The notes under the pieces: model-generated | Seen by the model: only the letters and a program-made list of their open reading frames with translations | The model's database searches: none | What the model was told of the DNA's origin: nothing | NCBI RefSeq assembly: GCF_024494685.1 | Contig: NZ_JANHDM010000002.1 | Span: 310,001-374,000 of the forward strand | DNA length: 64,000 nucleotides | From: Halorubrum rubrum | GTDB lineage: Archaea > Halobacteriota > Halobacteria > Halobacteriales > Haloferacaceae | Direction of reading: 5' to 3' | In this document: one piece after another, positions 1 to 64,000 of the stretch | Position numbering within the stretch: position 1 is the first letter of the stretch | Layout of the letters: the number at the start of each line of letters is the position of its first letter | Translations under genes and position numbers: made by a program

Positions 1-69
1 CGAGTATCCCATGTACCCGACGGTGAACGTGGCCAGCACGGCAACTACGATCCAAATTACGTTTGTCAT
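1..69 (-). CDS. N-terminal fragment of a membrane protein, possibly a sodium:solute symporter
   Basis: Only the first 23 codons are in the window; the gene runs off the left edge. They begin MTNVIWIVVAVLATFTVG, a hydrophobic helix that looks like the first membrane segment of a transporter with no cleaved signal. The short N-terminus ending in GYMGYS resembles the start of SSS-family sodium:solute symporters, but this is an impression from very little sequence. A TATA-like TTAAATATT complement lies about 40 bp upstream of the start (around 108-117), so the gene probably has its own promoter. The start is the only ATG in frame before the AT-rich upstream region. Confidence 0.4.
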   Translation of the reverse strand, partial: MTNVIWIVVAVLATFTVGYMGYS

Positions 70-233
70 TGGGTAACTGCCTCGTGCTACGAATTTTCGA
101 AGTACGTGTTAAATATTCCCATCATCCGTGATAGTTGCGGGGAGGACCGCCGCGTAATCGGGGTACCTGACGGCGTCTCAAATTGTTTTCTCTCAGTGAG
201 ATATTGTTTTCTTTTCGTGTGCTATGATATCAA

Positions 234-1205
234 TCACGCGCGCTCGGGCGCCGCGGGATCGACGTCGAGCTCGGCGGCCACCTCGGCGAGGAGGTCCCCG
301 CGGACCTCGCGGGTCCGCGACTCGATGGCGGCGAGAAGCGGGGGGTCGAACCCCTCCTCGACCTGCTCTATCCGCTCGCGTTCGGTCGCGACCTTCTCGC
401 GCAGGTACCGGGCCCCGCGACCCTGCTCCTCGTCGTCGGGTTCGGGAGTGAGCTTGTTGGCCACGAGTCCGCGGACCGCGAGGTCACGCTCGGCGAACGC
501 CTCGATCGCCCGGCCGGTCTCGTTGACCGACAGCTGGTCGGGATTCAACACGAGGAAGAAGGCGGCGTCCTCCCGAAGCGTCTCCCCGGCGTACTCGAAG
601 AACTCCTTGCGGTCCTGAAGCCGGGCCAGAACCGGGTCGCCCTCCATCACGCGTCTGGCCTCCATGTCGCCTATCGCCGCCTTCTCGAAGAGGTCGATCG
701 ACTGCTTCCGTTTGTACATCAGCCGCTCGATCCAGTCGCCGAGGAACTCGGGGAGCCCGAGCAGACGGAGCGTCGATCCCGTGGGCGCCGTATCGAAGAC
801 GACCCGGTCGTACGGGTCGCTTTCCTCGCGCATCACGCCGACGAACGCGTCGAAGAGCGCCGCCTCGTACGCGCCGGGCGTCCCGTGGGACATCTCCAGC
901 TGGCGGTTGATCTCCGAGACCATCGCGGCCGAGACCTGCTCGGAGAGCCCCTCGCGGATCTCGCCGAGGTGTCGTTGGACCTCGTCGTCCGGGTCGATCT
1001 CCATCGCGTCGAGTCCGTCGACGCCCTCGACCGGGGCCGGGTCGTCGTCGAACCGCTGGTCGAAGACGTCCGACACCGAGTGGGCGGGGTCCGTCGAGAC
1101 GACGAGGGTCCGCAGGCCGGCGCCCGCACACTTGTAGCCGTACGCACACGAGACGGTCGTCTTGCCGACGCCGCCCTTCCCACCGAAGAAGACGAACGGC
1201 TCCAT
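234..1205 (-). CDS. ArsA/Get3-type ATPase (323 aa)
   Basis: Single-domain member of the ArsA/Get3 branch of the SIMIBI (MinD-like) ATPases. The deviant Walker A motif GGKGGVGKTT is at residues 8-17, the switch I element TDPAHSVSD near 38-46, and the switch II-like DTAPTGSTLRLL in the middle. Known relatives either insert tail-anchored proteins (Get3) or power arsenite export (ArsA). No CxxC dimer-interface pair is visible and no arsenic genes are nearby, so the substrate is open. Its ATG overlaps the TGA of the upstream 98-aa gene, indicating co-translation. Family assignment is certain, specific role is not. Confidence 0.85.
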   Translation of the reverse strand: MEPFVFFGGKGGVGKTTVSCAYGYKCAGAGLRTLVVSTDPAHSVSDVFDQRFDDDPAPVEGVDGLDAMEIDPDDEVQRHLGEIREGLSEQVSAAMVSEINRQLEMSHGTPGAYEAALFDAFVGVMREESDPYDRVVFDTAPTGSTLRLLGLPEFLGDWIERLMYKRKQSIDLFEKAAIGDMEARRVMEGDPVLARLQDRKEFFEYAGETLREDAAFFLVLNPDQLSVNETGRAIEAFAERDLAVRGLVANKLTPEPDDEEQGRGARYLREKVATERERIEQVEEGFDPPLLAAIESRTREVRGDLLAEVAAELDVDPAAPERA

Positions 1206-1501
1206 CAGAAGTGGTACTGCTGGCCCTTGCGCTCGATCAGGCTCTCACGGTCCCACAGCCGGCGCTCCCACGCCTCGAACTCGTCTTCGAGGTACGGCAA
1301 CAGCTCGGCGGTGTAGTACGAGACGGGCGAGGGGATCCCGAACGCGTCGGGGAAACACGCCAGCATGAACGCGTCCTCGGCGTCCTCCGCCTCCTTTTCG
1401 ATCTTCTCGTAGGCCGGATGGGTGATCATCCCGTGGTAGAGCCCGCGGAGCCACTCCTCGAGGGCGGCACGGAACGCCGCGATCCGGTCGGCGACTGTCA
1501 T
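1205..1501 (-). CDS. conserved-looking small acidic protein cotranscribed with the ArsA-type ATPase (98 aa)
   Basis: A soluble 98-residue protein rich in Glu, Asp and aromatic residues (ends KGQQYHF), with no signal peptide and no membrane segment. I do not recognise a named family. It is translated just ahead of the ArsA-type ATPase, and its stop codon overlaps that gene's ATG. The coupling suggests a partner or co-regulated protein, which is inference. Start chosen as ATG at 1501; codon use matches the neighbours. Confidence 0.7.
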   Translation of the reverse strand: MTVADRIAAFRAALEEWLRGLYHGMITHPAYEKIEKEAEDAEDAFMLACFPDAFGIPSPVSYYTAELLPYLEDEFEAWERRLWDRESLIERKGQQYHF

Positions 1502-1605
1502 CGTCTTTCATCGCCGGGCGACCACCCTAAACCTGTCGCGGTCGTGAGCGGGACGTGCGGGAAGAACGAGGGCGGAGAGGGTAGCCGGGCGAGCGCGTCG
1601 TCGTC

Positions 1606-1806
1606 TCAGGCGGAGGTACCGTCCGTGACTTCCGGCTGGCTCTCCTCGGCGTCCCCGTCGTCGAGCTCCGGACGGTCGCCGTCGTCCGGGCTCGGCGCGT
1701 GTGTCCCGTCGCCCATCGAGAGCCAGACCAGGTACAACATGGCGAGGACCATCGATACCGTCGCGACGACCGCGGCGATCCCGGTGACGGGAACGAAACC
1801 GTTCAT
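1606..1806 (-). CDS. small single-pass membrane protein with acidic tail (66 aa)
   Basis: One hydrophobic helix (about residues 7-30, containing VVATVSMVLAMLYLVWLS) is followed by an acidic, Pro-rich tail of about 35 residues, as in many haloarchaeal one-pass membrane proteins. The open frame extends further upstream, but that part is low-complexity and runs into the divergent CobW gene. The ATG at 1806 just before the hydrophobic segment is therefore the better start. Function unknown. It is divergent from the CobW-type GTPase, about 120 bp apart start to start. Confidence 0.6.
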   Translation of the reverse strand: MNGFVPVTGIAAVVATVSMVLAMLYLVWLSMGDGTHAPSPDDGDRPELDDGDAEESQPEVTDGTSA

Positions 1807-1927
1807 GCCGAGCGTTCGGTGGGGACGGCGTATCAACGTATCGGCTTTCATCGAGTCCGATCGCCGTTTGCCTCCGGGGGTCCCCGACTTCGGGGAGTTG
1901 AAGGGCCGGCGGGTCGGATGCACCCCC

Positions 1928-3202
1928 ATGAGCGACCGGATCCCGGTGACCGTGCTGTCGGGCAGTCTCGGGGCGGGCAAGACGACCCTCCTCAACCACC
2001 TGCTCTCGAACGCGGGCGACCGCGAGATCGCCGTGCTCGTCAACGACATGGGCGACGTGAACGTCGACGCGGAGCTGATCGCGGAGGGGTCCGAACTCGA
2101 CGTCGACGACGGGGTCACGGAGCTGTCGAACGGCTGTATCTGCTGTGAGCTACAGGACGACCTCGAGACCGCCGTGGTGCGGCTCGCGAACGAGCGCTCC
2201 TTCGATCACCTCGTCGTCGAGTCGTCGGGGATCTCCGAACCCGCGCCGGTGGCCCGGCTGTTCACGACCGAGTCGCGCGCGGCCGCCCGCTATCGCGTGG
2301 ACGCGCTCGTGACCGTGCTCGACACCCGGCTGTTCCTCGACTCCTTTTCCGATCCCGGCGACCTCGAGCGCCGCGGCACCGACGCGGAGGGTCGCCCGCT
2401 CTCCGACCTCCTCGTCGAGCAGGTCGAAGTGTCGAACGTCGTCCTCCTCAACAAGGCCGACCTGTGTACCGACGCGGAGCTCGAGCGCGCCGAGGAGCTC
2501 GTGGCCGCGCTCCAGCCGGACGCGGAGACGATCCGCACAGAGTTCTCCGCCGTCGATCCCGGCCGGCTGCTCGCCGTCGACCTGTTCGACGAGCGGGGGG
2601 TGTCGACGCTACCGGGCTGGAAGCGCGCGCTCGAGGACGACGGGCACGGGGGAAACGAGGCGCGAGACGCCGGGGGTGAGGACCGTCACGCCCACGGCGA
2701 CGGCCGCGCTCACGACGACCACCACCACGCACACCGCCATCCCGACGAGGTGTACGGCGTCACCTCGTTCACGTACCGCCGCCGCCGCCCGTTCCACCCC
2801 GAGCGGATCGCGGCGGTCCTGCGTGACCTCCCGGAGGGCGTCGTTCGCTCGAAGGGGACGCTGTGGGTCGCCGGCAACGAGGTTCGCCAGCAGGTGAGCC
2901 AGGCCGGGGCGTCGGTCCGGGTGACCGCGCCGGGCCCGTGGATCGCGAGCCGGCCGAAGGTCGAACGCGACATGCTCCGGTCGAACCGCCCGGAACTCGA
3001 CTGGCACGAGGACCACGGCGACCGCGAGACGGCCTACGTCGTCATCGGGACCGACGTCGACGAAGCCGCGCTCGTCGACCGCCTCGACGACGCGCTCGTC
3101 ACCGACGCGGAGTGGGAGCGGATCGAGACGGACGCGGGACTCGACGCGGTCGACCCGTTCCCGGTCGAGGGCGGCGGGGAGGTCGTCCTCCGGGAGCCGT
3201 AG
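1928..3202 (+). CDS. CobW/COG0523-family G3E GTPase, probable metallochaperone (424 aa)
   Basis: G3E-family GTPase. Walker A GSLGAGKTT is at residues 12-20, the family metal-binding motif CICC at 70-73 (within SNGCICCEL), NKAD as the guanine-specificity motif further on, then a His/Asp-rich loop (HAHGDGRAHDDHHHAHRH) near residue 255, and a CobW C-terminal domain. This architecture is that of COG0523 proteins that hand metals, often zinc, to client enzymes. The open frame continues about 700 bp upstream, but the ATG at 1928 sits directly before the conserved N-terminus. No Zur-like box was recognised upstream. The specific metal is not determined by the sequence. Confidence 0.88.
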   Translation: MSDRIPVTVLSGSLGAGKTTLLNHLLSNAGDREIAVLVNDMGDVNVDAELIAEGSELDVDDGVTELSNGCICCELQDDLETAVVRLANERSFDHLVVESSGISEPAPVARLFTTESRAAARYRVDALVTVLDTRLFLDSFSDPGDLERRGTDAEGRPLSDLLVEQVEVSNVVLLNKADLCTDAELERAEELVAALQPDAETIRTEFSAVDPGRLLAVDLFDERGVSTLPGWKRALEDDGHGGNEARDAGGEDRHAHGDGRAHDDHHHAHRHPDEVYGVTSFTYRRRRPFHPERIAAVLRDLPEGVVRSKGTLWVAGNEVRQQVSQAGASVRVTAPGPWIASRPKVERDMLRSNRPELDWHEDHGDRETAYVVIGTDVDEAALVDRLDDALVTDAEWERIETDAGLDAVDPFPVEGGGEVVLREP

Positions 3203-3220
3203 GTCGACCGAGGTGTCGGT

Positions 3221-3460
3221 TCAACAGGCGCAGCCGGAGCCGCTCGCGCGCTCGAACCGCATCGCCTCCCCGCAGTCGGGACACAGCGGGGTTCCCTCCG
3301 CGTCGCGGTCGAGCCCCTCGGCGTCGACGTCGACGTCGCGAACGCGGGTCGTACAGTCGTCACACCAGTACGCCCCCGCCGAGCCGTCGTCGCCGCCCTC
3401 GCCCGGCGCGCGCTGCGTCGACGACGCGAGCGTCTCCGTGACGGTGTCGAGGATTCCCAT
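3221..3460 (-). CDS. zinc-ribbon protein (79 aa)
   Basis: Small protein with two Cys pairs arranged as a zinc ribbon, CDDC at about 33-36 and CPDCG at about 60-64, separated by an acidic linker, and ending in the unusual tail GSGCAC. Small CPxCG zinc proteins are numerous in haloarchaea and mostly uncharacterised. The frame is open upstream to 4021, but the ATG at 3460 starts a compact domain and the rest reads as shadow. It is convergent with the CobW-type GTPase, 18 bp apart; a shared zinc role is speculation. Confidence 0.65.
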   Translation of the reverse strand: MGILDTVTETLASSTQRAPGEGGDDGSAGAYWCDDCTTRVRDVDVDAEGLDRDAEGTPLCPDCGEAMRFERASGSGCAC

Positions 3461-3591
3461 GCCCTCCGGTCGGGACTCGACGCCCCTCATCCTGTTGGTG
3501 CTGTGTGAACGTTGCGCACAGCCGATCGACGATCGCGGGAGTTCCCCGCGGTCGCGACGACGGAGAGTTGGCGGCGAGATCGCGGAGACGG

Positions 3592-3927
3592 TCACAACAA
3601 CGGGAGCGTCAGTCCCGCGAGGACCACGCCGAGCGCGAGCGCGGCGTACAACAGCCGTTCGAACCGCGGGGCGGTCGGGAGCGGACCGGCGTCGGCGGCG
3701 GGCGCGCCGCTGACGAACTGCGCGTACGCGACGGTCGCGATCCCGGCGAACGCGACCCCCGACGCCGCCAGCGACGTCGAAAGCGGGAGCCCGTACGCGA
3801 TCCCGTATATCGGGCCGATCGAGAAGGCGAGCATGAACGCGAGGCCGACGCTCACGAGGAACGGCACCGGATCGATCGGCTCGCCCCGGCGGTTCCGCGC
3901 GAATCTCGGCCGACCCGACCGGCTCAT
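3592..3927 (-). CDS. integral membrane protein, about three TM helices (111 aa)
   Basis: After a basic N-terminus (MSRSGRPRFARNRRGEP) there are hydrophobic stretches at about residues 21-45, 50-72 and 90-111. I do not recognise the family. The positive N-terminus suggests it stays cytoplasmic. Start is the ATG at 3927; the long upstream extension in the same frame is the antisense of the TatD-like gene and is rejected. The gap to the neighbouring TatD-like gene is 119 bp. Confidence 0.6.
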   Translation of the reverse strand: MSRSGRPRFARNRRGEPIDPVPFLVSVGLAFMLAFSIGPIYGIAYGLPLSTSLAASGVAFAGIATVAYAQFVSGAPAADAGPLPTAPRFERLLYAALALGVVLAGLTLPLL

Positions 3928-4046
3928 ACCTCCACGTCGGCCCACACGACCAAAAACGAGTGGTACGCGGCGGTTCACCCGAGTCGAATACGGTTCGATA
4001 CCGTGGAGCTGGACGTGGCATCTCGAGTGGGTAGGGCCGGTCGGTC

Positions 4047-5099
4047 TCACTCGGCCAGTCCGAACACGTCGCGGGGGTTCTCGTACACGACGGTGCGGAT
4101 GTCGTCGACGTCGATTCCGTAGCGGTACAGCTCGAAGATAGCCCGCTTCACCGCGTACGGGTCGGTCCGGAGCACGTTCGCGCAGTCGGTGTCGACGGTG
4201 ATCCGCTCGGGCCCGTACTCGTCGACGGCGTCGGCCACGTCGGCGGCGTCGACCCCGATCAGCCACGAGTGACCGATGGTGAAACTCAGGTAGCAGTCCG
4301 TCTCCTCCATCAGGTACGCCGTGTTGTTCGCGTCCGCGTGCGAGGCCACGATCCGCTCCTCGTCGAGGCCCGCGTCCGCCGCCGCCTCGACGTCCCGCTT
4401 TACCGCCTCCAGCGCCGGGTTCTCGCCGTCGAGGACCGGCTCCGCGCCGAGCCCCGCGTTCTTCTCGTAGCCGGGGGTCACGCCGAGGTCGTCGCGGTAC
4501 GCGCGTTTCGACTCGCCCGGCGTGTTCGGCGTGTGGAGGAGGACGGGGAGGTCGTGGTCGGCGGCGAGTTCCATCTGCGCTTGAACGACCGCCTGCTGTT
4601 CGTCGACGTCCCAGCGCTCGACGTGCTGGCTCGGCGTCACGCCCGTCTCGCCGACTGCGACGACCTCGTCGAGCGCGCAGTAGTCGTCCATCGCCGCCAG
4701 CAGCCCCTCGGGGTTCTCGATCCGGACGCCGGTGTGGACGCCGAGCCCGAGTTTCGCCTCGAAGAAGTGGTTGCGCTCGATGGCCTCCCGGCGGTTGATC
4801 GCGTCGTCCCACAGGAAGCGGACATCGCTCGCCTCCACGGGCTTGTACGGGGTCCAGTGGTACCCCGACGACACCATCAGCATGGATCGACATCCGGAAA
4901 GCGCGTACCGCTCGCGGTCCGACCACGAGAGCGTGTGGGCGTGGTTGTGCGGGTCGATCCACGGGAGGTTCAGGAGTTCGGAGGGGAGGTCGGGAGCCGA
5001 CCCGTCGAGGTACGCGGCGTCGGTCGGTCGCCTCGTCGGATCGGATGCGGAGTCGGCGGCTGTGGACGGATCGGATGTGGGCGGGTCGGACGCGGGCAT
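4047..5099 (-). CDS. TatD-like metal-dependent hydrolase (350 aa)
   Basis: Amidohydrolase-superfamily TIM-barrel protein of the TatD/PHP-like group. Metal-ligand signatures in order: HNH at residues 51-53 (in DPHNHAH), a Glu in VAVGETGV, His in LLHTPN, His in ASHADANN, and Asp in VDTDC. The first 40 residues are a low-complexity Pro/Ser/Asp extension that may not be part of the folded protein. Substrate unknown; classical TatD enzymes are DNases, but this subgroup differs. It is divergent from the BNR-repeat gene, and a TTTACG-N4-GGTAAA palindrome lies between them, the same operator as at the amidohydrolase and CoA-transferase promoters. Confidence 0.75.
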   Translation of the reverse strand: MPASDPPTSDPSTAADSASDPTRRPTDAAYLDGSAPDLPSELLNLPWIDPHNHAHTLSWSDRERYALSGCRSMLMVSSGYHWTPYKPVEASDVRFLWDDAINRREAIERNHFFEAKLGLGVHTGVRIENPEGLLAAMDDYCALDEVVAVGETGVTPSQHVERWDVDEQQAVVQAQMELAADHDLPVLLHTPNTPGESKRAYRDDLGVTPGYEKNAGLGAEPVLDGENPALEAVKRDVEAAADAGLDEERIVASHADANNTAYLMEETDCYLSFTIGHSWLIGVDAADVADAVDEYGPERITVDTDCANVLRTDPYAVKRAIFELYRYGIDVDDIRTVVYENPRDVFGLAE

Positions 5100-5132
5100 G
5101 ACCGTCTCGTTGTGACCCCGGCCACTTAGCGT

Positions 5133-5148
5133 TTTACGGCTTGGTAAA
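5133..5148. promoter_or_regulatory. putative TetR operator, copy 1
   Basis: TTTACG-GCTT-GGTAAA, a 16-bp inverted repeat differing at one base from the perfect TTTACC-N4-GGTAAA copies at 15226 and 17457. It lies in the 83-bp gap between the divergent TatD-like gene and BNR-protein gene, at the place of their promoter elements (the AAACTTTAGT box at about 5148-5157 is 28 bp before the 5183 ATG). A bound regulator here would block both promoters. The TetR protein encoded at 15339 is the obvious candidate, by inference. Confidence 0.6.
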
Positions 5149-5182
5149 AACTTTAGTATGCGTCCGGCTCACGTACCAACGT

Positions 5183-6271
5183 ATGACACTTTTGATCGGG
5201 ACAGACGAGGGCCTGTACCGAGCCGACGACGTACCGTTCGACCGCGACGAGCTCGAACCCGTTCTCGACTGCGGCGTGGTCACCGCCGTGAAGTCGTGGG
5301 ACCACACCGAGGGCGTGTTCGTCGCCTCTTCGACGGGCGCGTACCGCTCGGTCGACGGCGGCGACACGTGGACGGACCTGGAGGTTCCCCTCGGCGACCG
5401 CTTCTGGCACGCCGGGCAGAGCGAGGTGTGGGCGATCCTCGCGACCGCGGACGGCGCGCTGTACGCCGGCACCAACGATCCCTACCTCTTCCGCTCGGTC
5501 GACGGCGGCGACACGTGGGCCGAACAGAAAGGGTTCCGTGAACTCCCCTCTCGAGGCCACTGGGAGTCGCCGATCGACCCGCACTACGCTCGCCTTCGCG
5601 CGCTCGAAACGGTCCCCGGCCGCCCGGACCACCTCATCGCGGGCGTCGAGGCCGGCGGGATCCACGTCAGCCGCGACGGCGGCCGCACCTGGTCCGACCA
5701 CCGCGACGCCATCGTCGACGACGTTCACCAGGTGCTCCCGATCTCCGAGGACGTCTGGCTGGCGGCGACCGGCTACCTCGACCACGACCTGGAGAACCTC
5801 GGGCTCGGCCACGCGGTCGGCGAGGGCGGCCTCTGGCGGACGACGGACGCCGGCGAGTCCTGGACCCGGATCGACGCCGGCAACGACTTCTCGTACGTCC
5901 GGCGCGTGTTCGTCCACGACGGCCGGGTGATCTTCTGTGGCGGCGAGGAGGCACCCCCGGCGTGGGTGAACGACGACCACGAGGTCGCGCTGTTCGAGTC
6001 GACGAACTTCGGGCGCGACTTCGAGCGCGTCCCGTTCCCCGGCGAGCCCCACGAGATGATCGAGACGTGGGCGGTCCACGACGGCGACCTGGTCTGCGGC
6101 TCCGGGCTCTTCGACGTCCCCGACCAGCGCGACGACGTCGAGGGGCGGATCATGCGCCGCGTCGACGGCGAAGGCGACGGAGGGACCACCGACGGCGGGA
6201 CGGACGGCGGCCCGACCTACGAGACGGTCGGCCGCGTCGACGCGAACGTCAGCCGGATCGAGGTGGTGTGA
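5183..6271 (+). CDS. BNR/Asp-box repeat beta-propeller protein (362 aa)
   Basis: Four clear Asp-box (BNR) motifs of the type S-x-D-x-G-x-T-W: YRSVDGGDTW, FRSVDGGDTW, HVSRDGGRTW and WRTTDAGESW, plus a degenerate one near STNFGRDF, as in sialidase/VPS10-like propellers. No signal peptide is seen, so it is probably cytoplasmic. A TATA-like box 28 bp upstream fits a leaderless mRNA starting at 5183; an earlier in-frame ATG at 5141 would lie inside the promoter and is rejected. The DoxX-like gene follows with no spacing. Enzymatic activity cannot be read from the propeller alone. Confidence 0.75.
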   Translation: MTLLIGTDEGLYRADDVPFDRDELEPVLDCGVVTAVKSWDHTEGVFVASSTGAYRSVDGGDTWTDLEVPLGDRFWHAGQSEVWAILATADGALYAGTNDPYLFRSVDGGDTWAEQKGFRELPSRGHWESPIDPHYARLRALETVPGRPDHLIAGVEAGGIHVSRDGGRTWSDHRDAIVDDVHQVLPISEDVWLAATGYLDHDLENLGLGHAVGEGGLWRTTDAGESWTRIDAGNDFSYVRRVFVHDGRVIFCGGEEAPPAWVNDDHEVALFESTNFGRDFERVPFPGEPHEMIETWAVHDGDLVCGSGLFDVPDQRDDVEGRIMRRVDGEGDGGTTDGGTDGGPTYETVGRVDANVSRIEVV

Positions 6272-6703
6272 ATGGCCGACGAGACGGACTCCGAGTCCGC
6301 CGACGTCGCCGGGGACGACCCCGGCCGCGACGCCCCCTCGCTCCTCGGGCGGTCGCTGTACGGCGGCGTCCTCGCGTACATGGCGATTGACGGGTTCAAG
6401 AACAACGACAAGCGCGTCGCGGTCGCCGAGGAGAAGGGGGTCCCGATGCCGGCGGTCACGGTCCCGTTCGTCACCGGGATGCTGTTCGTCGCCAACCTCG
6501 GGATCGTCCTCTGGCGGCTCCCGCGGGCGGCCGCCGGCGCGCTGGTCGTCTTCTTCCTGGGGACGACGCCCGCGATCCACGACTTCTGGAACATGGAGGG
6601 GAAGGAGCGTCAGAGCAACGAGATCAACTTCCTGAAGAACCTGGCGCTGCTCGGTGCCGCGTTCGTCTTCCTCGACGCCGCGAGCGAGGGCGACGAGGAG
6701 TGA
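6272..6703 (+). CDS. DoxX-like membrane protein (143 aa)
   Basis: Four hydrophobic segments follow an acidic 25-residue N-terminus, with RSLYGGVLAYMAIDGFKN and later PAIHDFWNMEG, a pattern of DoxX/DoxD-like membrane proteins. The ATG directly follows the TGA of the BNR-repeat gene, so the two are certainly cotranscribed and probably translationally coupled. The last codons (encoding EGDEE) and the stop are contained in the first unit of a 27-bp tandem repeat that continues downstream. Confidence 0.65.
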   Translation: MADETDSESADVAGDDPGRDAPSLLGRSLYGGVLAYMAIDGFKNNDKRVAVAEEKGVPMPAVTVPFVTGMLFVANLGIVLWRLPRAAAGALVVFFLGTTPAIHDFWNMEGKERQSNEINFLKNLALLGAAFVFLDAASEGDEE

Positions 6704-6775
6704 GGTGACTCCGTTCCCGGCGAGGAGTGAGACGACTCCGTTCCCGGCGAGGAGTGAGGTGACTCCGTTCCCGGC
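6695..6775. repeat. 27-bp tandem repeat, three copies, spanning a stop codon
   Basis: Units at 6695-6721, 6722-6748 and 6749-6775, each starting GAGGAGTGAG and ending CGTTCCCGGC; unit 2 differs from the others at two positions. The first unit includes the TGA of the DoxX-like gene (6701-6703), so copies 2 and 3 are duplicated gene ends. Not a CRISPR (no spacers). Confidence 0.9.
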
Positions 6776-7006
6776 CGACCTCCGCGGTCGCTTCCGATCG
6801 ACTCCCTTCTCGATCCGCCTTCGAGTCGTCGAGTTCGCCGCCGTTCGGTGCCGACGCCTCCGATCGACGGCGTCTGACGCAGTTCTTAAGTGAGAGCGGC
6901 GTGGATGCTACCGTAATTCCCCGGACGGGCGTCGGGCGCTCGGATCGAGCGGCGTCGAGGAGGACGAACGCGGTGTTCGGGAGAGAACACAGGATCGGAG
7001 GTCAGG

Positions 7007-7648
7007 ATGGGATTGTTAACGAGCCTCAAAGACAGCATATCACGGGTCACGGACGGACTGTTCGCGGCCGACGAGCCCAAGCGGATCGGGATCTACGGAC
7101 CGCCGAACGCCGGAAAAACGACCCTCGCGAACCGTATCGCACGCGACTGGACCGGCGACGCCGTCGGTCCCGAGAGCCACATCCCGCACGAAACCAGGCG
7201 GGCCCGCCGGAAGGAGAACGTCGAGATCGAACGGAACGGCCGGAAGGTCACGATCGACATCGTCGACACGCCGGGCGTGACGACGAAGGTCGACTACAAG
7301 GAGTTCCTCGACCACGACATGGACAAGGAGGACGCCGTCCGCCGGTCCCGAGAGGCGACCGAGGGCGTCGCGGAGGCGATGCACTGGCTCCGCGAGGACG
7401 TCGACGGCGTCATCTACGTGCTCGATTCCACGACGGACCCGTTCACGCAGGTGAACACGATGCTCATCGGGATCATCGAGTCGCAGGACCTCCCGGCGCT
7501 CATCCTCGCGAACAAGACGGACCTCCCCGAATCGGACGTCCAGCAGATCGCCAACGCGTTCCCCCAACACGAGACGATCCCCCTGTCGGCGTTGGAGGGC
7601 GAGAACATGGACGAAGTGTACACGAAGATCGCGGAGTACTTCGGATAA
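7007..7648 (+). CDS. oapA: origin-associated Era-like GTPase OapA (213 aa)
   Basis: Small P-loop GTPase: G1 GPPNAGKTT at residues 31-39, G3 DTPG near 88-91, G4 NKTD near 170-173. It is the first gene of a tight three-gene unit. The next two encode a DUF2073 protein and a zinc-ribbon protein, a trio that in other haloarchaea is annotated as origin-associated OapA-OapB-OapC beside the main orc1. Here orc1 is about 10 kb away. Biochemical role unknown. The start ATG at 7007 follows an AGGTCAGG purine-rich stretch; a TATA-like TTCTTAAG near 6881 would give a leader of about 95 nt. Confidence 0.82.
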   Translation: MGLLTSLKDSISRVTDGLFAADEPKRIGIYGPPNAGKTTLANRIARDWTGDAVGPESHIPHETRRARRKENVEIERNGRKVTIDIVDTPGVTTKVDYKEFLDHDMDKEDAVRRSREATEGVAEAMHWLREDVDGVIYVLDSTTDPFTQVNTMLIGIIESQDLPALILANKTDLPESDVQQIANAFPQHETIPLSALEGENMDEVYTKIAEYFG

Positions 7649-8055
7649 TGCCGGGTGCCACCCCAGACGTCGACGGAGGTGACGATCCCGCGGACGACGG
7701 CGTCCGAATCGACATGATAAGCGGGGCCCGGATGGAGGGGCTCACGAGCATGGAGAAGATCCGGCTCATCCTCGACGGGGTCCGCGAGGGAAACATCGTC
7801 ATCTTAGAGGAAGGGCTCTCGCCGGACGAGGAGTCCAAGCTCATCGAGGTGACGATGACCGAGATCAGCCCGGACGACTTCACCGGCATCGAGATCGAGA
7901 CGTACCCGAAGCCGGACTCCGGAAGCCAGAGCTTCCTCGACAAGCTGATGGGACGGGAATCCACACAGAAGCTCACCGTCATCGGTCCGGCCAACCGGAT
8001 CGAGACGCTTCACAAGGACGAGAACCTGATCAGCACGCTCGTCTCCAGGAAATAA
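7648..8055 (+). CDS. oapB: origin-associated DUF2073 protein OapB (135 aa)
   Basis: Second gene of the oap unit; its ATG overlaps the TAA of oapA (TAATG). The protein has a short acidic N-terminus followed by the conserved block starting GVRIDMISGARMEGLTSMEK, typical of DUF2073 proteins paired with the Era-like GTPase. It is soluble, with no catalytic motif recognisable. A function as partner or regulator of OapA is inferred only from strict gene linkage. Confidence 0.82.
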   Translation: MPGATPDVDGGDDPADDGVRIDMISGARMEGLTSMEKIRLILDGVREGNIVILEEGLSPDEESKLIEVTMTEISPDDFTGIEIETYPKPDSGSQSFLDKLMGRESTQKLTVIGPANRIETLHKDENLISTLVSRK

Positions 8056-8801
8056 TGCCCCACCAGTGTATCGAGTGTGGCCGGACGTTCCCCGACGGCT
8101 CCAAGGAGATGCTGTCGGGGTGTCCCGACTGCGGGGGCAACAAGTTCCAGTTCAAACCGGCCGGCGCGACCGAGTCCTCGGAGCCCGCTCGGTCCGCCGG
8201 TTCCGCGTCGTCAGCCGATCCCGAGGCGACCGCCGACCCTGCTCCGTCCGCCGGGTCCGGGACGACCGCAGAGTCCGAACCGGCCCCCGGTTTCGACTCG
8301 AGCGCGAAATCCGGCTCCAAGAGTCCATCGTCCGATCCGGGCGACCCGGCCGGACCAGCCGACACGAGCGGGTCATCCGACCCGACCGGCGATGCGGACA
8401 CGACGGACCCGAACACGACGGACCCGGACACGACGGACCCCGTCGAGGGCGACGCCGAACGCATCGACGACGAGGAGGAGGAGGACACCGCGCAGGCGAG
8501 CGCCCGTTCCGACGTCGTCACCCCCGACGAACTGGACCGCGCGGCTCGGGAGGCGGGGGCCTCGGAGACCGATCCGGAGGTCGACGGCGAGTCGATGGAG
8601 CCGCCGGCGTCACAGCCGGGCGTCGACGAGCTCCGAGACGAGCTCAACGAGCAGTTCGAAAGCATCAAGATCGTGAGTCCCGGCCAGTACGAGCTCAACC
8701 TGATGGAGCTGTACGACCGCCAGGAGTACATCATCTCGCTCCAGGAGGACGGCCGGTACGTCATCGAGATGCCGGACGCCTGGGGCGTCACGGACGAGTA
8801 G
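8055..8801 (+). CDS. oapC: origin-associated zinc-ribbon protein OapC (248 aa)
   Basis: Third gene of the unit, again starting within the preceding stop (TAATG). N-terminal zinc ribbon CIECGRTF...CPDCGGNKF (residues 5-30), a long Ser/Pro/Asp-rich linker (about 35-175) containing short DTTDP repeats, and a conserved C-terminal domain of about 60 residues with SPGQYELNLMELYDRQEYII. The linker is encoded by internally repetitive DNA and is probably disordered and variable between strains. The 3' neighbour is dispersed-repeat copy 1. Confidence 0.8.
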   Translation: MPHQCIECGRTFPDGSKEMLSGCPDCGGNKFQFKPAGATESSEPARSAGSASSADPEATADPAPSAGSGTTAESEPAPGFDSSAKSGSKSPSSDPGDPAGPADTSGSSDPTGDADTTDPNTTDPDTTDPVEGDAERIDDEEEEDTAQASARSDVVTPDELDRAAREAGASETDPEVDGESMEPPASQPGVDELRDELNEQFESIKIVSPGQYELNLMELYDRQEYIISLQEDGRYVIEMPDAWGVTDE

Positions 8802-8889
8802 GGGTCGGTTCGTCGCGAACACGTGACTCCGACGGATCCTATTTTCCGGCGATAGATAGTGTGAAACGACTGTCGTACCTTTATAGAAC

Positions 8890-9222
8890 AGGTGTTTCGG
8901 TGGGAAATGGGATGGATAGAAGGGGATCGTTGCTGGGGCGGTGATGACCACCAAAGCCCCAGTCGCGAGGGCGAAGTCCGACGAAGCAAGCACTGAGGGA
9001 GCGAGCACCGCGAGCGACCGAAGCGCACAGCGAGTCGCACGAGTCCTCGCGACTGCCCCTTTGAGTCCCACCCACACAGTCCCGCACCTCACACCTCCCC
9101 AGCCTCGCGGCTCGCGCTCTTCGAGCGCTCACCGCGTCCCTCGCGTTCTGCTCGCGCCCTATCGGGCGCTCGCAGGCGCGCCACCACAATCGATCGCTCG
9201 CACCTTCGCCTGTGTCGAGCGT
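8890..9222 (+). repeat. dispersed structured intergenic repeat, copy 1 (interior in orientation A)
   Basis: About 330 bp of non-coding DNA matching 28436-28790 and 56001-56336. Conserved parts in order: GGATCGTTGCTGGGGCGG; a hairpin CTGGGGC-GGTG-ATGA-CCACC-AAA-GCCCCAG; an 11-bp arm CAGTCGCGAGG (8960-8970); a 74-bp interior; the opposite arm CCTCGCGACTG (9045-9055); CCCCTTTGAGTCCCACC; and a GCGCCC-TATC-GGGCGC hairpin near 9156-9171. The interior is inverted relative to copy 2. ORFs across it are low-complexity shadows. It could be a non-autonomous mobile element or a structured RNA gene; no terminal inverted repeats or target duplication were found. Confidence 0.85.
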
Positions 9223-9332
9223 ATCGGATCGATCCTCGTCGGGCGGCTTGGGGCGACCCTTGTCGAAGTGGACACAGTTATCCGGTCCCCTCCGTTACGG
9301 GGTCGCATGTTTAGTGACAGCCACGCTGTTTC

Positions 9333-9362
9333 GAGCCCCCGACCGGGGGAGGTCGCGGGCTC
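9333..9362 (+). promoter_or_regulatory. structured leader upstream of lysC with two alternative hairpins
   Basis: Outer arms GAGCCC (9333-9338) and GGGCTC (9357-9362) enclose GACC/GGTC. The same bases can instead form CCCCC (9336-9340) with GGGGG (9345-9349). The two foldings exclude each other. The element lies about 75 nt upstream of the lysC ATG and downstream of a TATA-like TGTTTAGTG (about 9308), so it would be in the mRNA leader. Regulatory meaning is inference. Confidence 0.35.
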
Positions 9363-9434
9363 TTCGATCGCGCCGCGCGTTCGACGACGATCGGTAGACG
9401 AGTTCGATGGAATCGGCGATCTCGAGGGTCTCGC

Positions 9435-10616
9435 ATGCGCGTAGTCGCGAAGTTCGGCGGGACGAGCCTCGGGAGCGGCGACCGGATCGACCGCGCCGCC
9501 GACTCGGTCGCCAACGCGGTCGAGGCCGGCCACGAGATCGCCGTCGTCGCGAGCGCGATGGGGTCGACCACCGACGACCTCCTCGACGACATCACCTTCG
9601 ACACCAACGACGCGGATCGCGCGGAGATCGTCTCGATGGGCGAGCGGACCAGCGTCCGCATGCTGAAGGCTGCCCTCTCGGTCCGCGACATCGACGCGGT
9701 CTTCCTCGAGCCCGGCCACCCCGACTGGCCGGTCATCACGAACGAGCTCGGCGAGGTCGACGTGGAGGAGACGAAGCGGCGTGCCGAGGCGCTCGCCGCC
9801 CGCCTCGACGGCGTCGTTCCGATCATCACGGGCTTTCTCGCGGAGGACCACGACGGCAACGTCACCACGCTCGGCCGCGGGGGCTCGGACACCACGGCGG
9901 TCATGCTCGGCAACTACATGGACGCCGACGAGGTCGTCATCGTCACCGACGTCGAGGGCGTGATGACCGGCGACCCGCGAGTCGTCGAGGGCGCGCGAAA
10001 CGTCGGCCGGATCACCGTCGACGAGCTTCGGAACCTCTCGTTCCGCGGTGCCGAGGTCGTCGCTCCGTCCGCGCTGTCGTACAAGAGCGAGGACCTCGCG
10101 GTTCGCGTCGTCCACTACCAGCACGGCGACCTCCTCAGGGGCGGGACGCGGATCGAGGGGCAGTTCGAGAACCTCATCGACATGCGCGAGACGCCGCTCG
10201 CGTGTCTCACCGTCGCCGGGAGGGCGATCCGGAACCGACCGGGGATCCTCTCGAACCTCTCGAACGGCCTCCGACGCGAGGAGATCAACATCGACGCGGT
10301 CGCCTCCGGGATGGATTCCGTCACCTTCTACGTCGACGTCGACGTCGCCGAGCGCGCGGAGGCGGTGTTACACGAGACCGTCGTCGACGACGAGACGCTC
10401 TCGTCGGTGACCGTCGACGACCCGATCGCGGTCATCCGCGTGACCGGCGGCGAGCTCCCGAACCAGTCCGGCGTCATTCAGGAGATCATCGGCCCGCTCG
10501 CCGAGGAGGGGATCAACATCATCGACCTCATCACGAGCGCGACCTCCGTCGCGGTGTTCGTCGCCTGGGACGACCGCGAGGCGGCCCTGGAGATCGTCCA
10601 GTCCTGTTTCGACTGA
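9435..10616 (+). CDS. lysC: aspartate kinase (393 aa)
   Basis: Catalyses ATP-dependent phosphorylation of aspartate, the first step to threonine, methionine and lysine. The kinase domain starts with KFGGTSLGSGDRI (residues 6-18) and has the GRGGSDTTA motif near 156-164. Two ACT domains follow in the C-terminal third (around 250-393), usually the site of feedback control by amino acids. The length is typical for the archaeal single-function enzyme without a homoserine dehydrogenase fusion. It is convergent with thrC (25 bp apart) and shares the pathway with thrB at 52.9 kb. Confidence 0.95.
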   Translation: MRVVAKFGGTSLGSGDRIDRAADSVANAVEAGHEIAVVASAMGSTTDDLLDDITFDTNDADRAEIVSMGERTSVRMLKAALSVRDIDAVFLEPGHPDWPVITNELGEVDVEETKRRAEALAARLDGVVPIITGFLAEDHDGNVTTLGRGGSDTTAVMLGNYMDADEVVIVTDVEGVMTGDPRVVEGARNVGRITVDELRNLSFRGAEVVAPSALSYKSEDLAVRVVHYQHGDLLRGGTRIEGQFENLIDMRETPLACLTVAGRAIRNRPGILSNLSNGLRREEINIDAVASGMDSVTFYVDVDVAERAEAVLHETVVDDETLSSVTVDDPIAVIRVTGGELPNQSGVIQEIIGPLAEEGINIIDLITSATSVAVFVAWDDREAALEIVQSCFD

Positions 10617-10641
10617 GCGACCCGATCCCGTTCCGAGCGAA

Positions 10642-11925
10642 CTACCCGTTTAAGTGTTCGACGACCGCGTCGACGTCGTTGGGGACGGGTTCGGGGTCGC
10701 CGCCGGCCTCGTAGGCGGCGTCGGGGTCCTTCAGCAGGTGGCCGGTCGTGAGACAGACCACCCGCTCCTCGGCGTCGACGACGCCCTCGCGGCGGAGCTT
10801 CCTCAAGCCGGCGAGACTCGCCGCGGAGGCGGGCTCGACGCCGACGCCCTCGCCCGCGAGCTGGCGCTGCGCCTCGGTTATCTCCTCGTCGCTCACGGCG
10901 ACGGCGGTACCGCCCGTGTTGTGAATGCCGGGGATGGCCTTCGGCGCGTTGACCGGGTTGCCGATGCGGATCGCGGTCGCGCGCGTCTCGACCTCCTCCC
11001 ATCGCCGGACCTCGTCGTTGCCCGCCTCGATCGCCTCGACCATCGGGGCGGCCCCTTCGGCCTGAACGCCCGTCAGCTTGGGCACTTCCTCGACCGAGAG
11101 CGCGCCCGACTGGACCAGCTCGCGGAACCCCTTGTACAGCGCCGAGGTGTTGCCCGCGTTTCCGACGGGGAGGACGATCCGGTCGGGGAACGTCCCGTAG
11201 TCGGCGTAGAACTCCTCTAAGATCTCGAAGCCGATCGTCTTCTGTCCCTCCAGGCGGAACGGGTTCAGCGAGTTGAGCAGGTACGCCTCGCCGCGGGCGG
11301 CGAGCGCCTGGACGATGTCGAGACAGGCGTCGAAGTTGCCGTCGACCTCGAGGATGCGCGCGCCGTGGAGGCTCGCCTGGGCGACCTTCCCGGCGGCGAC
11401 CTTCCCCTGCGGGAGCAACACGAGCGTCTCCATCCCGCCGCGGCCGCCGTAAGCCGCGAGCGCGGCCGAGGTGTTGCCGGTTGACGCGCAGGCGAGCGCG
11501 CCGACGCCGAGCTCCTCCGCGACGCGGACCCCGACGGTCATCCCGCGGTCCTTGAACGATCCGGTCGGGTTCATTCCCTCGTGTTTGATCCGGAGCGCGT
11601 CGACCCCTACGGACTTCTCGATCCGGGGAACCCGGTGAAGGGGGGTATCTCCCTCGGGAAGCGTGACGCCGAGGTCGAACGGGAGCCCCTCGCGGTAGCG
11701 CCACACCCCGCGGTCGGGGCCGTCTGTCGACGCGCCCGCGCCGAAGTCGTCGAACGTCGGCGGGTCGGCGTAGCGGACCTCGAGCAGACCGTCGCAGTCG
11801 TCGCAGGTGTAGCGGACCGCCTCGAACGGGGCGAACGTCTCTCCGCAGGCGATACAGGCGAGCCAGGTCCCGTCATCCGCACAGTCGGGCGCGTCGGGGG
11901 TCGCGGCGTCGATGGCGAGGCTCAT
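10642..11925 (-). CDS. thrC: threonine synthase (427 aa)
   Basis: PLP-dependent fold-type II enzyme converting O-phosphohomoserine to threonine. The PLP lysine lies in NPTGSFKDRG, and the phosphate-binding glycine-rich segments PVGNAGNTSALY and ASTGNTSA are present. The N-terminus has a zinc-ribbon-like region CIACGETF...CDDCDG typical of archaeal threonine synthases. The upstream gap to the 71-aa zinc protein is about 170 bp with no feature recognised. Homoserine kinase is encoded about 41 kb away in the same window. Confidence 0.94.
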   Translation of the reverse strand: MSLAIDAATPDAPDCADDGTWLACIACGETFAPFEAVRYTCDDCDGLLEVRYADPPTFDDFGAGASTDGPDRGVWRYREGLPFDLGVTLPEGDTPLHRVPRIEKSVGVDALRIKHEGMNPTGSFKDRGMTVGVRVAEELGVGALACASTGNTSAALAAYGGRGGMETLVLLPQGKVAAGKVAQASLHGARILEVDGNFDACLDIVQALAARGEAYLLNSLNPFRLEGQKTIGFEILEEFYADYGTFPDRIVLPVGNAGNTSALYKGFRELVQSGALSVEEVPKLTGVQAEGAAPMVEAIEAGNDEVRRWEEVETRATAIRIGNPVNAPKAIPGIHNTGGTAVAVSDEEITEAQRQLAGEGVGVEPASAASLAGLRKLRREGVVDAEERVVCLTTGHLLKDPDAAYEAGGDPEPVPNDVDAVVEHLNG

Positions 11926-12096
11926 TGTCCCACCGTCGGTCCCGCCGCGCCTTAAGCCGGCCGATGGGGACCGACGTTGCCGAGGGATGCGAGGGGACGA
12001 GGAGAGGGGAGGACCAGAGAGCGGATGAGGAGCGGGCAGACCGGATGAGAGCGGATGAAGAGACGAACAGAGGAGCGGAGGTCGACGCCCCCGGAT

Positions 12097-12312
12097 TCAG
12101 TCGACGATGATCTCGGAATCGGAGCCGTCGGCCGAATCCCCTCCACCGCCCATCTCGGCCTGGTAGCGCTGGATCCAGTCGGCGAAACACTCGGGACAGA
12201 GCCGCTGGGTGTCGATGTTCGCCCGGTCGACGCTGAGTCGGACTGTCCGGGCGAGCGCGTCCGTCGTCGACTCCCCGCAGGCGTCACACGGTTCGGTCGT
12301 CGCGTCGCTCAT
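12097..12312 (-). CDS. haloarchaeal small zinc-binding protein (71 aa)
   Basis: Four cysteines in two CxxC pairs, CDAC (about 9-12) and CPEC (about 39-42), make a treble-clef or ribbon-like zinc site, followed by FADWIQRYQ and an acidic tail. The promoter box CCCTTAAAAAC on the complementary side (12334-12344) is centred 27 bp from the ATG, giving a leaderless mRNA and fixing the start. Function unknown. Confidence 0.72.
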   Translation of the reverse strand: MSDATTEPCDACGESTTDALARTVRLSVDRANIDTQRLCPECFADWIQRYQAEMGGGGDSADGSDSEIIVD

Positions 12313-12403
12313 ACGGACCGCTCGCGGCGTGAGCCCTTAAAAACACGTCACGGGCAGCGGAGTCGACGGCGGAGCGCGGTTCGGCGCGCCGCGATCGGAC
12401 CGT

Positions 12404-13081
12404 TCACGTCGTCCGGAACGCGCGGTCGCCGGCGTCGCCGAGACCGGGGACGATGAAGCCGTCGTCGTCGAGGCGGTCGTCGATGGCGACCGTCAACAGG
12501 TCCGCCTCGGGGAAGGTCTCAGCGACGCGGACCAGCCCGTCGGGCGCGGAGACCGCCGAGAGTACGAACAGGTCCTCGAAGTCGTCGGCCTCCGCGAGGA
12601 TGTGCTCGAGGACGGCACACATCGTCGAGCCGGTCGCGAGCATCGGATCGGCGACGATCACGGTGTCGTCCGCGCCGATCTCCGGCAGCTTCACGTAGTC
12701 GATCGTGATCGGGAACTCGCCGTCCTCGTTCATCCCGGCGGTCTCGTCGCGGCCGGCGGAGATGATCCCCTGTTTCGCCCGCGGGAACGCCTTCAACAGC
12801 CCCTCGACGAACGGCGTCGCCGCCCGGAGCACGTTGATTATCACCACGTCGTCGAGGCCCTTCACGCGCTCGCCGGTCGTCTCCGCGAGCGGGGTCCGGA
12901 CCGGGACGTACTCGGTTCCCATCGCGCCGTCGATGACCTCGTAGCCGCAGATCCGGCCGAGTTTCACCAGCCCCTTTCGGAAGGCGACCTGTTCGGTCTC
13001 GACGTCGCGGAGCCGCGAGAGGGTGTCCTTCGCCAGCGCGTGGGTGATGAGGTACGCGTTATCTCGGTCTTCGATGGTCAT
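12404..13081 (-). CDS. upp: uracil phosphoribosyltransferase (225 aa)
   Basis: Pyrimidine salvage enzyme: uracil + PRPP gives UMP and diphosphate. The PRPP-binding signature [14 protein letters not shown] is near residue 140 and the uracil-binding loop [13 protein letters not shown] is near the C-terminus, ending in the typical short tail after FRTT. Length matches the family. An AT-rich GGATTAAAAACTATC stretch just upstream (13102-13117) is the likely promoter. Confidence 0.95.
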
Positions 13082-13113
13082 TACCGGAGGGTGGTCGCGT
13101 TCGGATTAAAAAC

Positions 13114-13151
13114 TATCACTGTAGGACGACGATATCACTGTAGGACGACGA
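13114..13151. repeat. 19-bp tandem duplication spanning a stop codon
   Basis: Two identical abutting units, 13114-13132 and 13133-13151, each beginning TATCACTGTAGGACG. The right unit contains the stop codon (13135-13137) and last codons of the 71-aa membrane protein; the left unit is a duplicated copy of that gene end lying next to the upp promoter. Confidence 0.9.
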
Positions 13152-13350
13152 CGTACGTCAGCGTGAACACCGCCAGCGAGACGCCCGCGACGGTTCCCGG
13201 CCCGTACTCCATCACCTCGAGGAGGTCGAGCCCCCAGACTATCGTCCACCCCAGCCACAGCGACAGGACGGCGTTCATCGCGAGCAGCACCCGCGGGTCG
13301 CCGCGCGACTCCTCGACGCCGTCCGAGAGGCCCTTGCGCTCCTCGCTCAT
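13135..13350 (-). CDS. small two-TM membrane protein (71 aa)
   Basis: A charged 20-residue N-terminus precedes two hydrophobic helices (about residues 21-43 and 50-71), and the protein ends VLQ at the membrane surface. No family recognised. Start ATG at 13350. Its 3' end is duplicated in tandem (19 bp). It is upstream of upp in the same direction with a gap of about 50 bp, so cotranscription is possible. Confidence 0.65.
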   Translation of the reverse strand: MSEERKGLSDGVEESRGDPRVLLAMNAVLSLWLGWTIVWGLDLLEVMEYGPGTVAGVSLAVFTLTYVVVLQ

Positions 13351-13464
13351 ACGTGGAGACGGGAGCGACCGGCACTTAGTCTTTGTTTGAAAGCGGTGGC
13401 GGATCTCCGGTTGAAAACGTGGGAGACGATCGATGGACCCGTCGAGCGCCCAGCGAAGGTGAAG

Positions 13465-13764
13465 CTACTCGGCCTCGAACTCGTGCGTCAGTTCGCCGAC
13501 GCCCTCGACGCCGATCGTGACGCTGTCGCCGTCGCCGAGCAGCACCGGCGGATCGCGGTAGACGCCGACGCCGGGCGGCGTCCCGGTGAACACGAGGTCA
13601 CCGGGTTCGAGCGTGAACGCCCGGCTACAGAAGGCGACCAACTCGTCGACTCCGAATATCAGGTTCGACGTCGACGACTCCTGGAGGCGCTCGCCGTTGA
13701 TCTCGGCGAATATCGCGAGGTCGTGTGGGTCGTCAATCTCGTCGGTCGCGATGCCGCTCCAGGG
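13465..13764 (-). pseudogene. C-terminal remnant of a fumarylacetoacetate hydrolase family enzyme
   Basis: The last about 99 codons match the C-terminal half of FAH/acylpyruvase-type proteins: DDPHDLAIFAEINGERLQES, STSNLIFGVDELVAF, and TLEPGDLVFTGTPPGVG. The N-terminal half with the metal-binding E-x-E is missing. Upstream of residue PWSG the reading is unrelated, and the next gene is the amidohydrolase whose stop is only 72 bp away. No plausible start codon or promoter precedes it. It is best read as a truncated relic of an enzyme once in this catabolic cluster. Confidence 0.75.
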
Positions 13765-13835
13765 GGTCCGTCCGTCGTTCAGTATTGTCCGATTCGCACG
13801 TGATGGTGGGTCGAGAGAGTAGATTCGGTCGCGCG

Positions 13836-15191
13836 TTACGGGTCGATCCCCGCCTCGTCGATGAGGCGCTCGCCGGAGGCGACGAACCGGTCGAACTCCT
13901 CGTGGACCTTCGGGTTCGTCAGCTCGCCGTCGCGTTTGACGACCTCGCCGTCGACGAGGACGGTATCGATGTGCGAGGGGTCCGACTGGAACACCACCGT
14001 CTGGACGGGCGAGTGCGAGGGGGCGGTCATGAAGTCGGAGGCGTCGAAGAGGACGAGGTCGGCCCGCTTGCCGGGCGTTATCGTGCCGATGTCGTCTTCC
14101 ATGCCGAGCGCCTTCGCGCCCTCGATCGTCGCCATCTCGAGGGTGTCGCGGGCGGAGACGCTCACCTCGGTGACCTCCTCGTCGCCCTCCAGGACCGCCT
14201 GGTTGTCGAACATGCGCTGGAGTTGCATCCCGATCCGCATCTGGCTGCCCATGTCGCCGCTGACGTTCGAGCAGACGTCGACACCCCACGTCGGGCGGCC
14301 GCCCGCCTCGAGCACCTTCCCGGTGACGGGGATGCCGTGGCCCATCTGCATCTCGACCTCCGGCGTCGACGAGAAGGAGACTCCCTGCTCGACGGCGTGG
14401 TCGACGTCCTCCTGTGCGAAGTGGTTCCCGTGGGCGACGTTGACGTCGGGGCCGAGCACGTCCTCCAGACAGCCGAATCCCTGGTAGTCCCCGCCGTAGA
14501 CCGAGGAGGGCCACAGCGCCGCCCCCATGTGGATCGTCGAGAGTACCCCCAGCTCCCGCGCCAGTTCCAGGTCGCCGCGGGCGGTCTCGTCCGTACAGAA
14601 GTCCGGTCCGCGGAGGCCGAGCGCCAGGCTGAGCAGGTCGTCGTCCCGAACGTGTTCGTCGTGGAGGTCGCGGATCTTCCCCTCCGGGAGGCCGACGTCG
14701 CTCTCGTACCACCACTTCGCCGCGTCGTCGCCCGGCGGGCCGTAGGCGTACACCGCGCGCAGCCCGGCGTCCTTCAGCGCGTCGACGGCGCGTTCGCCGT
14801 GTTCGAGCGTGTTGGGGTACGACCAGTCCAGGGCCGTGGTCGTTCCGGTGTGGAGCTTCTCGAACGCGCCGAAGAGGCCGCCGAGGTACATGTCCTCGGG
14901 TCGATAGAGCCCGGTGATGTTGCCGAGCATGTGATCGAAGTACTCGCCCATGAGCGACCAGTCCCCGGCGATTCCCCTGACCTGGGTCTGGGCGAGGTGG
15001 ATGTGCGAGTCGACGAATCCGGGGACGACGACGTGATCGGACGCGTCGATCTCCTCGGCGTTCGACGCCGACAGTCCGGGACCCACCTCGACGATCTCGC
15101 CGTCCTCGATCAGGACGTCGGCCTCGTCGAACTCGCCTACGTCGGGGTCGAGCGAGACCACGGTCCCGTTTCGCACGATCGTTTGTGTCAT
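13836..15191 (-). CDS. amidohydrolase, cytosine/SAH-deaminase-like (451 aa)
   Basis: Amidohydrolase superfamily member of the group containing 5-methylthioadenosine/S-adenosylhomocysteine deaminases and triazine hydrolases. PGFVDSHIHLAQ carries the HxH metal ligands near residues 60-64. Further ligands are likely in TIHMGA and NVAHGNHF, and the C-terminal composite domain has TPGKRADLVLFD. Substrate not determinable. Start ATG at 15191; the open frame upstream covers the promoter. A perfect TTTACC-N4-GGTAAA palindrome sits 35 bp upstream, next to an AACTTTTACT TATA-like box, so control by the adjacent TetR protein is likely. An FAH-family remnant follows downstream. Confidence 0.8.
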   Translation of the reverse strand: MTQTIVRNGTVVSLDPDVGEFDEADVLIEDGEIVEVGPGLSASNAEEIDASDHVVVPGFVDSHIHLAQTQVRGIAGDWSLMGEYFDHMLGNITGLYRPEDMYLGGLFGAFEKLHTGTTTALDWSYPNTLEHGERAVDALKDAGLRAVYAYGPPGDDAAKWWYESDVGLPEGKIRDLHDEHVRDDDLLSLALGLRGPDFCTDETARGDLELARELGVLSTIHMGAALWPSSVYGGDYQGFGCLEDVLGPDVNVAHGNHFAQEDVDHAVEQGVSFSSTPEVEMQMGHGIPVTGKVLEAGGRPTWGVDVCSNVSGDMGSQMRIGMQLQRMFDNQAVLEGDEEVTEVSVSARDTLEMATIEGAKALGMEDDIGTITPGKRADLVLFDASDFMTAPSHSPVQTVVFQSDPSHIDTVLVDGEVVKRDGELTNPKVHEEFDRFVASGERLIDEAGIDP

Positions 15192-15225
15192 GTTCGATAA
15201 TAGGGTTCGGCCAGGAGAGTAAAAG

Positions 15226-15241
15226 TTTACCGGGCGGTAAA
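15226..15241. promoter_or_regulatory. putative TetR operator, copy 2
   Basis: Perfect inverted repeat TTTACC-GGGC-GGTAAA in the amidohydrolase promoter, overlapping the position of its BRE/TATA elements. A second half-site-like GGGCGGTAAC follows at about 15252-15261. The divergent tetR promoter (TATTATGTG near 15310) is about 70 bp away, so the regulator could also sense its own locus. Confidence 0.7.
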
Positions 15242-15338
15242 GAACGATCCTCGGGCGGTAACGAACGAGCGAACCTACCGGGGTGAAAGACAGCGATCGG
15301 AGCAATCGTATTATGTGTCCTACCCGTAGAATACCGGT

Positions 15339-16049
15339 ATGAGCGAATCGTCTGGCGGATCGGCGGGCGAGTCCGAGGAGTCCGCCTCTGGGGGATCCGC
15401 GTCCGAGGAGTCCGCCTCTGGGGGATCCGCGTCCGAGGAGTCCGCCGCCGCCGCGGTTTCCTCCAAGGACACGAAGGAGGTGATCATGGAGGCGACCTTC
15501 CGTGCGCTGAGCAAGCACGGATACACGGACCTCCGGATGCGCGACATCGGCGAGGAGATGGATCTCACGCGGCAGGTGATCCACTACCACTTCGACGGGA
15601 AGTACGACCTCATGTCGTCGTTTCTCGAACACATCATCGACCAGTACGAGGGGAGCGTGGTCGTCGAACACGACGCCGACCCTCGGACCGAACTGCGCGC
15701 GCGTGTGGATCAGTGTCTCTTCGGCCCCGAGTTCGGGGCGTTCGACCACTGGGACCGGATGAAGGTGTACCACGAGCTGTACACGCAGGCACAGAACGAC
15801 GGGGAGCACCGCGAGGTGTTCAACGATCACTACGATCGAATTCGCGGCAGCATCGTCGAGGTCGTCGAAGAGGGGATCGAGGAGGGCGTCTTCCGCGACG
15901 TCGACGCGGAGCGGATGGGCCAGCTGGTGACCGACGTGATCCACGCCGCCCGCGGCCGGCGGATCTCGCTCGGCCACGAGGACGCCCCCGAGGAGGCGCG
16001 GCAAGCGATAGACGAGTTCGTTCTCGAGTCGTTAGAGCGGACCGAGTAG
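15339..16049 (+). CDS. TetR/AcrR-family transcriptional regulator (236 aa)
   Basis: N-terminal helix-turn-helix around residues 46-92: TKEVIMEATFRALSKHGY, then TDLRMRDIGEEMDLTRQVIH and HYHFDGKYDLM, the classic TetR pattern ending with the Y-x-x-F-x-x-K helix. The C-terminal ligand-binding domain is all helical. The first 40 residues are a Ser/Glu/Gly repeat encoded by a 30-bp DNA repeat (about 2.5 copies at 15375-15449). It lies between the amidohydrolase and CoA-transferase genes, and TTTACC-N4-GGTAAA palindromes occur at both of their promoters, so it probably represses them until a pathway intermediate or CoA ester binds. Confidence 0.85.
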   Translation: MSESSGGSAGESEESASGGSASEESASGGSASEESAAAAVSSKDTKEVIMEATFRALSKHGYTDLRMRDIGEEMDLTRQVIHYHFDGKYDLMSSFLEHIIDQYEGSVVVEHDADPRTELRARVDQCLFGPEFGAFDHWDRMKVYHELYTQAQNDGEHREVFNDHYDRIRGSIVEVVEEGIEEGVFRDVDAERMGQLVTDVIHAARGRRISLGHEDAPEEARQAIDEFVLESLERTE

Positions 16050-16072
16050 GGAGTCGAGCAGAACGGGGCCGC

Positions 16073-17326
16073 TTACTCCCCGTCCTCGTCGGAGTCGGTG
16101 GAGTCGCCGAACACGCCCAGCTCGGCGAGCCGGTCGATCTCGGCCTCCGAATAGCCGTGCTCGCGGAACACCTCGCGGTTGTGCTCGCCGAGCAGCGGCG
16201 GCGGGAGATCGAAGCCGCTGTCGGCGTTGCGGAACTTGAGCGGGTGTTCGATCACCGGCACCTCGCCGAGTTCGGGGTGATCGATCTCGGTGATGGTCCC
16301 CCGAGCCTCGACCTGCGGGCTTTCGAGTGCCTCCTCGACGCTGTAGACGGGGCCGGCGGGCACGCCGGCGTCCTCCGCGATGACTTCGATCCACTCGTCC
16401 GTCGTCCCGTCGGCGAGGGTGGCTTCGATCTCCGCCTCCAGCTCGTCGAGGTGCTCGACGCGATCGGCGTTCATCTCGAAGCGGTCGTCCTCGGGAAGGT
16501 CCGGACGATCGAGCGCCTCACAGAGTTCGCCCCAGAGCTTCTCGTTGAGGATACAGATGTTGATGAACCCGTCTTTCGTCTCGAACGTCTGATACGGCGC
16601 GAGGACGGGGTCTTTCGTCCCCATCCGTTTCGTCTCCTCGCCCGCGAAGACCATCCCGGCCTGTTTGGTGAGCCACGGAAGCGTGGCCTCCAACATGCCG
16701 AGGTCGATGTACTCGCCCTCACCGGTCCGTTCCCGTCGATAGAGGGCGGTCGTCGCGCCGAAGGCCGCCCACATCGCCGTGATCAGGTCCGTCATCGGAA
16801 GGCCGACCTTCACCGGCTGGCGGTCCGCCTCGCCCGTGACGCTCATGATCCCGCTCATCCCCTGGATGAGGAGGTCGTAGCCGGATCGCTCGCGCCACGG
16901 TCCGGTCTGACCGAACGCCGAGATCGCGAGGTAGATCAGGTCTTCGTTGTGGTCGATGAGCGTGTCGTAGTCGACGTCGAGTCGCTCCGCGGTCCCCGGA
17001 CGAAAGTTCTGGACGAAGACGTCCGTCTCCTCGACGAGTTCGTACAGCGCCTCCTTCGCGTCCGGATTCTTCAAGTCGAGTTCGAGGCTCTTCTTGCCGT
17101 AGCTCAACGTCCAGTAGTACGGCGATTCCCCTTTGATGAACGGCGGGCCGGAGTGCCGGACGGCGTCGCCGTATCCCGGTTGCTCGATCTTGACGACCTC
17201 CGCCCCCTGGTTCGCTAACATCGCCGAGCAGAACCCGCCGGTGACGAAGGTGGAGAGGTCGAGGACGGTGACACCCTCGAGGATCCTGTCGGAGCCAGAG
17301 GGAGCGGATCCATACCCTTCGGTCAT
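16073..17326 (-). CDS. family III CoA transferase (CaiB/BaiF type, 417 aa)
   Basis: Transfers CoA between carboxylic acids; family III enzymes form an acyl-aspartyl intermediate. Recognisable segments are the N-terminal GVTVLDLSTFVTGGFCS, EVVKIEQPGYGDAVR, FRPGTAERLDVDY, SAFGQTGPWRERSGYDLL, and YIDLGMLEATLPWL, which contains the expected catalytic Asp. Length is normal. The acid substrate is unknown. Its ATG overlaps the TGA of an 18-codon upstream ORF. A perfect TTTACC-N4-GGTAAA palindrome 130 bp upstream suggests TetR control. It borders the replication origin. Confidence 0.9.
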   Translation of the reverse strand: MTEGYGSAPSGSDRILEGVTVLDLSTFVTGGFCSAMLANQGAEVVKIEQPGYGDAVRHSGPPFIKGESPYYWTLSYGKKSLELDLKNPDAKEALYELVEETDVFVQNFRPGTAERLDVDYDTLIDHNEDLIYLAISAFGQTGPWRERSGYDLLIQGMSGIMSVTGEADRQPVKVGLPMTDLITAMWAAFGATTALYRRERTGEGEYIDLGMLEATLPWLTKQAGMVFAGEETKRMGTKDPVLAPYQTFETKDGFINICILNEKLWGELCEALDRPDLPEDDRFEMNADRVEHLDELEAEIEATLADGTTDEWIEVIAEDAGVPAGPVYSVEEALESPQVEARGTITEIDHPELGEVPVIEHPLKFRNADSGFDLPPPLLGEHNREVFREHGYSEAEIDRLAELGVFGDSTDSDEDGE

Positions 17327-17379
17327 CGTTTCATCTCCGCCGTCGGTTCTTCCTCGTTCGTCGATTCCTTCCCGTTCAT
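17323..17379 (-). CDS. possible 18-aa leader peptide coupled to the CoA transferase
   Basis: The reading MNGKESTNEEEPTAEMKR ends in a TGA that shares bases with the CoA-transferase ATG (ATGA). A GGAGG sequence lies 10 bp before its own ATG, while the CoA transferase has no such site. A still shorter ORF (17376-17411, 11 codons plus stop) ends in an ATGA overlap with this one. Translation of such short ORFs is unproven; they may act in translational coupling. Confidence 0.3.
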   Translation of the reverse strand: MNGKESTNEEEPTAEMKR

Positions 17380-17456
17380 CGAGACATCCCCTCCGATCCG
17401 TATCGTGTCATCACATTCTACGTGTGGACTCGTACCATAATGTATTCCACCGTTTG

Positions 17457-17472
17457 TTTACCGGTTGGTAAA
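17457..17472. promoter_or_regulatory. putative TetR operator, copy 3
   Basis: Perfect inverted repeat TTTACC-GGTT-GGTAAA upstream of the CoA-transferase transcription unit, directly upstream of a TATA-like element (TACATTATGG on the minus strand, about 17439-17449). Same half-sites and spacing as at 15226. Confidence 0.7.
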
Positions 17473-17520
17473 TCCATCGGCGACAGCCGTGATGAGTATC
17501 GGCTCATCCTCGTTCTCCAC

Positions 17521-17665
17521 CTCGCCTCTCTCCATCTCGCTTCTCTCCACCTCGCCTCTCTCCATCTCGCTTCTCTCCACCTCGCCTCTCTCCATCTCGC
17601 TTCTCTCCACCTCGCCTCTCTCCATCTCGCTTCTCTCCACCTCGCCTCTCTCCATCTCGCCTCTC
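17521..17665. repeat. 15-bp polypyrimidine tandem repeat (about 9.7 units) beside the origin
   Basis: Alternating units CTCGCCTCTCTCCAT and CTCGCTTCTCTCCAC form a 30-bp higher-order repeat present four times plus a partial fifth. The strand is about 90% pyrimidine. ORFs on both strands across it are products of the repeat (for example LHLAS repeated) and not genes. It lies immediately left of the first ORB box. Confidence 0.92.
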
Positions 17666-17671
17666 ATTCAC

Positions 17672-17701
17672 CCTCCCCCACCCCTTCGTTTCGAGTGGAA
17701 C
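17672..17701 (-). other. origin recognition box 1 (ORB)
   Basis: On the minus strand GTTCCACTCGAAACGAAGGG followed by a G-rich tail. It differs at only two positions over 21 bp from the box at 17913 and is in opposite orientation, with the G tracts pointing away from the AT-rich core. This matches the haloarchaeal ORB pattern: a dyad TTCCA..GAAA plus G-string. Confidence 0.82.
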
Positions 17702-17761
17702 GGGGAGCGGGAGTGGCGGGGTCGGTGGCGATCTCGGGGGTGGTACCGTCGTGATCTGCTC

Positions 17762-17882
17762 GAGAAAGATAGTAACTATCCATATCAAATAAAATAAACC
17801 TGCTGGACAATAATATAATTTCTCAAAGATTGTCGAGGGTACTGTTTCGAATATAGTATAATAAAACTACTGCTATCAAATA
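17762..17882. other. AT-rich duplex-unwinding element of the origin
   Basis: About 120 bp with a GC content near 30% in a 68-70% GC genome, including CATATCAAATAAAATAAACC and TATAGTATAATAAAACTAC, placed symmetrically between two inverted ORB boxes. It is the natural site for origin melting. Confidence 0.8.
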
Positions 17883-17912
17883 CCGCCCAACACCCACCCC
17901 CACCTATCGACA

Positions 17913-17943
17913 GTTCCACCCGAAATGAAGGGGTGGGGGGGTC
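17913..17943 (+). other. origin recognition box 2 (ORB)
   Basis: GTTCCACCCGAAATGAAGGG followed by GTGGGGGGGTC, the plus-strand partner of ORB 1, with its G tract pointing toward orc1. Confidence 0.82.
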
Positions 17944-18142
17944 GAGTGAAAGATACGAAAATGTTACTTCGAAGATGGAAGTGCGCGACGACACTAGTCC
18001 GACGAGAATACCGACGACGGGAACATCCATCAGACGATACGATGTGAACGCGACGTGACGGAGAAATGAGATAATTCGAGGGGATGAGTCGAGGAGACAC
18101 GTCGAGGAACGGAACCAGATGCCGGTCGATCGCCGACCGTGT

Positions 18143-18184
18143 CCGTCAACTTCGGACCGTCAACTCCGAACCGTCAACTCCGGA
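18143..18184. repeat. 14-bp tandem repeat, three units, in the origin region
   Basis: CCGTCAACTTCGGA, CCGTCAACTCCGAA and CCGTCAACTCCGGA in direct succession, between the core origin and orc1. No coding role is apparent. Confidence 0.85.
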
Positions 18185-18406
18185 ACCCGATCGTCTCTGA
18201 AGTCGGCGGTCCGCGAGTCGTGGATACGGCCGGTGTATGATCAACCTTGACGCACTCGACGCGCACGAAGCGGACACGAAATCCGTACGAACCCCGTGCG
18301 AAGCGCCATCAACTGACCGTCGGTAGCCGTGACGGGGGACCGTTTCAACTCCAGAGAGGAACATTTTTGTACCTCCTCTTCGTCCGGTTCGACTGTATCA
18401 ACTGGA

Positions 18407-18432
18407 CGTGGTCGGCACCGAATCCGACCACG
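18407..18432. promoter_or_regulatory. perfect 9-bp inverted repeat upstream of orc1
   Basis: CGTGGTCGG-CACCGAAT-CCGACCACG, centred about 88 bp before the orc1 ATG, at or near its promoter. It does not match the ORB consensus or the TetR operator, so it may bind a different protein or form a hairpin. Confidence 0.5.
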
Positions 18433-18481
18433 GGTTCGTGTTTCAGACTGGAGACGGCCTAAACCCGCATTTACGACGAAG

Positions 18482-18505
18482 GTTTCCACCTGAAACGGAG
18501 GGGTT
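18482..18505 (+). promoter_or_regulatory. ORB 3 at the orc1 start, overlapping a Shine-Dalgarno-like sequence
   Basis: GTTTCCACCTGAAACGGAGG plus GGTT, a well-conserved ORB ending two bases before the orc1 ATG. The GGAGG of the ORB G-string lies at normal ribosome-binding-site distance from the ATG (18508). The same bases could serve initiator binding, autoregulation and translation. Confidence 0.75.
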
Positions 18506-18507
18506 CA

Positions 18508-20280
18508 ATGGACGAAGGCGAGCACACGTCGGAGGTCAACGACGACACCACACCGGCCGAGAGCGACGGATCGGGCGACGACGCATCCGATGATAGCGAC
18601 GGTCCGACGGAATCGCCATCACCGGCATCTCCATCGGCACCGTCGTTGGATCGAACCGAATCGGACCGAACCGAACCCAACTCCGACGCACACGACGAGA
18701 GCGGCTCCGAGTTCGCTTCCGGCAACGATGTCGACATGGACCCCGTCGCGTCCGACGATTCGGATCGAACTCCCGAAGCCGGATCCGAAACGTCGGGGCT
18801 CGGGAACGGCGGTCGCGACCGCTCGTCGCCCGACGTCGACTTCGACGGCGTCGTCCTCGACGACGGTGACGACGACAATCAGGGACTGTTCGACGACCTT
18901 CTCTCCGGCGAGCCGATATTCGAGAACAAGGAGGTCCTCCGTCCGTCGTACACTCCCCACGAGCTCCCCCACCGAAACGACCAGATCAACCGGATGGCGA
19001 CGATCCTCGTCTCCGCGCTCCGCGGTGAGACTCCCTCCAACATCCTCATCTACGGGAAAACGGGCACCGGCAAGACCGCCTCGGCGAAGTTCGTCTCGCA
19101 AGAGCTCGAATCGACCTCTCAAAAATACGACGTTCCCTGCGAGGTCGAGTACATCAACTGCGAGGTGACCGACACGCAGTATCGTGTCCTCGCCCAGCTC
19201 GCGAACACGTTCATCGAGGAGAACCAGACCGTCATCGCCGACCGGCTCGCCCGGCTCGAGAAGCTCCGGGCGGACGCGCGGGAAAAGACGGCGGATGCGA
19301 CCCAGGATGCCGCCGCGCTCGCCGACACCGAGTTCGATTCGATCGCCGAACTGGACGACCGAATCGACACGCTGGAAGCCGACGCCGAGGAGATGGAGGA
19401 GGTCCCGATGACGGGGTGGCCGACCGACCGCGTCTACTCGACGTTCTTCGAGGCGGTCGACTACCACGAGCGCGTGGTCGTGATCATGCTCGACGAGATC
19501 GACAAGCTCGTCGAGAAGAGCGGCGACGACACCCTGTATAACCTCTCGCGGATGAACTCCGAGCTCGACAACTCCCGCATCTCGATCATGGGGATCTCGA
19601 ACGACCTGAAGTTCACCGACTTCCTCGATCCGCGGGTCAAATCCAGCCTCGGCGAGGAGGAGATCGTCTTCCCGCCGTACGACGCGAACCAGCTCCGGGA
19701 CATCCTCCAGCACCGCGCCGACATCGCGTTCAAGGGAGACGCGCTCACCGACGACGTGATCCCGCTGTGTGCGGCCTTCGCCGCCCAGGAACACGGGGAC
19801 GCGCGTCGCGCGCTCGATCTCCTCCGGACCGCTGGCGAACTCGCGGAGCGCTCTCAGGCCGAGATCGTCGCCGAGAAGCACGTCCGACAGGCCCAGGACA
19901 AGATCGAGCTCGACCGCGTCGTCGAGGTCGTCCGAACCCTGCCGACTCAGAGCAAGATCGTCCTGTTCGCCGTGATCCTCCTCGAGAAGAACGGCGTCCA
20001 CAACATCAACACCGGCGAGGTGTTCAACATCTACAAGCGGCTCTGTGAGGAGATCGACGCCGACGTGCTCACCCAGCGGCGCGTCACCGACCTCATCAGC
20101 GAGCTCGACATGCTGGGGATCGTCAACGCGGTCGTCGTCTCGAAGGGACGGTACGGTCGAACCAAGGAGATGGGCCTCTCCGTCCCCGTCGAAGAGACCG
20201 AGGCGGTCCTCCTGTCAGACTCGCGGCTCGGCGACATCGAGAACGCACAGCCGTTCGTTCAGGCCCGCTTCGACAACTGA
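18508..20280 (+). CDS. orc1: Orc1/Cdc6 replication initiator (590 aa)
   Basis: AAA+ initiator that binds ORB boxes and loads the MCM helicase. A highly acidic, Ser/Asp-rich N-terminal extension (about 1-130) precedes the conserved domain starting LLSGEPIFENKEVLRPSYTP. Walker A GKTGTGKT is at 183-190, Walker B VVIMLDEIDKL is near 322-332, and a C-terminal winged helix follows (about 490-590, including QRRVTDLISELDMLGIV). A coiled-coil-like insert (LEKLRADAREKTADATQ) lies between. It sits directly downstream of the ORB/AT-rich region described above, so it is the origin-linked Orc1 rather than an accessory paralogue. Confidence 0.95.
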   Translation: MDEGEHTSEVNDDTTPAESDGSGDDASDDSDGPTESPSPASPSAPSLDRTESDRTEPNSDAHDESGSEFASGNDVDMDPVASDDSDRTPEAGSETSGLGNGGRDRSSPDVDFDGVVLDDGDDDNQGLFDDLLSGEPIFENKEVLRPSYTPHELPHRNDQINRMATILVSALRGETPSNILIYGKTGTGKTASAKFVSQELESTSQKYDVPCEVEYINCEVTDTQYRVLAQLANTFIEENQTVIADRLARLEKLRADAREKTADATQDAAALADTEFDSIAELDDRIDTLEADAEEMEEVPMTGWPTDRVYSTFFEAVDYHERVVVIMLDEIDKLVEKSGDDTLYNLSRMNSELDNSRISIMGISNDLKFTDFLDPRVKSSLGEEEIVFPPYDANQLRDILQHRADIAFKGDALTDDVIPLCAAFAAQEHGDARRALDLLRTAGELAERSQAEIVAEKHVRQAQDKIELDRVVEVVRTLPTQSKIVLFAVILLEKNGVHNINTGEVFNIYKRLCEEIDADVLTQRRVTDLISELDMLGIVNAVVVSKGRYGRTKEMGLSVPVEETEAVLLSDSRLGDIENAQPFVQARFDN

Positions 20281-20305
20281 CCCCGGCGCTCGAGGTCCGA
20301 ACCCC

Positions 20306-20343
20306 GGCTCACGCGGCAACGGAAGGCTCACGTGGCAACGGAA
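20306..20343. repeat. 19-bp tandem duplication spanning the signal peptidase stop codon
   Basis: GGCTCACGCGGCAACGGAA (20306-20324) and GGCTCACGTGGCAACGGAA (20325-20343) abut with one mismatch. The right copy holds the stop codon complement TCA at 20328-20330. Confidence 0.9.
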
Positions 20344-21275
20344 TCGATCGTCGGCGATCCGACCACCGGCGAACCGATCGCCGACGAACCGACCGTCACG
20401 CTCTGTGATCCGATCCCCTCGATCCCGAATCCGGTTCCCGGCGACACGACGATCGCGCCGAGTACGTCGCTCACTTCCGCTTGGCCGGTCGTGATCAGCC
20501 GAACGTATCCGAGGTACGGCACCCGGACCCTGGCGACCCCGGTCACCCACTCGGCGGCGACGGGTTCGGCGAGCCCGTTGGCCTGGTCGTACTGGCGGTT
20601 GTTGTCGCCGAGCGTGACGAACCCCGCGTGTGGCGCGGGACAGTTCCGGAGTTCCTCACAGTCGTCGGCGTCGTGGTATCGGTCGTCGGCCCGATCGTAC
20701 CAGTTCTCGCCCTCCTCGACGTGAAACATCGCGCGGTGGATGATCGGCGACGCCTGTCTACCCGGCGGCTGATAGATCACGACCGATCCGTAGTCGCCGA
20801 AGGTTCGGTACCCGCTCTCCTCGCCGGTCTCGTGGGTCACGACGCCGAGGTCGTTGTCGGCGACGTCAGGGGCGAGCCGTCCGGGTTCGGTGACGAACAC
20901 CAGGTCGCCGGTGTTCATGTTGGGCTCCATACTCGGCGACTCGACCGCGACCATCGGGGGCCACACGCCGCTGACCGCGAACAGGATCAATCCGATCAGG
21001 AGCACGACCGCGACGCTCGAGAGCATTTCCCGGAGCCACATGAGCGGCCCTTCCATGTCGTGACGAAACCGGTAGAACAGCCCCGGACCGTCGTCGACCT
21101 CGGTCTCCGTCGTCGGATCGTCATCGATCGGGCCGGTACCGTTCGGATCACCACCGACCGGATCGTCGTAGTGGTCCTCGTTACCGACGGGATCGTCCCC
21201 GTCCGAGCCGTCGACGGCCGGATCGTCGTCGATCGGGTCGTCCCCGTTCGACGCCGGCCGATCTTCGGAGTCCAT
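20328..21275 (-). CDS. signal peptidase I, archaeal S26B type (315 aa)
   Basis: Membrane serine protease that removes Sec signal peptides at the outer face. After an acidic 75-residue cytoplasmic N-terminus rich in DDP repeats come one TM helix (about 93-112, VVLLIGLILFAVSGVWPPMV) and the catalytic serine in ESPSMEPNM. The archaeal-type His lies in SPIIHRAMF and conserved Asp residues in LGDNNRQYDQ. The C-terminal 50 residues (IGSP/VGSP/IDS repeats) are low complexity, and the gene end is tandemly duplicated. Convergent with orc1. Confidence 0.88.
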   Translation of the reverse strand: MDSEDRPASNGDDPIDDDPAVDGSDGDDPVGNEDHYDDPVGGDPNGTGPIDDDPTTETEVDDGPGLFYRFRHDMEGPLMWLREMLSSVAVVLLIGLILFAVSGVWPPMVAVESPSMEPNMNTGDLVFVTEPGRLAPDVADNDLGVVTHETGEESGYRTFGDYGSVVIYQPPGRQASPIIHRAMFHVEEGENWYDRADDRYHDADDCEELRNCPAPHAGFVTLGDNNRQYDQANGLAEPVAAEWVTGVARVRVPYLGYVRLITTGQAEVSDVLGAIVVSPGTGFGIEGIGSQSVTVGSSAIGSPVVGSPTIDSVAT

Positions 21276-21467
21276 CGTGCCGGGTTTGGCGGTTTCCGGT
21301 CATAAGCTTCCGGGTCATCGCCCGACAGTTCAGTTCACCTCCCCCTCGGGACGACGACGAACACCGATCGCGATAGAACGCGTCCGGAGAGCGTCGGTTC
21401 TCGTTTGAAACGTCGGTCGTTCGGAACGTCGGTTCTCGTTCGAAAGCGCCGATTCCCGGCCGAAGCC

Positions 21468-21767
21468 TCAGTCGTCGTCGACGATCACTTCGACGGGGCC
21501 GGAGTCCCCGCTCTCGGATTCGCTCGAACTCGTCTCGGGTCCGGCCGTTTCCGAGCCCTTCTGTTGCCAGTAGAGTCCGCCGGCGACCGCGAGGACGACC
21601 CACGAACGCCAGTTCGCGAGGTTCAGCGTGTAGCCGATCCCGAACGGCTTCTCCACCAACATCCCTTTCTCCGGTTGCCAGTACGACGAGAGGAGCCGAC
21701 CGAGGCTCGGTCGATCGAAGTTGTACGGGATCCCGAGTATCTCTCCCGACGACGGTTTGTCTCCCAT
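21468..21767 (-). CDS. DUF5808 family membrane-associated protein (99 aa)
   Basis: The block EILGIPYNFDRPSLGRLLSS with KPFGIGYTLNLANW is characteristic of DUF5808 proteins. One hydrophobic helix follows (SWVVLAVAGGLYW) and then an acidic tail. Function unknown. Start ATG at 21767. A partly repeated TCGGTTCTCGTT segment lies just downstream of its stop (about 21390-21445). Confidence 0.75.
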   Translation of the reverse strand: MGDKPSSGEILGIPYNFDRPSLGRLLSSYWQPEKGMLVEKPFGIGYTLNLANWRSWVVLAVAGGLYWQQKGSETAGPETSSSESESGDSGPVEVIVDDD

Positions 21768-21811
21768 ACCCGTACCTCACGCGCCGGGGATAAAAATCGT
21801 GTCGGCGGCGA

Positions 21812-21858
21812 TCCGCTCAGCGGTACCGCCCACCGGTCCGCTCAGCGGTACCGCCCAC
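21812..21858. repeat. 25-bp-period tandem duplication spanning the kae1-bud32 stop codon
   Basis: The 22-bp unit beginning TCCGCTCAGCGGTACC occurs at 21812-21833 and again at 21837-21858, with a 3-bp spacer. The right copy contains the stop codon complement (21842-21844) and the last codons; the left copy repeats them downstream of the gene. Confidence 0.9.
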
Positions 21859-23683
21859 GATCCCGCACCTCGCGGAGTCGACCGAGGACCGCCTCCGCTC
21901 CCTCCTCCCTGTATCCCTCCTCGAAGGCGTCCACGAGCCGATCGGACTCCGCCGCCGTCGCGGTCACTGACCCCTCGAACACGTGGAGGTCCATCGCGTG
22001 ATCCTCGACGTGTCCGGTGTGGTAGCCCAACCCGAAGTCGATGAGGAACGTCCGATCGCGGGCTCCACCCCCGACGTCGCGGTCGCCACTGTGCCCGCCG
22101 TCACGTTCCTCACCATCACGTTCGCCGCCCTCGACTCTGACGTTTCGCGTCGTGGGGTCGCCGTGAACGAACCCCGAATCGTGGAGCCGCGCGAGATGAC
22201 GACCGACGGCTCGGACCGATCGAACCGTCGGATCCGTCCGATCCGTTCGAGCCGCCCGAGCCGTCTGATCCGCACGTTCCCCGCCGCCTCCGCGGAGGAC
22301 ATCCGCCAGATCGCGATCCCCGACGTACTGGAGGGTCAGCGTCGCCTCCGGTACGTCGACGTCGTACACGAGCGGCGTCGGCACCCCGGCCTGCCGCGCC
22401 TCGCTCGTCAGCCGGGCCTCGGCGACCGTCCGATCCCGCCGGAGCGACCGATCCAGCGCCGGGTGCCGGTATTCCTTCGGGATCCGCCGTTTCCGGACGA
22501 TCGGTGCGTTGCCCGGCCGATCGACCGTCGTTCCGACGGCGTCGTCGATGTCGTCGGCGTCGACGATCTCCACGACCGCCTCGGCTCCCCGGCGGTCGTG
22601 GTCGTCCCCGTCTCCCCCTTCGGACCCGAGCCGAGCGACGGACGGCTCGTCGTCCCGCCACGTCACCGGCACCTCGTCCGGCCGGAAGTTCGGGTCGATG
22701 TGCGACTCGCGGATCGCGAGGGTGTCGCCCGCCGCCGCCATCTTCGCACCGAGCACCGCGATCATCCCGGCGTTGTCGCGAAGGTACCGCGGATCGGGCG
22801 CGTGGAACGCCGCGCCGCGGGCCGCACACATCTCCGCGAGCATCCCGCGGAGCCGGTCGTTCTGGCCGACGCCCCCGCCCAACACGAGCTCGTCGGCCCC
22901 GGTCAACGAGAGCGCGCGCTCGGACACTTCGGTGAGCATCGCGAAGACGTGCTCTTGAAGCGAGAAGCAGATCTCCTCGACCGGCTCGCCGGCGTCGTAC
23001 GCGTCGTTCGCCGCCGAGCTGATCCCCGAAAACGAGAAGTCCATCCCCTTGACGACGTACGGCAGCTCGAGGAGGTCGGCCGCGTCCGCCGGCCCCGTCG
23101 TCCCCGTCCGGACTCCCTCTCCCGCCGCCTCCGCGGCGGCGGCCTCGACCTTCGGTCCGCCGGGGTGGGTCCACCCGACGTGGCGGGTGAACTTGTCGAT
23201 CGCGTTGCCGACGCCGGCGTCCATGGTCTCGCCGAGGACGCGGTACCGGTCGTCGTGGTAGCCGAGCAGGTGGGCGTTCGCACCCGAGGCGTTCAGACAC
23301 ACCGGGTTCGAGAACCCCGACTCGTGGCGGCCGATCTCGAGGTGTGCGACCATGTGGTTGACGCCGACGAGCGGGACGTCGAGCGCGCCCGCGAGCGAGC
23401 GCGCGGCCGTCCCGACCGTGCGGAGACACGGCCCCAGTCCGGGACCCCGAGAGAAGGCGACGGCGTCCACCGCGTCCGGGCCGTACTTCGCCTCCGCGTG
23501 GTCCAGGATCGTCCCGACCACTTCCGGGATGGCCTCGGACATGTGTTCTGCGGCCTCGCGCGGATGAATGCCGCCGCTATCGGGTTCGTACGGATCGGAT
23601 TCGATGAGCGTCGAGCCGGCCTCGGCGTCGTGGAGCGCGGCGCTCGCACACCACGCCGTTCCCTCGATACCGAGAACCCGCAT
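21842..23683 (-). CDS. Kae1-Bud32 fusion, tRNA t6A threonylcarbamoyltransferase and kinase (613 aa)
   Basis: Core of the KEOPS complex making t6A37 in ANN-decoding tRNAs. Kae1 half (about 1-330): the metal-binding HxxxH is H110/H114 in NHMVAHLEIG, with VAFSRGPGLGPCLRTV and LVLGGGVGQNDRLR. Bud32 half (about 385-613): small RIO-like kinase with catalytic FVHGDPTTRNVR and metal-binding FLIDFGLGYH. The fusion is the usual arrangement in haloarchaea and methanogens. A variable Gly/Arg/Asp-rich loop interrupts Bud32. rps24e lies just upstream (12-bp gap). Confidence 0.95.
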   Translation of the reverse strand: MRVLGIEGTAWCASAALHDAEAGSTLIESDPYEPDSGGIHPREAAEHMSEAIPEVVGTILDHAEAKYGPDAVDAVAFSRGPGLGPCLRTVGTAARSLAGALDVPLVGVNHMVAHLEIGRHESGFSNPVCLNASGANAHLLGYHDDRYRVLGETMDAGVGNAIDKFTRHVGWTHPGGPKVEAAAAEAAGEGVRTGTTGPADAADLLELPYVVKGMDFSFSGISSAANDAYDAGEPVEEICFSLQEHVFAMLTEVSERALSLTGADELVLGGGVGQNDRLRGMLAEMCAARGAAFHAPDPRYLRDNAGMIAVLGAKMAAAGDTLAIRESHIDPNFRPDEVPVTWRDDEPSVARLGSEGGDGDDHDRRGAEAVVEIVDADDIDDAVGTTVDRPGNAPIVRKRRIPKEYRHPALDRSLRRDRTVAEARLTSEARQAGVPTPLVYDVDVPEATLTLQYVGDRDLADVLRGGGGERADQTARAARTDRTDPTVRSVRAVGRHLARLHDSGFVHGDPTTRNVRVEGGERDGEERDGGHSGDRDVGGGARDRTFLIDFGLGYHTGHVEDHAMDLHVFEGSVTATAAESDRLVDAFEEGYREEGAEAVLGRLREVRDRGRYR

Positions 23684-23695
23684 TCGGTTGCCGTC

Positions 23696-24001
23696 TCAGG
23701 CCTCTTCGCCGTCGTCGCCGTCGGCGCCGATCTTGTTCCGCTCGAGCATGTACTCCTGTTCGACGTCGAGCGCGTCAGCCGCGGAGTCGTACACCTTCGC
23801 GTAGCCGATCGTCTTGCGCATCCCGAACTTCGTGTCGAGCTCGTGGACCACGACCTCCTCGGAGGACTTATCGAGCTTGGCGGCGAGCGAGTCGCGGACC
23901 GAGAGGCGGGAGGGCGTCGCCTCGTCGTGGACCGTCTCGAAGCGGATGTCCGTCCGGTGCAACATGGGGTTTTCTTCCTCGGAGATGATGTCGACGTCCA
24001 T
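23696..24001 (-). CDS. rps24e: 30S ribosomal protein S24e (101 aa)
   Basis: MDVDIISEEENPMLHRTDI at the start, TPSRLSVRDSLAAKL in the centre and FGMRKTIGYAKVYD toward the end are the S24e signature. Length is typical with an acidic halophilic tail. It is cotranscribed with kae1-bud32. In many haloarchaea a short S27ae gene accompanies this pair; the 12-bp gap here leaves no room for it between them. Confidence 0.95.
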   Translation of the reverse strand: MDVDIISEEENPMLHRTDIRFETVHDEATPSRLSVRDSLAAKLDKSSEEVVVHELDTKFGMRKTIGYAKVYDSAADALDVEQEYMLERNKIGADGDDGEEA

Positions 24002-24274
24002 GGTTCAGTTACGTGTACTACCCCCCGAACGCTGTAAAAGGATTTCGAAGCGGGTGGCGAGCCGTCCGCACGGTTCTGCCGCCGGTTCGGCCCCCGCGGA
24101 TCCGGCCGTTCGGTTCGCGTCCCGTCGCGCGAATCCGAACCCCTTCCCTTCCACTGGAACTCCCGGCGTCAACCGGGTACGAACCGCTTCGGTACGGCGA
24201 TCTCCGATCCGGCACGGGCCCGCTCGATCCGGTACGGACACTTCCGCTCCGGACCGGATCGGTCGTGCGGATCG

Positions 24275-24877
24275 TTACTCCACGTCGCCCGCCGAGTCCG
24301 ATCCGGATAGCCCGAGCGCGCCGAGCGCGCCGTCGACGTCGCCGTCGAGCCCCTCGAACAGCTCGCGCGCCTCCCGCCGGCTCTCCGGGGTGACCGCGAC
24401 CCGGACCATCCCCTCGCCGGGCTGGCCGTACACGACGCTCGCGCCCTCCGGAGCGGCGAGGATCGCCGGCAGCGCGGCCAGATCCTCCTCGCCGTCGACC
24501 TCGATCGTGACGGGATCCGGGTCCGCGAGCGCGTCGACCAGGGCCTCGAGGAGCGCGACGGTGAGCGTCGCGGCGGGGTTCTCGACGCGCACGCGTCTCC
24601 CCCCGCCGACCGCGAGCGCGTCCGAGACCTCCGTCCGGACCGCCTCCCGCTCGGTCTTCCCGTCGACGAGCGCGACGTCCGGGACCCGACCGGCCTCCCG
24701 GAGGTGGTAGGTGACGACGTCGCCGACGGCGACGACCGGCGCGTCGGGTGCGCCGTGCTCCTCGCGGCTCTCCGCCGCGGCCGCGAGCAGCGCGTCGGCG
24801 TCGGTCGTCACCGGGCCCATCGGCTCCTTGAACGCGTCGCGAAGCGAGTCGGGAAGGGTCACGATCGGGTTCGACAT
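24275..24877 (-). CDS. GTP-dependent dephospho-CoA kinase, DUF359 family (200 aa)
   Basis: Archaeal last step of CoA synthesis, phosphorylating dephospho-CoA using GTP. Conserved segments are VVAVGDVVTYHL near residue 50, PDVALVDGKTER, VRVENPAATLT, VDGEEDLAALPAI and VVYGQPGEGMV, which together define the former DUF359. Known function comes from the Thermococcus homologue. It lies in the translation/transcription gene neighbourhood with spt4 and rpo7, a common archaeal linkage. Confidence 0.9.
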   Translation of the reverse strand: MSNPIVTLPDSLRDAFKEPMGPVTTDADALLAAAAESREEHGAPDAPVVAVGDVVTYHLREAGRVPDVALVDGKTEREAVRTEVSDALAVGGGRRVRVENPAATLTVALLEALVDALADPDPVTIEVDGEEDLAALPAILAAPEGASVVYGQPGEGMVRVAVTPESRREARELFEGLDGDVDGALGALGLSGSDSAGDVE

Positions 24878-24999
24878 GCCGAGTCGTACGGCGTCGGCGT
24901 ATGAAGAGTCGTGCGGTCGTTCGGGCGGCGTCCGATGGCGGCCACCGGATCGACGGCCATCCAGCCGACGGGTAGCGGACCGACGGCTACCGATCTATC

Positions 25000-25197
25000 C
25001 TACCGGACCTTCAGCGCGTACGATCCCGGCTTCGAGACGTTCATCTCCTCCGCGATCTGGCTCTCCTCGGGGTTCGTGACGATGACGTAGCCGGCCCAGT
25101 CCTCCGTCAGCGAGGAGGACCCGCAGAGCTCGCAGGTCTGTGCGTCCGGGTCGTTGACGTAGTGACACTCCCGGCAGGCGAGCCGATCCTCTGCCAT
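25000..25197 (-). CDS. spt4: transcription elongation factor Spt4 (65 aa)
   Basis: Zinc-ribbon protein with CREC (8-11) and CELC (about 22-25) pairs, followed by EDWAGYVIVTNPEESQIA, the conserved Spt4 core that pairs with Spt5/NusG. Its ATG (25197) shares a base with the end of rpo7, so the pair is translationally coupled. An upstream in-frame ATG at 25257 lies inside rpo7 and is not needed for the family's usual length. Confidence 0.93.
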   Translation of the reverse strand: MAEDRLACRECHYVNDPDAQTCELCGSSSLTEDWAGYVIVTNPEESQIAEEMNVSKPGSYALKVR

Positions 25198-25778
25198 CAG
25201 TCGTCCTCCCCGGTCGTACCGGTCTCGGCCCGCCGGCGGCGATCGCTCTCGAGCCACTCGTGTTTGCCGAGCCCCGGTTGCTTGGCGGTGAGCCCGATCT
25301 TCGAGTCGCGCGGGTTCCGCTCGTCGACGCTCTTCGTGACGACCCGCACCCGGACCGCGTCGTCGACGCCGAGGCTCTTATCGGAGTCCGAGGAGGCCAG
25401 CTGCTGGTTCGCCCCGTCGAAGGTGAGGTACTCGTCGGTGATCTGCGAGACGTGGAGCAGGCCGTCGACCGGGCCGATCCCGACGAACGCGCCGAACTCG
25501 ACCGTCTCGACGACCGTCCCGTCGACGACCTCCTGCATGTCAGGGTCGAAGGTGAGCGCGTCGAACTCGGCCTCGTAGTAGACGCCGGGGCGGTTGTGGA
25601 GCACCGCGCCCTCGCCGATGTCGTGGACTTCGATGACGCTCACGACGCTGCCGACGTCCTCGTCCATTCGTCCTTCCAGCTTGTCCTGGAGCAGGGCTTT
25701 CACCCGCTCGTCGGTGACGTCCGCCAGGTGCTCCGGCGGGACCTCGACCGTGTCCTTGAGTCGAACTCGTTTGTACAT
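25197..25778 (-). CDS. rpo7: DNA-directed RNA polymerase subunit Rpo7 (RpoE') (193 aa)
   Basis: Starts MYKRVRLKDTVEVPPEHL, the N-terminal RNP-like domain. An S1 RNA-binding domain follows (about 82-165), with VETVEFGAFVGIGPVDGLLH and VSQITDEYL. It forms the polymerase stalk with Rpo4. The C-terminal extension after LTAKQPGLG is charged and haloarchaeal. spt4 follows with overlap. Confidence 0.94.
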   Translation of the reverse strand: MYKRVRLKDTVEVPPEHLADVTDERVKALLQDKLEGRMDEDVGSVVSVIEVHDIGEGAVLHNRPGVYYEAEFDALTFDPDMQEVVDGTVVETVEFGAFVGIGPVDGLLHVSQITDEYLTFDGANQQLASSDSDKSLGVDDAVRVRVVTKSVDERNPRDSKIGLTAKQPGLGKHEWLESDRRRRAETGTTGEDD

Positions 25779-25928
25779 GTGCGTGGGTTGTGTCTGTGAT
25801 CGCGTGTGTCGTCCGCGGTCGTGCCTATCGTTCGATCGCCCGCGTCGCCTCCGCGTTCGTTCCGTCGCGTCCGCGGTCGTCCGATCGCGCCGCGCTCGTT
25901 CCGTCGTTTCTCCGCCGGTGCCTCTCCG

Positions 25929-26381
25929 CTACGGGTCCGTTACCGTGAGTGTGTTCCGCCCCCGTAAACAGATTACCGGTGTGTCCGCGTCCAGTACCCG
26001 TTCCACGAGCGGCCTGTCGAGCGTGACCACGTACGCGACCCGACCGCCTCGAGCGAGTTCGACGAGCGCGTCGTCCGCGTACGCCGCGTCGACGTCGACC
26101 GTCCGGGCTCGGTCCGCCAGATCCGCCCCGACGCTCGCCGCGGTCGCCGCCCTCCCCGCGCCCGATCCGAGCCCGTCGAGCTCCTCGAGCACCGCCGACG
26201 GAACGACCGGATCGTAGCTCCCGAGGAGCCGGTCGAGCTCCTCGAACAGCCGGACGTCCGCCTCGACCGGGGCCATCAGCGCGCTCGCGTCGAGCGCGAC
26301 GGCGGGGCGGTCGTCGCCATCGTCCGGGCGGTCGTCGCGTCCCGCAGGGCGGTCGTCGCCTCCGGGGGCCTCGTCGGACAC
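25929..26381 (-). CDS. PIN-domain protein linked to aIF2-gamma (150 aa)
   Basis: VALDASALMAPVEADVRLFEEL carries the first PIN acidic residue. EELDGL and DDALVELA follow, and VTLDRPLVERVL has the late acidic residue, so a nuclease-type PIN fold is likely. A Gly/Asp/Arg-rich 30-residue N-terminus precedes it. It starts with GTG at 26381, one base after the aIF2-gamma stop, and is certainly cotranscribed. This PIN/aIF2-gamma linkage is recurrent in archaea and suggests an RNA-processing role rather than a toxin; no antitoxin gene is adjacent. Confidence 0.78.
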   Translation of the reverse strand: MSDEAPGGDDRPAGRDDRPDDGDDRPAVALDASALMAPVEADVRLFEELDRLLGSYDPVVPSAVLEELDGLGSGAGRAATAASVGADLADRARTVDVDAAYADDALVELARGGRVAYVVTLDRPLVERVLDADTPVICLRGRNTLTVTDP

Positions 26382-26382
26382 G

Positions 26383-27627
26383 TTACGACAGCGTCCCGAC
26401 GCCGATCAGCCGCCACCGCGCGCCGACGCGGCGGTTGATCGCGATCTGTGCGCCCGCCTCGGCGCACACCGGTCGCTTGAGGCTGACCTCGCACTCGCCG
26501 TCGCGCGCGCTCGTCACGGCCCCGACGGTGGTCGCGGTGCCGACCGTCAACATGAGCGGCTCGCCGGTCGAGATCTCCTCGATGTCGCTCTCGCCGCTCT
26601 CGTCGTCCTCCTTGCCGACGACGCGGTCGAGGAGGTCGACCTGCATCTCGAACTCGTGTCGGGTCGGCGGGAGCGTTCCGGGCTCGCCGGCGACCTGTCC
26701 GGCGAGCGCGTCGCCCTTCGTCAGGCTCGGGTCGAGCCCCGTCCCGACGCCGAGCAGGCCGCCCGGACGGGCGCTCTCGACGTCGTTGCTGCCCGCCTGA
26801 AGCGACCGGACCGAGGTCTCGAGCGGTCGCCACTCGGTCTGCCCCTCCTCTTCGACCTCGCGGCCGGGGCGGATCTCGAGGCCGTCGCCCACCGACAGCT
26901 CCCCCTGGACGAGCGAGCCGCCGACGACGCCGCCCTTGAGCTCCTCGGCGGTCGCGCCCGGCCGGTTGATGTCGAACGAGCGGGCCGCGAACATCCGGGC
27001 GTCCTCGTCGGGGTCGCGCTCCGGCGTCGGGATCTCCGACTCGATGGCCTGGATGAGCAGATCGAGGTTGACCTCCTGGCCCGCCGAGACGGGGACGATC
27101 GGCGCGCCCTCCGCGACGGTGCCCTCGACGAACTCCCGGATCTGCTCGTAGTTGTCGACGGCGCGGTCGCGGTCGACGAGGTCGACCTTGTTCTGAGCGA
27201 TGACGATGTTCTCGATCCCGATGAGATCGAGCGCCATCAGGTGTTCTTCGGTCTGCGCCTGCGGGACGTCCTCGGTCGCGCTCACGACGAGGACGGCCCC
27301 GTCCATGATCGACGCGCCCGAGAGCATCGTCGCCATCAGCGTCTCGTGGCCGGGGGCGTCCACGAACGAGACGGTCCGCAGCGGCTCGCTCTCGGAGCCG
27401 TCGGGACACTCCTCGTCGGTCGTGTAACACTCGGGCTCGTCGACGCCGGGACAGCGGCGGAACGTCGCGTCCGCGTACCCGAGCCGGATCGAGATCCCGC
27501 GTTTCATTTCCTCGCTGTGCTGGTCGGTCCACGAGCCGGACAACGCCTGTACGAGCGTCGTCTTCCCGTGGTCGACGTGACCGACGAGACCGATGTTCAC
27601 CTCCGGTTGTGTGTTGGCTTGGGTCAC
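26383..27627 (-). CDS. eif2g: translation initiation factor aIF2 subunit gamma (414 aa)
   Basis: GTPase that delivers initiator tRNA. G1 [10 protein letters not shown] (residues 14-23), G2 [11 protein letters not shown], a zinc knuckle with cysteines in [19 protein letters not shown]3 DAPGHE, G4 NKVD, then two beta-barrel domains ending [11 protein letters not shown]. The start is a GTG at 27627, preceded by AGGAGG seven bases upstream. The frame stays open far upstream through repeat copy 2, but that part has no homologous content. Confidence 0.95.
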
Positions 27628-27634
27628 TGTTGAA

Positions 27635-27640
27635 CCTCCT
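27635..27640 (-). promoter_or_regulatory. strong Shine-Dalgarno site of aIF2-gamma
   Basis: AGGAGG on the minus strand, followed by TTCAACA and a GTG start. Most neighbouring genes show leaderless promoters, so this full-length SD with a GTG start stands out and decides the start codon. Confidence 0.75.
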
Positions 27641-27855
27641 AACGGAGCAGTCTTACCCGGATTTTCGCCCCGTGCGAGTGATAAAGTTGCTGTTATAGCG
27701 GCGTCACGGGTCCCCGTCCCCCCCGTTTCGAGTCGATCCGCGTCGGTCGGATCGAGATCGGATAGATCCCTGGCTGGTTCGGTGTCGCCCCCGCGGTTCC
27801 CACGTCCCGCCGTTCCGACGCCGATATACGGCTCACGCCCGTATCCGGGGCCACG

Positions 27856-28347
27856 ATGGGATACGCGTGTCCGGTGTGTGCGACCCCGCAGCGCGACGGC
27901 GAGCACCTCGCTCACCACCTCGCGTTCACGGCGATGCTCCACGGCGACGACCACGAGGCGTGGCTCGACGAGTACGCTCCGGAGTGGGCCGCGGCCGAGC
28001 CGGCGGAGCTGGCGGCGGTCGTCGTCGACCACGCCGAGCCCGCGGAGTACCACGAGGTGTTCGAGGACACGACCGACCGCGGTCGACCCGCGGTGGACGC
28101 CGGGATGGGCGGTCACGGCGAGGGCGGGGGACACGACCACGGCTCGGGTCACGCGCACGGTCACGGCCACGCCCGCGGTCACGGCGGCTCCGGCGGGATG
28201 GACCCCGAGACGGCGGCCGCCGTCGAGGAGGCGCGCGAACTGACACGCGAGATGTACGAGGCGGAGGCCGGAGACGACGAAAGCGACCACGGGGGCGATG
28301 CCGACGGAGAGAGTGACGCCGGGCGCGGAGACGGCGACGGCAACTGA
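27856..28347 (+). CDS. DUF5810 family zinc-finger-like protein with His-rich linker (163 aa)
   Basis: The N-terminus [20 protein letters not shown] has CPVC plus downstream histidines, a probable zinc site, then [20 protein letters not shown], typical of haloarchaeal DUF5810. A Gly/His tract ([11 protein letters not shown] region, about 95-115) could bind metal. A short helix [20 protein letters not shown] and an acidic tail end the protein. The DUF5809 gene usually follows; here it does, separated by dispersed-repeat copy 2. Confidence 0.72.
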
Positions 28348-28435
28348 GCTCGACCCGTCGGACGGTGATTCCTTCCGGATCGTTTCAGAGCGTGAGTCGG
28401 CGATCTTCCCACTCGATCGAGCGTGCTGGTAGAAC

Positions 28436-28790
28436 GGGTGTTTCGGGGGAGCGTTGGATGGATAGAAGGGGATCGTTGCTGGGGTGGTGATGACCACCAA
28501 AGCCCCAGTCGCGAGGACTCGTGCGACTCGCTGTGCGCTTCGGTCGCTCGCGGTGCTCGCTCCCTCAGTGCGTGCTTCGTCGGACTTCGCCCTCGCGACT
28601 GCCCCTTTGAGTCCCACCCCGCACAGCCCCGCAACCGCGCCTCACGCCTCCCCAGCCTCGCCGCTCGCTCGGGCTCCCTCCGGTCGCCCCGGTCGCTCGC
28701 GGCGTCCCTCGCGGTCGGGTTCGCGCCCTCCGGGCGCTCACCGGCACGCCACCGTACTGCAGATCGCTCGCTCCTTCGTCTGTATTGAGC
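28436..28790 (+). repeat. dispersed structured intergenic repeat, copy 2 (interior in orientation B)
   Basis: Same architecture as the copy at 8890: GGATGGATAGAAGGGGATCG, the CTGGGGT-GGTG...CCACC-AAA-GCCCCAG hairpin, arm CAGTCGCGAGG (28506-28516), 74-bp interior, arm CCTCGCGACTG (28591-28601), CCCCTTTGAGTCCCACCCC, and a GCGCCC-TCCG-GGGCGC hairpin near 28723-28738. The flanks align in direct orientation, but the interior aligns only as the reverse complement of copy 1, with one mismatch in 74. It separates the DUF5810 and DUF5809 genes. Confidence 0.87.
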
Positions 28791-28815
28791 ATCCGCGAGC
28801 GAAGCGAGCGGTTCA

Positions 28816-28851
28816 CCGCCGGCGAGGCGACCGCCGAGCCGGCGGCTTTTT
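28816..28851 (+). terminator. GC stem with T run (terminator-like)
   Basis: CCGCCGGC (28816-28823) and GCCGGCGG (28838-28845) form a perfect 8-bp stem followed by CTTTTT. It lies downstream of repeat copy 2 and the DUF5810 gene, on the plus strand. Confidence 0.5.
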
Positions 28852-28873
28852 CCCTCCAGGTTTTTCGAGGAGC

Positions 28874-28907
28874 GGTCCCCGAAGCGAACGAAGTGAGCGA
28901 GGGGACC
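28874..28907. other. hairpin GGTCCCC/GGGGACC with purine-rich loop
   Basis: Seven-bp perfect arms around the 20-nt loop GAAGCGAACGAAGTGAGCGA. Similar GAAGCGAACGAAGTGAGCGA strings are frequent between haloarchaeal genes. It lies upstream of the DUF5809 gene. Confidence 0.5.
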
Positions 28908-28963
28908 CGACGAGAAAAAGGTGGAATCGAACGCCCTTTTCCCCTCGACGGCAACGGCCCCGT

Positions 28964-29473
28964 ATGGAAACGAGGGGCGTGTTCGCGCTGGCGACCCGCG
29001 AGGAGGCGAGAGAGCGCTACGAGGCGGTCGGCCCGGCGGCGCGGGTGATCGTCCGGGAGACGGCCAAGGCGATGGAGTTCGACGCCGACGAGTACGACGA
29101 GCGCGTCACCTCGGCGGTGGTCGAGACCGCCCGCGACGCGACCTTCGCCGAACTGCTCGTCGTCCACCTCGCCGACCGGGACGAGTACGACGCGTGGCTC
29201 GCGGGGAGCGAGTTCGACCCCGACGACGTCGTCGAACTCGGCTCCGACCACGTCGACCGGGTCGCCTGGCACCCAGTCCCCTTCGCCGGGACCGTGATCG
29301 CGACCACGTTCCAGGAGGGCCCCGACGCGGCCGCGAGCACCCTCCGACGCAACGCGTTCGGCCGGGTGTACCGCGACGTATTCGAGGGCGGCGGCGGCAG
29401 CGAGGGTGACGGGTCAGACGTCGATGAGTCCGACGCCGACGCGGCCGATGTCGACACGGACGGCGACGAATAA
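28964..29473 (+). CDS. DUF5809 family protein (169 aa)
   Basis: Begins METRGVFALATREEARERYE and contains GPAARVIVRETAKAMEFDAD and FAGTVIATTFQEGP, the DUF5809 pattern; soluble, with an Asp/Ser-rich tail. Function unknown; in relatives the gene is next to the DUF5810 gene. The open frame extends upstream through repeat copy 2 and is rejected there; ATG 28964 begins the conserved sequence. Confidence 0.72.
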   Translation: METRGVFALATREEARERYEAVGPAARVIVRETAKAMEFDADEYDERVTSAVVETARDATFAELLVVHLADRDEYDAWLAGSEFDPDDVVELGSDHVDRVAWHPVPFAGTVIATTFQEGPDAAASTLRRNAFGRVYRDVFEGGGGSEGDGSDVDESDADAADVDTDGDE

Positions 29474-29543
29474 CACCGGCTCGCGGTCGTTCGCGGCGCG
29501 GATCCGACACACACCTTAGGTAGCTGTGGGGCGTAGGCGATTC

Positions 29544-30647
29544 ATGCCCAACCGATCGACCGCGGTCGCCCTCCTCGCGGCGGTCGCGTCCCTGATCGCT
29601 ATCGCCGTCCGGCCGGTCGCCGCGCACGTCGACTACGTCACCGAGGACTTCGGCGACCCGGTGGACGCGGTCGCGTTCCTCGTCGAGGTGCTCTCGGACC
29701 CGTTCAACGCCGCGGTGTTCGGCGGCTCCGGTCTCGCCGTCGTCGCCGGGATCGCGACGTACCTGTGGGTGCGGCCGACGATCCGCGACGTGGTCGTCCT
29801 CCGGGAGACGCTCGTCGGGTACGGCGACCTGGTTCCGTGGATGCTGCGGCTGTCGATCGGCCTCCCGCTCGTCGGGGCGGGCTTCCAGGGGTACCTGTTC
29901 GCCCCGACGCTGACGTTCGATCCCGCCTCGAGCCCCCTCCTCCGGGTGCTCTTCATCGGGATCGGCTTCTGCGTCCTCTTCGGCCTCGCGACCCGGATCG
30001 TCTCCGCGGTCGGCCTGCTGACGTTCGCGTGGGTCCTCCTGGCGGTCGATCCGGGCGTCGTCATCGCGATGGAGTACGTCCCCGTCCTGCTCGCGCTGCT
30101 CGTCCTCGGCGGCGGCCGGCCGAGCGCGGACGACATGCTCCTGGAGGTCGCGAGCACGCCCGGCACCTACTACGGCCGGATCGACCCGGTCCACCACCTG
30201 AAGGCGTTCCTCGACGAGTCGGCGGCCCCCCTTCGCGAGTACGTCCCGACGCTCCTCCGGGTCGGCATGGGCGTCACGTTCGTCTACCTCGGCCTGATCC
30301 AGAAGCTGGCGGACCCCGCGAGCGGCCTGCTCGTCGTCGAGAAGTACGACCTGACCGCGGTCGTCCCCGTCGACGCCGGCCTCTGGGTCGTCGGCGCGGG
30401 CGTGACCGAGATCGCGGTCGGGCTCGCGCTGATCGCGGGCTTCTTCACCCGCGGCGCGGCCGCGGTCTCGTTCGTCCTCTTCACGACCACGCTGTTCGGA
30501 CTCCCGGACGACCCCGTGTTGGCCCACGTCGCGCTCTTCGGGCTGGCGTCGGCCGTCTTCACGCTGGGATCGGGGCCGCTCTCGTTCGACCGGTGGTTCG
30601 GTCGCCCCGCCCTCGCCGACGGCGAGTCCGTGATCCCCGCGGACTGA
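29544..30647 (+). CDS. DoxX-domain membrane protein (367 aa)
   Basis: A probable signal/anchor helix (STAVALLAAVASLIAIAV, ending VAAH) is followed by about nine TM segments. The C-terminal part contains LLRVGMGVTFVYLGLIQKLA, GLWVVGAGVTEIAVGLALIA and GFFTRGAAAVSFVLFTTTLF, typical of DoxX. A His in DPVHHLKAFLDE lies in the central loop. A quinone-linked or redox role is known for some DoxX proteins but not shown here. ATG 29544 was chosen over the GTG at 29526 because it abuts the signal-like helix. Confidence 0.75.
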   Translation: MPNRSTAVALLAAVASLIAIAVRPVAAHVDYVTEDFGDPVDAVAFLVEVLSDPFNAAVFGGSGLAVVAGIATYLWVRPTIRDVVVLRETLVGYGDLVPWMLRLSIGLPLVGAGFQGYLFAPTLTFDPASSPLLRVLFIGIGFCVLFGLATRIVSAVGLLTFAWVLLAVDPGVVIAMEYVPVLLALLVLGGGRPSADDMLLEVASTPGTYYGRIDPVHHLKAFLDESAAPLREYVPTLLRVGMGVTFVYLGLIQKLADPASGLLVVEKYDLTAVVPVDAGLWVVGAGVTEIAVGLALIAGFFTRGAAAVSFVLFTTTLFGLPDDPVLAHVALFGLASAVFTLGSGPLSFDRWFGRPALADGESVIPAD

Positions 30648-30751
30648 GCGATCGGGATCGGCCGACTCCACCGCCGACCTCACCCGAACTCTCCTCCGCC
30701 CCCCGAGCCCCCTCGGCCCACGCTTATGACCCGGCGGGTCGTGTCCCGCGT

Positions 30752-32044
30752 ATGGACGTAGACATCGGCAACGCCCTGGACGCCCGGCCGGGGCTCACGG
30801 AGGGGACGCTCGACCGGCTCGACGGCCGGGTCGCGGCCGCCCACGACCGGATCGCGCGCGGAATGGCGGACGACGAGTTCGGCTACGCCTCGCTTAATTT
30901 GCCCGAGACGGCCGACTCGGCGGCGATCCGAGCCGCGGTCGAGCCGTTCGGCGAGCCGGAGGCGGTCCTCACGGTCGGGATCGGCGGGAGCGCGCTCGGC
31001 GCGGCGACGCTCGCGGACGCCCTCGAGAGCGACGTGGACGCGTACTTCCTCGACAACGTCGACCCCGACGCCGTCGACGCGCTGCTCGCCGACCTCCCGC
31101 TCGCTGACGTCGTTCTCAACGTGGTCTCGCGATCGGGGACCACGGCGGAGACGCTCGCGAACTTCCTCGTCGTCCGCGAGGCGATGGACGCGGCGGGCGT
31201 CGACTGGACCGATCGCACCCTCGTCACGACCGGCGAGGAGGGGAACCTCCGACGGCTGGCGGAGACCCACGACCTCCCCGCGCTCGACGTGCCCGAGGGG
31301 GTTCCCGGCCGGTTCTCCGTCCTCTCGACGGTCGGGCTCGCGGTCGCGGCGCTCCAGGGTCACGACGTCGAGGCGGTGCTTGCGGGGGGAAGCGACGGGA
31401 TGGACGCGCTCGCGGGGTCGCTGTTCGAGTCGCCCGCCTACGCCTACGGCGCGACGACGTACGCGCTCGCGGAGCGGGGCGCGCTCACGAACGCGTTCAT
31501 GCCGTACGCGGAGTCGCTGGAGACGTTCGCGGAGTGGTTCGCCCAGCTGTGGGCCGAGAGCCTCGGCAAGGACGGACTGGGGCAGACGCCCGCCCGCGCG
31601 CTCGGCGCGACCGACCAGCACTCCCAGCTTCAGCTCTACCGCGCCGGTCCGGCCGACAAACTCGTGACGCTCGTCCGGCCGACCGAGCGCGCCGACGCGC
31701 CGATCCCCGAGACCGACCTCGACGGGCTCTCCTACCTCGGCGGCTCCTCGCTCGGCGACCTGCTCGACGCGGAGTTCGCGGCGACGGAGGCGAGCCTCGC
31801 GGCCGCGGACGTTCCCAACGTTCGGATCGAGATCGACCGCGTCGACGAGCGAAGCCTCGGCGAGCTGCTGTACGGGATGGAGGCCGCCTGCGTACTCTAC
31901 GGCGAACTCGCGAGCGTCTCGACGTTCACCCAGCCGGCGGTCGAGTGGGGCAAGAAGGCGGCTCGCGGCCTGCTCGGCGGCGGCGACTTCGCCGAGGCCG
32001 AAGCGGTCGCCGACAAGCGGGAGTTCCGGATCGACGGGGCTTGA
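30752..32044 (+). CDS. pgi: glucose-6-phosphate isomerase (430 aa)
   Basis: Interconverts glucose 6-phosphate and fructose 6-phosphate. SIS-domain phosphate-binding segments are VGIGGSALGAATL (near 72-84) and VVSRSGTTAETLANF. The conserved PGI region GRFSVLSTVGL, the EWFAQLWAESLGKDG block with catalytic Glu, ATDQHSQLQLY with the catalytic His, and the C-terminal QPAVEWGKKAARGLL with the active-site Lys are all present. Length matches the haloarchaeal enzymes. The start is 104 bp after the DoxX gene. Confidence 0.95.
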   Translation: MDVDIGNALDARPGLTEGTLDRLDGRVAAAHDRIARGMADDEFGYASLNLPETADSAAIRAAVEPFGEPEAVLTVGIGGSALGAATLADALESDVDAYFLDNVDPDAVDALLADLPLADVVLNVVSRSGTTAETLANFLVVREAMDAAGVDWTDRTLVTTGEEGNLRRLAETHDLPALDVPEGVPGRFSVLSTVGLAVAALQGHDVEAVLAGGSDGMDALAGSLFESPAYAYGATTYALAERGALTNAFMPYAESLETFAEWFAQLWAESLGKDGLGQTPARALGATDQHSQLQLYRAGPADKLVTLVRPTERADAPIPETDLDGLSYLGGSSLGDLLDAEFAATEASLAAADVPNVRIEIDRVDERSLGELLYGMEAACVLYGELASVSTFTQPAVEWGKKAARGLLGGGDFAEAEAVADKREFRIDGA

Positions 32045-32133
32045 AGCTCCCGTCCGGGGTCGGCACGACGAAGCTCCCTCGAACGCGAGCCGGTTCCGGT
32101 GTGCCTAAAGGCACGTCCCCCCTACGCCCGGCG

Positions 32134-32859
32134 ATGACAGTCGATCGGGCGACGCTGATCGAGCGGGGGGTCCACGTCGCCAGCGCGGTCCTCGCGCTCC
32201 TGTTCACGCTGGTCATCGCCGGCCTGCTGACGGAACTGGCCACCTCCCTCGCACTGCGGAGCGGCGTCGTCGCCGAGGACACCAACGCGTTCACGCTCCT
32301 CCGGACGGTCGTGAGCTTCGCGGGCTTTCTTCCCGGCGTGGTGGGGTACCTCGCCATCACCGACCAACGGACTCTCGTTTCGATCTCCCAGCCTTCAGTA
32401 CGGGAGATCGGGATCGTCGCGGTGGCCGCGATCGTCCTCTACGGGATCCAGATCGCCCTCCTGTTCGCACTCCAAGCGCTCGGGCTCGGGACCGGACGGA
32501 ACTCGGCGACGGTGGCCGCCGGCGACCCGGTCGCCTACTACGCCGCGATGATCGCCGTCTCGATCCTGCTCGTCGGCCCCGCCGAGGAGCTGCTGCTCCG
32601 CGGCGTCGTCCAAGGCGGGCTGCGCCGGTCGTTCGACGCCGCCCCGGCGATCCTGATCGCGGCCGTCCTGTTCGGCGCGCTCCACGGGAACGTCGACGGG
32701 ACCCTCACCGAACAGGTCGCGTACATGGGCGTGACGGTGATCCTCGGGTCGCTACTCGGCCTGCTCTACGAGCGAACGGAGAACGTGCTCGTGCCGGGAC
32801 TCGCCCACGGGCTGTACAACGCGATCATCTTCGCGGGGCTCCTCGGGGGCGCGCTCTGA
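32134..32859 (+). CDS. CPBP-family intramembrane metalloprotease (241 aa)
   Basis: Eight-helix membrane protein with the three Abi/CPBP motifs: EELLLRGVVQGGLR (EExxxR), FGALHGN (FxxxH) and LAHGLYNA (HxxxN). Homologues are CAAX-type proteases or immunity-like proteins. No bacteriocin (halocin) gene is seen nearby, so a housekeeping role is more likely. ATG 32134 follows a TAAAGG promoter-like element about 28 bp upstream, consistent with a leaderless start. Confidence 0.85.
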   Translation: MTVDRATLIERGVHVASAVLALLFTLVIAGLLTELATSLALRSGVVAEDTNAFTLLRTVVSFAGFLPGVVGYLAITDQRTLVSISQPSVREIGIVAVAAIVLYGIQIALLFALQALGLGTGRNSATVAAGDPVAYYAAMIAVSILLVGPAEELLLRGVVQGGLRRSFDAAPAILIAAVLFGALHGNVDGTLTEQVAYMGVTVILGSLLGLLYERTENVLVPGLAHGLYNAIIFAGLLGGAL

Positions 32860-32905
32860 GATCGGCGTCGGTCCGGCTCGCGCGTCGGTCGCTTCCGGCT
32901 CCGGA

Positions 32906-33793
32906 TCACTCGCCGTCCGAACGCTCCGTGACGGTGACCTCGCCCGAGAGCGACTGCGCGGACGGGGGCGCGATCGTGATCCCCTCCTCGTCGAACCGGC
33001 GTTTCACCAGCCGGCGGAAGTCCGACCGGAGCGTCACGACGTCCCTGTCGCCGGGGTCGTCGACCCACAGCTCCGCCTGTACCGTGATCGCGTTCTCCCC
33101 GAGTTCGCAGACGCGCGCGTTCGGCGCCGGCTCCTCGAGGATCGACTCCTGCTCGGTCGCGACCGCTCGAAGCTCCATCAGCGCCAGTTCGACGTCCTCG
33201 TCGTAGGCGACGTACACCGTCTCCGTGATCCGATAGGTGTCCCGTCCGTAGGGTCGGGTGAGCGCGTTGCTCGTGAGCTCGGTGTTCGGCACCGCGATCG
33301 TCTCGTTGTTCGGCGTCCGGACCCGCGTCACGCGGAAGTCGACCGCCTCGACGGTGCCCTCCCCGCCCGGCCACGCGATCCAGTCGCCGACGTTGAAGTC
33401 GGGGTCGGCCACGAGGAAGATCCCGCTGATGAGCGACCCGAACACCTGCTGGCCGGCGATGCCGAAGACGAACGTGACGGCCGCGATGACGATCGCCGAG
33501 TCGGTGAGCACGCTCCCGTAGCCGGCGGCGATCACGCCCGTCAGCGTCGCGAACCCGATCAGCGCCACCCGGAGGTACGTCTTCACCGCGGACTCGATCG
33601 TGGGGTTGTTGCGGTTGCGCGCCCGCACGATCCGGATCACGGACGGCACGACGACGACTTGGCCAACGAGGTAGACGACCCCGAGCGCGAAGAAGAACCA
33701 GAACAGCTCCGAGAACACGCGATCGTACGCCGACACGAGTTCGGTGACCCATCTCGGCAGCGACGTCCCGCCGGTCGCGCTCTGGCCGATCAT
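32906..33793 (-). CDS. MscS-family mechanosensitive channel (295 aa)
   Basis: Three N-terminal TM helices (about 30-52, 72-92, 97-125). The third, with FVFGIAGQQVFGSLISGIFL, is the pore helix. The beta domain follows: FNVGDWIAWPGGEGTVEAVD and TRVRTPNNETIAVPNTELTS. A C-terminal alpha/beta domain ends in an acidic tail. It releases osmolytes under hypo-osmotic shock, relevant for a halophile. The start is placed at 33793, before the first hydrophobic region; the longer frame to 33916 is Arg-rich shadow. Confidence 0.9.
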   Translation of the reverse strand: MIGQSATGGTSLPRWVTELVSAYDRVFSELFWFFFALGVVYLVGQVVVVPSVIRIVRARNRNNPTIESAVKTYLRVALIGFATLTGVIAAGYGSVLTDSAIVIAAVTFVFGIAGQQVFGSLISGIFLVADPDFNVGDWIAWPGGEGTVEAVDFRVTRVRTPNNETIAVPNTELTSNALTRPYGRDTYRITETVYVAYDEDVELALMELRAVATEQESILEEPAPNARVCELGENAITVQAELWVDDPGDRDVVTLRSDFRRLVKRRFDEEGITIAPPSAQSLSGEVTVTERSDGE

Positions 33794-34022
33794 ACCGACG
33801 CGTCGCGGCGCACCGACAAAAAGCCCGGATCGGCGGGAGATCGAGAGCCGATCGACGCCTCGACGTTCCACGCGGCCGATCGAGGCGTGTCGTCGCTCTC
33901 GCCGCCGGGACGTCACTCCGGACGTCTACGTACCGATTCGTACGGCTATGGAGCGTCGAGGAACGTCTCCTCTCACACGGTGTGATATATATCCCTCACT
34001 ACCTGTATGTGATCATCCGTGT

Positions 34023-34083
34023 GGTACGATCCGATCAGATACCTCGTACCTCCTCGATTCGGCGCTATAATCCTATTATAAAC
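34023..34083 (+). promoter_or_regulatory. promoter/operator region of the pst operon
   Basis: Contains an inverted repeat GGTACG (34023-34028)...CGTACC (34045-34050) and a palindrome TATAAT-CCT-ATTATA (34066-34080), running into the TATA-like ATTATAAAC, followed by CTTTTATCC. It is about 30-90 bp upstream of the pstS ATG in an otherwise non-coding 322-bp gap, a likely phosphate-responsive control site by analogy with pst promoters of other haloarchaea. The AT-rich palindromes are unusual for this genome. Confidence 0.5.
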
Positions 34084-34115
34084 GGCTTTTATCCGGTTTC
34101 GCGACGGTCCACGTG

Positions 34116-35312
34116 ATGGCACAAGAAGAGCGTCTGGCGGACCTGGTGTCGCGTCGCAAGATCCTCGTGACGACCGGTGCGGTCGGAGCCGCGGGCTTGG
34201 CCGGCTGTAGCGGCTCGTCGGGCGGCAGCGGGAGCGGCGACGGGGAGAGCGGTGACGACGGGAGCGGCGACGGGGGAAGCGGTGACGACGGGAGCGGAGA
34301 CGGGGGAAGCGGTGACGACGGGAGCGGGGACGGCGGCGACGGCGAGGACGAGGAGGGAAGCGCGGACGTCTCGCCCCTGACCGCGGACGGGTCCTCGACG
34401 GTGTACCCGATCACGAGCCTCGCGGGGTCGCTCTGGAACGGGAACGCCCCGGCGGACGACGAGGAGTACTGGGGTCCGGACCAGTACGGCATCGACACGG
34501 ACCAGAACATGGCCGACTACTGGGCGGGCCTCTACGGGTTCGAGCCCAGCGGCGAGGAGGGGACGCCGCCGTTCTTCACCAGTATCGGCCTCAACCACAC
34601 CGGGGTCGGGCTCGAGAAGTTAGAGCGCGGCCAGGTCGACATCGGCGACGCGTCCGCGCCCGTCAGCGCGGAGTTCCCCGACCGGAGCGAGGAGGAGCTC
34701 GAACCGTTCACGGACCACGTCGTCGCGGTCGACGCCCAGCCCATCGTCGTCAGTCGGGAGATCTACGACGCCGGCGTCACGGAGCTCACCCTCGAGGACG
34801 TCCAGGGCATCTACCAGGGGGAGATCACCAACTGGTCCGAGCTCGACGGCCCCGACCGCGAGATCAACGCCGTCGGCCGCGCCGAGGGCTCCGGGACCGA
34901 CACGTCGTTCCGCGTCAACGTCCTCGGCGACCCGGACGCGTCGATGGACGGCGTCGACGTCCGCCAGGGCCAGAACCAGCAGGTCGCGTCGACGATCGGC
35001 AACACGGACAACTCCATCGCGTACATCGCGCTGGCGTTCCTCGAACCCGACGGCGACGTGCCGCCGGTCGCGCTCACCATCGAGGGCACCACGTACGAGT
35101 ACGGTGAGAACCTCGGCACGCTCGATTACCCGCTCTCTCGCGCGCTCCACACGTACACCTGGGACGGCACCTCCGACAAGGAGGCGGCGTTCATCCGGAT
35201 GATCCTCAGCGAGTACGGACAGACGATGTTCGTCGAGCCGAACAACTACCTCCCGCTCGAGGAGGAGTTCCGCCAGGAGCAGATCGACGCGCTTCCGGAG
35301 CCGTCGGCGTAA
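34116..35312 (+). CDS. pstS: phosphate ABC transporter substrate-binding lipoprotein PstS (398 aa)
   Basis: The Tat-type signal SRRKILVTTGAVGAAG is followed by the lipobox LAGC (cleavage before the Cys near residue 29). A repetitive Gly/Ser/Asp linker encoded by a 30-bp DNA repeat (about 34223-34345) separates the lipid anchor from the binding domain. PstS signatures are ADGSSTVYPITS near 90, AEGSGTDTSFRVN and a C-terminal YGQTMFVEPNNYLPL. GTG at 34113 is immediately upstream of the ATG used. First gene of the pst operon. Confidence 0.93.
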   Translation: MAQEERLADLVSRRKILVTTGAVGAAGLAGCSGSSGGSGSGDGESGDDGSGDGGSGDDGSGDGGSGDDGSGDGGDGEDEEGSADVSPLTADGSSTVYPITSLAGSLWNGNAPADDEEYWGPDQYGIDTDQNMADYWAGLYGFEPSGEEGTPPFFTSIGLNHTGVGLEKLERGQVDIGDASAPVSAEFPDRSEEELEPFTDHVVAVDAQPIVVSREIYDAGVTELTLEDVQGIYQGEITNWSELDGPDREINAVGRAEGSGTDTSFRVNVLGDPDASMDGVDVRQGQNQQVASTIGNTDNSIAYIALAFLEPDGDVPPVALTIEGTTYEYGENLGTLDYPLSRALHTYTWDGTSDKEAAFIRMILSEYGQTMFVEPNNYLPLEEEFRQEQIDALPEPSA

Positions 35313-35471
35313 CGCCGAGGTCTCGCGGTGCGCCGTTCTGGGGCGCGCCGGTCTCCGGCGGTTCCGCGCCGACGTCCGACCGACGCGGCGATCCATCTTT
35401 CGGACTACGAGAAGGCCATTCATGATTCAGTATACGAACGAGCCGTTCACCGATCCAACAGAGACGAACGA

Positions 35472-36584
35472 ATGAGAATTAGCAACACTAGCATCGCCGG
35501 CTTCGAGGGACGTAGCGTCGCGGACGCGGACCGTGGGGTCCTCCTCACCGGTCTCGTGGGCGGGGGGTGTCTCCTCGTCGCGTTCGGGCTCTTCCTCTCG
35601 AACTCGACGCTGACCGTCGTCCCCGTCGTCGGATTCCTCGGAGCGACGACGTACGGGTGGTTCAACCACCAGGCGGCCACCGTCAAGTCCGTGACCTTCC
35701 TCGCGACGGTCGCGACGACCGTCGTGCTCGGTCTCATCTCGGTGTTCCTGATCGCGCGCGCGGTACCGGTGTTCCAGCACATGGGGGTCCGGATCTTCGG
35801 ACTCACCGACCCGGTCCGCGTGTTCGGTATCACCCTCCTTCCCGGAGTCGGGGAGCTCTGGAGCACGAGCGGGGACGTCTACTCGCTGACGCCGATGGTC
35901 TGGGGAACGCTGATGACGACGGTCATCGCGATGCTCGTCGCCGGTCCGCTCGGGGTCGCGGGAGCGATCTTCATCGCGGAGATCGCCCCGCCGGTCGTGC
36001 GGGAATCGGTGAAACCCGGCATCGAGATACTCGCGGGCATCCCCTCGATCGTGTACGGGTGGCTCGGGTTCGTCCTGATCTCGCCGTTCGTCTACGAGCA
36101 CCTCGGCACTCCCGGACTCGGGAACATGGCCATCGTCGGCGTGGTCATCGGCCTGATGGCGCTGCCGACCGTCGTCTCCGTGGCCGAGGACGCCCTCACG
36201 AGCGTCCCGAACTCCATGAAGGACGGCTCGTTGGCGCTCGGCGCGACCGACTGGCAGACGATCAAGGGGATCACGATGCCGGCGTCGTTCTCGGGCGTCT
36301 CGGCGGCGGTCCTGCTGGGCGTGGGGCGGGCCGTCGGCGAGACGATGGCCGCCACCGTGATCTTATCGAACGTGGTCAAGCTGCCGGAGCCGCTGTACAA
36401 CGTCTTCGGGAACACCATCTCGCTGACCAGTCTCATCGCGAGTCAGTACGGTAACGCCGACGGGATGCACATGCAGGCGCTGTTCGCGGCCGGCGTGGTC
36501 CTCTTCGTCTCCGTGATGGTCCTCAGCGTCGTCTCACAGACCATCGAAGCGCGAATGAAGCGAAAGCTGGAGGGCCAGGCGTGA
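35472..36584 (+). CDS. pstC: phosphate ABC transporter permease PstC (370 aa)
   Basis: BPD-type inner-membrane permease with the EAA-like loop DALTSVPNSMKDGSLALGAT and GRAVGETMAATVIL near the C-terminus. TM segments start around residue 24, with an extra N-terminal pair before the canonical six. The 157-bp gap after pstS contains no clear terminator. Its end overlaps the pstA start (GTGA). Confidence 0.92.
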   Translation: MRISNTSIAGFEGRSVADADRGVLLTGLVGGGCLLVAFGLFLSNSTLTVVPVVGFLGATTYGWFNHQAATVKSVTFLATVATTVVLGLISVFLIARAVPVFQHMGVRIFGLTDPVRVFGITLLPGVGELWSTSGDVYSLTPMVWGTLMTTVIAMLVAGPLGVAGAIFIAEIAPPVVRESVKPGIEILAGIPSIVYGWLGFVLISPFVYEHLGTPGLGNMAIVGVVIGLMALPTVVSVAEDALTSVPNSMKDGSLALGATDWQTIKGITMPASFSGVSAAVLLGVGRAVGETMAATVILSNVVKLPEPLYNVFGNTISLTSLIASQYGNADGMHMQALFAAGVVLFVSVMVLSVVSQTIEARMKRKLEGQA

Positions 36585-38140
36585 GCACCGCTACTCGCCA
36601 CTCGCTCCGGAGCGACCAGAGCGAGGCGTTCACCCGGCTGACCGACGGCGTCGTCGGCGTCGGAATCACCGTCATCAGCCTGTCGGTCCTCGCCGTCGGC
36701 CGCGTCGTCACCGGCGACACCGCCGCCTTCGGTCTCGGCGCGTTCGAGTGGATCGCGCTCGCGCTCGCCGCGATGGGATCGACGGTCGTCGCCCTCGGCG
36801 TCGGCTCGTTCGTCGGCACCTTCGAGACCAACCCCGAAGAGCGCGGGACCGTCGGCCCCGCGCTCGGATTCGGCGGGATCGCGTTCGCCGCGGGCGGCCT
36901 GACGGCGTCACAGACGCTCGGTCTCCCGCTCGTCGCCTCGCTGGCGGCCGCACTGGTCGCGGGGCTGGCCGTCGGCGGGTTCGTCACGCTCGCTCGCGAG
37001 GACCTCGGGACGACGCTCCCCGCGGGCGGGTTCGCACTGTTCGTCGGGGCGCTCGTCCTCACCGACGTCTTGGCCGCCGGCTGGACCTGGGCTCCCGAGG
37101 GGTTCTCGGTGACGTTCCCCGGGTACATGGTCGTCCCGGTGCTCGCGGGACTGGCGGCGCTCGTCGCCTGCTGGGCGGCGGTGTCGGCCCGGAGCGGGTT
37201 CGGCGCCGCGGGGCGTCAGTCGGCGGCGTACTTCCTCGTCGGACTCAACGCGATCGGCATGCTCGTCGTCCTGGCCACGCTGATACTTTTCATCGGCGTG
37301 AAGGGATTCGGCCGGGCGACCCAGGGGATCGCCTTCGACCCGCTCGCCCTCGAGTTCCGCTGGCCGTTCGTCATGGACGGGTACAACTTCCGGCCGGACC
37401 AGCCCAACGGCGTCTTCCCCGCCGTCGTCGGGACGGTGTGGCTCGTGATCGGCGCCGTCCTCGTCGGCGTCCCGCTGGCCGTCGGCGCGGCCGTCTTCCT
37501 CTCGGAGTACGCCGAGCGCGGTCGGTTCACGCAGCTGGTCGAGGTCGCGACGAACGGTCTCTGGAGCACGCCGAGCGTCGTCTTCGGCCTGTTCGGCTAC
37601 GCGTTCCTCGTCCCCCGGTTCGGCAACACGACGTCGCTGCTCGCGGGGATGATGGTTCTCGGGTTCATGCTCCTCCCGCTGGTGACGATCACCAGTCGGG
37701 AGGCGATCAAGGCCGTCCCCGACGAGTACCGCGACGCCAGCGCCGCGCTCGGGGTGAGCCAGTGGGAGACCATCCGGAGCGTCGTCGTCCCGACGGCGCT
37801 CCCTGGCATCGTCACCGGCGTCATCCTCGGCGTCGGCAGGATCGCGGGGGAGACGGCGCCGATCCTGCTCGTGATGGCCGGCGGCCTGCGCGACGACGCG
37901 CCGAGCGTGCTGGGATCGTTCCAGTTCGTCGCGCGCCCCCCGTTCGTCGTCAACGACGCGCTCCTCCAGAGCGCGCCGGCGCTGCCGTATCAGCTCTACG
38001 CGACGATCACGGCGGGCGTGAGCGGAAACGAGGAGTTCGGCTGGGCGACCGCGTTCGTCCTTCTGGCCGTCGTCTTGAGCTTCTACGCGATCGGCGTCGG
38101 CACCCGTATCTACTTCCGGCGGAGGTTACAGCATGAGTAA
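36581..38140 (+). CDS. pstA: phosphate ABC transporter permease PstA, extended form (519 aa)
   Basis: Starts with GTG overlapping the pstC stop. The C-terminal about 300 residues are canonical PstA ([53 protein letters not shown]). The first about 200 residues add roughly six further hydrophobic helices not found in bacterial PstA of about 280 aa; this long form is usual in haloarchaea. Its role there is unknown. Confidence 0.92.
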
Positions 38141-39029
38141 GGCAACGAGCGAATCCACGACGACGGCGGAACGGACCACCACCGGGGAGACCGACGAGCG
38201 CGTCGATCCCGAGTGGTCGAACTACGAGTTCGAGGGCACGCCCAAGATGGCGGTCGAGGACCTCGACGTCTACTACGGCGACGACCACGCCCTCGACGGG
38301 ATCTCGATGGAGATCCCGGAACGCAGCGTGACGGCGCTCATCGGCCCGTCGGGCTGTGGCAAGTCCACGTTCCTGCGTTCGCTCAACCGCATGAACGACC
38401 GCATCCGGAGCGCGCGCGTCGAGGGGTCGATCAGGCTCGACGGCGAGGAGGTGTACGCCGACGGCGTCGACCTCGTCGAGCTGCGGAAGCGGGTGGGGAT
38501 GGTGTTCCAGAACCCCAACCCGTTCCCGAAGTCGATCCGCGACAACGTCTCCTACGGCCCGCGGAAGCACGGGGACCTCGAAACGGGCCTGTTGGCCCGC
38601 GCGCTGGGCCGCGACGACGGCGACGAGCTCGACGAGCTCGTCGAGCGATCGCTCCGCCGGGCGGCCATCTGGGAGGAGGTGAACGACCGGCTCGACGACA
38701 ACGCGCTCGGGCTCTCCGGCGGCCAACAACAGCGGCTCTGTATCGCCCGCTGTCTCGCGACGGACCCCGAGGTCATCCTGATGGACGAGCCGGCCTCGGC
38801 GCTCGATCCGATCGCCACCGCCAAGATCGAGGACCTGATCGCGGAGCTCGCCGAGCAGTACACGGTCGTGATCGTCACCCACAACATGCAGCAGGCGGCG
38901 CGCATCTCCGAACAGACCGCCGTGTTCCTCACCGGCGGCGAGCTCGTCGAGTACGACGACACGGAGAAGATCTTCGAGGACCCGGAGAGCCAGCGGGTCG
39001 AAGACTACGTCACCGGCAAGTTCGGGTGA
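38133..39029 (+). CDS. pstB: phosphate ABC transporter ATPase PstB (298 aa)
   Basis: Walker [10 protein letters not shown] (near 71-79), Q-loop [14 protein letters not shown], signature [16 protein letters not shown], Walker [14 protein letters not shown] and H-loop [13 protein letters not shown], all PstB-type. A 45-residue charged N-terminal extension precedes the domain. The ATG lies within the last codons of pstA, indicating coupling. Confidence 0.95.
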
Positions 39030-39034
39030 CCCTC

Positions 39035-39709
39035 ATGCCGAGGGACCGATACCGGTCGGCGCTGGACGACCTCCGGGACGCCGTCGTCGGGCTGGGCGAG
39101 GACGTGGTGGTTCAACTCGAGACCGGACTCGCAGCCTTGGAGTCCGGCGACCCGGAGCTCGCCCGTGCGGTCATCGACGGCGACGACGCGATCAACGAGG
39201 CGTACCTGGCCGTCGAGTCGGACTGTATCGACCTCTTCGCGCTCCAACAGCCCGTCGCGGGCGACCTGCGGTTCGTGGCCGCCTCGTTCAAGATCCTGAC
39301 CGATCTCGAACGGATCGGCGACCTGGCGACGAACCTCGGTCGGTACGCGCTCGCCGAGTCCTCCGAATCCTCCCCGGAGGTCGACGTCGTGGCGATCGGC
39401 CGCGAGGCGCGCGACGCGGTCGAGGACGCGCTGACGGCCTACCGGACGCGGGACGTCGAGCTGTGTCGCGAGATCCACGCCCGCGACGACCGGATCGACG
39501 CCCTCTGTCAGCGGGCCAGCGAGCGCGTCGTCCGCGACCTCGTCGAGCGCGAGACGGGGAACGACGCCTGGGCCGTCGAGCGACTCCTCGACGACGTCTC
39601 CCGGCTGTTGCTGACCGTCCGCGACGTCGAGCGCGTCGCCGACCACGCCGTCAACGTCGCGGCCAGAACGCTGTACGTGGTCGAACACGACTCGGAGCTC
39701 CTCTACTGA
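39035..39709 (+). CDS. phoU: phosphate transport regulator PhoU (224 aa)
   Basis: Two three-helix PhoU repeats; the second-repeat motif DLERIGDLATNLGRYA lies in the first half and VRDVERVADHAVNVAARTLY at the end, with acidic metal-binding residues. It starts five bases after the pstB stop. PhoU damps Pst uptake and signalling when phosphate is sufficient. Confidence 0.93.
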   Translation: MPRDRYRSALDDLRDAVVGLGEDVVVQLETGLAALESGDPELARAVIDGDDAINEAYLAVESDCIDLFALQQPVAGDLRFVAASFKILTDLERIGDLATNLGRYALAESSESSPEVDVVAIGREARDAVEDALTAYRTRDVELCREIHARDDRIDALCQRASERVVRDLVERETGNDAWAVERLLDDVSRLLLTVRDVERVADHAVNVAARTLYVVEHDSELLY

Positions 39710-39713
39710 GACG

Positions 39714-40742
39714 ATGGAGACGCGCAAACTCCAGCGGGTCGGCGGCGGGACGTACACGGTCTCGATCCCGAAGCGGTGGGCCGTCCAACACGACCTCGAC
39801 GCCAGCTCAGAGGTCCACCTCTACGCGCACGCCGACGGGTCCATCGTCGTGCGGAGCTCCGAGCGCGACGGCGCGGCGCTAGATCGGATCGAACTCGGCG
39901 TCGACGGGGACGACTCGGCGCTGGTGCGTCGCCTGCTTCGGTCGGCCTACGGGACCGGCTACGAGACGGTGACGCTCCGCCCCCGCGAGTCGTTCGCGGA
40001 CGAAACGCGTCGTGCCGCGCGGCGGACGAAGCGCGGCCTCGTCGGCGCGGAGCTCGTCGCCGACGCCGCCGACGAACTCACGCTCCGCAACCTCCTCGCG
40101 ACCGGGGATGTGTCAGTTCGACAGACTGTCGTCCAGCTCCAGTTCGTCGCCTGTTCGGCCCTCCGGCAGGCCGCCGTCGCGTTCGACGAGGATCGGGCTG
40201 CGGACCTCGACCGTCTTCGCGAGCGCGCCGACGAGGCCGACCGGCTGTTCGAGATGATCGCCCGTCACTTCAACCGGTCGCTGGTCTCCATGGCCGAGAT
40301 CGATCGTCTCGGCGTCCGCCGCCCGACGCTTTTCGACTACTACGCGGCCGCCGGGGAGCTCGCGGCGATCGCCGAGTCGAGCGTCACGATCGGACGCGTG
40401 GCCGACGGGTTCTCGGGAGCGATCGGCGAGCGGCTCGCCGCCGACGTCGAGGCGGCGGCCGACGCCGCCGAGGAGCTGGTCGCGTCGGCCGCCGCGGCGG
40501 TTCTCGAGGGAGCGGATCCCACCGACGCGAACGAGGTGTTGGCGGATCGCGATGACGTGACCGCCGCCCTCGACCGGATCGAACGGGCCGTCTTCGACGA
40601 TCCCGACGCGCCCTTCGAGGGAACGGCGGCCGACGCGCGGGCGCTGACGCGGCTACTCGACGCGCTCGCTCGGACCGTGGACCACGCGGGTGCCGTCGCC
40701 GCGGTCGCGATGCGGGCGGCGGTTCGGGAGGGACCCGACTGA
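39714..40742 (+). CDS. AbrB-PhoU fusion regulator (342 aa)
   Basis: N-terminal AbrB/SpoVT-like swapped-hairpin DNA-binding domain (METRKLQRVGGGTYTVSIPK and RWAVQHDLDASSEVHLY, residues 1-45), followed by helical PhoU-like repeats to the C-terminus. Such fusions are found with archaeal pst operons and are plausible transcriptional regulators of phosphate uptake, since the window shows no PhoB/PhoR pair. It starts four bases after phoU and so belongs to the operon. Confidence 0.82.
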   Translation: METRKLQRVGGGTYTVSIPKRWAVQHDLDASSEVHLYAHADGSIVVRSSERDGAALDRIELGVDGDDSALVRRLLRSAYGTGYETVTLRPRESFADETRRAARRTKRGLVGAELVADAADELTLRNLLATGDVSVRQTVVQLQFVACSALRQAAVAFDEDRAADLDRLRERADEADRLFEMIARHFNRSLVSMAEIDRLGVRRPTLFDYYAAAGELAAIAESSVTIGRVADGFSGAIGERLAADVEAAADAAEELVASAAAAVLEGADPTDANEVLADRDDVTAALDRIERAVFDDPDAPFEGTAADARALTRLLDALARTVDHAGAVAAVAMRAAVREGPD

Positions 40743-40749
40743 CGGTCGG

Positions 40750-42054
40750 TCAGTACCGCTCTTTCCCCCAGCGGTGGTCGTCGTAGGTCGCCTGCTGGGC
40801 GCTGTCGAACCGCTCCTCGAACTTCCGGCGCAGGGCGGCCTTCTCGGTGGCGTCGATCCGCGCGAGCGCGTCGGCCTTCCCGACCGCCGCGGGCGGTCCT
40901 CGCGTCGTCGCCACGTCCGCGAGCACCTGGCGGGTCAGCCGGTCGCGCGTCCCCGCGTCGCGGGTGAACGCGTAGGGGGCCTCGAGCTTGTAGGTCACGT
41001 CGGTCCGCGGGTCGTACAACACCATGAACGTCGGCTCGTACAGTTCGGGACCGAGTTCGCGCTTGATCCCGAGCGCGTCGGCGTCGGCCGCCATCGTCCC
41101 GTCCGCGCCGCCGCGGCTGTGGAACCAGGTGGTGAACGTGAGGTCGTCGTCGAGGCGGGCGTCGCCCCCGCCGCTCCCGCCTCGCCCGGTGCCTCCGCTT
41201 CCGCCGCTTCCAGCCGTCCTTCCGCCCTTCTCCCGTCGCTCCAGGAGCCGGGTGAAGAGCGCGGTGTCGTCGGGCCAGGGGGACTCGAACCCCTTCCGGG
41301 CGAGCGTCCGGACGATCGTCCGGCTCGAGGGGTTCTTCACGAAGCCGGCGAGGGGCACGTCGCGCTCGACGAACCGCTCGACGAGCCGGACGTACTTCTC
41401 GACGACTGCGCGCGGTTTCGCCTCGCGCGCGAGCTCGCCGAGCTCCGGGTCGCGGTCCTCCCAGGTGAACAGCTCCTTGGGGTAGATCGGGCCGTCGAGG
41501 ACGAGCAGCTCCTCGACCTCGTCAGCGTGATCGAGCGCGTGGGTCCCCTCCGCGAGGTAGAGCGCGAGCGCGTGGACGACTCCCTCGGCGTACCGGTTCA
41601 CCCGCGGCGCGTGGAGCACGCGCTGACGGGTGTGGCCGTCGTCCCGTCTCGTCCACTCGCCGTCGAAGTCGGCGGTCGAGTCGCCCGCGTGGACCGTCGC
41701 GACGATGGTGCGGTCGCGGTGGAGGTCGAGGTCGGTCGGCTCCGCGGCCATCGCCGCGTGCGCCACGTCGACGACGAGCCCGTTCTTGAACGTCGTCGGG
41801 TTGATCGTCCCGGAGTCGAGCCCGTGGACCGTCCCGAAGGGCCGCTCCGCCAGCGCCACGTCGTCGATCGGGGTCCGTCGACGCTCGTGGCCGGCGACCG
41901 GCTCAATGACGGCCCGGCCGTCCCGCCGGAGGCCGGTCAGCCAGTCGTCCCACACCCGTCTCGCGAGGTCCTCGTGGTCCGTCGTGTCCACGTCGCCCGC
42001 GATCCCGTACGCGAGCCGCGCGATGTTCTCGACGTGGATCGGATCGAGGGTCAC
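40750..42054 (-). CDS. nurA: NurA-domain nuclease (434 aa)
   Basis: NurA nuclease acts with the HerA translocase in DNA double-strand break end resection. VHGLDSGTINPTTFKNGLVV contains the metal-binding Asp of the NurA core, VLDGPIYPKEL is the second conserved block, and VGFVKNP-like GFVKNPSSR lies further on. A Gly/Ser-rich insert (about residues 300-325) is halophile-type. herA is not in this window. The start is a GTG at 42054 set by the promoter box GTATAAAG (42077-42084), centred 27 bp upstream, which gives a leaderless mRNA. Convergent with the AbrB-PhoU gene, stop to stop within 8 bp. Confidence 0.85.
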   Translation of the reverse strand: MTLDPIHVENIARLAYGIAGDVDTTDHEDLARRVWDDWLTGLRRDGRAVIEPVAGHERRRTPIDDVALAERPFGTVHGLDSGTINPTTFKNGLVVDVAHAAMAAEPTDLDLHRDRTIVATVHAGDSTADFDGEWTRRDDGHTRQRVLHAPRVNRYAEGVVHALALYLAEGTHALDHADEVEELLVLDGPIYPKELFTWEDRDPELGELAREAKPRAVVEKYVRLVERFVERDVPLAGFVKNPSSRTIVRTLARKGFESPWPDDTALFTRLLERREKGGRTAGSGGSGGTGRGGSGGGDARLDDDLTFTTWFHSRGGADGTMAADADALGIKRELGPELYEPTFMVLYDPRTDVTYKLEAPYAFTRDAGTRDRLTRQVLADVATTRGPPAAVGKADALARIDATEKAALRRKFEERFDSAQQATYDDHRWGKERY

Positions 42055-42337
42055 GCCAGTACTGCGATCCGGACCCGTATAAAGTGCGTCGCCCGCGCGG
42101 TCGATGGCGAGCCGGCGTCCGCGTCGGCATTCGCGTCGGGAGTCGGGTTCGCGGCCTCGCCGGACCCGAACTCGACCGCATTCGACTTTCATCGAAGACC
42201 CAGCAAAACCGACCGCCGGACCGGTATGGTGCGTTCTCTGACAACCGTCGGTAGGGAACGGTCACCTCCGACTCCGGGAGTATCAGCGATAATATTCGGA
42301 GGCGGAAATATTTGACGTCATACGACGATCGACGTAC

Positions 42338-44281
42338 ATGGCTGACTCAACGGTCGGATCGACGTCGGGGGACCGCGGTTCATCTGGCGGGGCGAGTGGG
42401 GGTGTCGCCGGGCCGCTCGCCGGGATCCGGGACGTTCTCGGATACGTGCCGGACGGCACCTCGATGCCCGAGGAGATGTGGCGGGCGCGCCACCGCAACA
42501 TCCTGATCCTCATCGCGACACACCTCCCGATCCTGGTCGCGCTCGGTCTGTACTCCGGGACCGAGTCGTTCACCGGGGCGCGGATCCCGGCCACGCCGAC
42601 GTGGATGCTCGGCGGGATGCTCGCGGCCGTCGTCGGGACCGGACTGCTCGCGGCGTGGTCCGGGTTCGACCGGCGGACTCGAACGCTGCTCGCGACCTTC
42701 AGCGGGCTCACGATCTCGATGGCCCTGGTGAAGCTGTCGGGCGGGTACATCGAGGCGCACTTCCACTTCTTCGTGTTCATCGCCGTGGTCGCGGTGTACG
42801 AGGACTGGCTCCCCTTCGGGCTCGGCATGGCGTACGTCGCGGCCGGCCACGGGCTGTTCGGGCTGATCGACTCGAGTCTCGTCTACAACCACCCGGCCGC
42901 CATCGCCAATCCGATCGTGTGGGGCGGGATCCACGCCGTCTTCGTCACGGGGCTCGCGGGCGCGCTCGTGGTCAACTGGTACTCGATCGAGAAGTCCCGC
43001 GAGGAGGCGCGGCGACAGCTCGAGTTGGTCGGGACACAGAAGACTGAGATCGAGGACGTCGAGGCGGCCAAAGCGAGAGCCGAGGAGCGACGCGAGGAGG
43101 TCGAGCACCTCAATCGACACCTCGAGACGAAGGCGGACGACTACCGCGCGACCATGGCCGAGGCGGCCGACGGCGACCTCACGGTCCGGCTCGACGCCGA
43201 GAGCGAGAGCGAGCCGATGGAGCGGATCGCCGTCGCCTTCAACGGGATGATAGACGACCTCGAGTCCACCGTGCGGGAGGTCCAGTCGTTCGCCGGCGAG
43301 GTGTCGGAGGCGAGCAAGGAGACGACGGCCAGCGTCGACACGGCCGAGGAGCTGAGCGAGGACCTGGGTCGATCCATCGCGGAGATCGCCTCGGGAGCGG
43401 ACGGGCAACGCGAGATGCTCGAGGAGGTCTCGAGCGAGATGAACGACCTCTCGGCCGCGATCGAGGAGGTCGCCGCCTCGACCGAGACGGTCGCGGACGC
43501 GGCCCGGCGGACGGCGTCGATCGCGGACGAGGGCGAGGACACCGCGAGCGAGGCGATAGCAAGCGTCCGGGAGTCGCGCCGCGCGCTCGACTCGACCGCG
43601 GAGACGGTCAGGGACCTCGACGAGCGGATGACCGACATCGGCGACATCGTCGACCTGATCGGCGACATCGCCGATCAGACGAACCTGCTCGCGCTCAACG
43701 CCAACATCGAGGCCGCACGGGCGGGCGGCGGGGGCGGGTCCGGATCGAGCGACGGCTTCGCCGTCGTCGCCGACGAGGTCAAACAGCTCGCCGAGGAGAC
43801 GAAGGTGGCCGCGGGCGACATCGAGGAGCTCATCGCCGGGACGCAGGCCCGGACCGAGGCGGCCGTCGACGAGGTCCGGACCGCCGAAGAGCACATGCAG
43901 ACCGGTGCCGACGCCGTCCGCGACGCCGCGGACGCGTTCACGCGGGTGGCCGGGAACGCGGAGGAGACCGACGACGGGATCCGCGAGATCGGCCAGGCGA
44001 CCGACGACCAGGCGGCGAGCACGGAGGAGGCGGTGGCGATGGCCGAGGAGGTCGCGGAGATCAGCCGGGCGGTCGCCGAGGAGACCGACGACGCCTCCGT
44101 CGCGGCCGACGAACAGCTCTCGGCGATGACGACGGCCGCGACGGAGGCCGGAACGCTCACCGACCGCGCCGAGCGACTCCGGCGGCTGCTCCGGAAGTTC
44201 GAGGTCGACGGGGGGTCGGCGACGGAGGGCCCCTCCCCCGGCTCCCGTCCGGTCGCGATGGGCGACGGCGGCTCGGAGTGA
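42338..44281 (+). CDS. methyl-accepting chemotaxis transducer with six-TM sensor (647 aa)
   Basis: Six hydrophobic helices occupy about residues 48-215 and include [20 protein letters not shown] followed by EDWLPF, a His-bearing membrane motif also seen in bacterial sensor kinases. A HAMP-like linker (about 262-320) and an MA signalling domain follow. The hairpin tip is [20 protein letters not shown] and [15 protein letters not shown] Gly-rich insertion ([12 protein letters not shown]) interrupts the normally strict tip just after NIEAARA. No periplasmic sensor domain is present, so the ligand is probably sensed in the membrane. No che genes nearby. Confidence 0.9.
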
Positions 44282-44310
44282 GGGTCGGTCTCGACCTCAC
44301 TCCGAGCCGC
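44268..44310. terminator. inverted repeat formed by two convergent gene ends (bidirectional terminator-like)
   Basis: The arm GCGGCTCGGAGTGAGG (44268-44283) pairs with CCTCACTCCGAGCCGC (44295-44310), extended by TCG/CGA around a 4-nt loop after one bulged base. Each arm carries the last codons and TGA of one gene: the chemoreceptor from the left and the 144-aa protein from the right both end Gly-Ser-Glu. Confidence 0.65.
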
Positions 44311-44731
44311 TTCCGGCGACCGCCTCCAGCGCCGGCAACACCCGTTTCACGTCCGCGCCGTCCTCGAGGAACACCAGCGTCCGCGGCGGTCGAACCGCCT
44401 TCGGCCTGACGCGCAGCCCCGCCTCGCCGGCGGCGTCGGCGACTCTCTCCGGCGCGCGGCGGAACTCGACCCTGGCGCGGTCCGGCTGGACGTACACGTC
44501 CGCGACGGCGGCTCCCTCGATCGATCCGCCGTCGTTGTCGTCGCGGTCGTTCTGGTCTCCCTCGCCGACGGTCTCCACCAGCCGGAACGCCAGCGCCCCG
44601 TCGGCGGTCGGCTCGGCGTCGGGGTCGGCGTCGGTCACGTCGAGGTCGCGGAGGCGGCCGCGGTCGCCGGTCACCTCGGAGGCGAAGAGCTGGGCGATCC
44701 GGACCCCGTCGGTCAGGCGGTCCTCGACCAT
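44297..44731 (-). CDS. hypothetical acidic protein coupled to DUF2240 (144 aa)
   Basis: Begins MVEDRLTDGVRIAQLFASEV and has an alpha/beta-looking C-terminal half with VADVYVQPDRARVEFRRAPE and PPRTLVFLEDGADVKRVLPA. An Asp/Asn-rich linker (about 58-70) separates it from the N-terminal helices. I do not recognise a named family. Its ATG shares a base with the DUF2240 stop, so they are cotranslated and probably act together. Confidence 0.62.
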   Translation of the reverse strand: MVEDRLTDGVRIAQLFASEVTGDRGRLRDLDVTDADPDAEPTADGALAFRLVETVGEGDQNDRDDNDGGSIEGAAVADVYVQPDRARVEFRRAPERVADAAGEAGLRVRPKAVRPPRTLVFLEDGADVKRVLPALEAVAGSGSE

Positions 44732-45183
44732 CACTCGCCCCCCGAGAGCTCCGCGCGGACGTCCTCGACGAGGTGGTCGACGCGCGCCCCCCGCTCCTTC
44801 GCGTAGAGGACGGCGGCCGCCTCGATCGTCACCGCGAGCGCGCGCTGGCGCTCGTTGATCCCGGCGACCGCCCGCTGTTTCTCGACGCCCGCCGAGACGA
44901 CCGCGTCGAGGGCGGTCTCGAAGGTGGACTGCTCGCGCAACACGTCCTCGTCGGGCCGGAAGTCCTCCGGGACGGCGACCTCGTCGGGGTCGAAGCGCGC
45001 GACCAGCTCGCCGTCCTCCTCGTCGACGAGGCCGCGCCCCACGGCCACGTCGACGAGCCGCTTCGCCTGGTCCGGCGAGAACCACTCGCGCTCCAGCGAG
45101 AGCGCGACGACGAACTCGCCCTCGCCCAGCCGCTCCGTGGCGTGTCGCTTGAACGGGGCGGCGACGGTGGCTTCGAGGCTCAT
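44731..45183 (-). CDS. DUF2240 family protein (150 aa)
   Basis: Two winged-helix-like halves; ALSLEREWFSPDQAKRLVDV and RGLVDEEDGELVARFDPDEV at the N-terminus and VEKQRAVAGINERQRALAVT in the middle fit archaeal DUF2240 proteins. No catalytic residues stand out. Cotranscribed with the following 144-aa gene; function unknown. Confidence 0.72.
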   Translation of the reverse strand: MSLEATVAAPFKRHATERLGEGEFVVALSLEREWFSPDQAKRLVDVAVGRGLVDEEDGELVARFDPDEVAVPEDFRPDEDVLREQSTFETALDAVVSAGVEKQRAVAGINERQRALAVTIEAAAVLYAKERGARVDHLVEDVRAELSGGE

Positions 45184-45253
45184 GTCCCACCCGCGGCCGG
45201 CGACCGGCGTAAACGTACCGGGTCGCCTCGTCGGTTTGCGCGGCGGCGTCGAC

Positions 45254-45976
45254 TCATTCGTCGTCGCCCCGCTCGTCGCCGTCGACGTCCGCAACCAGCC
45301 GCGTCGCGGTCGCCTTCCAGGCGATCCACACGTCCCGTTCCGGCCGGATCCCGAGCCGCTCGGCGCTCCCGTCGGTGACGAGCGCCCGGACCGTCGCGTC
45401 GTCGACGCGGACCCGGACGGCGTGGACCGTCTCGCCGCGGTCGACGCCCTCGATCCGTCCGTGCCGCCGGTTCCGCTCGCTCGTCGCGGTCGGTTCGCCG
45501 TCGTCCTCGGCCGTTCGAACCGTCACGGCGTCCGCGCCGATCCGCACCTGGACGCGGTCGTCGACGCCGAGTCCGTCGTGGAGACCCCACACCGTGCCGA
45601 TCGGCGTCTCCACCGCGGCCAACTCGCCGTCGACCGCCTCGACCGCGCCCGCGAGGACCGTCTCGGGCACGCCCGCGGTCGCCTCGATCGCCGCCGACAG
45701 CCGGTCGTAGCGGCCGAGGATCCGGCTCCCGCGGTCGGTCAGCCGGCTCCCGCCGCCGCCGCTTCCGCCCCGGTTGCGCTCCACGAGGTCGCCGAAGGCG
45801 GCCTCCAGGGCGTCGATCCGCGAGAGCGCGCGCGCTCGCGAGCGCCCCAGATCGGCGGAGGCCCGCGCGACCGATCCCGTTCGAGCTATCGCGCGGAGCA
45901 GGGCCGCGTCGCGACCGTCGAACTCGACGTCGCCCTCGACGAGCGTCGCGCGGCCCCTCCCGGTCGCGTCTCCCAT
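45254..45976 (-). CDS. ModE-like regulator with TOBE domain (240 aa)
   Basis: N-terminal winged helix of the ModE/LysR type (DGRDAALLRAIARTGSVARA, then SADLGRSRARALSRIDALEA, residues 20-65), a linker, and a C-terminal oxyanion-binding TOBE-like region with VETPIGTVWGLHDGLG and GETVHAVRVRVDDATVRALV. It follows the tungstate transporter genes in the same direction (94-bp gap), so it probably senses tungstate or molybdate and controls them. Ile-poor, acidic and typical for the genome. ATG 45976 preferred over the GTG one codon upstream. Confidence 0.8.
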   Translation of the reverse strand: MGDATGRGRATLVEGDVEFDGRDAALLRAIARTGSVARASADLGRSRARALSRIDALEAAFGDLVERNRGGSGGGGSRLTDRGSRILGRYDRLSAAIEATAGVPETVLAGAVEAVDGELAAVETPIGTVWGLHDGLGVDDRVQVRIGADAVTVRTAEDDGEPTATSERNRRHGRIEGVDRGETVHAVRVRVDDATVRALVTDGSAERLGIRPERDVWIAWKATATRLVADVDGDERGDDE

Positions 45977-46070
45977 CACACGGGAGTACCCGCGGCCGGC
46001 GAGTTAATCCCTCCGGCGGTACGCCGAGGGAGACTCGCCGTTCGAGTCGACACGTCGTTCCCCCCGAGGA

Positions 46071-46835
46071 TCAGTACACCAACTCGCCGTCGATGAACCG
46101 TCGGGTCCGCGGGTCCCGCGGGTTCTCGAACACCCGTTCGGTCGGGCCGACCTCCGATATCCCCCCGTCGAGAAGCACCGCGACGCGGTCCGCGACCCGC
46201 TCGGCCTGGTGCATGTCGTGGGTCGCGACGACGACGCCGATGTTCCGGTCCCGCGCCTCGGCGATCGCGTCCTCGATGACCGCGGTGTTCCGCGGGTCCA
46301 GGTCCGATGTGGGCTCGTCGAGCAGCAGGACGTCCGGCTCGTACGCCAGCGCGCGGGCGAACGAGACGCGCTGCGCCTCGCCGCCCGAGAGCGACGCCGC
46401 GTGCTGGCCCGTCTTCTCCGTCAGCCCGACGACCTCGAGCGCCTCGGTGACGGCCTCGTGGGTGCCGTTCGCCCCCACGATCGCCCGCAGTTCGTCGCGG
46501 AGCCGCTCGCCCCAGGACCGCCGGACGCGTAACCCGTACTCGACGTTGCGGGCGACCGGCGCGTCGAAGAGGCTCGCCTCCTGGAACACCATCCCGATCT
46601 GCCGTCGCAGGGCGAGCCGTTTCGCCTCGTCCACGCCCCACACGTCCGTGCCGTCGAAGGTCACCGTGCCCTCGTCGGGCTCGAGCGAGAGCGCGAGCAT
46701 CCGGAGCAGCGTCGTCTTTCCGACGCCCGACGGCCCGATGATCGCGACCACCTCCCCGGTCCCGACGTCGATCGCGAGGTCCTCGAACACGCGGTCGTCC
46801 CCGTACGACTGGCAGACGTCGGTCGCGCGGAGCAT
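46071..46835 (-). CDS. tupC: tungstate/molybdate ABC transporter ATPase (254 aa)
   Basis: Walker A GPSGVGKTTL (near 33-42), signature LSGGEAQRVSFARAL, Walker B DVLLLDEPTSDLDP and the His switch VVVATHDMHQAERV. Gene order with a TupB-type permease and a TupA-type binding protein identifies the substrate class. The ATG overlaps the permease stop. Confidence 0.88.
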   Translation of the reverse strand: MLRATDVCQSYGDDRVFEDLAIDVGTGEVVAIIGPSGVGKTTLLRMLALSLEPDEGTVTFDGTDVWGVDEAKRLALRRQIGMVFQEASLFDAPVARNVEYGLRVRRSWGERLRDELRAIVGANGTHEAVTEALEVVGLTEKTGQHAASLSGGEAQRVSFARALAYEPDVLLLDEPTSDLDPRNTAVIEDAIAEARDRNIGVVVATHDMHQAERVADRVAVLLDGGISEVGPTERVFENPRDPRTRRFIDGELVY

Positions 46836-47593
46836 CAGCGCTGTACCCCCTGGTCGCCGAAGCGGACGACCACGGCGTTGACCGCCAACACGAGCGCGAC
46901 CAGGACCGCCCCGAGCACCATCGCCGTCTCGTACTGGCCCTTGCGGGCCTCGAGCTGGATCGCGGTCGTCAGCGTCCGCGTCTTCGATATCCCGTCCGCG
47001 CTCGTGATGTTGCCACCGACGATGAGCACGGAGCCGACCTCGCTGATTGCGCGGCCGAACCCCGCCAGGATCGCCGTCGCGATCCCGTAGCGCGCCTCCT
47101 TGAGCACGACCAGCGCGGCGTCGAGGCGCGTCCCGCCGAGGACGCGCGCGGCGTCGCGGACGTCGTCGTCCACGCCGGTGATCGCCGCGAGGCTGATGGC
47201 GGTGATCGGCGGCGTCGCGAGCACGAACTGCGACATGATCATCGCCTCCGTGGTGAATATCAGCTCCAGCGACCCGAGCGGTCCCTGGTTGGAGACGGCG
47301 AACAACACGATCAGTCCGACGACCACGCTCGGGAACCCCATCCCCGTGTTGATCACCGACTTGACGAGTCCCTTTCCGGGGAAGTCGGTGAAGCCCAGGA
47401 AGATGGCCACCGGGACGCTGAACAGCGTGCTCAGGGTGACGGCGATGAGGCTCACGTACAGCGAGACGTAGATGATGCTCGAGACGTACCCCTCCCTGAA
47501 CGGGAGGTCGACGAGAGCCACCGCCGACTCGGTGAGGACCACCGCCGGCTCGACGAGGGCCGCCGCCGGCTGTACGATCGGTTCGGCTGGCAC
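46835..47593 (-). CDS. tupB: tungstate ABC transporter permease TupB-type (252 aa)
   Basis: Six-TM BPD permease; the EAA loop [20 protein letters not shown] and [19 protein letters not shown] are typical of TupB/WtpB, and [20 protein letters not shown] lies in the membrane core. A hydrophobic 25-residue N-terminal Ala/Val repeat ([19 protein letters not shown]) precedes the first canonical helix. Confidence 0.88.
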
Positions 47594-47595
47594 GC

Positions 47596-48531
47596 TTACG
47601 CGTCGGACGACTCGCTACTCCAGCCTTCCGGAACGTACTGCTGGAAGTCCGAGTCCTCCGAGACGGCCTCGGGGAAGAACAGCTGTTCCCCGTTCATCTG
47701 GTACTCCGAGATGGCCTCCTGGGCCTCGGGGCTCGTGATCCACCCGATGTACGCCATCGCGAGGTCGTAGTTGACGTTCTCGTGGACGCCGGGGTTGACC
47801 GCCATGATCCCGTAGGGGTTCGAGAGGATCTCCGGGCCGTCTTCGATCGGACCCTGAACCAGAATGACGAGGTCGATCTCCGAGCGCTGGGAGATGAACG
47901 TGCCGCGGTCCGAGAGCGTGTACGCGCCCTGCTGGGTGGCGTTGTTCAGCGCCTCGCCCATCCCGGTGCCCGTCTCTTGGTACCAGTCGCCGCCGGGGTC
48001 GACGCCCGCCTCCTCCCAGAGGTTGAGCTCCTTCGTGTGCGTCCCGGAGTTGTCGCCGCGCGAGACGAACGTCGCCTCCGCGTCGGCGATGGCGGCGAGC
48101 GCCTCCGTCGCCGACCCCGTCCCCTCGATCCCCGCCGGGTCGTCCTCCGGTCCGACGATGACGAAGTCGTTGAACATCAGATCGCGGCGGTTGACCCCGT
48201 ACCCGTCGCGCATGAACTCGTCCTCGAGCCCGCGGGCGTGGACCATCACCACGTCGGCGTCGCCGTTGCGCGCCGACTCGAGCGCCGCGCCCGTTCCCTG
48301 GGCGACCGCGTCGACGGTCACGCCGTACATCTCCTCGAAACTCCCGTGGATCTCGTCGAGCAGCCCGGTGTCGTAGGTGCTCGTCGTCGTGGTCAGCGTG
48401 AGCGTCTCGCCCGTCACGCCGGCGGTCGGTTCCTCCTCGCCGCCACCGCCGCCCATCCCCGAACAGCCGGCGAGCCCGGCGAGCGTTCCCGTACCCAGCG
48501 CCGTGAGTACCTCACGTCGTTGTATCGGCAT
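47596..48531 (-). CDS. tupA: tungstate-binding lipoprotein TupA-type (311 aa)
   Basis: A Tat-like signal ([20 protein letters not shown]) with lipobox LAGC near residue 24 and a Gly/Glu linker are followed by the oxyanion-binding domain. [19 protein letters not shown] and [20 protein letters not shown] are TupA hallmarks (Ser/Thr oxyanion contacts), with [20 protein letters not shown] between. Selectivity for tungstate over molybdate is known for TupA and inferred here. First gene of tupA-tupB-tupC; an ACCTATTTTCG box about 30 bp upstream may be its promoter. Confidence 0.9.
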
Positions 48532-48961
48532 GGACACATCGACGACGGCGACACGAAAATAGGTTGTGGTCGCGAACGAAACCGGATCCGGACACGCCGT
48601 CTCGGAACCGTCGGGAACGGAACCTCGCGAGATGCGGTTCGGGACGCGCGTGAGACGTGGACGAGCCGGCACTCGACGCCCTCGATCGCCGGCGACGCCC
48701 TCGAACACCGTCGACGTCCGCCGAACCGTCGTCGACCGTCGTCGGCAGACAGAAACCGAAACGGGTTACCCGATCGACGGCGCGTCCGGCCGGTTCGACG
48801 CGTTCCTCGTGCGCCGCGGAACGGTCGGCGTCGTCGCGGGATCGGTTCCGTCGAGGGCGGCCGACCCTCCGATCCGCGCCGCGGGGGACGATCCGTGTCC
48901 CGCGATGTCGTGGAGTCCCGAAACGGACGCGCTTATACGCCTCGGCGGGGAATACCGGGTC
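48532..48961. other. intergenic region between tupA and nog1
   Basis: About 430 bp with no supported gene; open frames here are Arg-rich shadows. At the tupA side a TATA-like CTATTTTCG (minus strand, near 48555-48563) is seen. At the nog1 side GCTTATACGC (48931-48940) is centred 27 bp before the nog1 ATG. No palindromic operator was recognised in between. Confidence 0.6.
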
Positions 48962-49948
48962 ATGATATTCGAGGGCCTCCCGACGACCCCCCGTTCGGAG
49001 GAACTCGTCGACAAGGCGTTCTCGCGGGCGGCCCGCGCCGGTCGCGCCAAGCGCGGCCACGAGGCCCAGGAGTCGATGCTGCGGACGGCCGGCAACGTGC
49101 TCTCGGACAACCTCGAGAACGTGGTCGTCTCCTGGCCCGACTTCGGCTTCGACGTCGACCCGTTCTACTACGAGCTCGCCGACGCCATCGTCGACGTCGA
49201 CCGCCTCCGGCAGGCGCTCGCGCAGGTGATGTGGGCGAGCCGACAGATCGAGTCGCTGCGCGACGAGTACACGACGAAGATCCGTAACTCCGATGTCGAC
49301 GCCGCGCGGAAGCACCGGAAGCAGGCGTTCGCCCGCATGGCGGACGTGATGGACCAGATCGAAGACGACCTCCGATACATCGGCGACTCCCGCGACGACC
49401 TCCGCGACCTGCCCGACATCCGGCCGGACGAGCCCGCGATCGTCGTCGCCGGCTACCCCAACGTCGGCAAGTCGTCGTTCGTCAACCGGGTCACGCGCGC
49501 GTCCAACGAGATCGCGGAGTACCCGTTCACGACCCGCGGCGTTCAGGTCGGCCACTTCGAGCGTGACCGCGTCCGCTACCAGATCGTCGACACGCCGGGG
49601 CTCTTGGACCGCCCGGAGGCCGACCGCAACGACATCGAGCGGCAGGCGGTGAGCGCGCTCGAACACCTCGCCGACGTCGTCCTCTTCGTGCTCGACCCCT
49701 CCGGCGACTGCGGCTACCCCCTCGACGTACAACTCGAGCTCCGCGAGGAGGTCAGAGCGCTCTTCGACGAGTCGATCCCGATGCTCACCGTCGCGAACAA
49801 ACACGACCGCTTCGACGCCGTGCGCGCCGAGGCCGTCGACGCGACGATGAGCGTCACCGAAGGGGAGAACGTCGAGCGCGTTCTCGACATGGCCGTCGAG
49901 GCTGCCGCCTTCGAGCCGGACCTCCCGACCCGCGACCGCGAGGAGTAG
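48962..49948 (+). CDS. NOG1-type GTPase (328 aa)
   Basis: Archaeal Nog1, involved in large-subunit ribosome assembly. An N-terminal helical NOG1 domain (MIFEGLPTTPRSEELVDKAF and RDLPDIRPDEP) is followed by G1 GYPNVGKSSFVN (near 163-174), G2 YPFTTRG, G3 DTPGLLDRP and G4 NKHD. The promoter box GCTTATACGC fixes the leaderless start at 48962, so the longer upstream frame is rejected. Confidence 0.92.
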   Translation: MIFEGLPTTPRSEELVDKAFSRAARAGRAKRGHEAQESMLRTAGNVLSDNLENVVVSWPDFGFDVDPFYYELADAIVDVDRLRQALAQVMWASRQIESLRDEYTTKIRNSDVDAARKHRKQAFARMADVMDQIEDDLRYIGDSRDDLRDLPDIRPDEPAIVVAGYPNVGKSSFVNRVTRASNEIAEYPFTTRGVQVGHFERDRVRYQIVDTPGLLDRPEADRNDIERQAVSALEHLADVVLFVLDPSGDCGYPLDVQLELREEVRALFDESIPMLTVANKHDRFDAVRAEAVDATMSVTEGENVERVLDMAVEAAAFEPDLPTRDREE

Positions 49949-49981
49949 TCGTTTCTCGAGGCGACGCGGCGTCGGCGTCGA

Positions 49982-52210
49982 TCACCGCGCGTCCGGGTCG
50001 TCGTTCTCGTCGTCGTCGGGGTCGTCGTTCTCGTCGTCGTCGGGGTCGTCGTTCTCGTCGTCGTCGGGGTCGTCGTTCTCGTCGTCGTCGGGGTCGTCGT
50101 TCTCGTCGTCGTCGGGGTCGTCGTGATCCGTTATCACCGCCGGCTCGGGCGGGCGGCCGTCCTCCCCGTCGTCCTCGTCGGCCGCGTCGTGGTCGGTGAT
50201 GACCGCCGGCTCCGGCGGCTCGTCGTCCTCCCCCCCGCCGGCCACCCCATCCGGGCCGTCGGCCGCCTCGTCGGGAACGGCGGCGGCGTCGGATTCGTCC
50301 TCCCCCCTTCTTCGGACGTCCGTCCCGCTCGACTCCTCCGGGTCGCGCTCGACGCTCCCGTTCGGCGGCCCGGCCTCCCGCCGCCCCGAGCCGAACAGTC
50401 GATCGCGGAACGAGCGACGGCTCGGGCGTTCCGCGAGCAGCACCGAGCAGTCCACGTCGTGGATCACGTCGAGGTGGAGCGAGTTGGAGACGAGCCGCGA
50501 GAGCAGCCCCTTCTCCGTCGCGCCGATGACGACGAGCGTGTGGTCTTTCGCCTCCCGGACGATCGCGGCCTCGACGTCGCCGCCGTCGTCGACGACCCGG
50601 TCGGCGTCGTCCACGTCGTTCTCCTCGGCCCACGCCGCGAGGAAGCTCTCGCCCCGCTCGCGGTCCGCCGGACCGTCGACGACGTGTAACAGCGTCACCT
50701 CGGAGCCGGCGGTTCGCGAGAGCATGCTCGCCACCTCCGCGCCCAGCCGGGAGTCGGGACCGCCGGAGGTGGGTAACAGGACCCGCGAGGTGTCCAGGTC
50801 GGCCTCGTTCAGGATGAGGAAGTCACACGGGAGCTGGTTGGTGAGTTCGTCGATCGGCCGCTCGGCGCGGGCGGCGTTCCACAGCTGGTCCTCGCCCCAC
50901 CCCATCACCACCGCCTCCGGGCGGGTCCGCCGGGCCATGTTGAACACCTCCTCGAAGGAGCGGTGGGTGACGACCGTCGACGTGGAGACGTCGACGTCGT
51001 ACCCCTCCGCGGTCTCGCGTAACCCCGCCATCCCCTCCTCGGAGACGTCGGCGATCCGGCCCGCCCCTGCCGACAGCGACATGCGCTCGGGTGCCTGGAC
51101 GACGTGGACGATGTGGACGATCCCGTCCTCGTGGTCGCTCGCGATCCGGCTCGCGAGCTCGACTATCGGCCCGTCCGTTCGCGGGTTCGAGATCGGGACC
51201 ATGATCCGGTGGCCCTCGCTCGCGAACAGCGTCGCCTCCGTGGCGTCGAGGATGGGGACGTACGACCGTCCCGCGGCCCGGCCGAGCAGCCACTCCGGCA
51301 CGGTGAGACGACGGTTCATCCCCTCGAAACGAGCCTCCTCGAGCCGCTCCTCGCTGGTCTGGAAGTAGTTCACCAGCGTGACGAGCACCACGCCCCCGAT
51401 CGTGTTGCCGAGGAGCACCGGGAGCACGAACCCGAACAGCCCGTCGTACAGGGTTGTCCCGCCGCCGTAGAGCCCTATCGAGCCGACGAAGAGCAGATAC
51501 AACACCTCGGTGAAGGAGACGACGACGTGGTAGAGATTTCCGAGCGGGATCGCGAGGAACGCGAGGTAGACGACGAGCAGCCGGGTGACGGAGTTCGTGG
51601 AGGCGAACCCGACCCAGACCACGCCGGCGACGATCAGTCCCGCCACGGCGGCTTTGAAGAAGAGCGGCCAGAAGCCGACGTCGAACCCGCTACTGGAGAC
51701 GTAGAGGGCCGCGTCGACGCTGTCGCCGGAGAAGACGCCGCCGTACGAGAGAACGAGCGCGCCGACCGCGCCGCCGGTGAAGTTGCCCGCGAGCACGGTC
51801 CCCCAGTGGCGAAGCAGCGTCGGGACGCTGGCGAGCCGCTCGAGCGTCAGCGCCACCGGCGGCAGCGTGTTCTCCGTGTACAGCTGGTAGCCGCCGATGA
51901 TGATGTAGATGAACCCCAGCGGGTACAACGCGACGCTCAGGATCGGATGGCCGTCGGTCGCGGCGGTCAGCGAGACGTACAACAGGAAGGTGATCGTGAT
52001 CGCCAACCCGGCGGCGACGCCGCTGAAGAACAGCTCGCGTCGCCCCGAGGTCACCTCCTCGTCGGCCGCGGCGACGATCCGCTGGAACACCTCGTCCGAG
52101 GAGAACCGGTCCCGAACCGCCTCGCCGACGGCGGGTGCGCCGCTGCGCGACCGCTCGACCACCTCCCGCATCGAATCGTCGTCCGAACCCGTGGGGTCTG
52201 TCACTGCCAT
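49982..52210 (-). CDS. formate/nitrite-transporter-like membrane protein fused to two Usp domains (742 aa)
   Basis: The N-terminal half (about 60-325) has six TM helices with FNT-type segments (GVAAGLAITITFLLYVSL, NFTGGAVGALVLSYGG, LLGNTIGGVVLVTLVNYF). Two universal-stress-protein domains follow (about 360-500 and 505-640, the latter with LVVIGATEKGLLSRLVSNSL). The last 100 residues are acidic, ending in five DDDENDDP units from a 24-bp DNA repeat. The channel substrate may be formate, nitrite or another small anion; the Usp domains may gate it through nucleotides. ATG 52210 lies about 20 bp after a CTTTTTATACG box. Confidence 0.82.
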   Translation of the reverse strand: MAVTDPTGSDDDSMREVVERSRSGAPAVGEAVRDRFSSDEVFQRIVAAADEEVTSGRRELFFSGVAAGLAITITFLLYVSLTAATDGHPILSVALYPLGFIYIIIGGYQLYTENTLPPVALTLERLASVPTLLRHWGTVLAGNFTGGAVGALVLSYGGVFSGDSVDAALYVSSSGFDVGFWPLFFKAAVAGLIVAGVVWVGFASTNSVTRLLVVYLAFLAIPLGNLYHVVVSFTEVLYLLFVGSIGLYGGGTTLYDGLFGFVLPVLLGNTIGGVVLVTLVNYFQTSEERLEEARFEGMNRRLTVPEWLLGRAAGRSYVPILDATEATLFASEGHRIMVPISNPRTDGPIVELASRIASDHEDGIVHIVHVVQAPERMSLSAGAGRIADVSEEGMAGLRETAEGYDVDVSTSTVVTHRSFEEVFNMARRTRPEAVVMGWGEDQLWNAARAERPIDELTNQLPCDFLILNEADLDTSRVLLPTSGGPDSRLGAEVASMLSRTAGSEVTLLHVVDGPADRERGESFLAAWAEENDVDDADRVVDDGGDVEAAIVREAKDHTLVVIGATEKGLLSRLVSNSLHLDVIHDVDCSVLLAERPSRRSFRDRLFGSGRREAGPPNGSVERDPEESSGTDVRRRGEDESDAAAVPDEAADGPDGVAGGGEDDEPPEPAVITDHDAADEDDGEDGRPPEPAVITDHDDPDDDENDDPDDDENDDPDDDENDDPDDDENDDPDDDENDDPDAR
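49995..50114. repeat. 24-bp in-frame tandem repeat, five units
   Basis: Five exact units beginning GGGTCGTCGTTCTCGTCG, encoding the repeated acidic octapeptide DDDENDDP at the C-terminus of the FNT-Usp protein. The period is a multiple of three, so copy-number change would not disrupt the frame. Confidence 0.92.
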
Positions 52211-52444
52211 ACACAGGGCGATGCGTATAAAAAGTAGTTGCTCTTCCCGCCGGTCGTCTCGGTCGCCGTCGCGCACGGTCGATCGAAACCGCCGGGCGGG
52301 GCACCGCTGCTGACCGGACGCCCCGCAGAACGCGACCCGTGGAATCGTCCCCGCGATCCCGATGCCGACCACGACCGCCGGCGGGGCCGCCGCGCCCGTA
52401 GAAACGGAACTTTAATGCGAGAATCGCTCCCATCTCCCGATGAG

Positions 52445-52696
52445 ATGCTCTCGCCGCTGTTCATCGACACGTTCCTGCTCGATTATCACCTCGGGCACGT
52501 CCTGTTGCTCGCGTTCGTGGCCTCGCTGCTCGGCGTGCTCCCGCTGAAGTCACAGAAGGTGATCGCCGCGGTGCTCGTCACCTTCGGGCTGATATTCTCG
52601 ATGTCCCCGTACACGACCATGCCGGCGACGTACATCCTTCTCGGGATCGGGTTGGTGATAGTCGGGCCGCTCCTGTGGACGACCGCCGACTCCTGA
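52445..52696 (+). CDS. small membrane protein, about three TM helices (83 aa)
   Basis: MLSPLFIDTFLLDYHLGHVL leads into hydrophobic segments at about 18-35, 40-56 and 60-80, ending TTADS. No family recognised. An ACTTTAAT box near 52409-52416 is about 30 bp before the ATG at 52445, favouring this start over the in-frame ATG at 52415. Divergent from the FNT-Usp gene. Confidence 0.6.
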   Translation: MLSPLFIDTFLLDYHLGHVLLLAFVASLLGVLPLKSQKVIAAVLVTFGLIFSMSPYTTMPATYILLGIGLVIVGPLLWTTADS

Positions 52697-52861
52697 TCGT
52701 TCCCGTCCTTCGATCCGCTCCTCTCGTCCCCGTTCTCTCCGCCCCGGCGTTCCCGTTCTCGTCCCCGTTTTCCGTCCGCTACGTTCGCGTCCGTCCCCTC
52801 CCGCGTTCTCGCGTCGGTCGCGATCCCGCTCCTTTTTGACGCCCCGGAGCAACGCCTCCGC

Positions 52862-53743
52862 ATGGTAACGGTACGGGCACCCGCGACCAGCGCGAACCTC
52901 GGGAGCGGCTTCGACGTCTTCGGGGCGGCGCTCTCGCGGCCCGCCGACGTCGTCACGGTCGAGCGGGCCGACCGGACCACCATCGAGGTGACCGGCGTCG
53001 GAGCCCAATACATCCCGGAGGATCCCGAGGGCAACACCGTCGGGGCGGTCGTCGAGGCGCTCGACGCGCCCGCACACATCCACATCGACAAGGGCGTCCG
53101 CCCGGCGTCCGGGCTCGGTTCCTCGGCGGCCAGCGCCGCCGGGGCCGCGGTCGCGCTCAACCGCCTCTACGATCGGGGGTACTCCCGCGAGGAGCTCGTC
53201 CCCATCGCGGCCGAGGGCGAGGCGGTCGTCTCCGGCGTCGCCCACTCCGACAACGTCGCCCCCTCGCTTCTCGGCGGGTTCACGATATCGACGACCGACG
53301 GGACCAACAGCGTCGACGCGCGCGTCCCGCTCGTGGTGTGTCTCCCCGACGTGGCGGTCTCGACGCGGGACGCCCGCCGGGTCGTCCCCGAGACCGCCTC
53401 CATGGAGGACCTCGTCGAGACGGTCGGCAACGCTGCCACGCTCGCGGTCGGGATGTGCCGCTCGGACCCGGCGCTCGTCGGCGCGGGGATGAGCGACCCG
53501 GTCGTCACCCCGGAGCGCGCCCGGCTCATCACGGGGTACGACGCGGTCCACGACGCCGCGCTCGAGGCCGGCGCGACCGGCGTCACGGTGAGCGGGGCCG
53601 GCCCCGCGCTCGTCGCCGCCTGCCGCGAGGGGGACCGGCAGGCGATCGCGGCCGCCATGCTCGACGCCTTCGCCGACGCCGACATCGACGCCCGCGCCTA
53701 CCAGACCCGGATCGGCAAGGGCGCGACGATCATCGAGGAGTAG
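52862..53743 (+). CDS. thrB: homoserine kinase (293 aa)
   Basis: GHMP-family kinase phosphorylating homoserine, the substrate step for ThrC. MVTVRAPATSANLGSGFDVF at the start, the ATP-binding PASGLGSSAASAAGAAVALN (near 81-100), and the third GHMP motif GVTVSGAGPALVA near 240 are present. The ATG is at the position expected for family length. Threonine pathway partners lysC and thrC are at 9.4-11.9 kb. Confidence 0.95.
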   Translation: MVTVRAPATSANLGSGFDVFGAALSRPADVVTVERADRTTIEVTGVGAQYIPEDPEGNTVGAVVEALDAPAHIHIDKGVRPASGLGSSAASAAGAAVALNRLYDRGYSREELVPIAAEGEAVVSGVAHSDNVAPSLLGGFTISTTDGTNSVDARVPLVVCLPDVAVSTRDARRVVPETASMEDLVETVGNAATLAVGMCRSDPALVGAGMSDPVVTPERARLITGYDAVHDAALEAGATGVTVSGAGPALVAACREGDRQAIAAAMLDAFADADIDARAYQTRIGKGATIIEE

Positions 53744-53748
53744 GGGGG

Positions 53749-55008
53749 CTACGCCCGCCGGATCGGCGAGGTCATACAGTGGATCCCGCCGCCACCGTTC
53801 GTGAGGTGGTGCGGGTCGAGCCCCTCGCCGTCCGGCAACACCTCGACGCCCTCGCGTTTCAACCGCTCGATGGTGCGGTTCTCCTCCGGATCGTACTCGC
53901 CGTCGTCGGTCTCGTAGATGGGGAGGACGACCCCGTCCGCGACCGTGAGGAAGTTCGTCGCCCACCGCTCCGGGTACGGCGCGTCTATCACCTCGTAGCC
54001 GTGGCGGGCGAGGAGCTCGGCGACCGTCTCCTCGCCCCGGCGCTCGTACGTCTCTCCGACTCGCTCGAACACCTCGACGGTCGCCGCCTCGATCAGCGGC
54101 TCGCGCGCGACCGCCAGCCCCTCGGCGGCGACGTTGAGCCAGCCGTCGAGGTGGAGCAGCCGCGAGGAGGTGCCGTGTTCGGCGGCGAGCCGCTCGTCCG
54201 CCGACAGCGGCGGCCGGACCAGTCCGACCTCGTCGTAGCCGACCGCGCCCGCCTCGAGGAGTTCCCGCCCGCCGTCGTAGGTGGTCCGGAAGACGGTCTC
54301 CTCGCCCTCTTCGAGCGCCGAGACGCCCACGAGCGCGAACTCGCCGAGCGGGAGGAAGTCGCCGCCTTCGAGGGTCTCGCTCGCGCTCGTCCGGTGGGCG
54401 ATCTCCGCCCCGCGGGCGTGCCATGCCGCCTCGATTAGAGACTGCTCCCGCCGCCGCGTCGCGGTCCCGAGCCGCGGCAGGATCGGTCCGCGGTCGCCGA
54501 CGAGCTGGCAGTCGCGCTGGAAGTAGAGGTTCGTGATCGCTCGCTCGACGCGGACGCTCGTGTCGAGGGTCCCCGAATCGAGCGATCCCGGATCGGGATC
54601 GTCGTCGTCGCCGTCACCGGGATCGATGTCGGCGGTCCGCCCGACCGTCGGCCCCAGCAGGACGGTCTGGAGCCGCTCGTAGACCGTCGCGTCGGCGAGG
54701 TTCCCGGCGAGGTCCGCCCGCGTCGGCGGCGAGGTGCCGTCCTCGTCGACCCCGATCGCCTCCTCCACGAGCCCGTCGAGGACGCCGCCGTCGGCGAGGT
54801 CTTCGTGAATGTGACGGACCTCGACGCCGGCGTCCTCCAGCACCTCGACCATCCGCCGGTGTTCGCGTTTCGCCTCGCGCACCGAGAAGGGGCGCGCGAA
54901 GTGGTTCGGACCGGGGTCCATCGCGCCGATCGCCGCCTCGATCCCCGGCTCGTGGACCCGTACCGTCCGCAGCGTGTCGTACTCGGCCTTGACGGTCGGT
55001 TTCGGCAT
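53749..55008 (-). CDS. arginine/agmatine deiminase family (guanidine-modifying) hydrolase (419 aa)
   Basis: Pentein-fold enzyme: EYDTLRTVRVHEPG at the start, ETLEGGDFLPLGEFALVGVS in the middle, the catalytic His region LLHLDGWLNV and the Cys nucleophile in NGGGGIHCMTSP at the C-terminus. The GGGGIHC block resembles agmatine deiminases, while the overall layout resembles arginine deiminase, so the substrate is uncertain. An Asp/Gly-rich insert (about 130-150) is halophilic padding. No arcB/arcC neighbours are present, which argues against a fermentative ADI operon. Convergent with thrB (5-bp gap). Confidence 0.8.
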   Translation of the reverse strand: MPKPTVKAEYDTLRTVRVHEPGIEAAIGAMDPGPNHFARPFSVREAKREHRRMVEVLEDAGVEVRHIHEDLADGGVLDGLVEEAIGVDEDGTSPPTRADLAGNLADATVYERLQTVLLGPTVGRTADIDPGDGDDDDPDPGSLDSGTLDTSVRVERAITNLYFQRDCQLVGDRGPILPRLGTATRRREQSLIEAAWHARGAEIAHRTSASETLEGGDFLPLGEFALVGVSALEEGEETVFRTTYDGGRELLEAGAVGYDEVGLVRPPLSADERLAAEHGTSSRLLHLDGWLNVAAEGLAVAREPLIEAATVEVFERVGETYERRGEETVAELLARHGYEVIDAPYPERWATNFLTVADGVVLPIYETDDGEYDPEENRTIERLKREGVEVLPDGEGLDPHHLTNGGGGIHCMTSPIRRA

Positions 55009-55157
55009 GTGACGGTGTCGCGTACCGAACTCGCACGAATAAACGGATCGGGATCGGTCGATCAGTGTATAGCGAACAGATAGCGGAACGAAATTTGATC
55101 TATTCAAGTGTTGTCCCGAAACAGACTTAAGTCAGGTTTCAAACCAAAATAAGAGAT

Positions 55158-55841
55158 ATGCCCTCTGTTTCTGGAGACATAGAACTTTTCGAAGAAGTAC
55201 TTCATCAGTTACATCACGACTTCCAAAATCATCCGTTCCACTACGGAAATGAAAATCCGGTTATGCCGGAGCTGTATCGCCAGCTTCGAATACGACTTTC
55301 TCCAGAAACTGTCCCCCTGACATATCGTCAAGATCATAGCAATATGGATGACTGGAGAAATCGGGAAATGTTCGAACGGTTAGAACAGGAGAACCAGGAA
55401 ATCCCGCGTGTCCGTCCAGAGGTAAGATTCTATGACGACGAGATCTGGGGTGGAACGAAGACTGATTTTGATCTCGTTGTGTTTCCTGAGAAAGACGAAG
55501 TTGTGATGCAGGGTAAAAAGGAAGGGATTGGGAATTTTGTCGATATTCAGAGAACACAACTGTCGGTACTTTGTGAGATCAAGCATTCGATGAATATGAG
55601 TGGACAGTTCCGAAGCGGTGGCGAAAAAGACATTCAAGCACTCGCTGAATATCCCGGTGATGTCGGTAGACGATATTTCTTGTTCTTGGATTGGTGGCCC
55701 CAAGACGGATACGGAAAAGTCACTTTTGAGAAAGATATACGGCAATTAAAAGAGAGGATCGGCGATGTCTCTTCTCGTGTTGATGTCGCATACCTTCCGC
55801 GTACAGGCGATCTTAAGTTTGTACGGGGAATATGCCAGTGA
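55158..55841 (+). CDS. putative PD-(D/E)XK-superfamily nuclease in an AT-rich foreign segment (227 aa)
   Basis: Codon use and base composition (about 43-45% GC) differ sharply from all neighbours, indicating transfer. Possible catalytic layout: helix Glu in NENPVMPELYRQL (E38), Asp in KTDFDLVVFPEKD (D103/D105), and E140-I-K142 in SVLCEIKHS. A conserved-looking helix GGEKDIQALAEYP and strand RRYFLFLDWW follow, as in PD-(D/E)XK defence or repair nucleases. The spacing of D and ExK is long, so the assignment is tentative. CTTAAG upstream could be its promoter. A coupled 44-aa ORF overlaps its stop. Confidence 0.6.
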   Translation: MPSVSGDIELFEEVLHQLHHDFQNHPFHYGNENPVMPELYRQLRIRLSPETVPLTYRQDHSNMDDWRNREMFERLEQENQEIPRVRPEVRFYDDEIWGGTKTDFDLVVFPEKDEVVMQGKKEGIGNFVDIQRTQLSVLCEIKHSMNMSGQFRSGGEKDIQALAEYPGDVGRRYFLFLDWWPQDGYGKVTFEKDIRQLKERIGDVSSRVDVAYLPRTGDLKFVRGICQ

Positions 55842-55966
55842 TTTTTGATGAACAAATCCTGTTTGATGTACGCCCGGCTCTAACAGTTGATTCACTAAAT
55901 CACGAATTGGGCTATGTTGAAATCTCATCTCTCAGGCAAATTTCAGATGAAACCGTCGTTTACTGA
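55832..55966 (+). CDS. 44-aa ORF translationally coupled to the nuclease-like gene
   Basis: The ATG lies ten bases before the end of the upstream gene, in another frame, and the peptide begins MPVIFDEQILFDVRPALTVD and ends ISDETVVY. The same AT-rich codon use continues exactly to its stop and then the dispersed repeat begins, which favours a real gene or gene remnant over chance. It could be a small partner (antitoxin or immunity type), or the C-terminus of the upstream protein separated by a frameshift. No family recognised. Confidence 0.45.
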   Translation: MPVIFDEQILFDVRPALTVDSLNHELGYVEISSLRQISDETVVY

Positions 55967-56000
55967 CGATCACTAGTAGTACGATCATCTCGAATGAACT

Positions 56001-56336
56001 CGGATCGTTGCTGGCGCGGTGAACATGTCCAAAGCCCCAGCCGCGAGGACTCGGGGGCCTCGTTGCGCTCCTCGTCACTCGCGTTGCTCGCTCCTGCGGT
56101 GCTTACTTCGGCCACCGTCGCCCTCGCAGCTGCCCCTTTGAATCCCTCCCGGCCCGCACAGCACCGCACCTCACGCCTCCCCAGCCTCGCTGCTCACTGC
56201 TCGCGGTTTCACCGCTCGCTGCCGAGGTGCTCACTTCGTTCGCACCTCGCACCGTTCGCAGCGTCCCTCGCGGTCTGCTCGCGCCCTCTTGGGCGCTCGC
56301 AGGCGCGCCACCACAACTCGGTCATTGACTCGCTAT
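56001..56336 (+). repeat. dispersed structured intergenic repeat, copy 3 (divergent, interior orientation B)
   Basis: Shares with copies 1 and 2 GGATCGTTGCTGG, AAAGCCCCAG, arms CAGCCGCGAGG (56038-56048) and CCTCGCAGCTG (56122-56132; the T-to-C change in one arm is matched by an A-to-G pairing change opposite, shifted by one base), a 73-bp interior, CCCCTTTGAATCCC, CCTCACGCCTCCCCAGCCTC, and the hairpin GCGCCC-TCTT-GGGCGC (about 56282-56297). Less similar than copies 1 and 2 are to each other. It starts about 35 bp after the AT-rich segment ends. Confidence 0.82.
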
Positions 56337-56416
56337 CTTGTTCGTAAAAACACGAAGTGAAACCCCTCTAAGAATAGTTCTACGGCACTTCTCGCGTACG
56401 GCGCCCGCCTCCCGAT

Positions 56417-57325
56417 CTAGACGCCGCGGCCCTGGAGCTTCTCCTCCTCGGGCAGCGACTCGTTCGACTGCCCCTTCATCCCCTTGCCGATCCCGGTCGC
56501 GATCCGGGCGAGCTCGTCCGGGTCGTCCCAGTTGTTGACGGCCTCGACGATGGCGGTGCCCATCGCCTCGGGGTCCTCCGCGCCGAAGATCCCGGAGCCG
56601 ACGAAGATGCCGTCACAGCCGTGATACATCATGAGCGCGGCGTCCGCGGGCGTCGCGATCCCGCCCGCCGCGAAGTTGACGACCGGGAGCCGGCCGAGGT
56701 CGGCGGTCTCGTGGACCAACTCGCGGGGCGCGCCGTGCTCGCGGGCCCACTTCTCGCGCTCCTCGTGGTTGAGCCCCGTGAGCGTTCGGATCTGGTTTTT
56801 GATGGTGCGCTGGTGTTTGACGGCCTGGTTGACGTCGCCGGTGCCGGCCTCGCCCTTCGTCCGGATCATGGCCGCGCCCTCGCGGATCCGGCGAAGCGCC
56901 TCGGGGAGGTTCCGCGCGCCGCAGACGAACGGCGAGGTGAAGTCGCGCTTGTCGGTGTGGTACTCGTCGTCCGCGGGGGTGAGCACCTCCGACTCGTCGA
57001 TCATGTCGACGCCGAGCGATTCGAGGATCTCCGCCTCCTTGCGGTGACCGATCCGCGACTTCCCCATCACCGGGATGGAGACTTCGTCGATGATCTCGGT
57101 GACGTTCGCGGGGTCGGGCATCCGGGCGACGCCGCCGCGCTTCCGGATGTCGGCGGGGACGGCCTCGAGCGCCATCACCGCGACCGCGCCGGTGTCCTCC
57201 GCGATCCGCGCCTGCTCGCGGGTGACGACGTCCATGATGACGCCGCCCTTCTGCATCCGCGCGAAGCCGCGCTTGACGAGTTCAGTTCCCCGCTTCAGAT
57301 CCTCCAGATCGGTCGCCTCGGGCAT
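56417..57325 (-). CDS. pdxS: pyridoxal 5'-phosphate synthase lyase subunit PdxS (302 aa)
   Basis: Builds PLP from ribose 5-phosphate, glyceraldehyde 3-phosphate and ammonia as a dodecamer with the glutaminase Pdx[41 protein letters not shown], the Schiff-base lysine region [35 protein letters not shown] and [17 protein letters not shown] are all present. pdxT is not in the window. Near-complete identity to the family makes the ATG at 57325 secure; the frame beyond is shadow of mobA. Confidence 0.96.
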
Positions 57326-57494
57326 GTTCGAAGGTACGGCCGCGGGCCACTTAACGGGTCGCTTTCGGCGGGCTGACGCCCGCCGCCGCGTCGTTCCGCC
57401 CTCGACTCGATCGCCGCCTTCGGACGCCGGGTTCGACCCTCCAACGGCTCCACCGACCGCAAACACGAAGGGCGTCGGTCGCGAGGAGTCTCGC

Positions 57495-58172
57495 ATGCCG
57501 ACCGGTGCCATCATCGCGGGCGGGCGGTCGACGCGCTTCGGCGACGCCGACAAGTCGGTCGCCGAGCTCGCGGGGGTTCCGATGATCCGCCGGGTCGCGG
57601 ACCGGCTCGCGGGCGCGGACGCCCCGGTCCCGCCGGGCGCGGCGCGGGCCAGCGGCGGCGACCCGGTCGTCGACGACCTCGTGGTGAACTGTCGGCCGGA
57701 CCAACGCGAGGCCATCGCCGAGGCCCTGGAGGAGTATCCGCTTCCGATCCGGTGGGCGCTCGACGACGAGCCGGACCGCGGACCGCTCGCGGGGATCCGC
57801 AACGCGTGCCGGGCCGCCGCCGGCGAGTACGCGCTCGTCGTCGCCTGCGACGTCCCGTTCGTCGACCCCTCGTTCGCGGAGACGCTCCTTTCGGACGCGG
57901 TCGACGCCGACGCCGACGCCGCGATCCCGCGGCTCGAGGACCGGTGGTTCCAGACGACGCAGGCGGTCTACCGCGCCGACGCGACGGCGGCCGCCTGCGA
58001 CCGCGCGCTCGACCGCGGCGACGGGAAGATCCTCGCCGCGGTCGAGGAGCTGTCGGTGGTCCGAATCGAGGACGCGGCCATCCGCGAGCGGACGACGGAG
58101 CACACCTTCACGAACGTCAACACGCGCGAGGAGTTCGAGGCGGCGGAGGCGCGCCTCGCCGAGCACGTCTGA
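57495..58172 (+). CDS. mobA: molybdenum cofactor guanylyltransferase-like protein (225 aa)
   Basis: Nucleotidyltransferase fold with [20 protein letters not shown] (residues 3-22), [29 protein letters not shown] and [13 protein letters not shown] (the metal-binding Asp). The C-terminus ends [20 protein letters not shown], matching the NxNTPED-like end of MobA. It attaches GMP to molybdopterin. An internal insert [16 protein letters not shown] is Gly-rich. Relation to the tungstate importer at 46-48.5 kb is functional, not positional. Confidence 0.85.
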
Positions 58173-58200
58173 ATCAACGAGTCAGAATCAGCGAGCAGAA

Positions 58201-58791
58201 TCAGTCCGTCAGGACCTCGTAGGCGCGGTTCAACTCCTTGAACGCCTCCTCGTCTCCCTCCGCCGCGTCGGGGTGGAGCCGCTTCGCGCGCTCGCGGTAG
58301 GTCGACCGGACGGTCTCGCCGTCGGCGCTCGGATCGAGGTCCAGCGTCGCGTACGCCTCCCGCTCCGACATCCCGCGCGGCGAGGGCGCTCGATCGCGGG
58401 GGTCGCGGGAGCCGCGGCCGTCGCGAGGGCCGGCTCCGAACCCTCCGCGAGACGCGCCCGTTCCGGCGCGACCGGCGCGTTCGCCGGCCGTCGATCGACC
58501 GGACCCCGCCGCGCCGGTTCCGGCGCTTCGATACGCGTCGCGGCGGTTCTCCGCGGCGCGGGCGCGCTGTCTGGCGCGCTCACGCTCCGTCGGTCCGATC
58601 CGGTCGGCCTCGCGGCGCACCCGCTCTCGGAGCCGGCCGCTGGCGTGGAACCACATGAGGTACGCCGCGGCCCCGAAGGGGATGGCGACGGCCAACAGCA
58701 CGGGATTGACGACGACGCCGGCGACGACGAGAAGCGCCGTCAGCCCGACGAACGTCGCCGCCATCCCCACGAGGATCGTTCGGTTCGCCAC
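58201..58791 (-). CDS. membrane-anchored J-domain protein (196 aa)
   Basis: Two N-terminal TM helices (about 7-27 and 30-46), a long Arg/Ala/Gly-rich linker, and a C-terminal J domain (about 143-196): EAYATLDLDPSADGETVRST, the HPD signature in RLHPDAAEGDE, and FKELNRAYEVLTD. J domains recruit Hsp70 (DnaK); here to the membrane. Reverse topology (J domain last) differs from canonical DnaJ, and there is no zinc or G/F region. The neighbouring mutS promoter is divergent. Confidence 0.85.
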   Translation of the reverse strand: MANRTILVGMAATFVGLTALLVVAGVVVNPVLLAVAIPFGAAAYLMWFHASGRLRERVRREADRIGPTERERARQRARAAENRRDAYRSAGTGAAGSGRSTAGERAGRAGTGASRGGFGAGPRDGRGSRDPRDRAPSPRGMSEREAYATLDLDPSADGETVRSTYRERAKRLHPDAAEGDEEAFKELNRAYEVLTD

Positions 58792-58971
58792 GTCGGATCG
58801 TTGGGAGTTCCAGAACCGTAAGAGTCTCGGGGGCGACGATGACGACGCTGCCGGCGACGGACCGGGATCGGCGGCCCGCCGGTCCGGGTCGGTTCCGGGT
58901 GCTCGGCGAACGTCGAGTCGGAGCGCTCGCTGAGCGTGTCGTTTATACTCGCGGGCGACCCGCTTGCGGGT

Positions 58972-61941
58972 ATGTCAACGGCGGACCGGGAGACGGTCAC
59001 GGGGATACCCCCCGGGATCGCGGCGGCCCGCGAGGAGCTCACGCCGATGCTCTCACAGTACGCGGAGCTGTGTGCGGACCACGAGGACGCCCTCGTCCTC
59101 TTCCAAGTCGGCGACTTCTACGAGGCGTTCTGCGAGGCCGCCGAGGCGGTCGCGCGCGTGTGCGAGGTGACGCTCACCGAGCGCTCGGACTCGACCGGCG
59201 ACTACCCGATGGCCGGGATCCCGATCGACAACGCCGCCTCCTACCTCGAATCGCTGCTCGACGCGGGCTACCGGGTCGCGGTCGGCGACCAGGTCGAGGA
59301 CGCCGAGGCGGCCTCCGGGCTCGTCGACCGCGCCGTGACCGAGGTGATAACGCCGGGGACCGTCGTCGAGGACGACCTGCTCGAGTCGGGGACGACCAAC
59401 TACGTCGCCGCGGTGACGCACGAGTCGGAGGCGCCGGCCGACGTCGATCCGGGACCGGGGCCGACCCTCGGACTCGCCGCCGTCGACGTCGCCACCGGCG
59501 AGTGTCTCGTCACCGCCGGCGAGCCGGGAACGGTCGCCGAGGAGCTCGATCGGATCGCCCCCGCGGAGGTGATCGTCGGGCCGGGGCTGGCCGGCGGCGA
59601 CGCGACGTGTGACGGCCCCGAACGCGGTTCGACGGAGTCCGAACCCGCCCCCGTCGAGTTCGACCCCGCCGCCGGCGACCCGGACCGGACGGTCCACGAC
59701 CACGACCCCGCCGCCTTCGAGCGCAGCGCAGCGGTCGACCGGCTGGAGTCGTACGTTCCCGTCCCGGAGCGCCGGTTCGACGGCGACGCGGAGCTGCGCG
59801 CCGCGGGCGCGGTGTTGGCGTACGCGGAGTACACCCAGGGCGGCGACGGCCCGCTCGCGTACGTCTCGCGGATCCGACGGTACGACCCGCGCGACCGGCT
59901 GCGGCTCGACGCGGCGGCCCAGCGCAGCCTCGAGCTCTTCGAGAACCGCGGGATCGGCGCGAGCGACACGCTGTTCGACGCCCTCGACTCGACGAACTGC
60001 GCGCTCGGGCGGCGATGTCTCGAACGGTGGCTCCGCCGGCCGCTCGTCGACGCCGCCGAGATCGCCTCGCGCCACGACGCGGTCGGCGAGCTCGCGGACC
60101 GGACCCTCGTTCGGGAGGGGATCGCGGACGCGCTCGCGACCGCCTACGACCTCGAGCGGCTCGTCGGCCGGGTCTCACGCGGCCGCGCCGACGCCCGCGA
60201 CCTCCGGTCGCTGTACGCCACGCTCGCGGTCGTCCCCGAGTTGAAGGCGACGCTGGCTGAGGGAGAGGGCGGACGGCGTTCCGGGGGGGAGGTCTCCGGA
60301 GCAGAGGGATCCGGGGCAGGGGGTCCCGAGACCCTCCCCCGAACCGACCACCTTCGCGCCCTCCGCGACCGGCTCGACGAGCTGGAGGAGGTCCGCGAGC
60401 TGATCGACGCGGCGATCGCGACCGACCCGCCCCAGGAGATCACGGAGGGCGGCGTGATCCGCGAGGGGTTCGACGACGACCTCGACGCCCTCCGCGCGAC
60501 GGAGCGCGAGGGCCGCGAGTGGGTCGCGGACCTGGAAGCCAGGGAACGCGAACGCACCGGGATCGACTCGCTGTCGGTCGGGCACAACCAGGTCCACGGC
60601 TACTACATCGAGGTGACCGACGCCAACCTCGACCGGGTGCCCGACGACTACCGCCGTCGCCAGACGCTGAAGAACAGCGAGCGCTACTACACCCCGGCGT
60701 TGAAGGAGCGCGAGGAGGAGATCGTGGGGGCCGCAGAGCGTGCCGACGCCCTGGAGTACGAGCTGTTCGCCGACGTCCGCGACCGGGTCGCGGCGGAGAC
60801 CGAGCGGATCCAGGCGCTCGCGGACGCGCTCGCCGAACTGGACGCGTTGGCGTCGCTGGCGGCGGTCGCCGTCGCGCACGACTACGTCCGCCCCGAGGTC
60901 GTCGACGACCCCGACGCGGGCATCGAGATCGAGGGGGGCCGTCACCCCGTCGTCGAGCGGACCGAGGACGCGTTCGTCCCGAACGACGCGGACCTCCCGC
61001 GCGGGTCGATCGCGGTGATCACGGGGCCGAACATGAGCGGGAAGTCGACGTACATGCGGGCGGTGGCGCTCGCGGTCGTGCTCGCCCAGACCGGCTCGTT
61101 CGTCCCCGCGCAGGCCGCCCGGCTTCCGGTCTTCTCCCGCCTCTTCACTCGCGTCGGGGCCTCCGACGACATCGCGGGCGGCCAGTCGACGTTCATGCGC
61201 GAGATGAGCGAGCTGACGGAGATCCTCCACGACGCCGGCCCGGACTCGCTCGTCCTCCTCGACGAGGTCGGCCGCGGCACCGCCACCACCGACGGGCGGG
61301 CGATCGCCCGCGCGGCCGCGGAGTTCGTCCACGACGAACTGGGGGCGACCGCGCTCTTCGCCACGCACTACCACGACCTCACCGACCTCGCCGCCGAGCG
61401 CGAGCGCGCGTTCAACCTCCATTTCACCGCCACCCGCGAGGACGGCGAGGTGACGTTCCTCCACCGGGTCGTCCCCGGCGCGTCCTCGTCGTCGTACGGC
61501 GTCGAGGTGGCCGAGCTCGCCGGCGTGCCTGCGGCCGTCGTCGAGCGCTCTCGCGAACTCGTCGCCGAGACCGAGGCGGGAGCCGGCGCGCCCCTCGGTC
61601 CGGGGCGGACGGACGACGAGATCGCCCCCGATCGCGGGACGGATCCCGACGCGGAGGACGTCTCGCTCCGCGAGTTCCTCGCCGAGGAGGAGGCCGATGA
61701 CCTCCCCGCCATCGAACCGGCCGACGACCCCGCCGCTGGCGACGAGGCGGACCCCGACGTCGACGCGGACCCCGTCACCGACGCGGACTCCGGCACCGGT
61801 TCGACTGCCGACGCGGCGGGCGACGTTCCGCCCTCGGTCGCCGCGGAGCTGCGCGATCTGGACCTCGCGCGCACGACCCCGATAGAGGCGCTGAACGCCC
61901 TTTACGACCTCCAGAACCGACTCGAGGACGATGACGACTGA
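58972..61941 (+). CDS. mutS: DNA mismatch repair protein MutS (989 aa)
   Basis: N-terminal mismatch-recognition domain with the Phe-x-Glu motif in [10 protein letters not shown] (near 46-55). The core and lever domains include [16 protein letters not shown]-like [14 protein letters not shown]. ATPase motifs are Walker [13 protein letters not shown] (near 685), Walker [12 protein letters not shown], and FATHYHDL with the signature His. An acidic Asp/Ala-rich insert (about 870-950) precedes the C-terminal helical segment [18 protein letters not shown]. The box GTTTATACTC (58941-58950), centred 27 bp upstream, fixes the leaderless ATG at 58972 rather than 58936. It overlaps mutL by 11 bp. Confidence 0.95.
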
Positions 61942-63700
61942 ACGACACCGTGAGGGCGGGGACGGGGGGCGCGAAGGGGGGATCGCCGACCGCGTCCGCC
62001 GGCTCGACCCCGCCACCGTCGACCGGATCGCCGCCGGCGAGGTGATCACCCGTCCCGCGCGGGTCGTCGCCGAGCTGGTCGACAACGCGCTCGACGCCGG
62101 GGCGACCCGGATCGACGTCGGCGTCGACGGCGACGGCACCGACCGGATCCGGGTGGCCGACGACGGCCGCGGGATGGACCGCGCGGACGCCCGGCTCGCG
62201 GTCGAGCGCCACGCGACGAGCAAGCTCGCGCCCGACGCGGACCCGGTCGGCGTCGCCTCGCTCGGGTTCCGCGGGGAGGCGCTCGCGGCCATCGCCGACG
62301 CCGCCCGCCTCGAGGTGACGACCAACGACGGCGACGCGGGCGACGTCGCCGGCGGGGTCGGGACGCGGGTCGTCGTCGGCCCGCGGAGCGACGCGGACGC
62401 GGACGACGAGCTCGAGGTGAGAGACGCCGGCCGCGCCCGCGGAACGACCGTCGTCGTCCGCGACCTCTTCTCGACGCGGCCCGCCAGACGGGAGTCGCTC
62501 GCCGGGGCGCGCGCGGAGTTCGCGCGGATCTCGACGCTCGTCGCCGACTACGCGCTCGCGAACCCGGAGGTCGCGTTCGCGCTCGAACACGACGGGTCGA
62601 CGACGCTGTCGACGCCCGGAACCGGCGTCACGGACGCGCTGTTCGGCGTCTACGACCGCGAGACGACGAGCCGATCGACCGAGGTGGCCGCGAGCGCCGA
62701 TGTCGACGTCGCGGACGGGGCCGGAGACGACGGCCGCGAGATCGGCGTTGACGTCGCCGGCGCGCTCGCGTACCCCTCCGTCACCCGCGCCGCGAGCGAC
62801 CACCTCCGCGTCTCCGTGAACGGCCGACCCGTGCGCGACGACCGGCTCGCGGGCGCGGTCCGGGCGGGGTACGGCCGGCTGCTGCCGGACGGCCGCGAAC
62901 CCGTGGCCGCCGTCGACGTCGCGGTCCCGCCGGAGCGCGTCGACCCGAACGTCCACCCGGCGAAACGCGAGGTGGGGCTCCGCGACGCCGACGCGGTCGC
63001 GGACGCGGTCGAGTCCGTCGTCGCCGACGCGCTCACCGGCGCGGACCTCCGGCGGAAGGCCGACGTCGACACCGACCTCGAGACCGCGCTCGAGCCGGTC
63101 GGCGAGGCCGACGGGTCGCGGGCGACGTTCGCCGACGCGGAGCCGATCGGGACGTTCCGCGACCTCTACGGGCTGGTCGAGTCGGGCGACGAGCTGCTCG
63201 TGATCGACGCCCACGCCGCCCACGAGCGCGTGAACTACGAGCGGCTCGCCCGCGCGTTCGCTGACGACCCCGTCCCGACAGCCGCCGTCGGCCCGCCGGC
63301 GACGCTGTCGCTGTCGGCGGGCGAGGCCGCCGCCGCGGAGGCGCACGCCGACACGCTCGCCGATCTCGGCTTCGAGACTGAACCGTTCGGCGGCGGGACG
63401 GTCCGGGTGCGGAGCGTCCCCGCGCCGTTCGGTCGGACCGCCGACCCGGAGGCGCTACGCGACGCGCTCGCGGCGCTCTCCGATGGCGAGTCCCCGCGCG
63501 ACGCTCGCGAACGACTCCTGGCCGACCTGGCGTGTCACCCGTCGCTGAAGCGGGGCGACGCGATCGACCGGTCGGCGATCCGCGCGCTGCTCGACCGGCT
63601 CGGGGAGTGTGAGCGGCCGTTCGCGTGCCCGCACGGTCGCCCGACGGTGCTCTCGGTGGCGGAGGCGACGTTCGCCGCCGGCTTCGAGCGGGAGCGGTAG
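61931..63700 (+). CDS. mutL: DNA mismatch repair protein MutL, endonuclease type (589 aa)
   Basis: GHKL ATPase motifs: [16 protein letters not shown] (motif I), [14 protein letters not shown], and ATSKLAP with [15 protein letters not shown]. The C-terminal half carries [12 protein letters not shown], matching the MutL nuclease consensus DQHA(X)2E(X)4E except Q to A, plus [12 protein letters not shown] and CPHGRP near the end. These are the zinc/metal motifs of nicking MutL proteins, so nicking activity is probable. Start ATG at 61931 lies within the mutS 3' end, implying coupled translation. Confidence 0.95.
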
Positions 63701-63738
63701 CCGGAACCGTTTTGACTCGTTCCCCCCTCCGTCGGTCC

Positions 63739-64000
63739 GTGCCGCTGGAGTCGAACGCGCGGATCGTGAGCGAACTCGCCAGCCGCGGCTACAACGCCGA
63801 GCGCGAGGCCGTGACCCTCCTGGCGGGTGCCGACGACGTTGCCGCGGTGCTCGAGGCCGCCGTCGAGGCCGCTCCCGACGACGCGCTCCGGATCACGACC
63901 GACCACGTCCGCGCCGCCCTCGACGGTCGCGCGGTCGCTTCGGGTGACGCTTCGACCGATGCCTCGTCCGGACGATCGTCCGCTGTGCCAGCCAGCGACG
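63739..64000 (+). CDS. N-terminal fragment, probable DNA polymerase D small subunit (DP1)
   Basis: The first 87 codons run off the right edge. From a GTG start the peptide reads PLESNARIVSELASRGYNAE and then REAVTLLAGADD, a helical N-terminal domain like that of haloarchaeal PolD small subunits, followed by DALRITTDHVRAALDGRAVA and an Asp/Ser linker. The catalytic-like calcineurin domain would be outside the window, so identity is not proven. It lies 38 bp after mutL in the same direction, possibly in one repair/replication transcript. Confidence 0.55.
   Translation, partial: MPLESNARIVSELASRGYNAEREAVTLLAGADDVAAVLEAAVEAAPDDALRITTDHVRAALDGRAVASGDASTDASSGRSSAVPASD

Follow-up and report, generated by a model that had tools for sequence, protein, structure and literature searches.

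Segments inverted between short arms have been described in chloroplast genomes, where these hairpin-associated minute inversions, reviewed in PMC12371153 (with reference to Kelchner & Wendel 1996 and Catalano et al. 2009), recurrently turn round the loop of a stem-loop, and no recombinase is invoked. Multicopy, transposase-free and palindrome-rich elements, among them PATE, SMR-A and the 'SwitchRepeats', are known from Haloquadratum walsbyi (PMC3119063). The SMR-A units measure ~110 bp, have inverted ends, lack a target duplication and were inserted into palindromes of other elements, and one position in this species may hold an element in forward orientation, the same element reversed, or another repeat (PMC3119063). 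Gene conversion and polyploidy are likewise reported for haloarchaea (PMC4056108). Here we analyse a stretch of 64,000 nt (the window) within contig C18 of a 3.2-Mb Halorubrum genome, which carries three copies of a dispersed repeat, one of them with its interior reversed. We think it probable that these copies represent a haloarchaea-wide family of structured repeats whose hairpins are exchanged as cassettes, and that the interior is occasionally inverted via its arms without acting as a switch.

Copy 1 opens with the left part of the long form of the element (TAGAACAGGTGTTTCGG...GGATCGTTGCTGGGGCGGTGATGACCAC, positions 8884-8951, plus strand), which could be aligned with 90 other left ends. 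Hairpin H1 follows. Its left arm (CAAAG-CCC-CAGTCGCGAGG, 8952-8970) and right arm (CCTCGCGACTG-CCC-CTTTG, 9045-9063) are inverted repeats of one another and are recognised by a covariance model, in which the left arm enters helices 1 and 2; the 11 bp next to the interior, CAGTCGCGAGG and CCTCGCGACTG, lie at 8960-8970 and 9045-9055. The interior between them (8971-9044, plus strand) is in orientation A, the reverse of the usual one in the family. Further right are a linker with minus-strand G runs and conserved alignment columns (9064-9105), hairpin H2 (CGCGGC-TC-...-TC-ACCGCG, 9106-9136) and hairpin H3 (CTGC-TC-GCGCCC TATC GGGCGC-TC-GCAG, 9145-9176), all read on the minus strand and the two hairpins defined by covariation, and finally the right end of the long form, TTCGCCTGTGTCGA (9205-9218, plus strand), identified by comparison of long-form ends. 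In copy 2, H1 occupies 28498-28609 on the minus strand, with identical arms at 28506-28516 and 28591-28601 and an interior in orientation B (28517-28590); an enlarged H2 (28659-28704) and H3 (28713-28744) were read from the sequence of the same strand, and the right end, TTCGTCTGTATTGA, from comparison of long-form ends (28775-28788, plus strand). Copy 3, also on the minus strand, comprises H1 (56030-56140), an H2 with an inserted sub-hairpin (56188-56263) and H3 (56272-56303), the latter two again read from the sequence. Its interior (56049-56121) is in orientation B, as had been proposed.

A repeat search of the window returned 8952-9063 and 28498-28609 as an inverted pair of 112 nt with 94% complementarity. 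Within it, 8971-9044 and 28517-28590 match only as reverse complements, at 73 of 74 positions with a single mismatch, in agreement with the first-pass annotation. That annotation had also described both flanks as highly identical. Instead, the interior is the most similar part, while the left flank is 91% identical over 87 nt and the element as a whole ~72%; the interior thus has a history apart from that of its flanks, through movement or homogenisation of its own. Under a covariance model built from other family copies, copies 2 and 3 both score 138 bits on the minus strand (138.5 and 138.4, respectively). For copy 1, the arms and interior reach 94 bits on the plus strand (93.7) and only 54 on the minus strand, although its flanks match the model on the minus strand, opposite to the interior. 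This conflict of strands indicates that the inversion lies in the sequence itself and is no artefact of one alignment. The anchor motif CTGCCCCTTTGARTCCC occurs 3 times in the window compared to an expectation of 0.10, and a chance origin of the window copies is excluded.

Other repeats were seen in the same stretch. Short tandem arrays with periods of 15, 15 and 24 bp lie at 17484-17695, 34199-34363 and 49966-50148, respectively, and a second dispersed repeat (CTGTATTGAGCATCCGCGAGCGAAGCGAGCGG ... TTTTTCCCTCCAGGTTTTTCGAGGAG ... GAGAAAAAGGTGG, 28780-28925) adjoins copy 2 on its right. Relatives carry copies of the latter that are up to 92-96% identical at many loci, and the runs of T-rich sequence in it point to a terminator-like element.

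A DNA search of this genome recovered 93 matching pieces of the family, and the anchor marks ~64 loci. Among Halorubrum genomes the anchor is present in 48 of 52, with anything from a handful to 189 copies, while the control was near zero. Beyond the genus, an exact match to the minus-strand start, GGGACTSAAAGGGGC, was found in 109 of 195 Halobacteriales genomes and 36 of 66 genera, compared with 1 of 164 genomes of the same phylum outside this order. Members from Haloarcula and Halorussus keep the order of the parts with quite different arms, and in other genera a second, unrelated type of interior also occurs between the arms. Four genomes (G190, G053, G117 and G076) display the core motif as head-to-head pairs ~42-50 bp apart, in the manner of REPINs. 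Plasmid records gave three weak matches, all of them family members (Haloarcula, Halorussus and Halorubrum), and phage records gave none. The Rfam covariance models produced no match at the gathering score or at E<=1, and no description of the consensus or of such Halorubrum repeats was found in searchable papers, although absence there is no proof of novelty.

The copies share a common anatomy. On the folding (minus) strand the order is GGGACT(C/G)AAAGGGGC, arm, interior, second arm, GGGGCTTT, and in Halorubrum H3 and H2 precede H1. H1 is closed at its outer end by CAAAG/CTTTG. Next come an internal loop of CCC/CCC, which reads GGG/GGG on the minus strand, then the arms, 11-23 bp long, and finally short helices between TC/TC loops, which correspond to tandem G-A when the minus strand is read. 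In H2 and H3 alike, a TC/TC loop separates the stem from an inner stem, which is capped by a loop. The sequence of the arms varies freely while their pairing is kept (CCGGCTCC, CCGGGAGG, CACCGCCGAGG and others). Compensatory changes were observed at 31 of 49 consensus pairs in 40 copies, and an alignment of H1 that included two other genera showed double changes at 22 of 34 pairs with 97.7% of cells paired, a value reached by 0 of 500 shuffles (slid controls gave 29-43%). As the family copies are related, these counts do not represent independent events. The GCGCCC-N4-GGGCGC hairpin of the earlier annotation is real and corresponds to H3, with covariation, and the selection on structure suggested there is supported by the covariation of the hairpin pairs; its CTGGGGC hairpin, by contrast, is not conserved across the family, most copies having CTGGCGC.

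The structure is also specific to one strand. In 40 of 40 copies the minus strand gave the better fold, and for copy 2 the folding z was -2.5 on the minus strand versus -0.5 on the plus strand. Departures from Watson-Crick pairing in the stems of H1 and H2, read on the plus strand, were more often A-C (45) than G-T (20), as expected if it is the minus strand that folds. The copies display covarying helices in which G-U is tolerated on one strand, as a structured RNA should. On these sequence features the element probably acts as a structured RNA or as single-stranded DNA, and the strand asymmetry makes the former somewhat more likely, by a small margin, than a purely DNA-level hairpin. Stable DNA hairpins could give the same covariation as RNA, so that the covariation does not prove an RNA function. 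We found no conserved promoter, AT-rich left ends being confined to some of the long copies. Intervals between convergent genes hold three times as many copies as those between divergent genes (42 versus 14), and tandem contexts, assigned with crude GC3-based gene calls, were split 26 versus 20 with no clear strand bias relative to the neighbours; the convergent excess together with the lack of a clear strand preference makes a fixed role in 3'-UTRs unlikely.

We measured orientation in four Halorubrum genomes (G000, G018, G009 and G031), sampled without an orientation-specific query, and obtained 153 B copies compared to 5 A copies (97% B). Judged from the sequences, B is the standard state, and A is a rare, derived and recurrent one. 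The genome of the window has three A copies (L001, which is copy 1, L015 and L067), each of which is nearest to a different B lineage, and hence at least three inversions have probably taken place. A further six A copies come from six other Halorubrum species; as the query that recovered them was A-oriented, they cannot serve to estimate frequency. One more (L372) is in another genus. The covariance model preferred the strand opposite to the flanks in 8 of 8 tested A copies and in L372, and the interiors of A copies align poorly with those of B copies in the direct sense. Two loci of one genome (L305 and L309 in G009) hold near-identical A-oriented cassettes with inserted hairpins; here an inverted cassette seems to have been copied onward.

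The state of the arms sets the A copies apart. Perfect arms of at least 11 bp were present in 8 of 8 well-armed A copies compared to 100 of 177 B copies (56%; Fisher p=0.02), and arm length also differed between the two classes (Mann-Whitney p=0.002), in a test that comprised only eight A copies, five of them found via the A-oriented query. With perfect arms in all well-armed A copies, it is likely that inversion proceeds through the arms. When the interior was turned round in silico, the fold of the minus strand became weaker in 111 of 119 B copies; in 8 of 8 A copies it would become stronger. An inverted loop, perfect arms and recurrence, as looked for in hairpin-mediated micro-inversion, are thus all found in these copies, and taken together these comparisons point to an arm-mediated inversion that is rare, derived and probably disfavoured. 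The recent inversion between the arms that the first reading had put forward stands to this extent: it is recurrent, involves several lineages and perfect arms, and in copy 1 has left an interior 100% identical to the reverse complement of that of a paralog, L006 (74/74). It is not the whole story, as cassettes are also replaced or exchanged.

Evidence for such exchange came from orthologous loci. Compared with the nearest species (G018), both flanks were orthologous and mostly 89-96% identical, with similarity declining from the outer flanks inward to the core. Across 15-18 pairs, the similarity of H1 was 0.59 for orthologs versus 0.58 for random loci, and that of H2 was 0.53 versus 0.54. H3 retained a weak ortholog signal (0.71 versus 0.64 in the same pairs), as did the inner left part (0.62 versus 0.53). 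Near matches of the H1 and H2 cassettes were found at other loci in either genome (0.82-0.93), and within the genome the similarities of H1, H2 and H3 were uncorrelated (-0.09 to 0.05). No two of the window species, G018, H. cibi and H. halodurans share an H1 cassette at the aspartokinase locus. Different cassettes at one locus in related species imply that cassettes are replaced or exchanged between loci, with inversion a by-product in ~3% of copies. Homologous exchange between copies would be the simplest account of this pattern, while some loci could owe an apparent replacement of cassettes to repeated, independent insertion into one site. Inversion in place was rejected as the sole account, related species holding other cassettes at the three A loci.

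How copy 1 came by its reversed interior can be read in other ways. The cassette may have been copied backwards from another locus, by ectopic conversion primed on the inverted arms, and not flipped where it stands. Its interior is that of L006 reversed, although H2, H3 and the flanks differ between the two loci, and three related species carry other cassettes at the copy 1 locus, as this reading would have it. Forward conversion followed by inversion in place leads, however, to the same end state when one genome per species is compared, and on balance we doubt backward copying while regarding it as a real contender. Considerably less credible is that a site-specific recombinase inverts the 74-bp interior as a phase-variable switch; a recombinase acting on the arms had been raised in the first-pass annotation. 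The boundaries are clean, the arms of all well-armed A copies are perfect and the interior of copy 1 differs from the reversed L006 by zero substitutions, all of which speak for a recombinase. A switch should nonetheless show both orientations commonly across loci, which the orientation count contradicts, and a recombinase should act at a conserved site, whereas the arms vary with compensation; moreover, the interior contains no recognised promoter or gene, and no recombinase was recognised among the ORFs adjoining the window copies. We accordingly judge a switch to be very improbable. That the interiors are unrelated, or merely similar, quasi-palindromes can be practically dismissed: GCGAGC-type repeats do occur within the interior, but a reverse-complement identity of 73/74, and of 74/74 for L006, together with the poor direct alignment of A with B interiors and the clear assignment of strand by the covariance model, refutes it.

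The remaining alternative concerns the element as a whole, which might be a non-autonomous transposon of the MITE, PATE, REPIN or SMR type, its hairpins being recognition structures for a transposase and the flip a by-product of transposition. The copies are dispersed and intergenic, favouring convergent over divergent gene pairs, their presence or absence differs between species, the long copies have common ends that match weakly in inverted orientation (AGTACGGGTG / AGTACAGGCG), and the Haloquadratum PATE/SMR elements and 'SwitchRepeats' class provide precedents (PMC3119063). On the other hand, no target duplication was seen, and the long ends are almost absent from the genome with 189 copies (G065). 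The one transposase family tested, Y1 (PF01797), is absent from G018, which has ~100 copies, and present in G067 and G075, which have 0; as its presence does not track copy number, Y1 transposase was rejected as the mobiliser. We regard a transposon of this kind as rather unlikely but not far-fetched.

We favour instead a family of dispersed, highly structured intergenic repeats of which the minus strand would fold. Conserved motifs around each hairpin may allow ectopic homologous recombination to copy hairpins from locus to locus, the agent being probably gene conversion in polyploid archaea. Because the arms of H1 are inverted repeats, its interior would occasionally be reversed, strand exchange or template switching between the two arms leaving it backwards, presumably with no dedicated recombinase. 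The backward form has a lower predicted fold stability and stays rare, and we infer from this that copy 1 is a very recent and probably neutral or mildly deleterious inversion, not a switch. More tentatively, and with our doubts slightly outweighing our belief, the family may be an undescribed, order-wide one of structured RNA or single-stranded DNA whose hairpins reassort freely among tens of loci, independently of neighbours <100 bp away and sometimes reversed, such that structure would pass from locus to locus by exchange instead of descending with the locus.

The flipped segment would then preserve a record of how hairpins are exchanged and inverted in nature and, if hairpins truly reassort, ectopic conversion and hairpin inversion in archaea could be measured straight from genomes. 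The family, which Rfam lacks, is also a candidate for a large group of haloarchaeal non-coding RNAs or DNA hairpins, and it cautions against taking every interior inverted between repeats for a genetic switch.

Of the systems described above, the PATE, SMR and 'SwitchRepeats' elements of Haloquadratum are similar in genomic habit (PMC3119063), and SMR-A is resembled by H1 in being an element of similar length (112 bp) with inverted ends, a likeness drawn by description and not by sequence. An unrelated segment of ~500 bp with the same CTGTACTGA right end was seen in place of the repeat at L274 and L280 (copy 2 locus, G018) and at L291 and L292 (aspartokinase locus, G025), which is like the deletion-coupled insertions of Haloquadratum. 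Unlike PATE and SMR-A, the copies here are not tracked by Y1 transposase and share a covarying structure across the order, which in Halorubrum comprises three hairpins. REP, BIME and REPIN sequences with their RAYT transposases (PMC2817692, PMC3116915) are likewise high-copy extragenic palindromes, and the head-to-head motif pairs in some genera recall them; in contrast to REP and REPIN sequences, the units here are much longer and multi-hairpin, and G018 has no Y1/RAYT match. The inversion itself resembles in its working the minute inversions of chloroplasts (PMC12371153), but those typically span 4-50 bp at single loci, whereas here a 74-bp interior is inverted within a many-copy family of constrained fold.

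Follow-up and report, generated by a model that had tools for sequence, protein, structure and literature searches.

A palindromic operator shared by three promoters and its probable TetR-family binder in Halorubrum rubrum and related haloarchaea

Introduction

The closest described system to the locus studied here is FadR of Sulfolobus acidocaldarius, a TetR-family protein that recognizes a 16-bp dyad motif at four genomic sites and represses a cluster of CoA-metabolism genes (PMC6449355; PDB 6EL2, 6EN8). Our locus, which lies in a stretch of 64,000 nucleotides of the Halorubrum rubrum genome (the window), is similar in that it combines an archaeal TetR-family protein with a 16-bp dyad, only four genomic sites, and a local CoA-metabolism cluster with several promoters. 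It differs in the genes concerned: FadR governs lipases and beta-oxidation in response to acyl-CoA, whereas the predicted regulon of the window TetR takes in an amidohydrolase, a fumarylacetoacetate hydrolase (FAH)-like protein, a family III CoA-transferase, a thiolase, a TatD-like hydrolase, a BNR protein, and a DoxX-like protein, which is not the set of lipases and beta-oxidation enzymes that marks a FadR-type regulon. The window TetR matches FadR weakly (phmmer E = 0.0045 to 6el2), far below its match to the Haloarcula marismortui TetR protein 3crj (2e-26). On present evidence, the window TetR appears to be no FadR ortholog, and FadR is the best working analogy for its predicted mechanism.

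The H. marismortui protein (PDB 3CRJ) is the closest solved structure (31% identity, TM 0.83-0.84) and has the recognition helix STAAVHYYYD where the window TetR has TRQVIHYHFD; the PDB entries returned included no DNA complex or target for it. The literature searched, which takes in few subscription journals, yielded FadR of Sulfolobus and neither a haloarchaeal TetR operator or regulon nor this enzyme set. Another point of comparison is EilR, a bacterial protein whose operator differs from the palindrome described below. Its complex with eilO DNA (PDB 5VL9) presents the TetR fold in a DNA-bound structure, at 19-21% identity to the window TetR.

Results

A rare palindrome in the window and the genome

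The original prediction held that the palindrome TTTACC-N4-GGTAAA occurs perfectly at 15226 and 17457 and with one mismatch at 5133, and a scan of the window found it at exactly these places. Profile matches likewise agreed with the names given to the adjoining genes (amidohydrolase, family III CoA-transferase, TatD-like and, weakly, BNR-like) and with a TetR gene between the first two sites (TetR_N, 5e-09 at 15339-16049). The features are as follows.

4047..5099, minus strand: TatD-like metal-dependent hydrolase (1.2e-13)
5133..5148: putative operator O3, TTTACGGCTTGGTAAA (reverse TTTACCAAGCCGTAAA), 33 nt from the TatD-like gene and 34 nt from the BNR gene, which diverge from it
5183..6271, plus strand: BNR/Sortilin-like beta-propeller protein (weak match)
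6272..6703, plus strand: DoxX-like membrane protein, immediately downstream of BNR
13483..13752, minus strand: remnant of an FAH-like gene (C-terminal residues 201-290 of 295) beside the intact amidohydrolase gene
13836..15191, minus strand: amidohydrolase of the PRK08204 subfamily, atrazine chlorohydrolase/deaminase-like (Amidohydro_1 5.8e-37; PRK08204 above cut-off)
15226..15241: putative operator O1, TTTACCGGGCGGTAAA, followed immediately by a TATA-like CTTTTAC and, after 34 nt, by the amidohydrolase ATG
15339..16049, plus strand: TetR-family regulator, the putative binder, with recognition helix LTRQVIHYHF and a low-complexity N-terminal extension
16073..17326, minus strand: family III CoA-transferase, formyl-CoA/succinyl-CoA transferase-like (7.2e-122)
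17457..17472: putative operator O2, TTTACCGGTTGGTAAA, before the CoA-transferase transcript, with 18 nt to a micro-ORF ATG as in relatives

The DoxX-like gene is probably cotranscribed with the BNR gene. Two tandem repeats with 30-bp units also lie in this region: one (15371-15446, 2.5 perfect copies) in the 5' end of tetR, where it encodes the low-complexity extension EESASGGSAS, and another (17514-17665, 5.1 copies, 99%) between the CoA-transferase operator and orc1/cdc6 at 18508.

Dinucleotide shuffles of the window gave a mean of 0.11 chance matches with up to two mismatches, and none of 100 shuffles reached four. A genome-wide scan allowing one mismatch, as the original prediction had proposed, returned not the many matches at chance frequency that would have spoken against it but four places in 3.2 Mb (3,227,153 bases), three of which are O1, O2, and O3; the pattern read backward as a control occurred at no place in the genome at this threshold. 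With two mismatches, the whole genome holds 14 places versus 9 for the reversed control, so such matches are noise, and we rejected these places as regulon members; inspecting their surroundings changed nothing. The fourth one-mismatch palindrome, TTTACCCCAGAGTAAA (G000:C4:40537-40552; L003:1501-1516), precedes by 32 bp the first codon of an ORF of about 137 amino acids that reads away from it. Since it lacks the core [A/G]NN[C/T] of the family, this palindrome is probably unrelated to the TetR regulon and might serve some other regulator as its operator.

Conservation of the sites and of the genes behind them

Orthologs of the window TetR with 62-95% identity were found on more than 60 contigs from Halorubrum, Natrinema, Natronococcus, Natronorubrum, Halobellus, Haloarcula, Haladaptatus, and other genera. 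On 64 contigs (1.21 Mb) that were picked through the TetR lying between O1 and O2, there are 51 perfect sites and 124 with at most one mismatch, whereas 25 letter-scrambled palindromes gave no perfect site on the same contigs and a mean of 0.32 (maximum 3) with at most one mismatch. Half-sites at spacings of 2, 3, 5, 6, or 7 were absent from the 64 contigs.

Across 148 genomes of the taxonomic family, a perfect site is present in 28 of the 46 with a TetR ortholog (threshold E<1e-80) versus 5 of the 102 without one (Fisher p=2.4e-13). Three of these 5 have cores (TAGA, CGAG, CAAG) off the consensus TTTACC[A/G]NN[C/T]GGTAAA, and some of the 18 ortholog-bearing genomes without a perfect site carry one-mismatch or TTGACC forms. 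A few genomes, Halorubrum coriense (L007) among them, keep the TetR with no operator within 10 kb; in L007 and in H. ezzemoulense (L067, TetR partial), the regulator stands as an orphan with neither operator sites nor regulon genes nearby.

In Halorubrum, Natrinema, Natronococcus, Haladaptatus, Haloarcula, Halobellus, and other genera, the sites recur before the same gene families. At the TatD/BNR promoters, the right half is mismatched as [C/T]GTAAA in nearly all loci, most commonly in the forms TTTACCAAGC[C/T]GTAAA or TTTACCAACCTGTAAA, and the mismatch at 5133 is therefore a conserved feature: Judged by this comparison, O3 is not a degraded copy but an asymmetric operator that is conserved and faces two genes.

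The typical order in Halorubrum is DoxX-BNR <- [site] -> TatD, then FAH <- amidohydrolase <- [site] TetR ->, then thiolase <- CoA-transferase <- [site], followed by orc1. The same TetR in Haloarcula and part of Halobellus adjoins sites before pirin and FAD oxidoreductase genes instead, an aldehyde dehydrogenase (ALDH) gene is added in some loci, and several Halorubrum genomes have extra sites in trans, far from TetR, between ALDH and ArsR-DUF7351 genes. We rejected the latter arrangement as a trans member in the window genome because the ArsR-DUF7351 protein was not found there at E<=1e-40. The window TatD-BNR-DoxX block is displaced and inverted relative to relatives, along with its Era-like GTPase, OapB, and OapC neighbors, which accounts for the 10-kb gap in the original prediction: The TatD/BNR and amidohydrolase operators are about 10 kb apart here versus 3.5-6 kb in relatives.

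The FAH-like gene, truncated in the window, is intact after the amidohydrolase gene in relatives (e.g., L006 and L008), and tblastn found no thiolase gene of the regulon type in the window. Going by gene content, the regulon is larger in relatives (FAH, thiolase, and DoxX; elsewhere pirin, FAD oxidoreductase, and ALDH) and reduced in the window. The family names suggest amide/deaminase-type hydrolysis, FAH-type C-C or enol hydrolysis, CoA transfer, and thiolysis. The proposal of a single regulon over three promoters gained support from rarity, linkage, co-occurrence, spacing, and the coupling of helix and half-site described below; as a catabolic program, it is reduced here, with FAH truncated and thiolase absent.

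Promoter geometry suggests repression

As claimed, the operators abut TATA-like elements, with CTTTTAC after the amidohydrolase operator and ACTTTAG after the BNR operator. In most loci, the amidohydrolase start lies 34 nt from its operator; where starts are clear, most BNR genes keep a distance of 31-34 nt and most TatD genes one of 32-33 nt, and the FAD oxidoreductase has 31 nt. At the CoA-transferase of Halorubrum, 17-18 nt separate the operator from the first ATG, and at pirin the spacing is 11-12 nt. Leaderless transcripts are common in haloarchaea. If leaderless starts are assumed, the amidohydrolase and BNR operators would sit over the BRE, just upstream of the TATA-like CTTTTA/ACTTTA, and the CoA-transferase and pirin operators would cover the expected TATA position. 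Operators over the BRE or over TATA predict occlusion of TBP/TFB and hence repression.

Many relatives also have a second, weaker box (TTAACC-N4-GGTCAA), decayed in the window, that overlaps the amidohydrolase TATA itself. Ahead of the CoA-transferase gene, Halorubrum relatives (L005, L008-L014, L020, L041) have a micro-ORF of mostly 11-12 codons, e.g., MRRLPTSDEVVR*, and up to 26. It starts 17-18 nt past the operator (14 in L041), and its stop forms ATGA/GTGA with the CoA-transferase start, an overlap that suggests translational coupling from a leaderless start. The window counterpart (17323-17438, minus strand) is broken (MVRVHT*), but a mini-ORF further along, MNGKESTNEEEPTAEMKR*, retains the overlap with the CoA-transferase start.

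The position of an operator directly upstream of a TATA-like element, as at the amidohydrolase and BNR promoters, would also suit a TetR protein that activates, or both activates and represses, by recruiting TBP/TFB from just upstream of the BRE; archaeal activators such as GvpE can act from there. The CoA-transferase and pirin operators, which overlap the expected TATA at their short distances to the start, and the second box over the amidohydrolase TATA of many relatives fit occlusion instead, and the best studied archaeal TetR, Sulfolobus FadR, represses (PMC6449355). Activation seems improbable to us.

Recognition helix and half-site point to the binder

With 36.2 bits to TetR_N PF00440 (curated cut-off 24), the window TetR has the N-terminal helix-turn-helix of its family, and it also matches TetR_C_6 (32.5 bits, cut-off 27). 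Its predicted structure comprises nine helices (mean pLDDT 82.5), with TetR proteins as the best PDB matches; the model has the all-helical TetR fold with helix 3 as recognition helix and a C-terminal ligand/dimer domain, and places Gln40 within this third helix (39-45). The helix TRQVIHYHF occurs only in the window TetR among the four TetR_N genes of the genome, and we rejected the other three as binders, their recognition helices being different.

All orthologs with Gln40 and a perfect-pattern site have TTTACC, and TTGACC occurs in no Gln-type locus with an otherwise perfect pattern. Where position 40 is Thr, Ser, or Pro, one or both halves read TTGACC in every distinct locus with a site (8/8). 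In three loci, Gln is followed by Leu rather than Val and TTTACC is retained, which implicates position 40 itself. In the tree, the non-Gln sequences fall into groups that branch early, and the pattern therefore reflects one or a few switches, few independent events; a Fisher value for this association overstates independence, as the loci were hand-counted and may stem from one or two events. The second, two-mismatch box of relatives contains a TTGACC half despite a Gln-type TetR.

That the half-site is TTGACC where Gln40 is replaced points to the window TetR as the binder. Because the palindromes accompany TetR relatives across haloarchaeal genera and covary with the recognition helix, the three copies in the window are almost certainly binding sites of the neighboring TetR-type repressor. 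A different regulator could be proposed, such as the ArsR-like DUF7347/DUF7351 protein, given that sites precede its own gene in several relatives (L018, L062, L089, L092, L095, L098). Most TetR-site loci lack such a gene nearby, however, the half-site letter tracks the TetR helix, and a search at E<=1e-40, run with no positive control, found no ArsR-DUF7351 relative in the window genome, so that we regard this binder as very unlikely. RNA hairpins or chance low-complexity matches, which inverted repeats with a 4-nt loop might bring to mind, deserve next to no credence: The shuffles and scrambled palindromes exclude chance, and we rejected the hairpin reading because compensatory pairing is absent (the letters of the half-sites hardly vary, and a mismatch persists across genera in the 5133 class) and the palindromes are placed at the expected transcript start or upstream of it.

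Discussion

We consider it highly probable that a dimer of the TetR protein encoded at 15339-16049 binds at 15226, 17457, and 5133 and represses the amidohydrolase, CoA-transferase, TatD-like, and BNR-DoxX genes by occupying BRE/TATA, with a ligand releasing it. In this mechanism, the dimer would occupy TTTACC-N4-GGTAAA at the three positions and cover the BRE/TATA region, TBP/TFB would be shut out, and the genes would stay repressed until a small ligand, probably a pathway substrate, a CoA-thioester, or a ring-cleavage intermediate, frees the DNA of TetR. The enzymes might act as one pathway of amide hydrolysis, FAH-type C-C hydrolysis, CoA activation, and thiolysis.

On a broader scale, we see about an even chance that the operator of one haloarchaeal TetR lineage persisted through a rebuilding of the regulon (amidohydrolase/FAH/CoA-transferase/thiolase/TatD/BNR versus pirin/FAD oxidoreductase/ALDH), and that residue 40 (Gln versus Thr/Ser/Pro) tracks base 3 of the half-site (T versus G) as a natural specificity switch.

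As far as genome comparison can tell, this is a well-defined new regulon under a kind of regulation, the TetR type, that is itself already known. It offers a defined operator, regulator, and gene set for many haloarchaea, including culturable Haloarcula and Halorubrum, as well as a one-residue prediction of DNA specificity (position 40) for an archaeal TetR, and its coregulated enzymes may form an undescribed catabolic or detoxifying route.

Follow-up and report, generated by a model that had tools for sequence, protein, structure and literature searches.

An oriC1-type replication origin in Halorubrum rubrum and candidate Orc1 boxes at the orc1 start and within polD1

The stretch of Halorubrum rubrum DNA analysed here (64,000 nucleotides, contig NZ_JANHDM010000002.1, positions 310,001 to 374,000; referred to below as the window) contains several ORBs between positions 17672 and 18507, directly ahead of an orc1 gene, and a further ORB lies just past its right edge, inside polD1. 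Is this interval a replication origin, and what are the boxes that lie outside the origin proper kept for? The second question matters because the limits on re-initiation in archaea are poorly known, and initiator sites embedded in coding sequence, as kept here in about 30 genera by DNA-level selection, are easily missed.

The same ORB pattern was searched through 52 genomes of the genus, where the counts given below are the sites found by the strict pattern; it was matched in all 52 genomes and the backward pattern in none. Counts were also made in 80 named haloarchaeal loci, which overlap the genus genomes (about 23 of the 80 are Halorubrum) and so are not independent of the genus set. The unbiased tests are the codon test in 30 other genera, the named-locus counts and the synonymous-codon shuffles.

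The origin and its neighbourhood

The origin and the adjoining gene comprise the following features, in window numbering.

17675-17701, minus strand: left origin ORB, 27 nt, with the extended G-string pointing outward (left)
17766-17885: AT-rich core, candidate duplex unwinding element, 29% G+C against a window mean of 69%
17913-17939, plus strand: right origin ORB, 27 nt, with the extended G-string pointing outward (right)
18484-18504, plus strand: ORB3, candidate Orc1 autoregulatory site, ending 3 nt before the orc1 ATG and without an extended G-string
18508-20280, plus strand: orc1, encoding an Orc1/Cdc6-1 type initiator of 590 aa, ATG start

The initial annotation had read the interval as an oriC1-type origin in which two nearly identical inverted ORBs flank a 120-bp AT-rich core, with a third ORB adjoining the start of orc1 and the gene following directly, and this anatomy was borne out. 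The two inverted arms are complementary at 25 of 27 bases (93%) and have 211 nt between them, the window's lowest-G+C 120-mer begins between them at 17763, and ORB3 ends at 18504, immediately ahead of the ATG at 18508. Exact matches to YTCCANNNGAAAYNNRGGGGT, the ORB core, are located at 17680-17700 (minus strand), 17914-17934 (plus) and 18484-18504 (plus). When up to two mismatches are allowed, the pattern is matched four times in the 64-kb window against 0.05 matches expected, a number reached by none of 100 dinucleotide shuffles of the window. Both origin arms carry the extended G-string on their outward side, as do those of H. hispanica oriC1. The encoded Orc1 contains AAA+, Cdc6 lid and Cdc6_C domains (Pfam), and its best solved relative is Cdc6-1 of S. 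solfataricus (E 5e-108); the acidic extension formed by residues 1 to about 135 is not covered by the first stretch matching the solved Cdc6-1. An inverted ORB pair, 150-400 bp apart, is found in all 76 named haloarchaeal loci whose upstream sequence was long enough, four of the 80 having been dropped for having less than 1500 nt upstream of the Walker A motif. Based on ORB anatomy, the Cdc6-1-type Orc1 and orthology, the interval 17672-18507 is almost certainly an oriC1-type replication origin.

The origin itself is an ordinary, routine member of the well-studied haloarchaeal oriC1 family. Like the oriC1 families of Wu et al. 2012 (excerpts of PMC3528665), it belongs to the origin family that Orc1 and ORBs define, and it resembles oriC1 of H. 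hispanica, for which inverted ORBs with outward extended G-strings, an AT-rich region and an adjoining cdc6A/orc1 gene have been described (excerpts of PMC3936714). The H. hispanica origin differs in possessing a perfect inner G-rich inverted repeat, described as an enhancer (PMC3936714), for which the origin studied here has a weak candidate of 10 nt containing 1 mismatch. The test for such a repeat, whose criterion is too loose to be decisive, was passed by 41 of 104 origins, with some genomes counted twice among the 104.

It had also been proposed that the arrangement is that of active haloarchaeal origins and that it fixes the chromosomal position of the window, both of which outrun the available evidence. 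The positional claim is weak, as the assembly consists of 25 contigs, contains five Cdc6_C loci over the cut-off and has the usual neighbours of oriC1 rearranged. Elsewhere, the conserved gene order is gbp-cdc6-sec-polA (PMC4010727, in excerpt); here that order is not found, the left neighbour being a CoA-transferase gene and polD1 lying about 45 kb from orc1. Conserved neighbours are not a defining feature of oriC1 function. The ORF that follows orc1 (20328-21275) stands where other haloarchaea have the 'sec' signal peptidase gene and matches no Pfam family at E 0.001. The inversion of GC skew that the initial annotation offered as a check was not seen on the 395 kb contig, where cumulative skew peaks at 149 kb, is lowest at 394 kb and shows no extremum at 327.8 kb. 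Since the GC skew of Hfx. volcanii has been described as weak (PMC2841640, in excerpt), the missing turn is uninformative rather than contrary.

An intact oriC1 could be dormant in this strain, with replication starting from another Orc-linked origin, and the five Cdc6_C loci, the absence of a skew extremum at the origin and the dormant origins with intact ORBs in Hfx. mediterranei (excerpts of PMC4595724) would all be in keeping with this. However, we regard dormancy as unlikely, because the set of parts is complete (exact ORBs, extended G-strings, intact orc1) and because oriC1 of Hfx. volcanii has been described as the most active origin there (excerpts of PMC7776575).

Several minor repeats and sites were seen around the origin. 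A tandem array at 17514-17665, which starts just a few bases to the left of the left-hand ORB, can be described as 10.1 copies of a 15 bp unit (87% match) or 5.1 copies of a 30 bp unit (99%), and its unit was not found when 29 other loci of the genus were checked. Three direct repeats of 14 bp (CCGTCAACTCCGGA-like) occupy 18143-18184, in the interval separating ORB3 from the right ORB. The fourth ORB-like match in the window, with 2 mismatches, is located on the minus strand at 24139-24159, near an rps24e-like ORF, and sites resembling it are also present about +5 kb from orc1 in two other loci (L252 and L270).

ORBs at the orc1 start and within polD1

The ORB at the orc1 start is widely kept: it lies 3-4 nt from the orc1 ATG in 30 of 30 genus loci, and an ORB is found no more than 20 nt from a start codon in 78 of the 80 named haloarchaeal loci, a count in which every ATG, GTG or TTG in frame at that distance was accepted as a start and which may include a few chance cases. 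ORB3 occupies the kind of position where an autoregulatory initiator box would be looked for. Upstream of the start ORB (18439-18483 in the window), the A+T fraction calculated over 78 loci peaks about every 10 bp, at -42, -31, -22, -12 and -1 from the ORB, as if helically phased.

The second place is polD1, whose 5' end lies at the right end of the window.

63739-64000, plus strand: 5' part of polD1, with a GTG start; it encodes DP1, the small subunit of DNA polymerase D, and continues to contig position 375355 (window numbering 65355)
Contig 374007-374027 (window numbering 64007-64027): intragenic polD1 ORB, 7 bases past the right window edge

This genome has one ORB within the polD1 coding sequence, and most relatives have one or two. 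In the named loci, 59 of 64 polD1 ORFs contain an ORB at no more than one mismatch, exact in 42, and five lack it at this threshold; some polD1 genes of the 30-genera set likewise have no good ORB match. The reversed pattern, used as a control, was found in none of the 64 ORFs, and 100 synonymous-codon shuffles yielded a box in a mean of 0.32 ORFs and a maximum of 2. Within the genus, the polD1 box is credited in 51 of 52 genomes, 31 times confirmed by flanking sequence and 20 times assigned solely by its position 1.4-2.0 kb past the orc1 end, and the one genome without a credited box (G034) is 79% complete. Often the boxes form an inverted pair, with a spacing of 57 bp in 26 of 31 pairs and 36 nt between the arms in most. 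The genus retains one arm alone, the forward, and in Haloferax the minus-strand polD1 sites are altered, reading TGCA instead of TCCA. The box is retained where the gene has moved away from oriC1, by about 45 kb in this genome and by 16-40 kb in seven others. In several Halorussus and Halogranum loci (L207, L280, L291, L315, L316, L321 and L327), an exact ORB is located 21-62 bp past the polD1 stop codon, and in Halorussus, where the exact ORB is 3' of polD1, the linker boxes have decayed.

The boxes fall into two classes by the extended G-string, which is present in the named loci on 152 of 152 origin arms, in 0 of 78 start ORBs and in 9 of 81 polD1 ORBs; the initial annotation had not mentioned that ORB3 differs in this from the origin arms. 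H. hispanica oriC1 needs each of its extended G-strings to replicate autonomously (excerpts of PMC3936714), and because the outlying ORBs mostly lack this element they are probably not origins. The polD1 pair does share inverted ORBs with outward polarity with oriC1, which could be read as a second, auxiliary origin. Yet this reading is hardly credible, given that the spacer between the polD1 boxes is short and G+C-rich (mean 66%) and that the extended G-string is missing in 72 of the 81 boxes.

Selection on the DNA of the polD1 boxes

A box within coding sequence may be conserved for the protein, for the RNA or for the DNA itself. In 30 other genera, represented by one genome each, the DP1 linker is otherwise unalignable and two short peptides stand out, DPSVSTG in 20 of the 30 genomes, corresponding to the reverse ORB, and (S/A)PVET(K/E)GS in 21, corresponding to the forward ORB. 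The motifs were chosen at the protein level and their codons read afterwards. Compared with the cores of the same genes, the codons within the motifs are strongly biased, Val being encoded by GTT in 18 of 18 cases (7% in the cores), Thr by ACT in 16 of 16 (6%), Gly by GGA in 13 of 14 (10%), Pro by CCA in 19 of 19 (5.6%), Glu by GAA in 21 of 21 (25.5%) and Gly, at its other position, by GGG in 20 of 21 (24%), although these are not independent events, as related genomes share ancestry. Where a residue within a motif has been replaced, the third base is mostly unchanged (GCT, ATT, AGT, GGT, GCA, CCA). The retention of rare codons was repeated in the named set, whose species are partly shared with the 30-genera set.

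That rare codons are kept in the polD1 motifs even when the amino acid changes indicates that selection acts on the DNA. The conspicuousness of the two peptides within an unalignable linker could point instead to a merely conserved peptide (SPVETKGS / DPSVSTG), unrelated to DNA binding. We consider this extremely unlikely, as rare codons are retained in both sets, third bases persist across residue changes and synonymous shuffling abolishes the ORB match; unless the codon bias has some other explanation, the peptide reading fails.

The arms of the polD1 pair are reverse complements with 36 nt between them in most pairs, and the pair might therefore be kept for an mRNA hairpin or a cruciform. 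Against this, the arms do not covary: at variable columns they agree in 122 of 217 cases, compared with 120.3 +/- 5.0 when arms are re-paired between genomes, and 799 of 2000 re-pairing shuffles reach the observed agreement. The genus to which this genome belongs also retains a single arm. A role of the pair as a hairpin or cruciform is thus very unlikely, and the fixed 57-bp spacing of arms that do not covary speaks for two protein-binding sites. Judged by their sequences, the outlying ORBs at the orc1 start and in polD1 are very probably real sites under selection at the DNA level.

Possible roles of the outlying boxes

Going by homology and by published work on other archaea, we infer that Orc1 produced from the adjacent gene would use its winged helix and AAA+ domain to bind the two inverted origin ORBs, whose G-strings face outward, and that Orc1 at this pair would load MCM on the AT-rich core between the ORBs. 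Orc1 bound to ORB3 would cover the orc1 start and in this way damp its own synthesis. Where polD1 keeps its usual place beside orc1, its ORBs are replicated very soon after the origin fires; the polD1 ORBs would take up Orc1, so that re-initiation is limited.

In favour of titration after firing are the customary location of polD1 next to orc1 and the exact ORB just 3' of polD1 in some loci, and titration has a published precedent in oriC2D of H. hispanica (excerpts of PMC3936714). There, ORBs past the initiator gene have been seen as an initiator sink that restrains the origin, 11 ORBs being located in a 722-bp intergenic region belonging to oriC2/Cdc6E. The polD1 ORBs differ from oriC2D in that they number one or two, lie in coding sequence rather than as many ORBs in an intergenic region, and are of the oriC1 type. 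At one or two polD1 ORBs in each genome, little Orc1 could be titrated. A similar layout, in which initiator boxes occur away from the origin as well as at the promoter of the initiator gene, is found in the datA titration and dnaA autoregulation of E. coli (cited in PMC3936714, in excerpt), but the E. coli initiator belongs to another family and the circuit proposed here is read from sequence alone. We tentatively suggest titration or autoregulation as the function of the outlying ORBs, with a confidence that falls just short of even.

Alternatively, the polD1 boxes may be an operator, at which Orc1 bound in the 5' part of the gene would hinder RNA polymerase and tie polymerase supply to the initiator. 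The persistence of the box in polD1 genes that have moved 16-45 kb from oriC1 (this genome and seven others) and the fixed spacing of the polD1 pair would suit such a role, whereas a roadblock does not need the exact ORB that several Halorussus and Halogranum loci carry just 3' of polD1. An operator is a possibility that we take seriously but find rather doubtful, and feedback on Orc1 is favoured over control of polD1, though not strongly. Taken as a whole, it is probable that an oriC1 origin is accompanied here by non-origin boxes that are under selection at the DNA level, with negative feedback as their most likely role. The outlying boxes predict a feedback circuit that is testable in model haloarchaea.

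The survey of Wu et al. 2012 searched solely the intergenic regions flanking orc/cdc6 genes (excerpts of PMC3528665), and hence the polD1 boxes would have escaped it. In the open-licence literature, as far as its available portions go, neither ORBs within polD1 nor an action of Orc1 on this gene turned up in our searches. In H. hispanica, cdc6A is very hard to delete and oriC1 is not, and the study inferred that Cdc6A has some role beyond oriC1 (excerpts of PMC3936714). The outlying boxes are a candidate place for such a function and a candidate reason for the difficulty of deleting cdc6A.

We lean slightly towards the view that, throughout the haloarchaea, Orc1 has a fixed class of non-origin boxes, one at its own start codon and one or two in polD1, joined by lineage-specific ones at serA and hel308/cgi121, which would link the initiator, its synthesis and the polymerase. 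A single ORB about 130 bp 5' of serA is present in this genome (C1:31784, L007 1501-1521) and in 35 further genus genomes. Outside the genus it was found at 1 of 30 serA loci (G071), and the serA box was rejected as a class-wide site on this count. An ORB between cgi121, which lies behind hel308, and the IMP cyclohydrolase gene occurs in 25 genus genomes; the strict pattern did not find it in this genome. A further ORB-like site with conserved flanks, possibly coding, is present in eight genus loci (L058, L088, L114, L126, L128, L129, L140 and L146).
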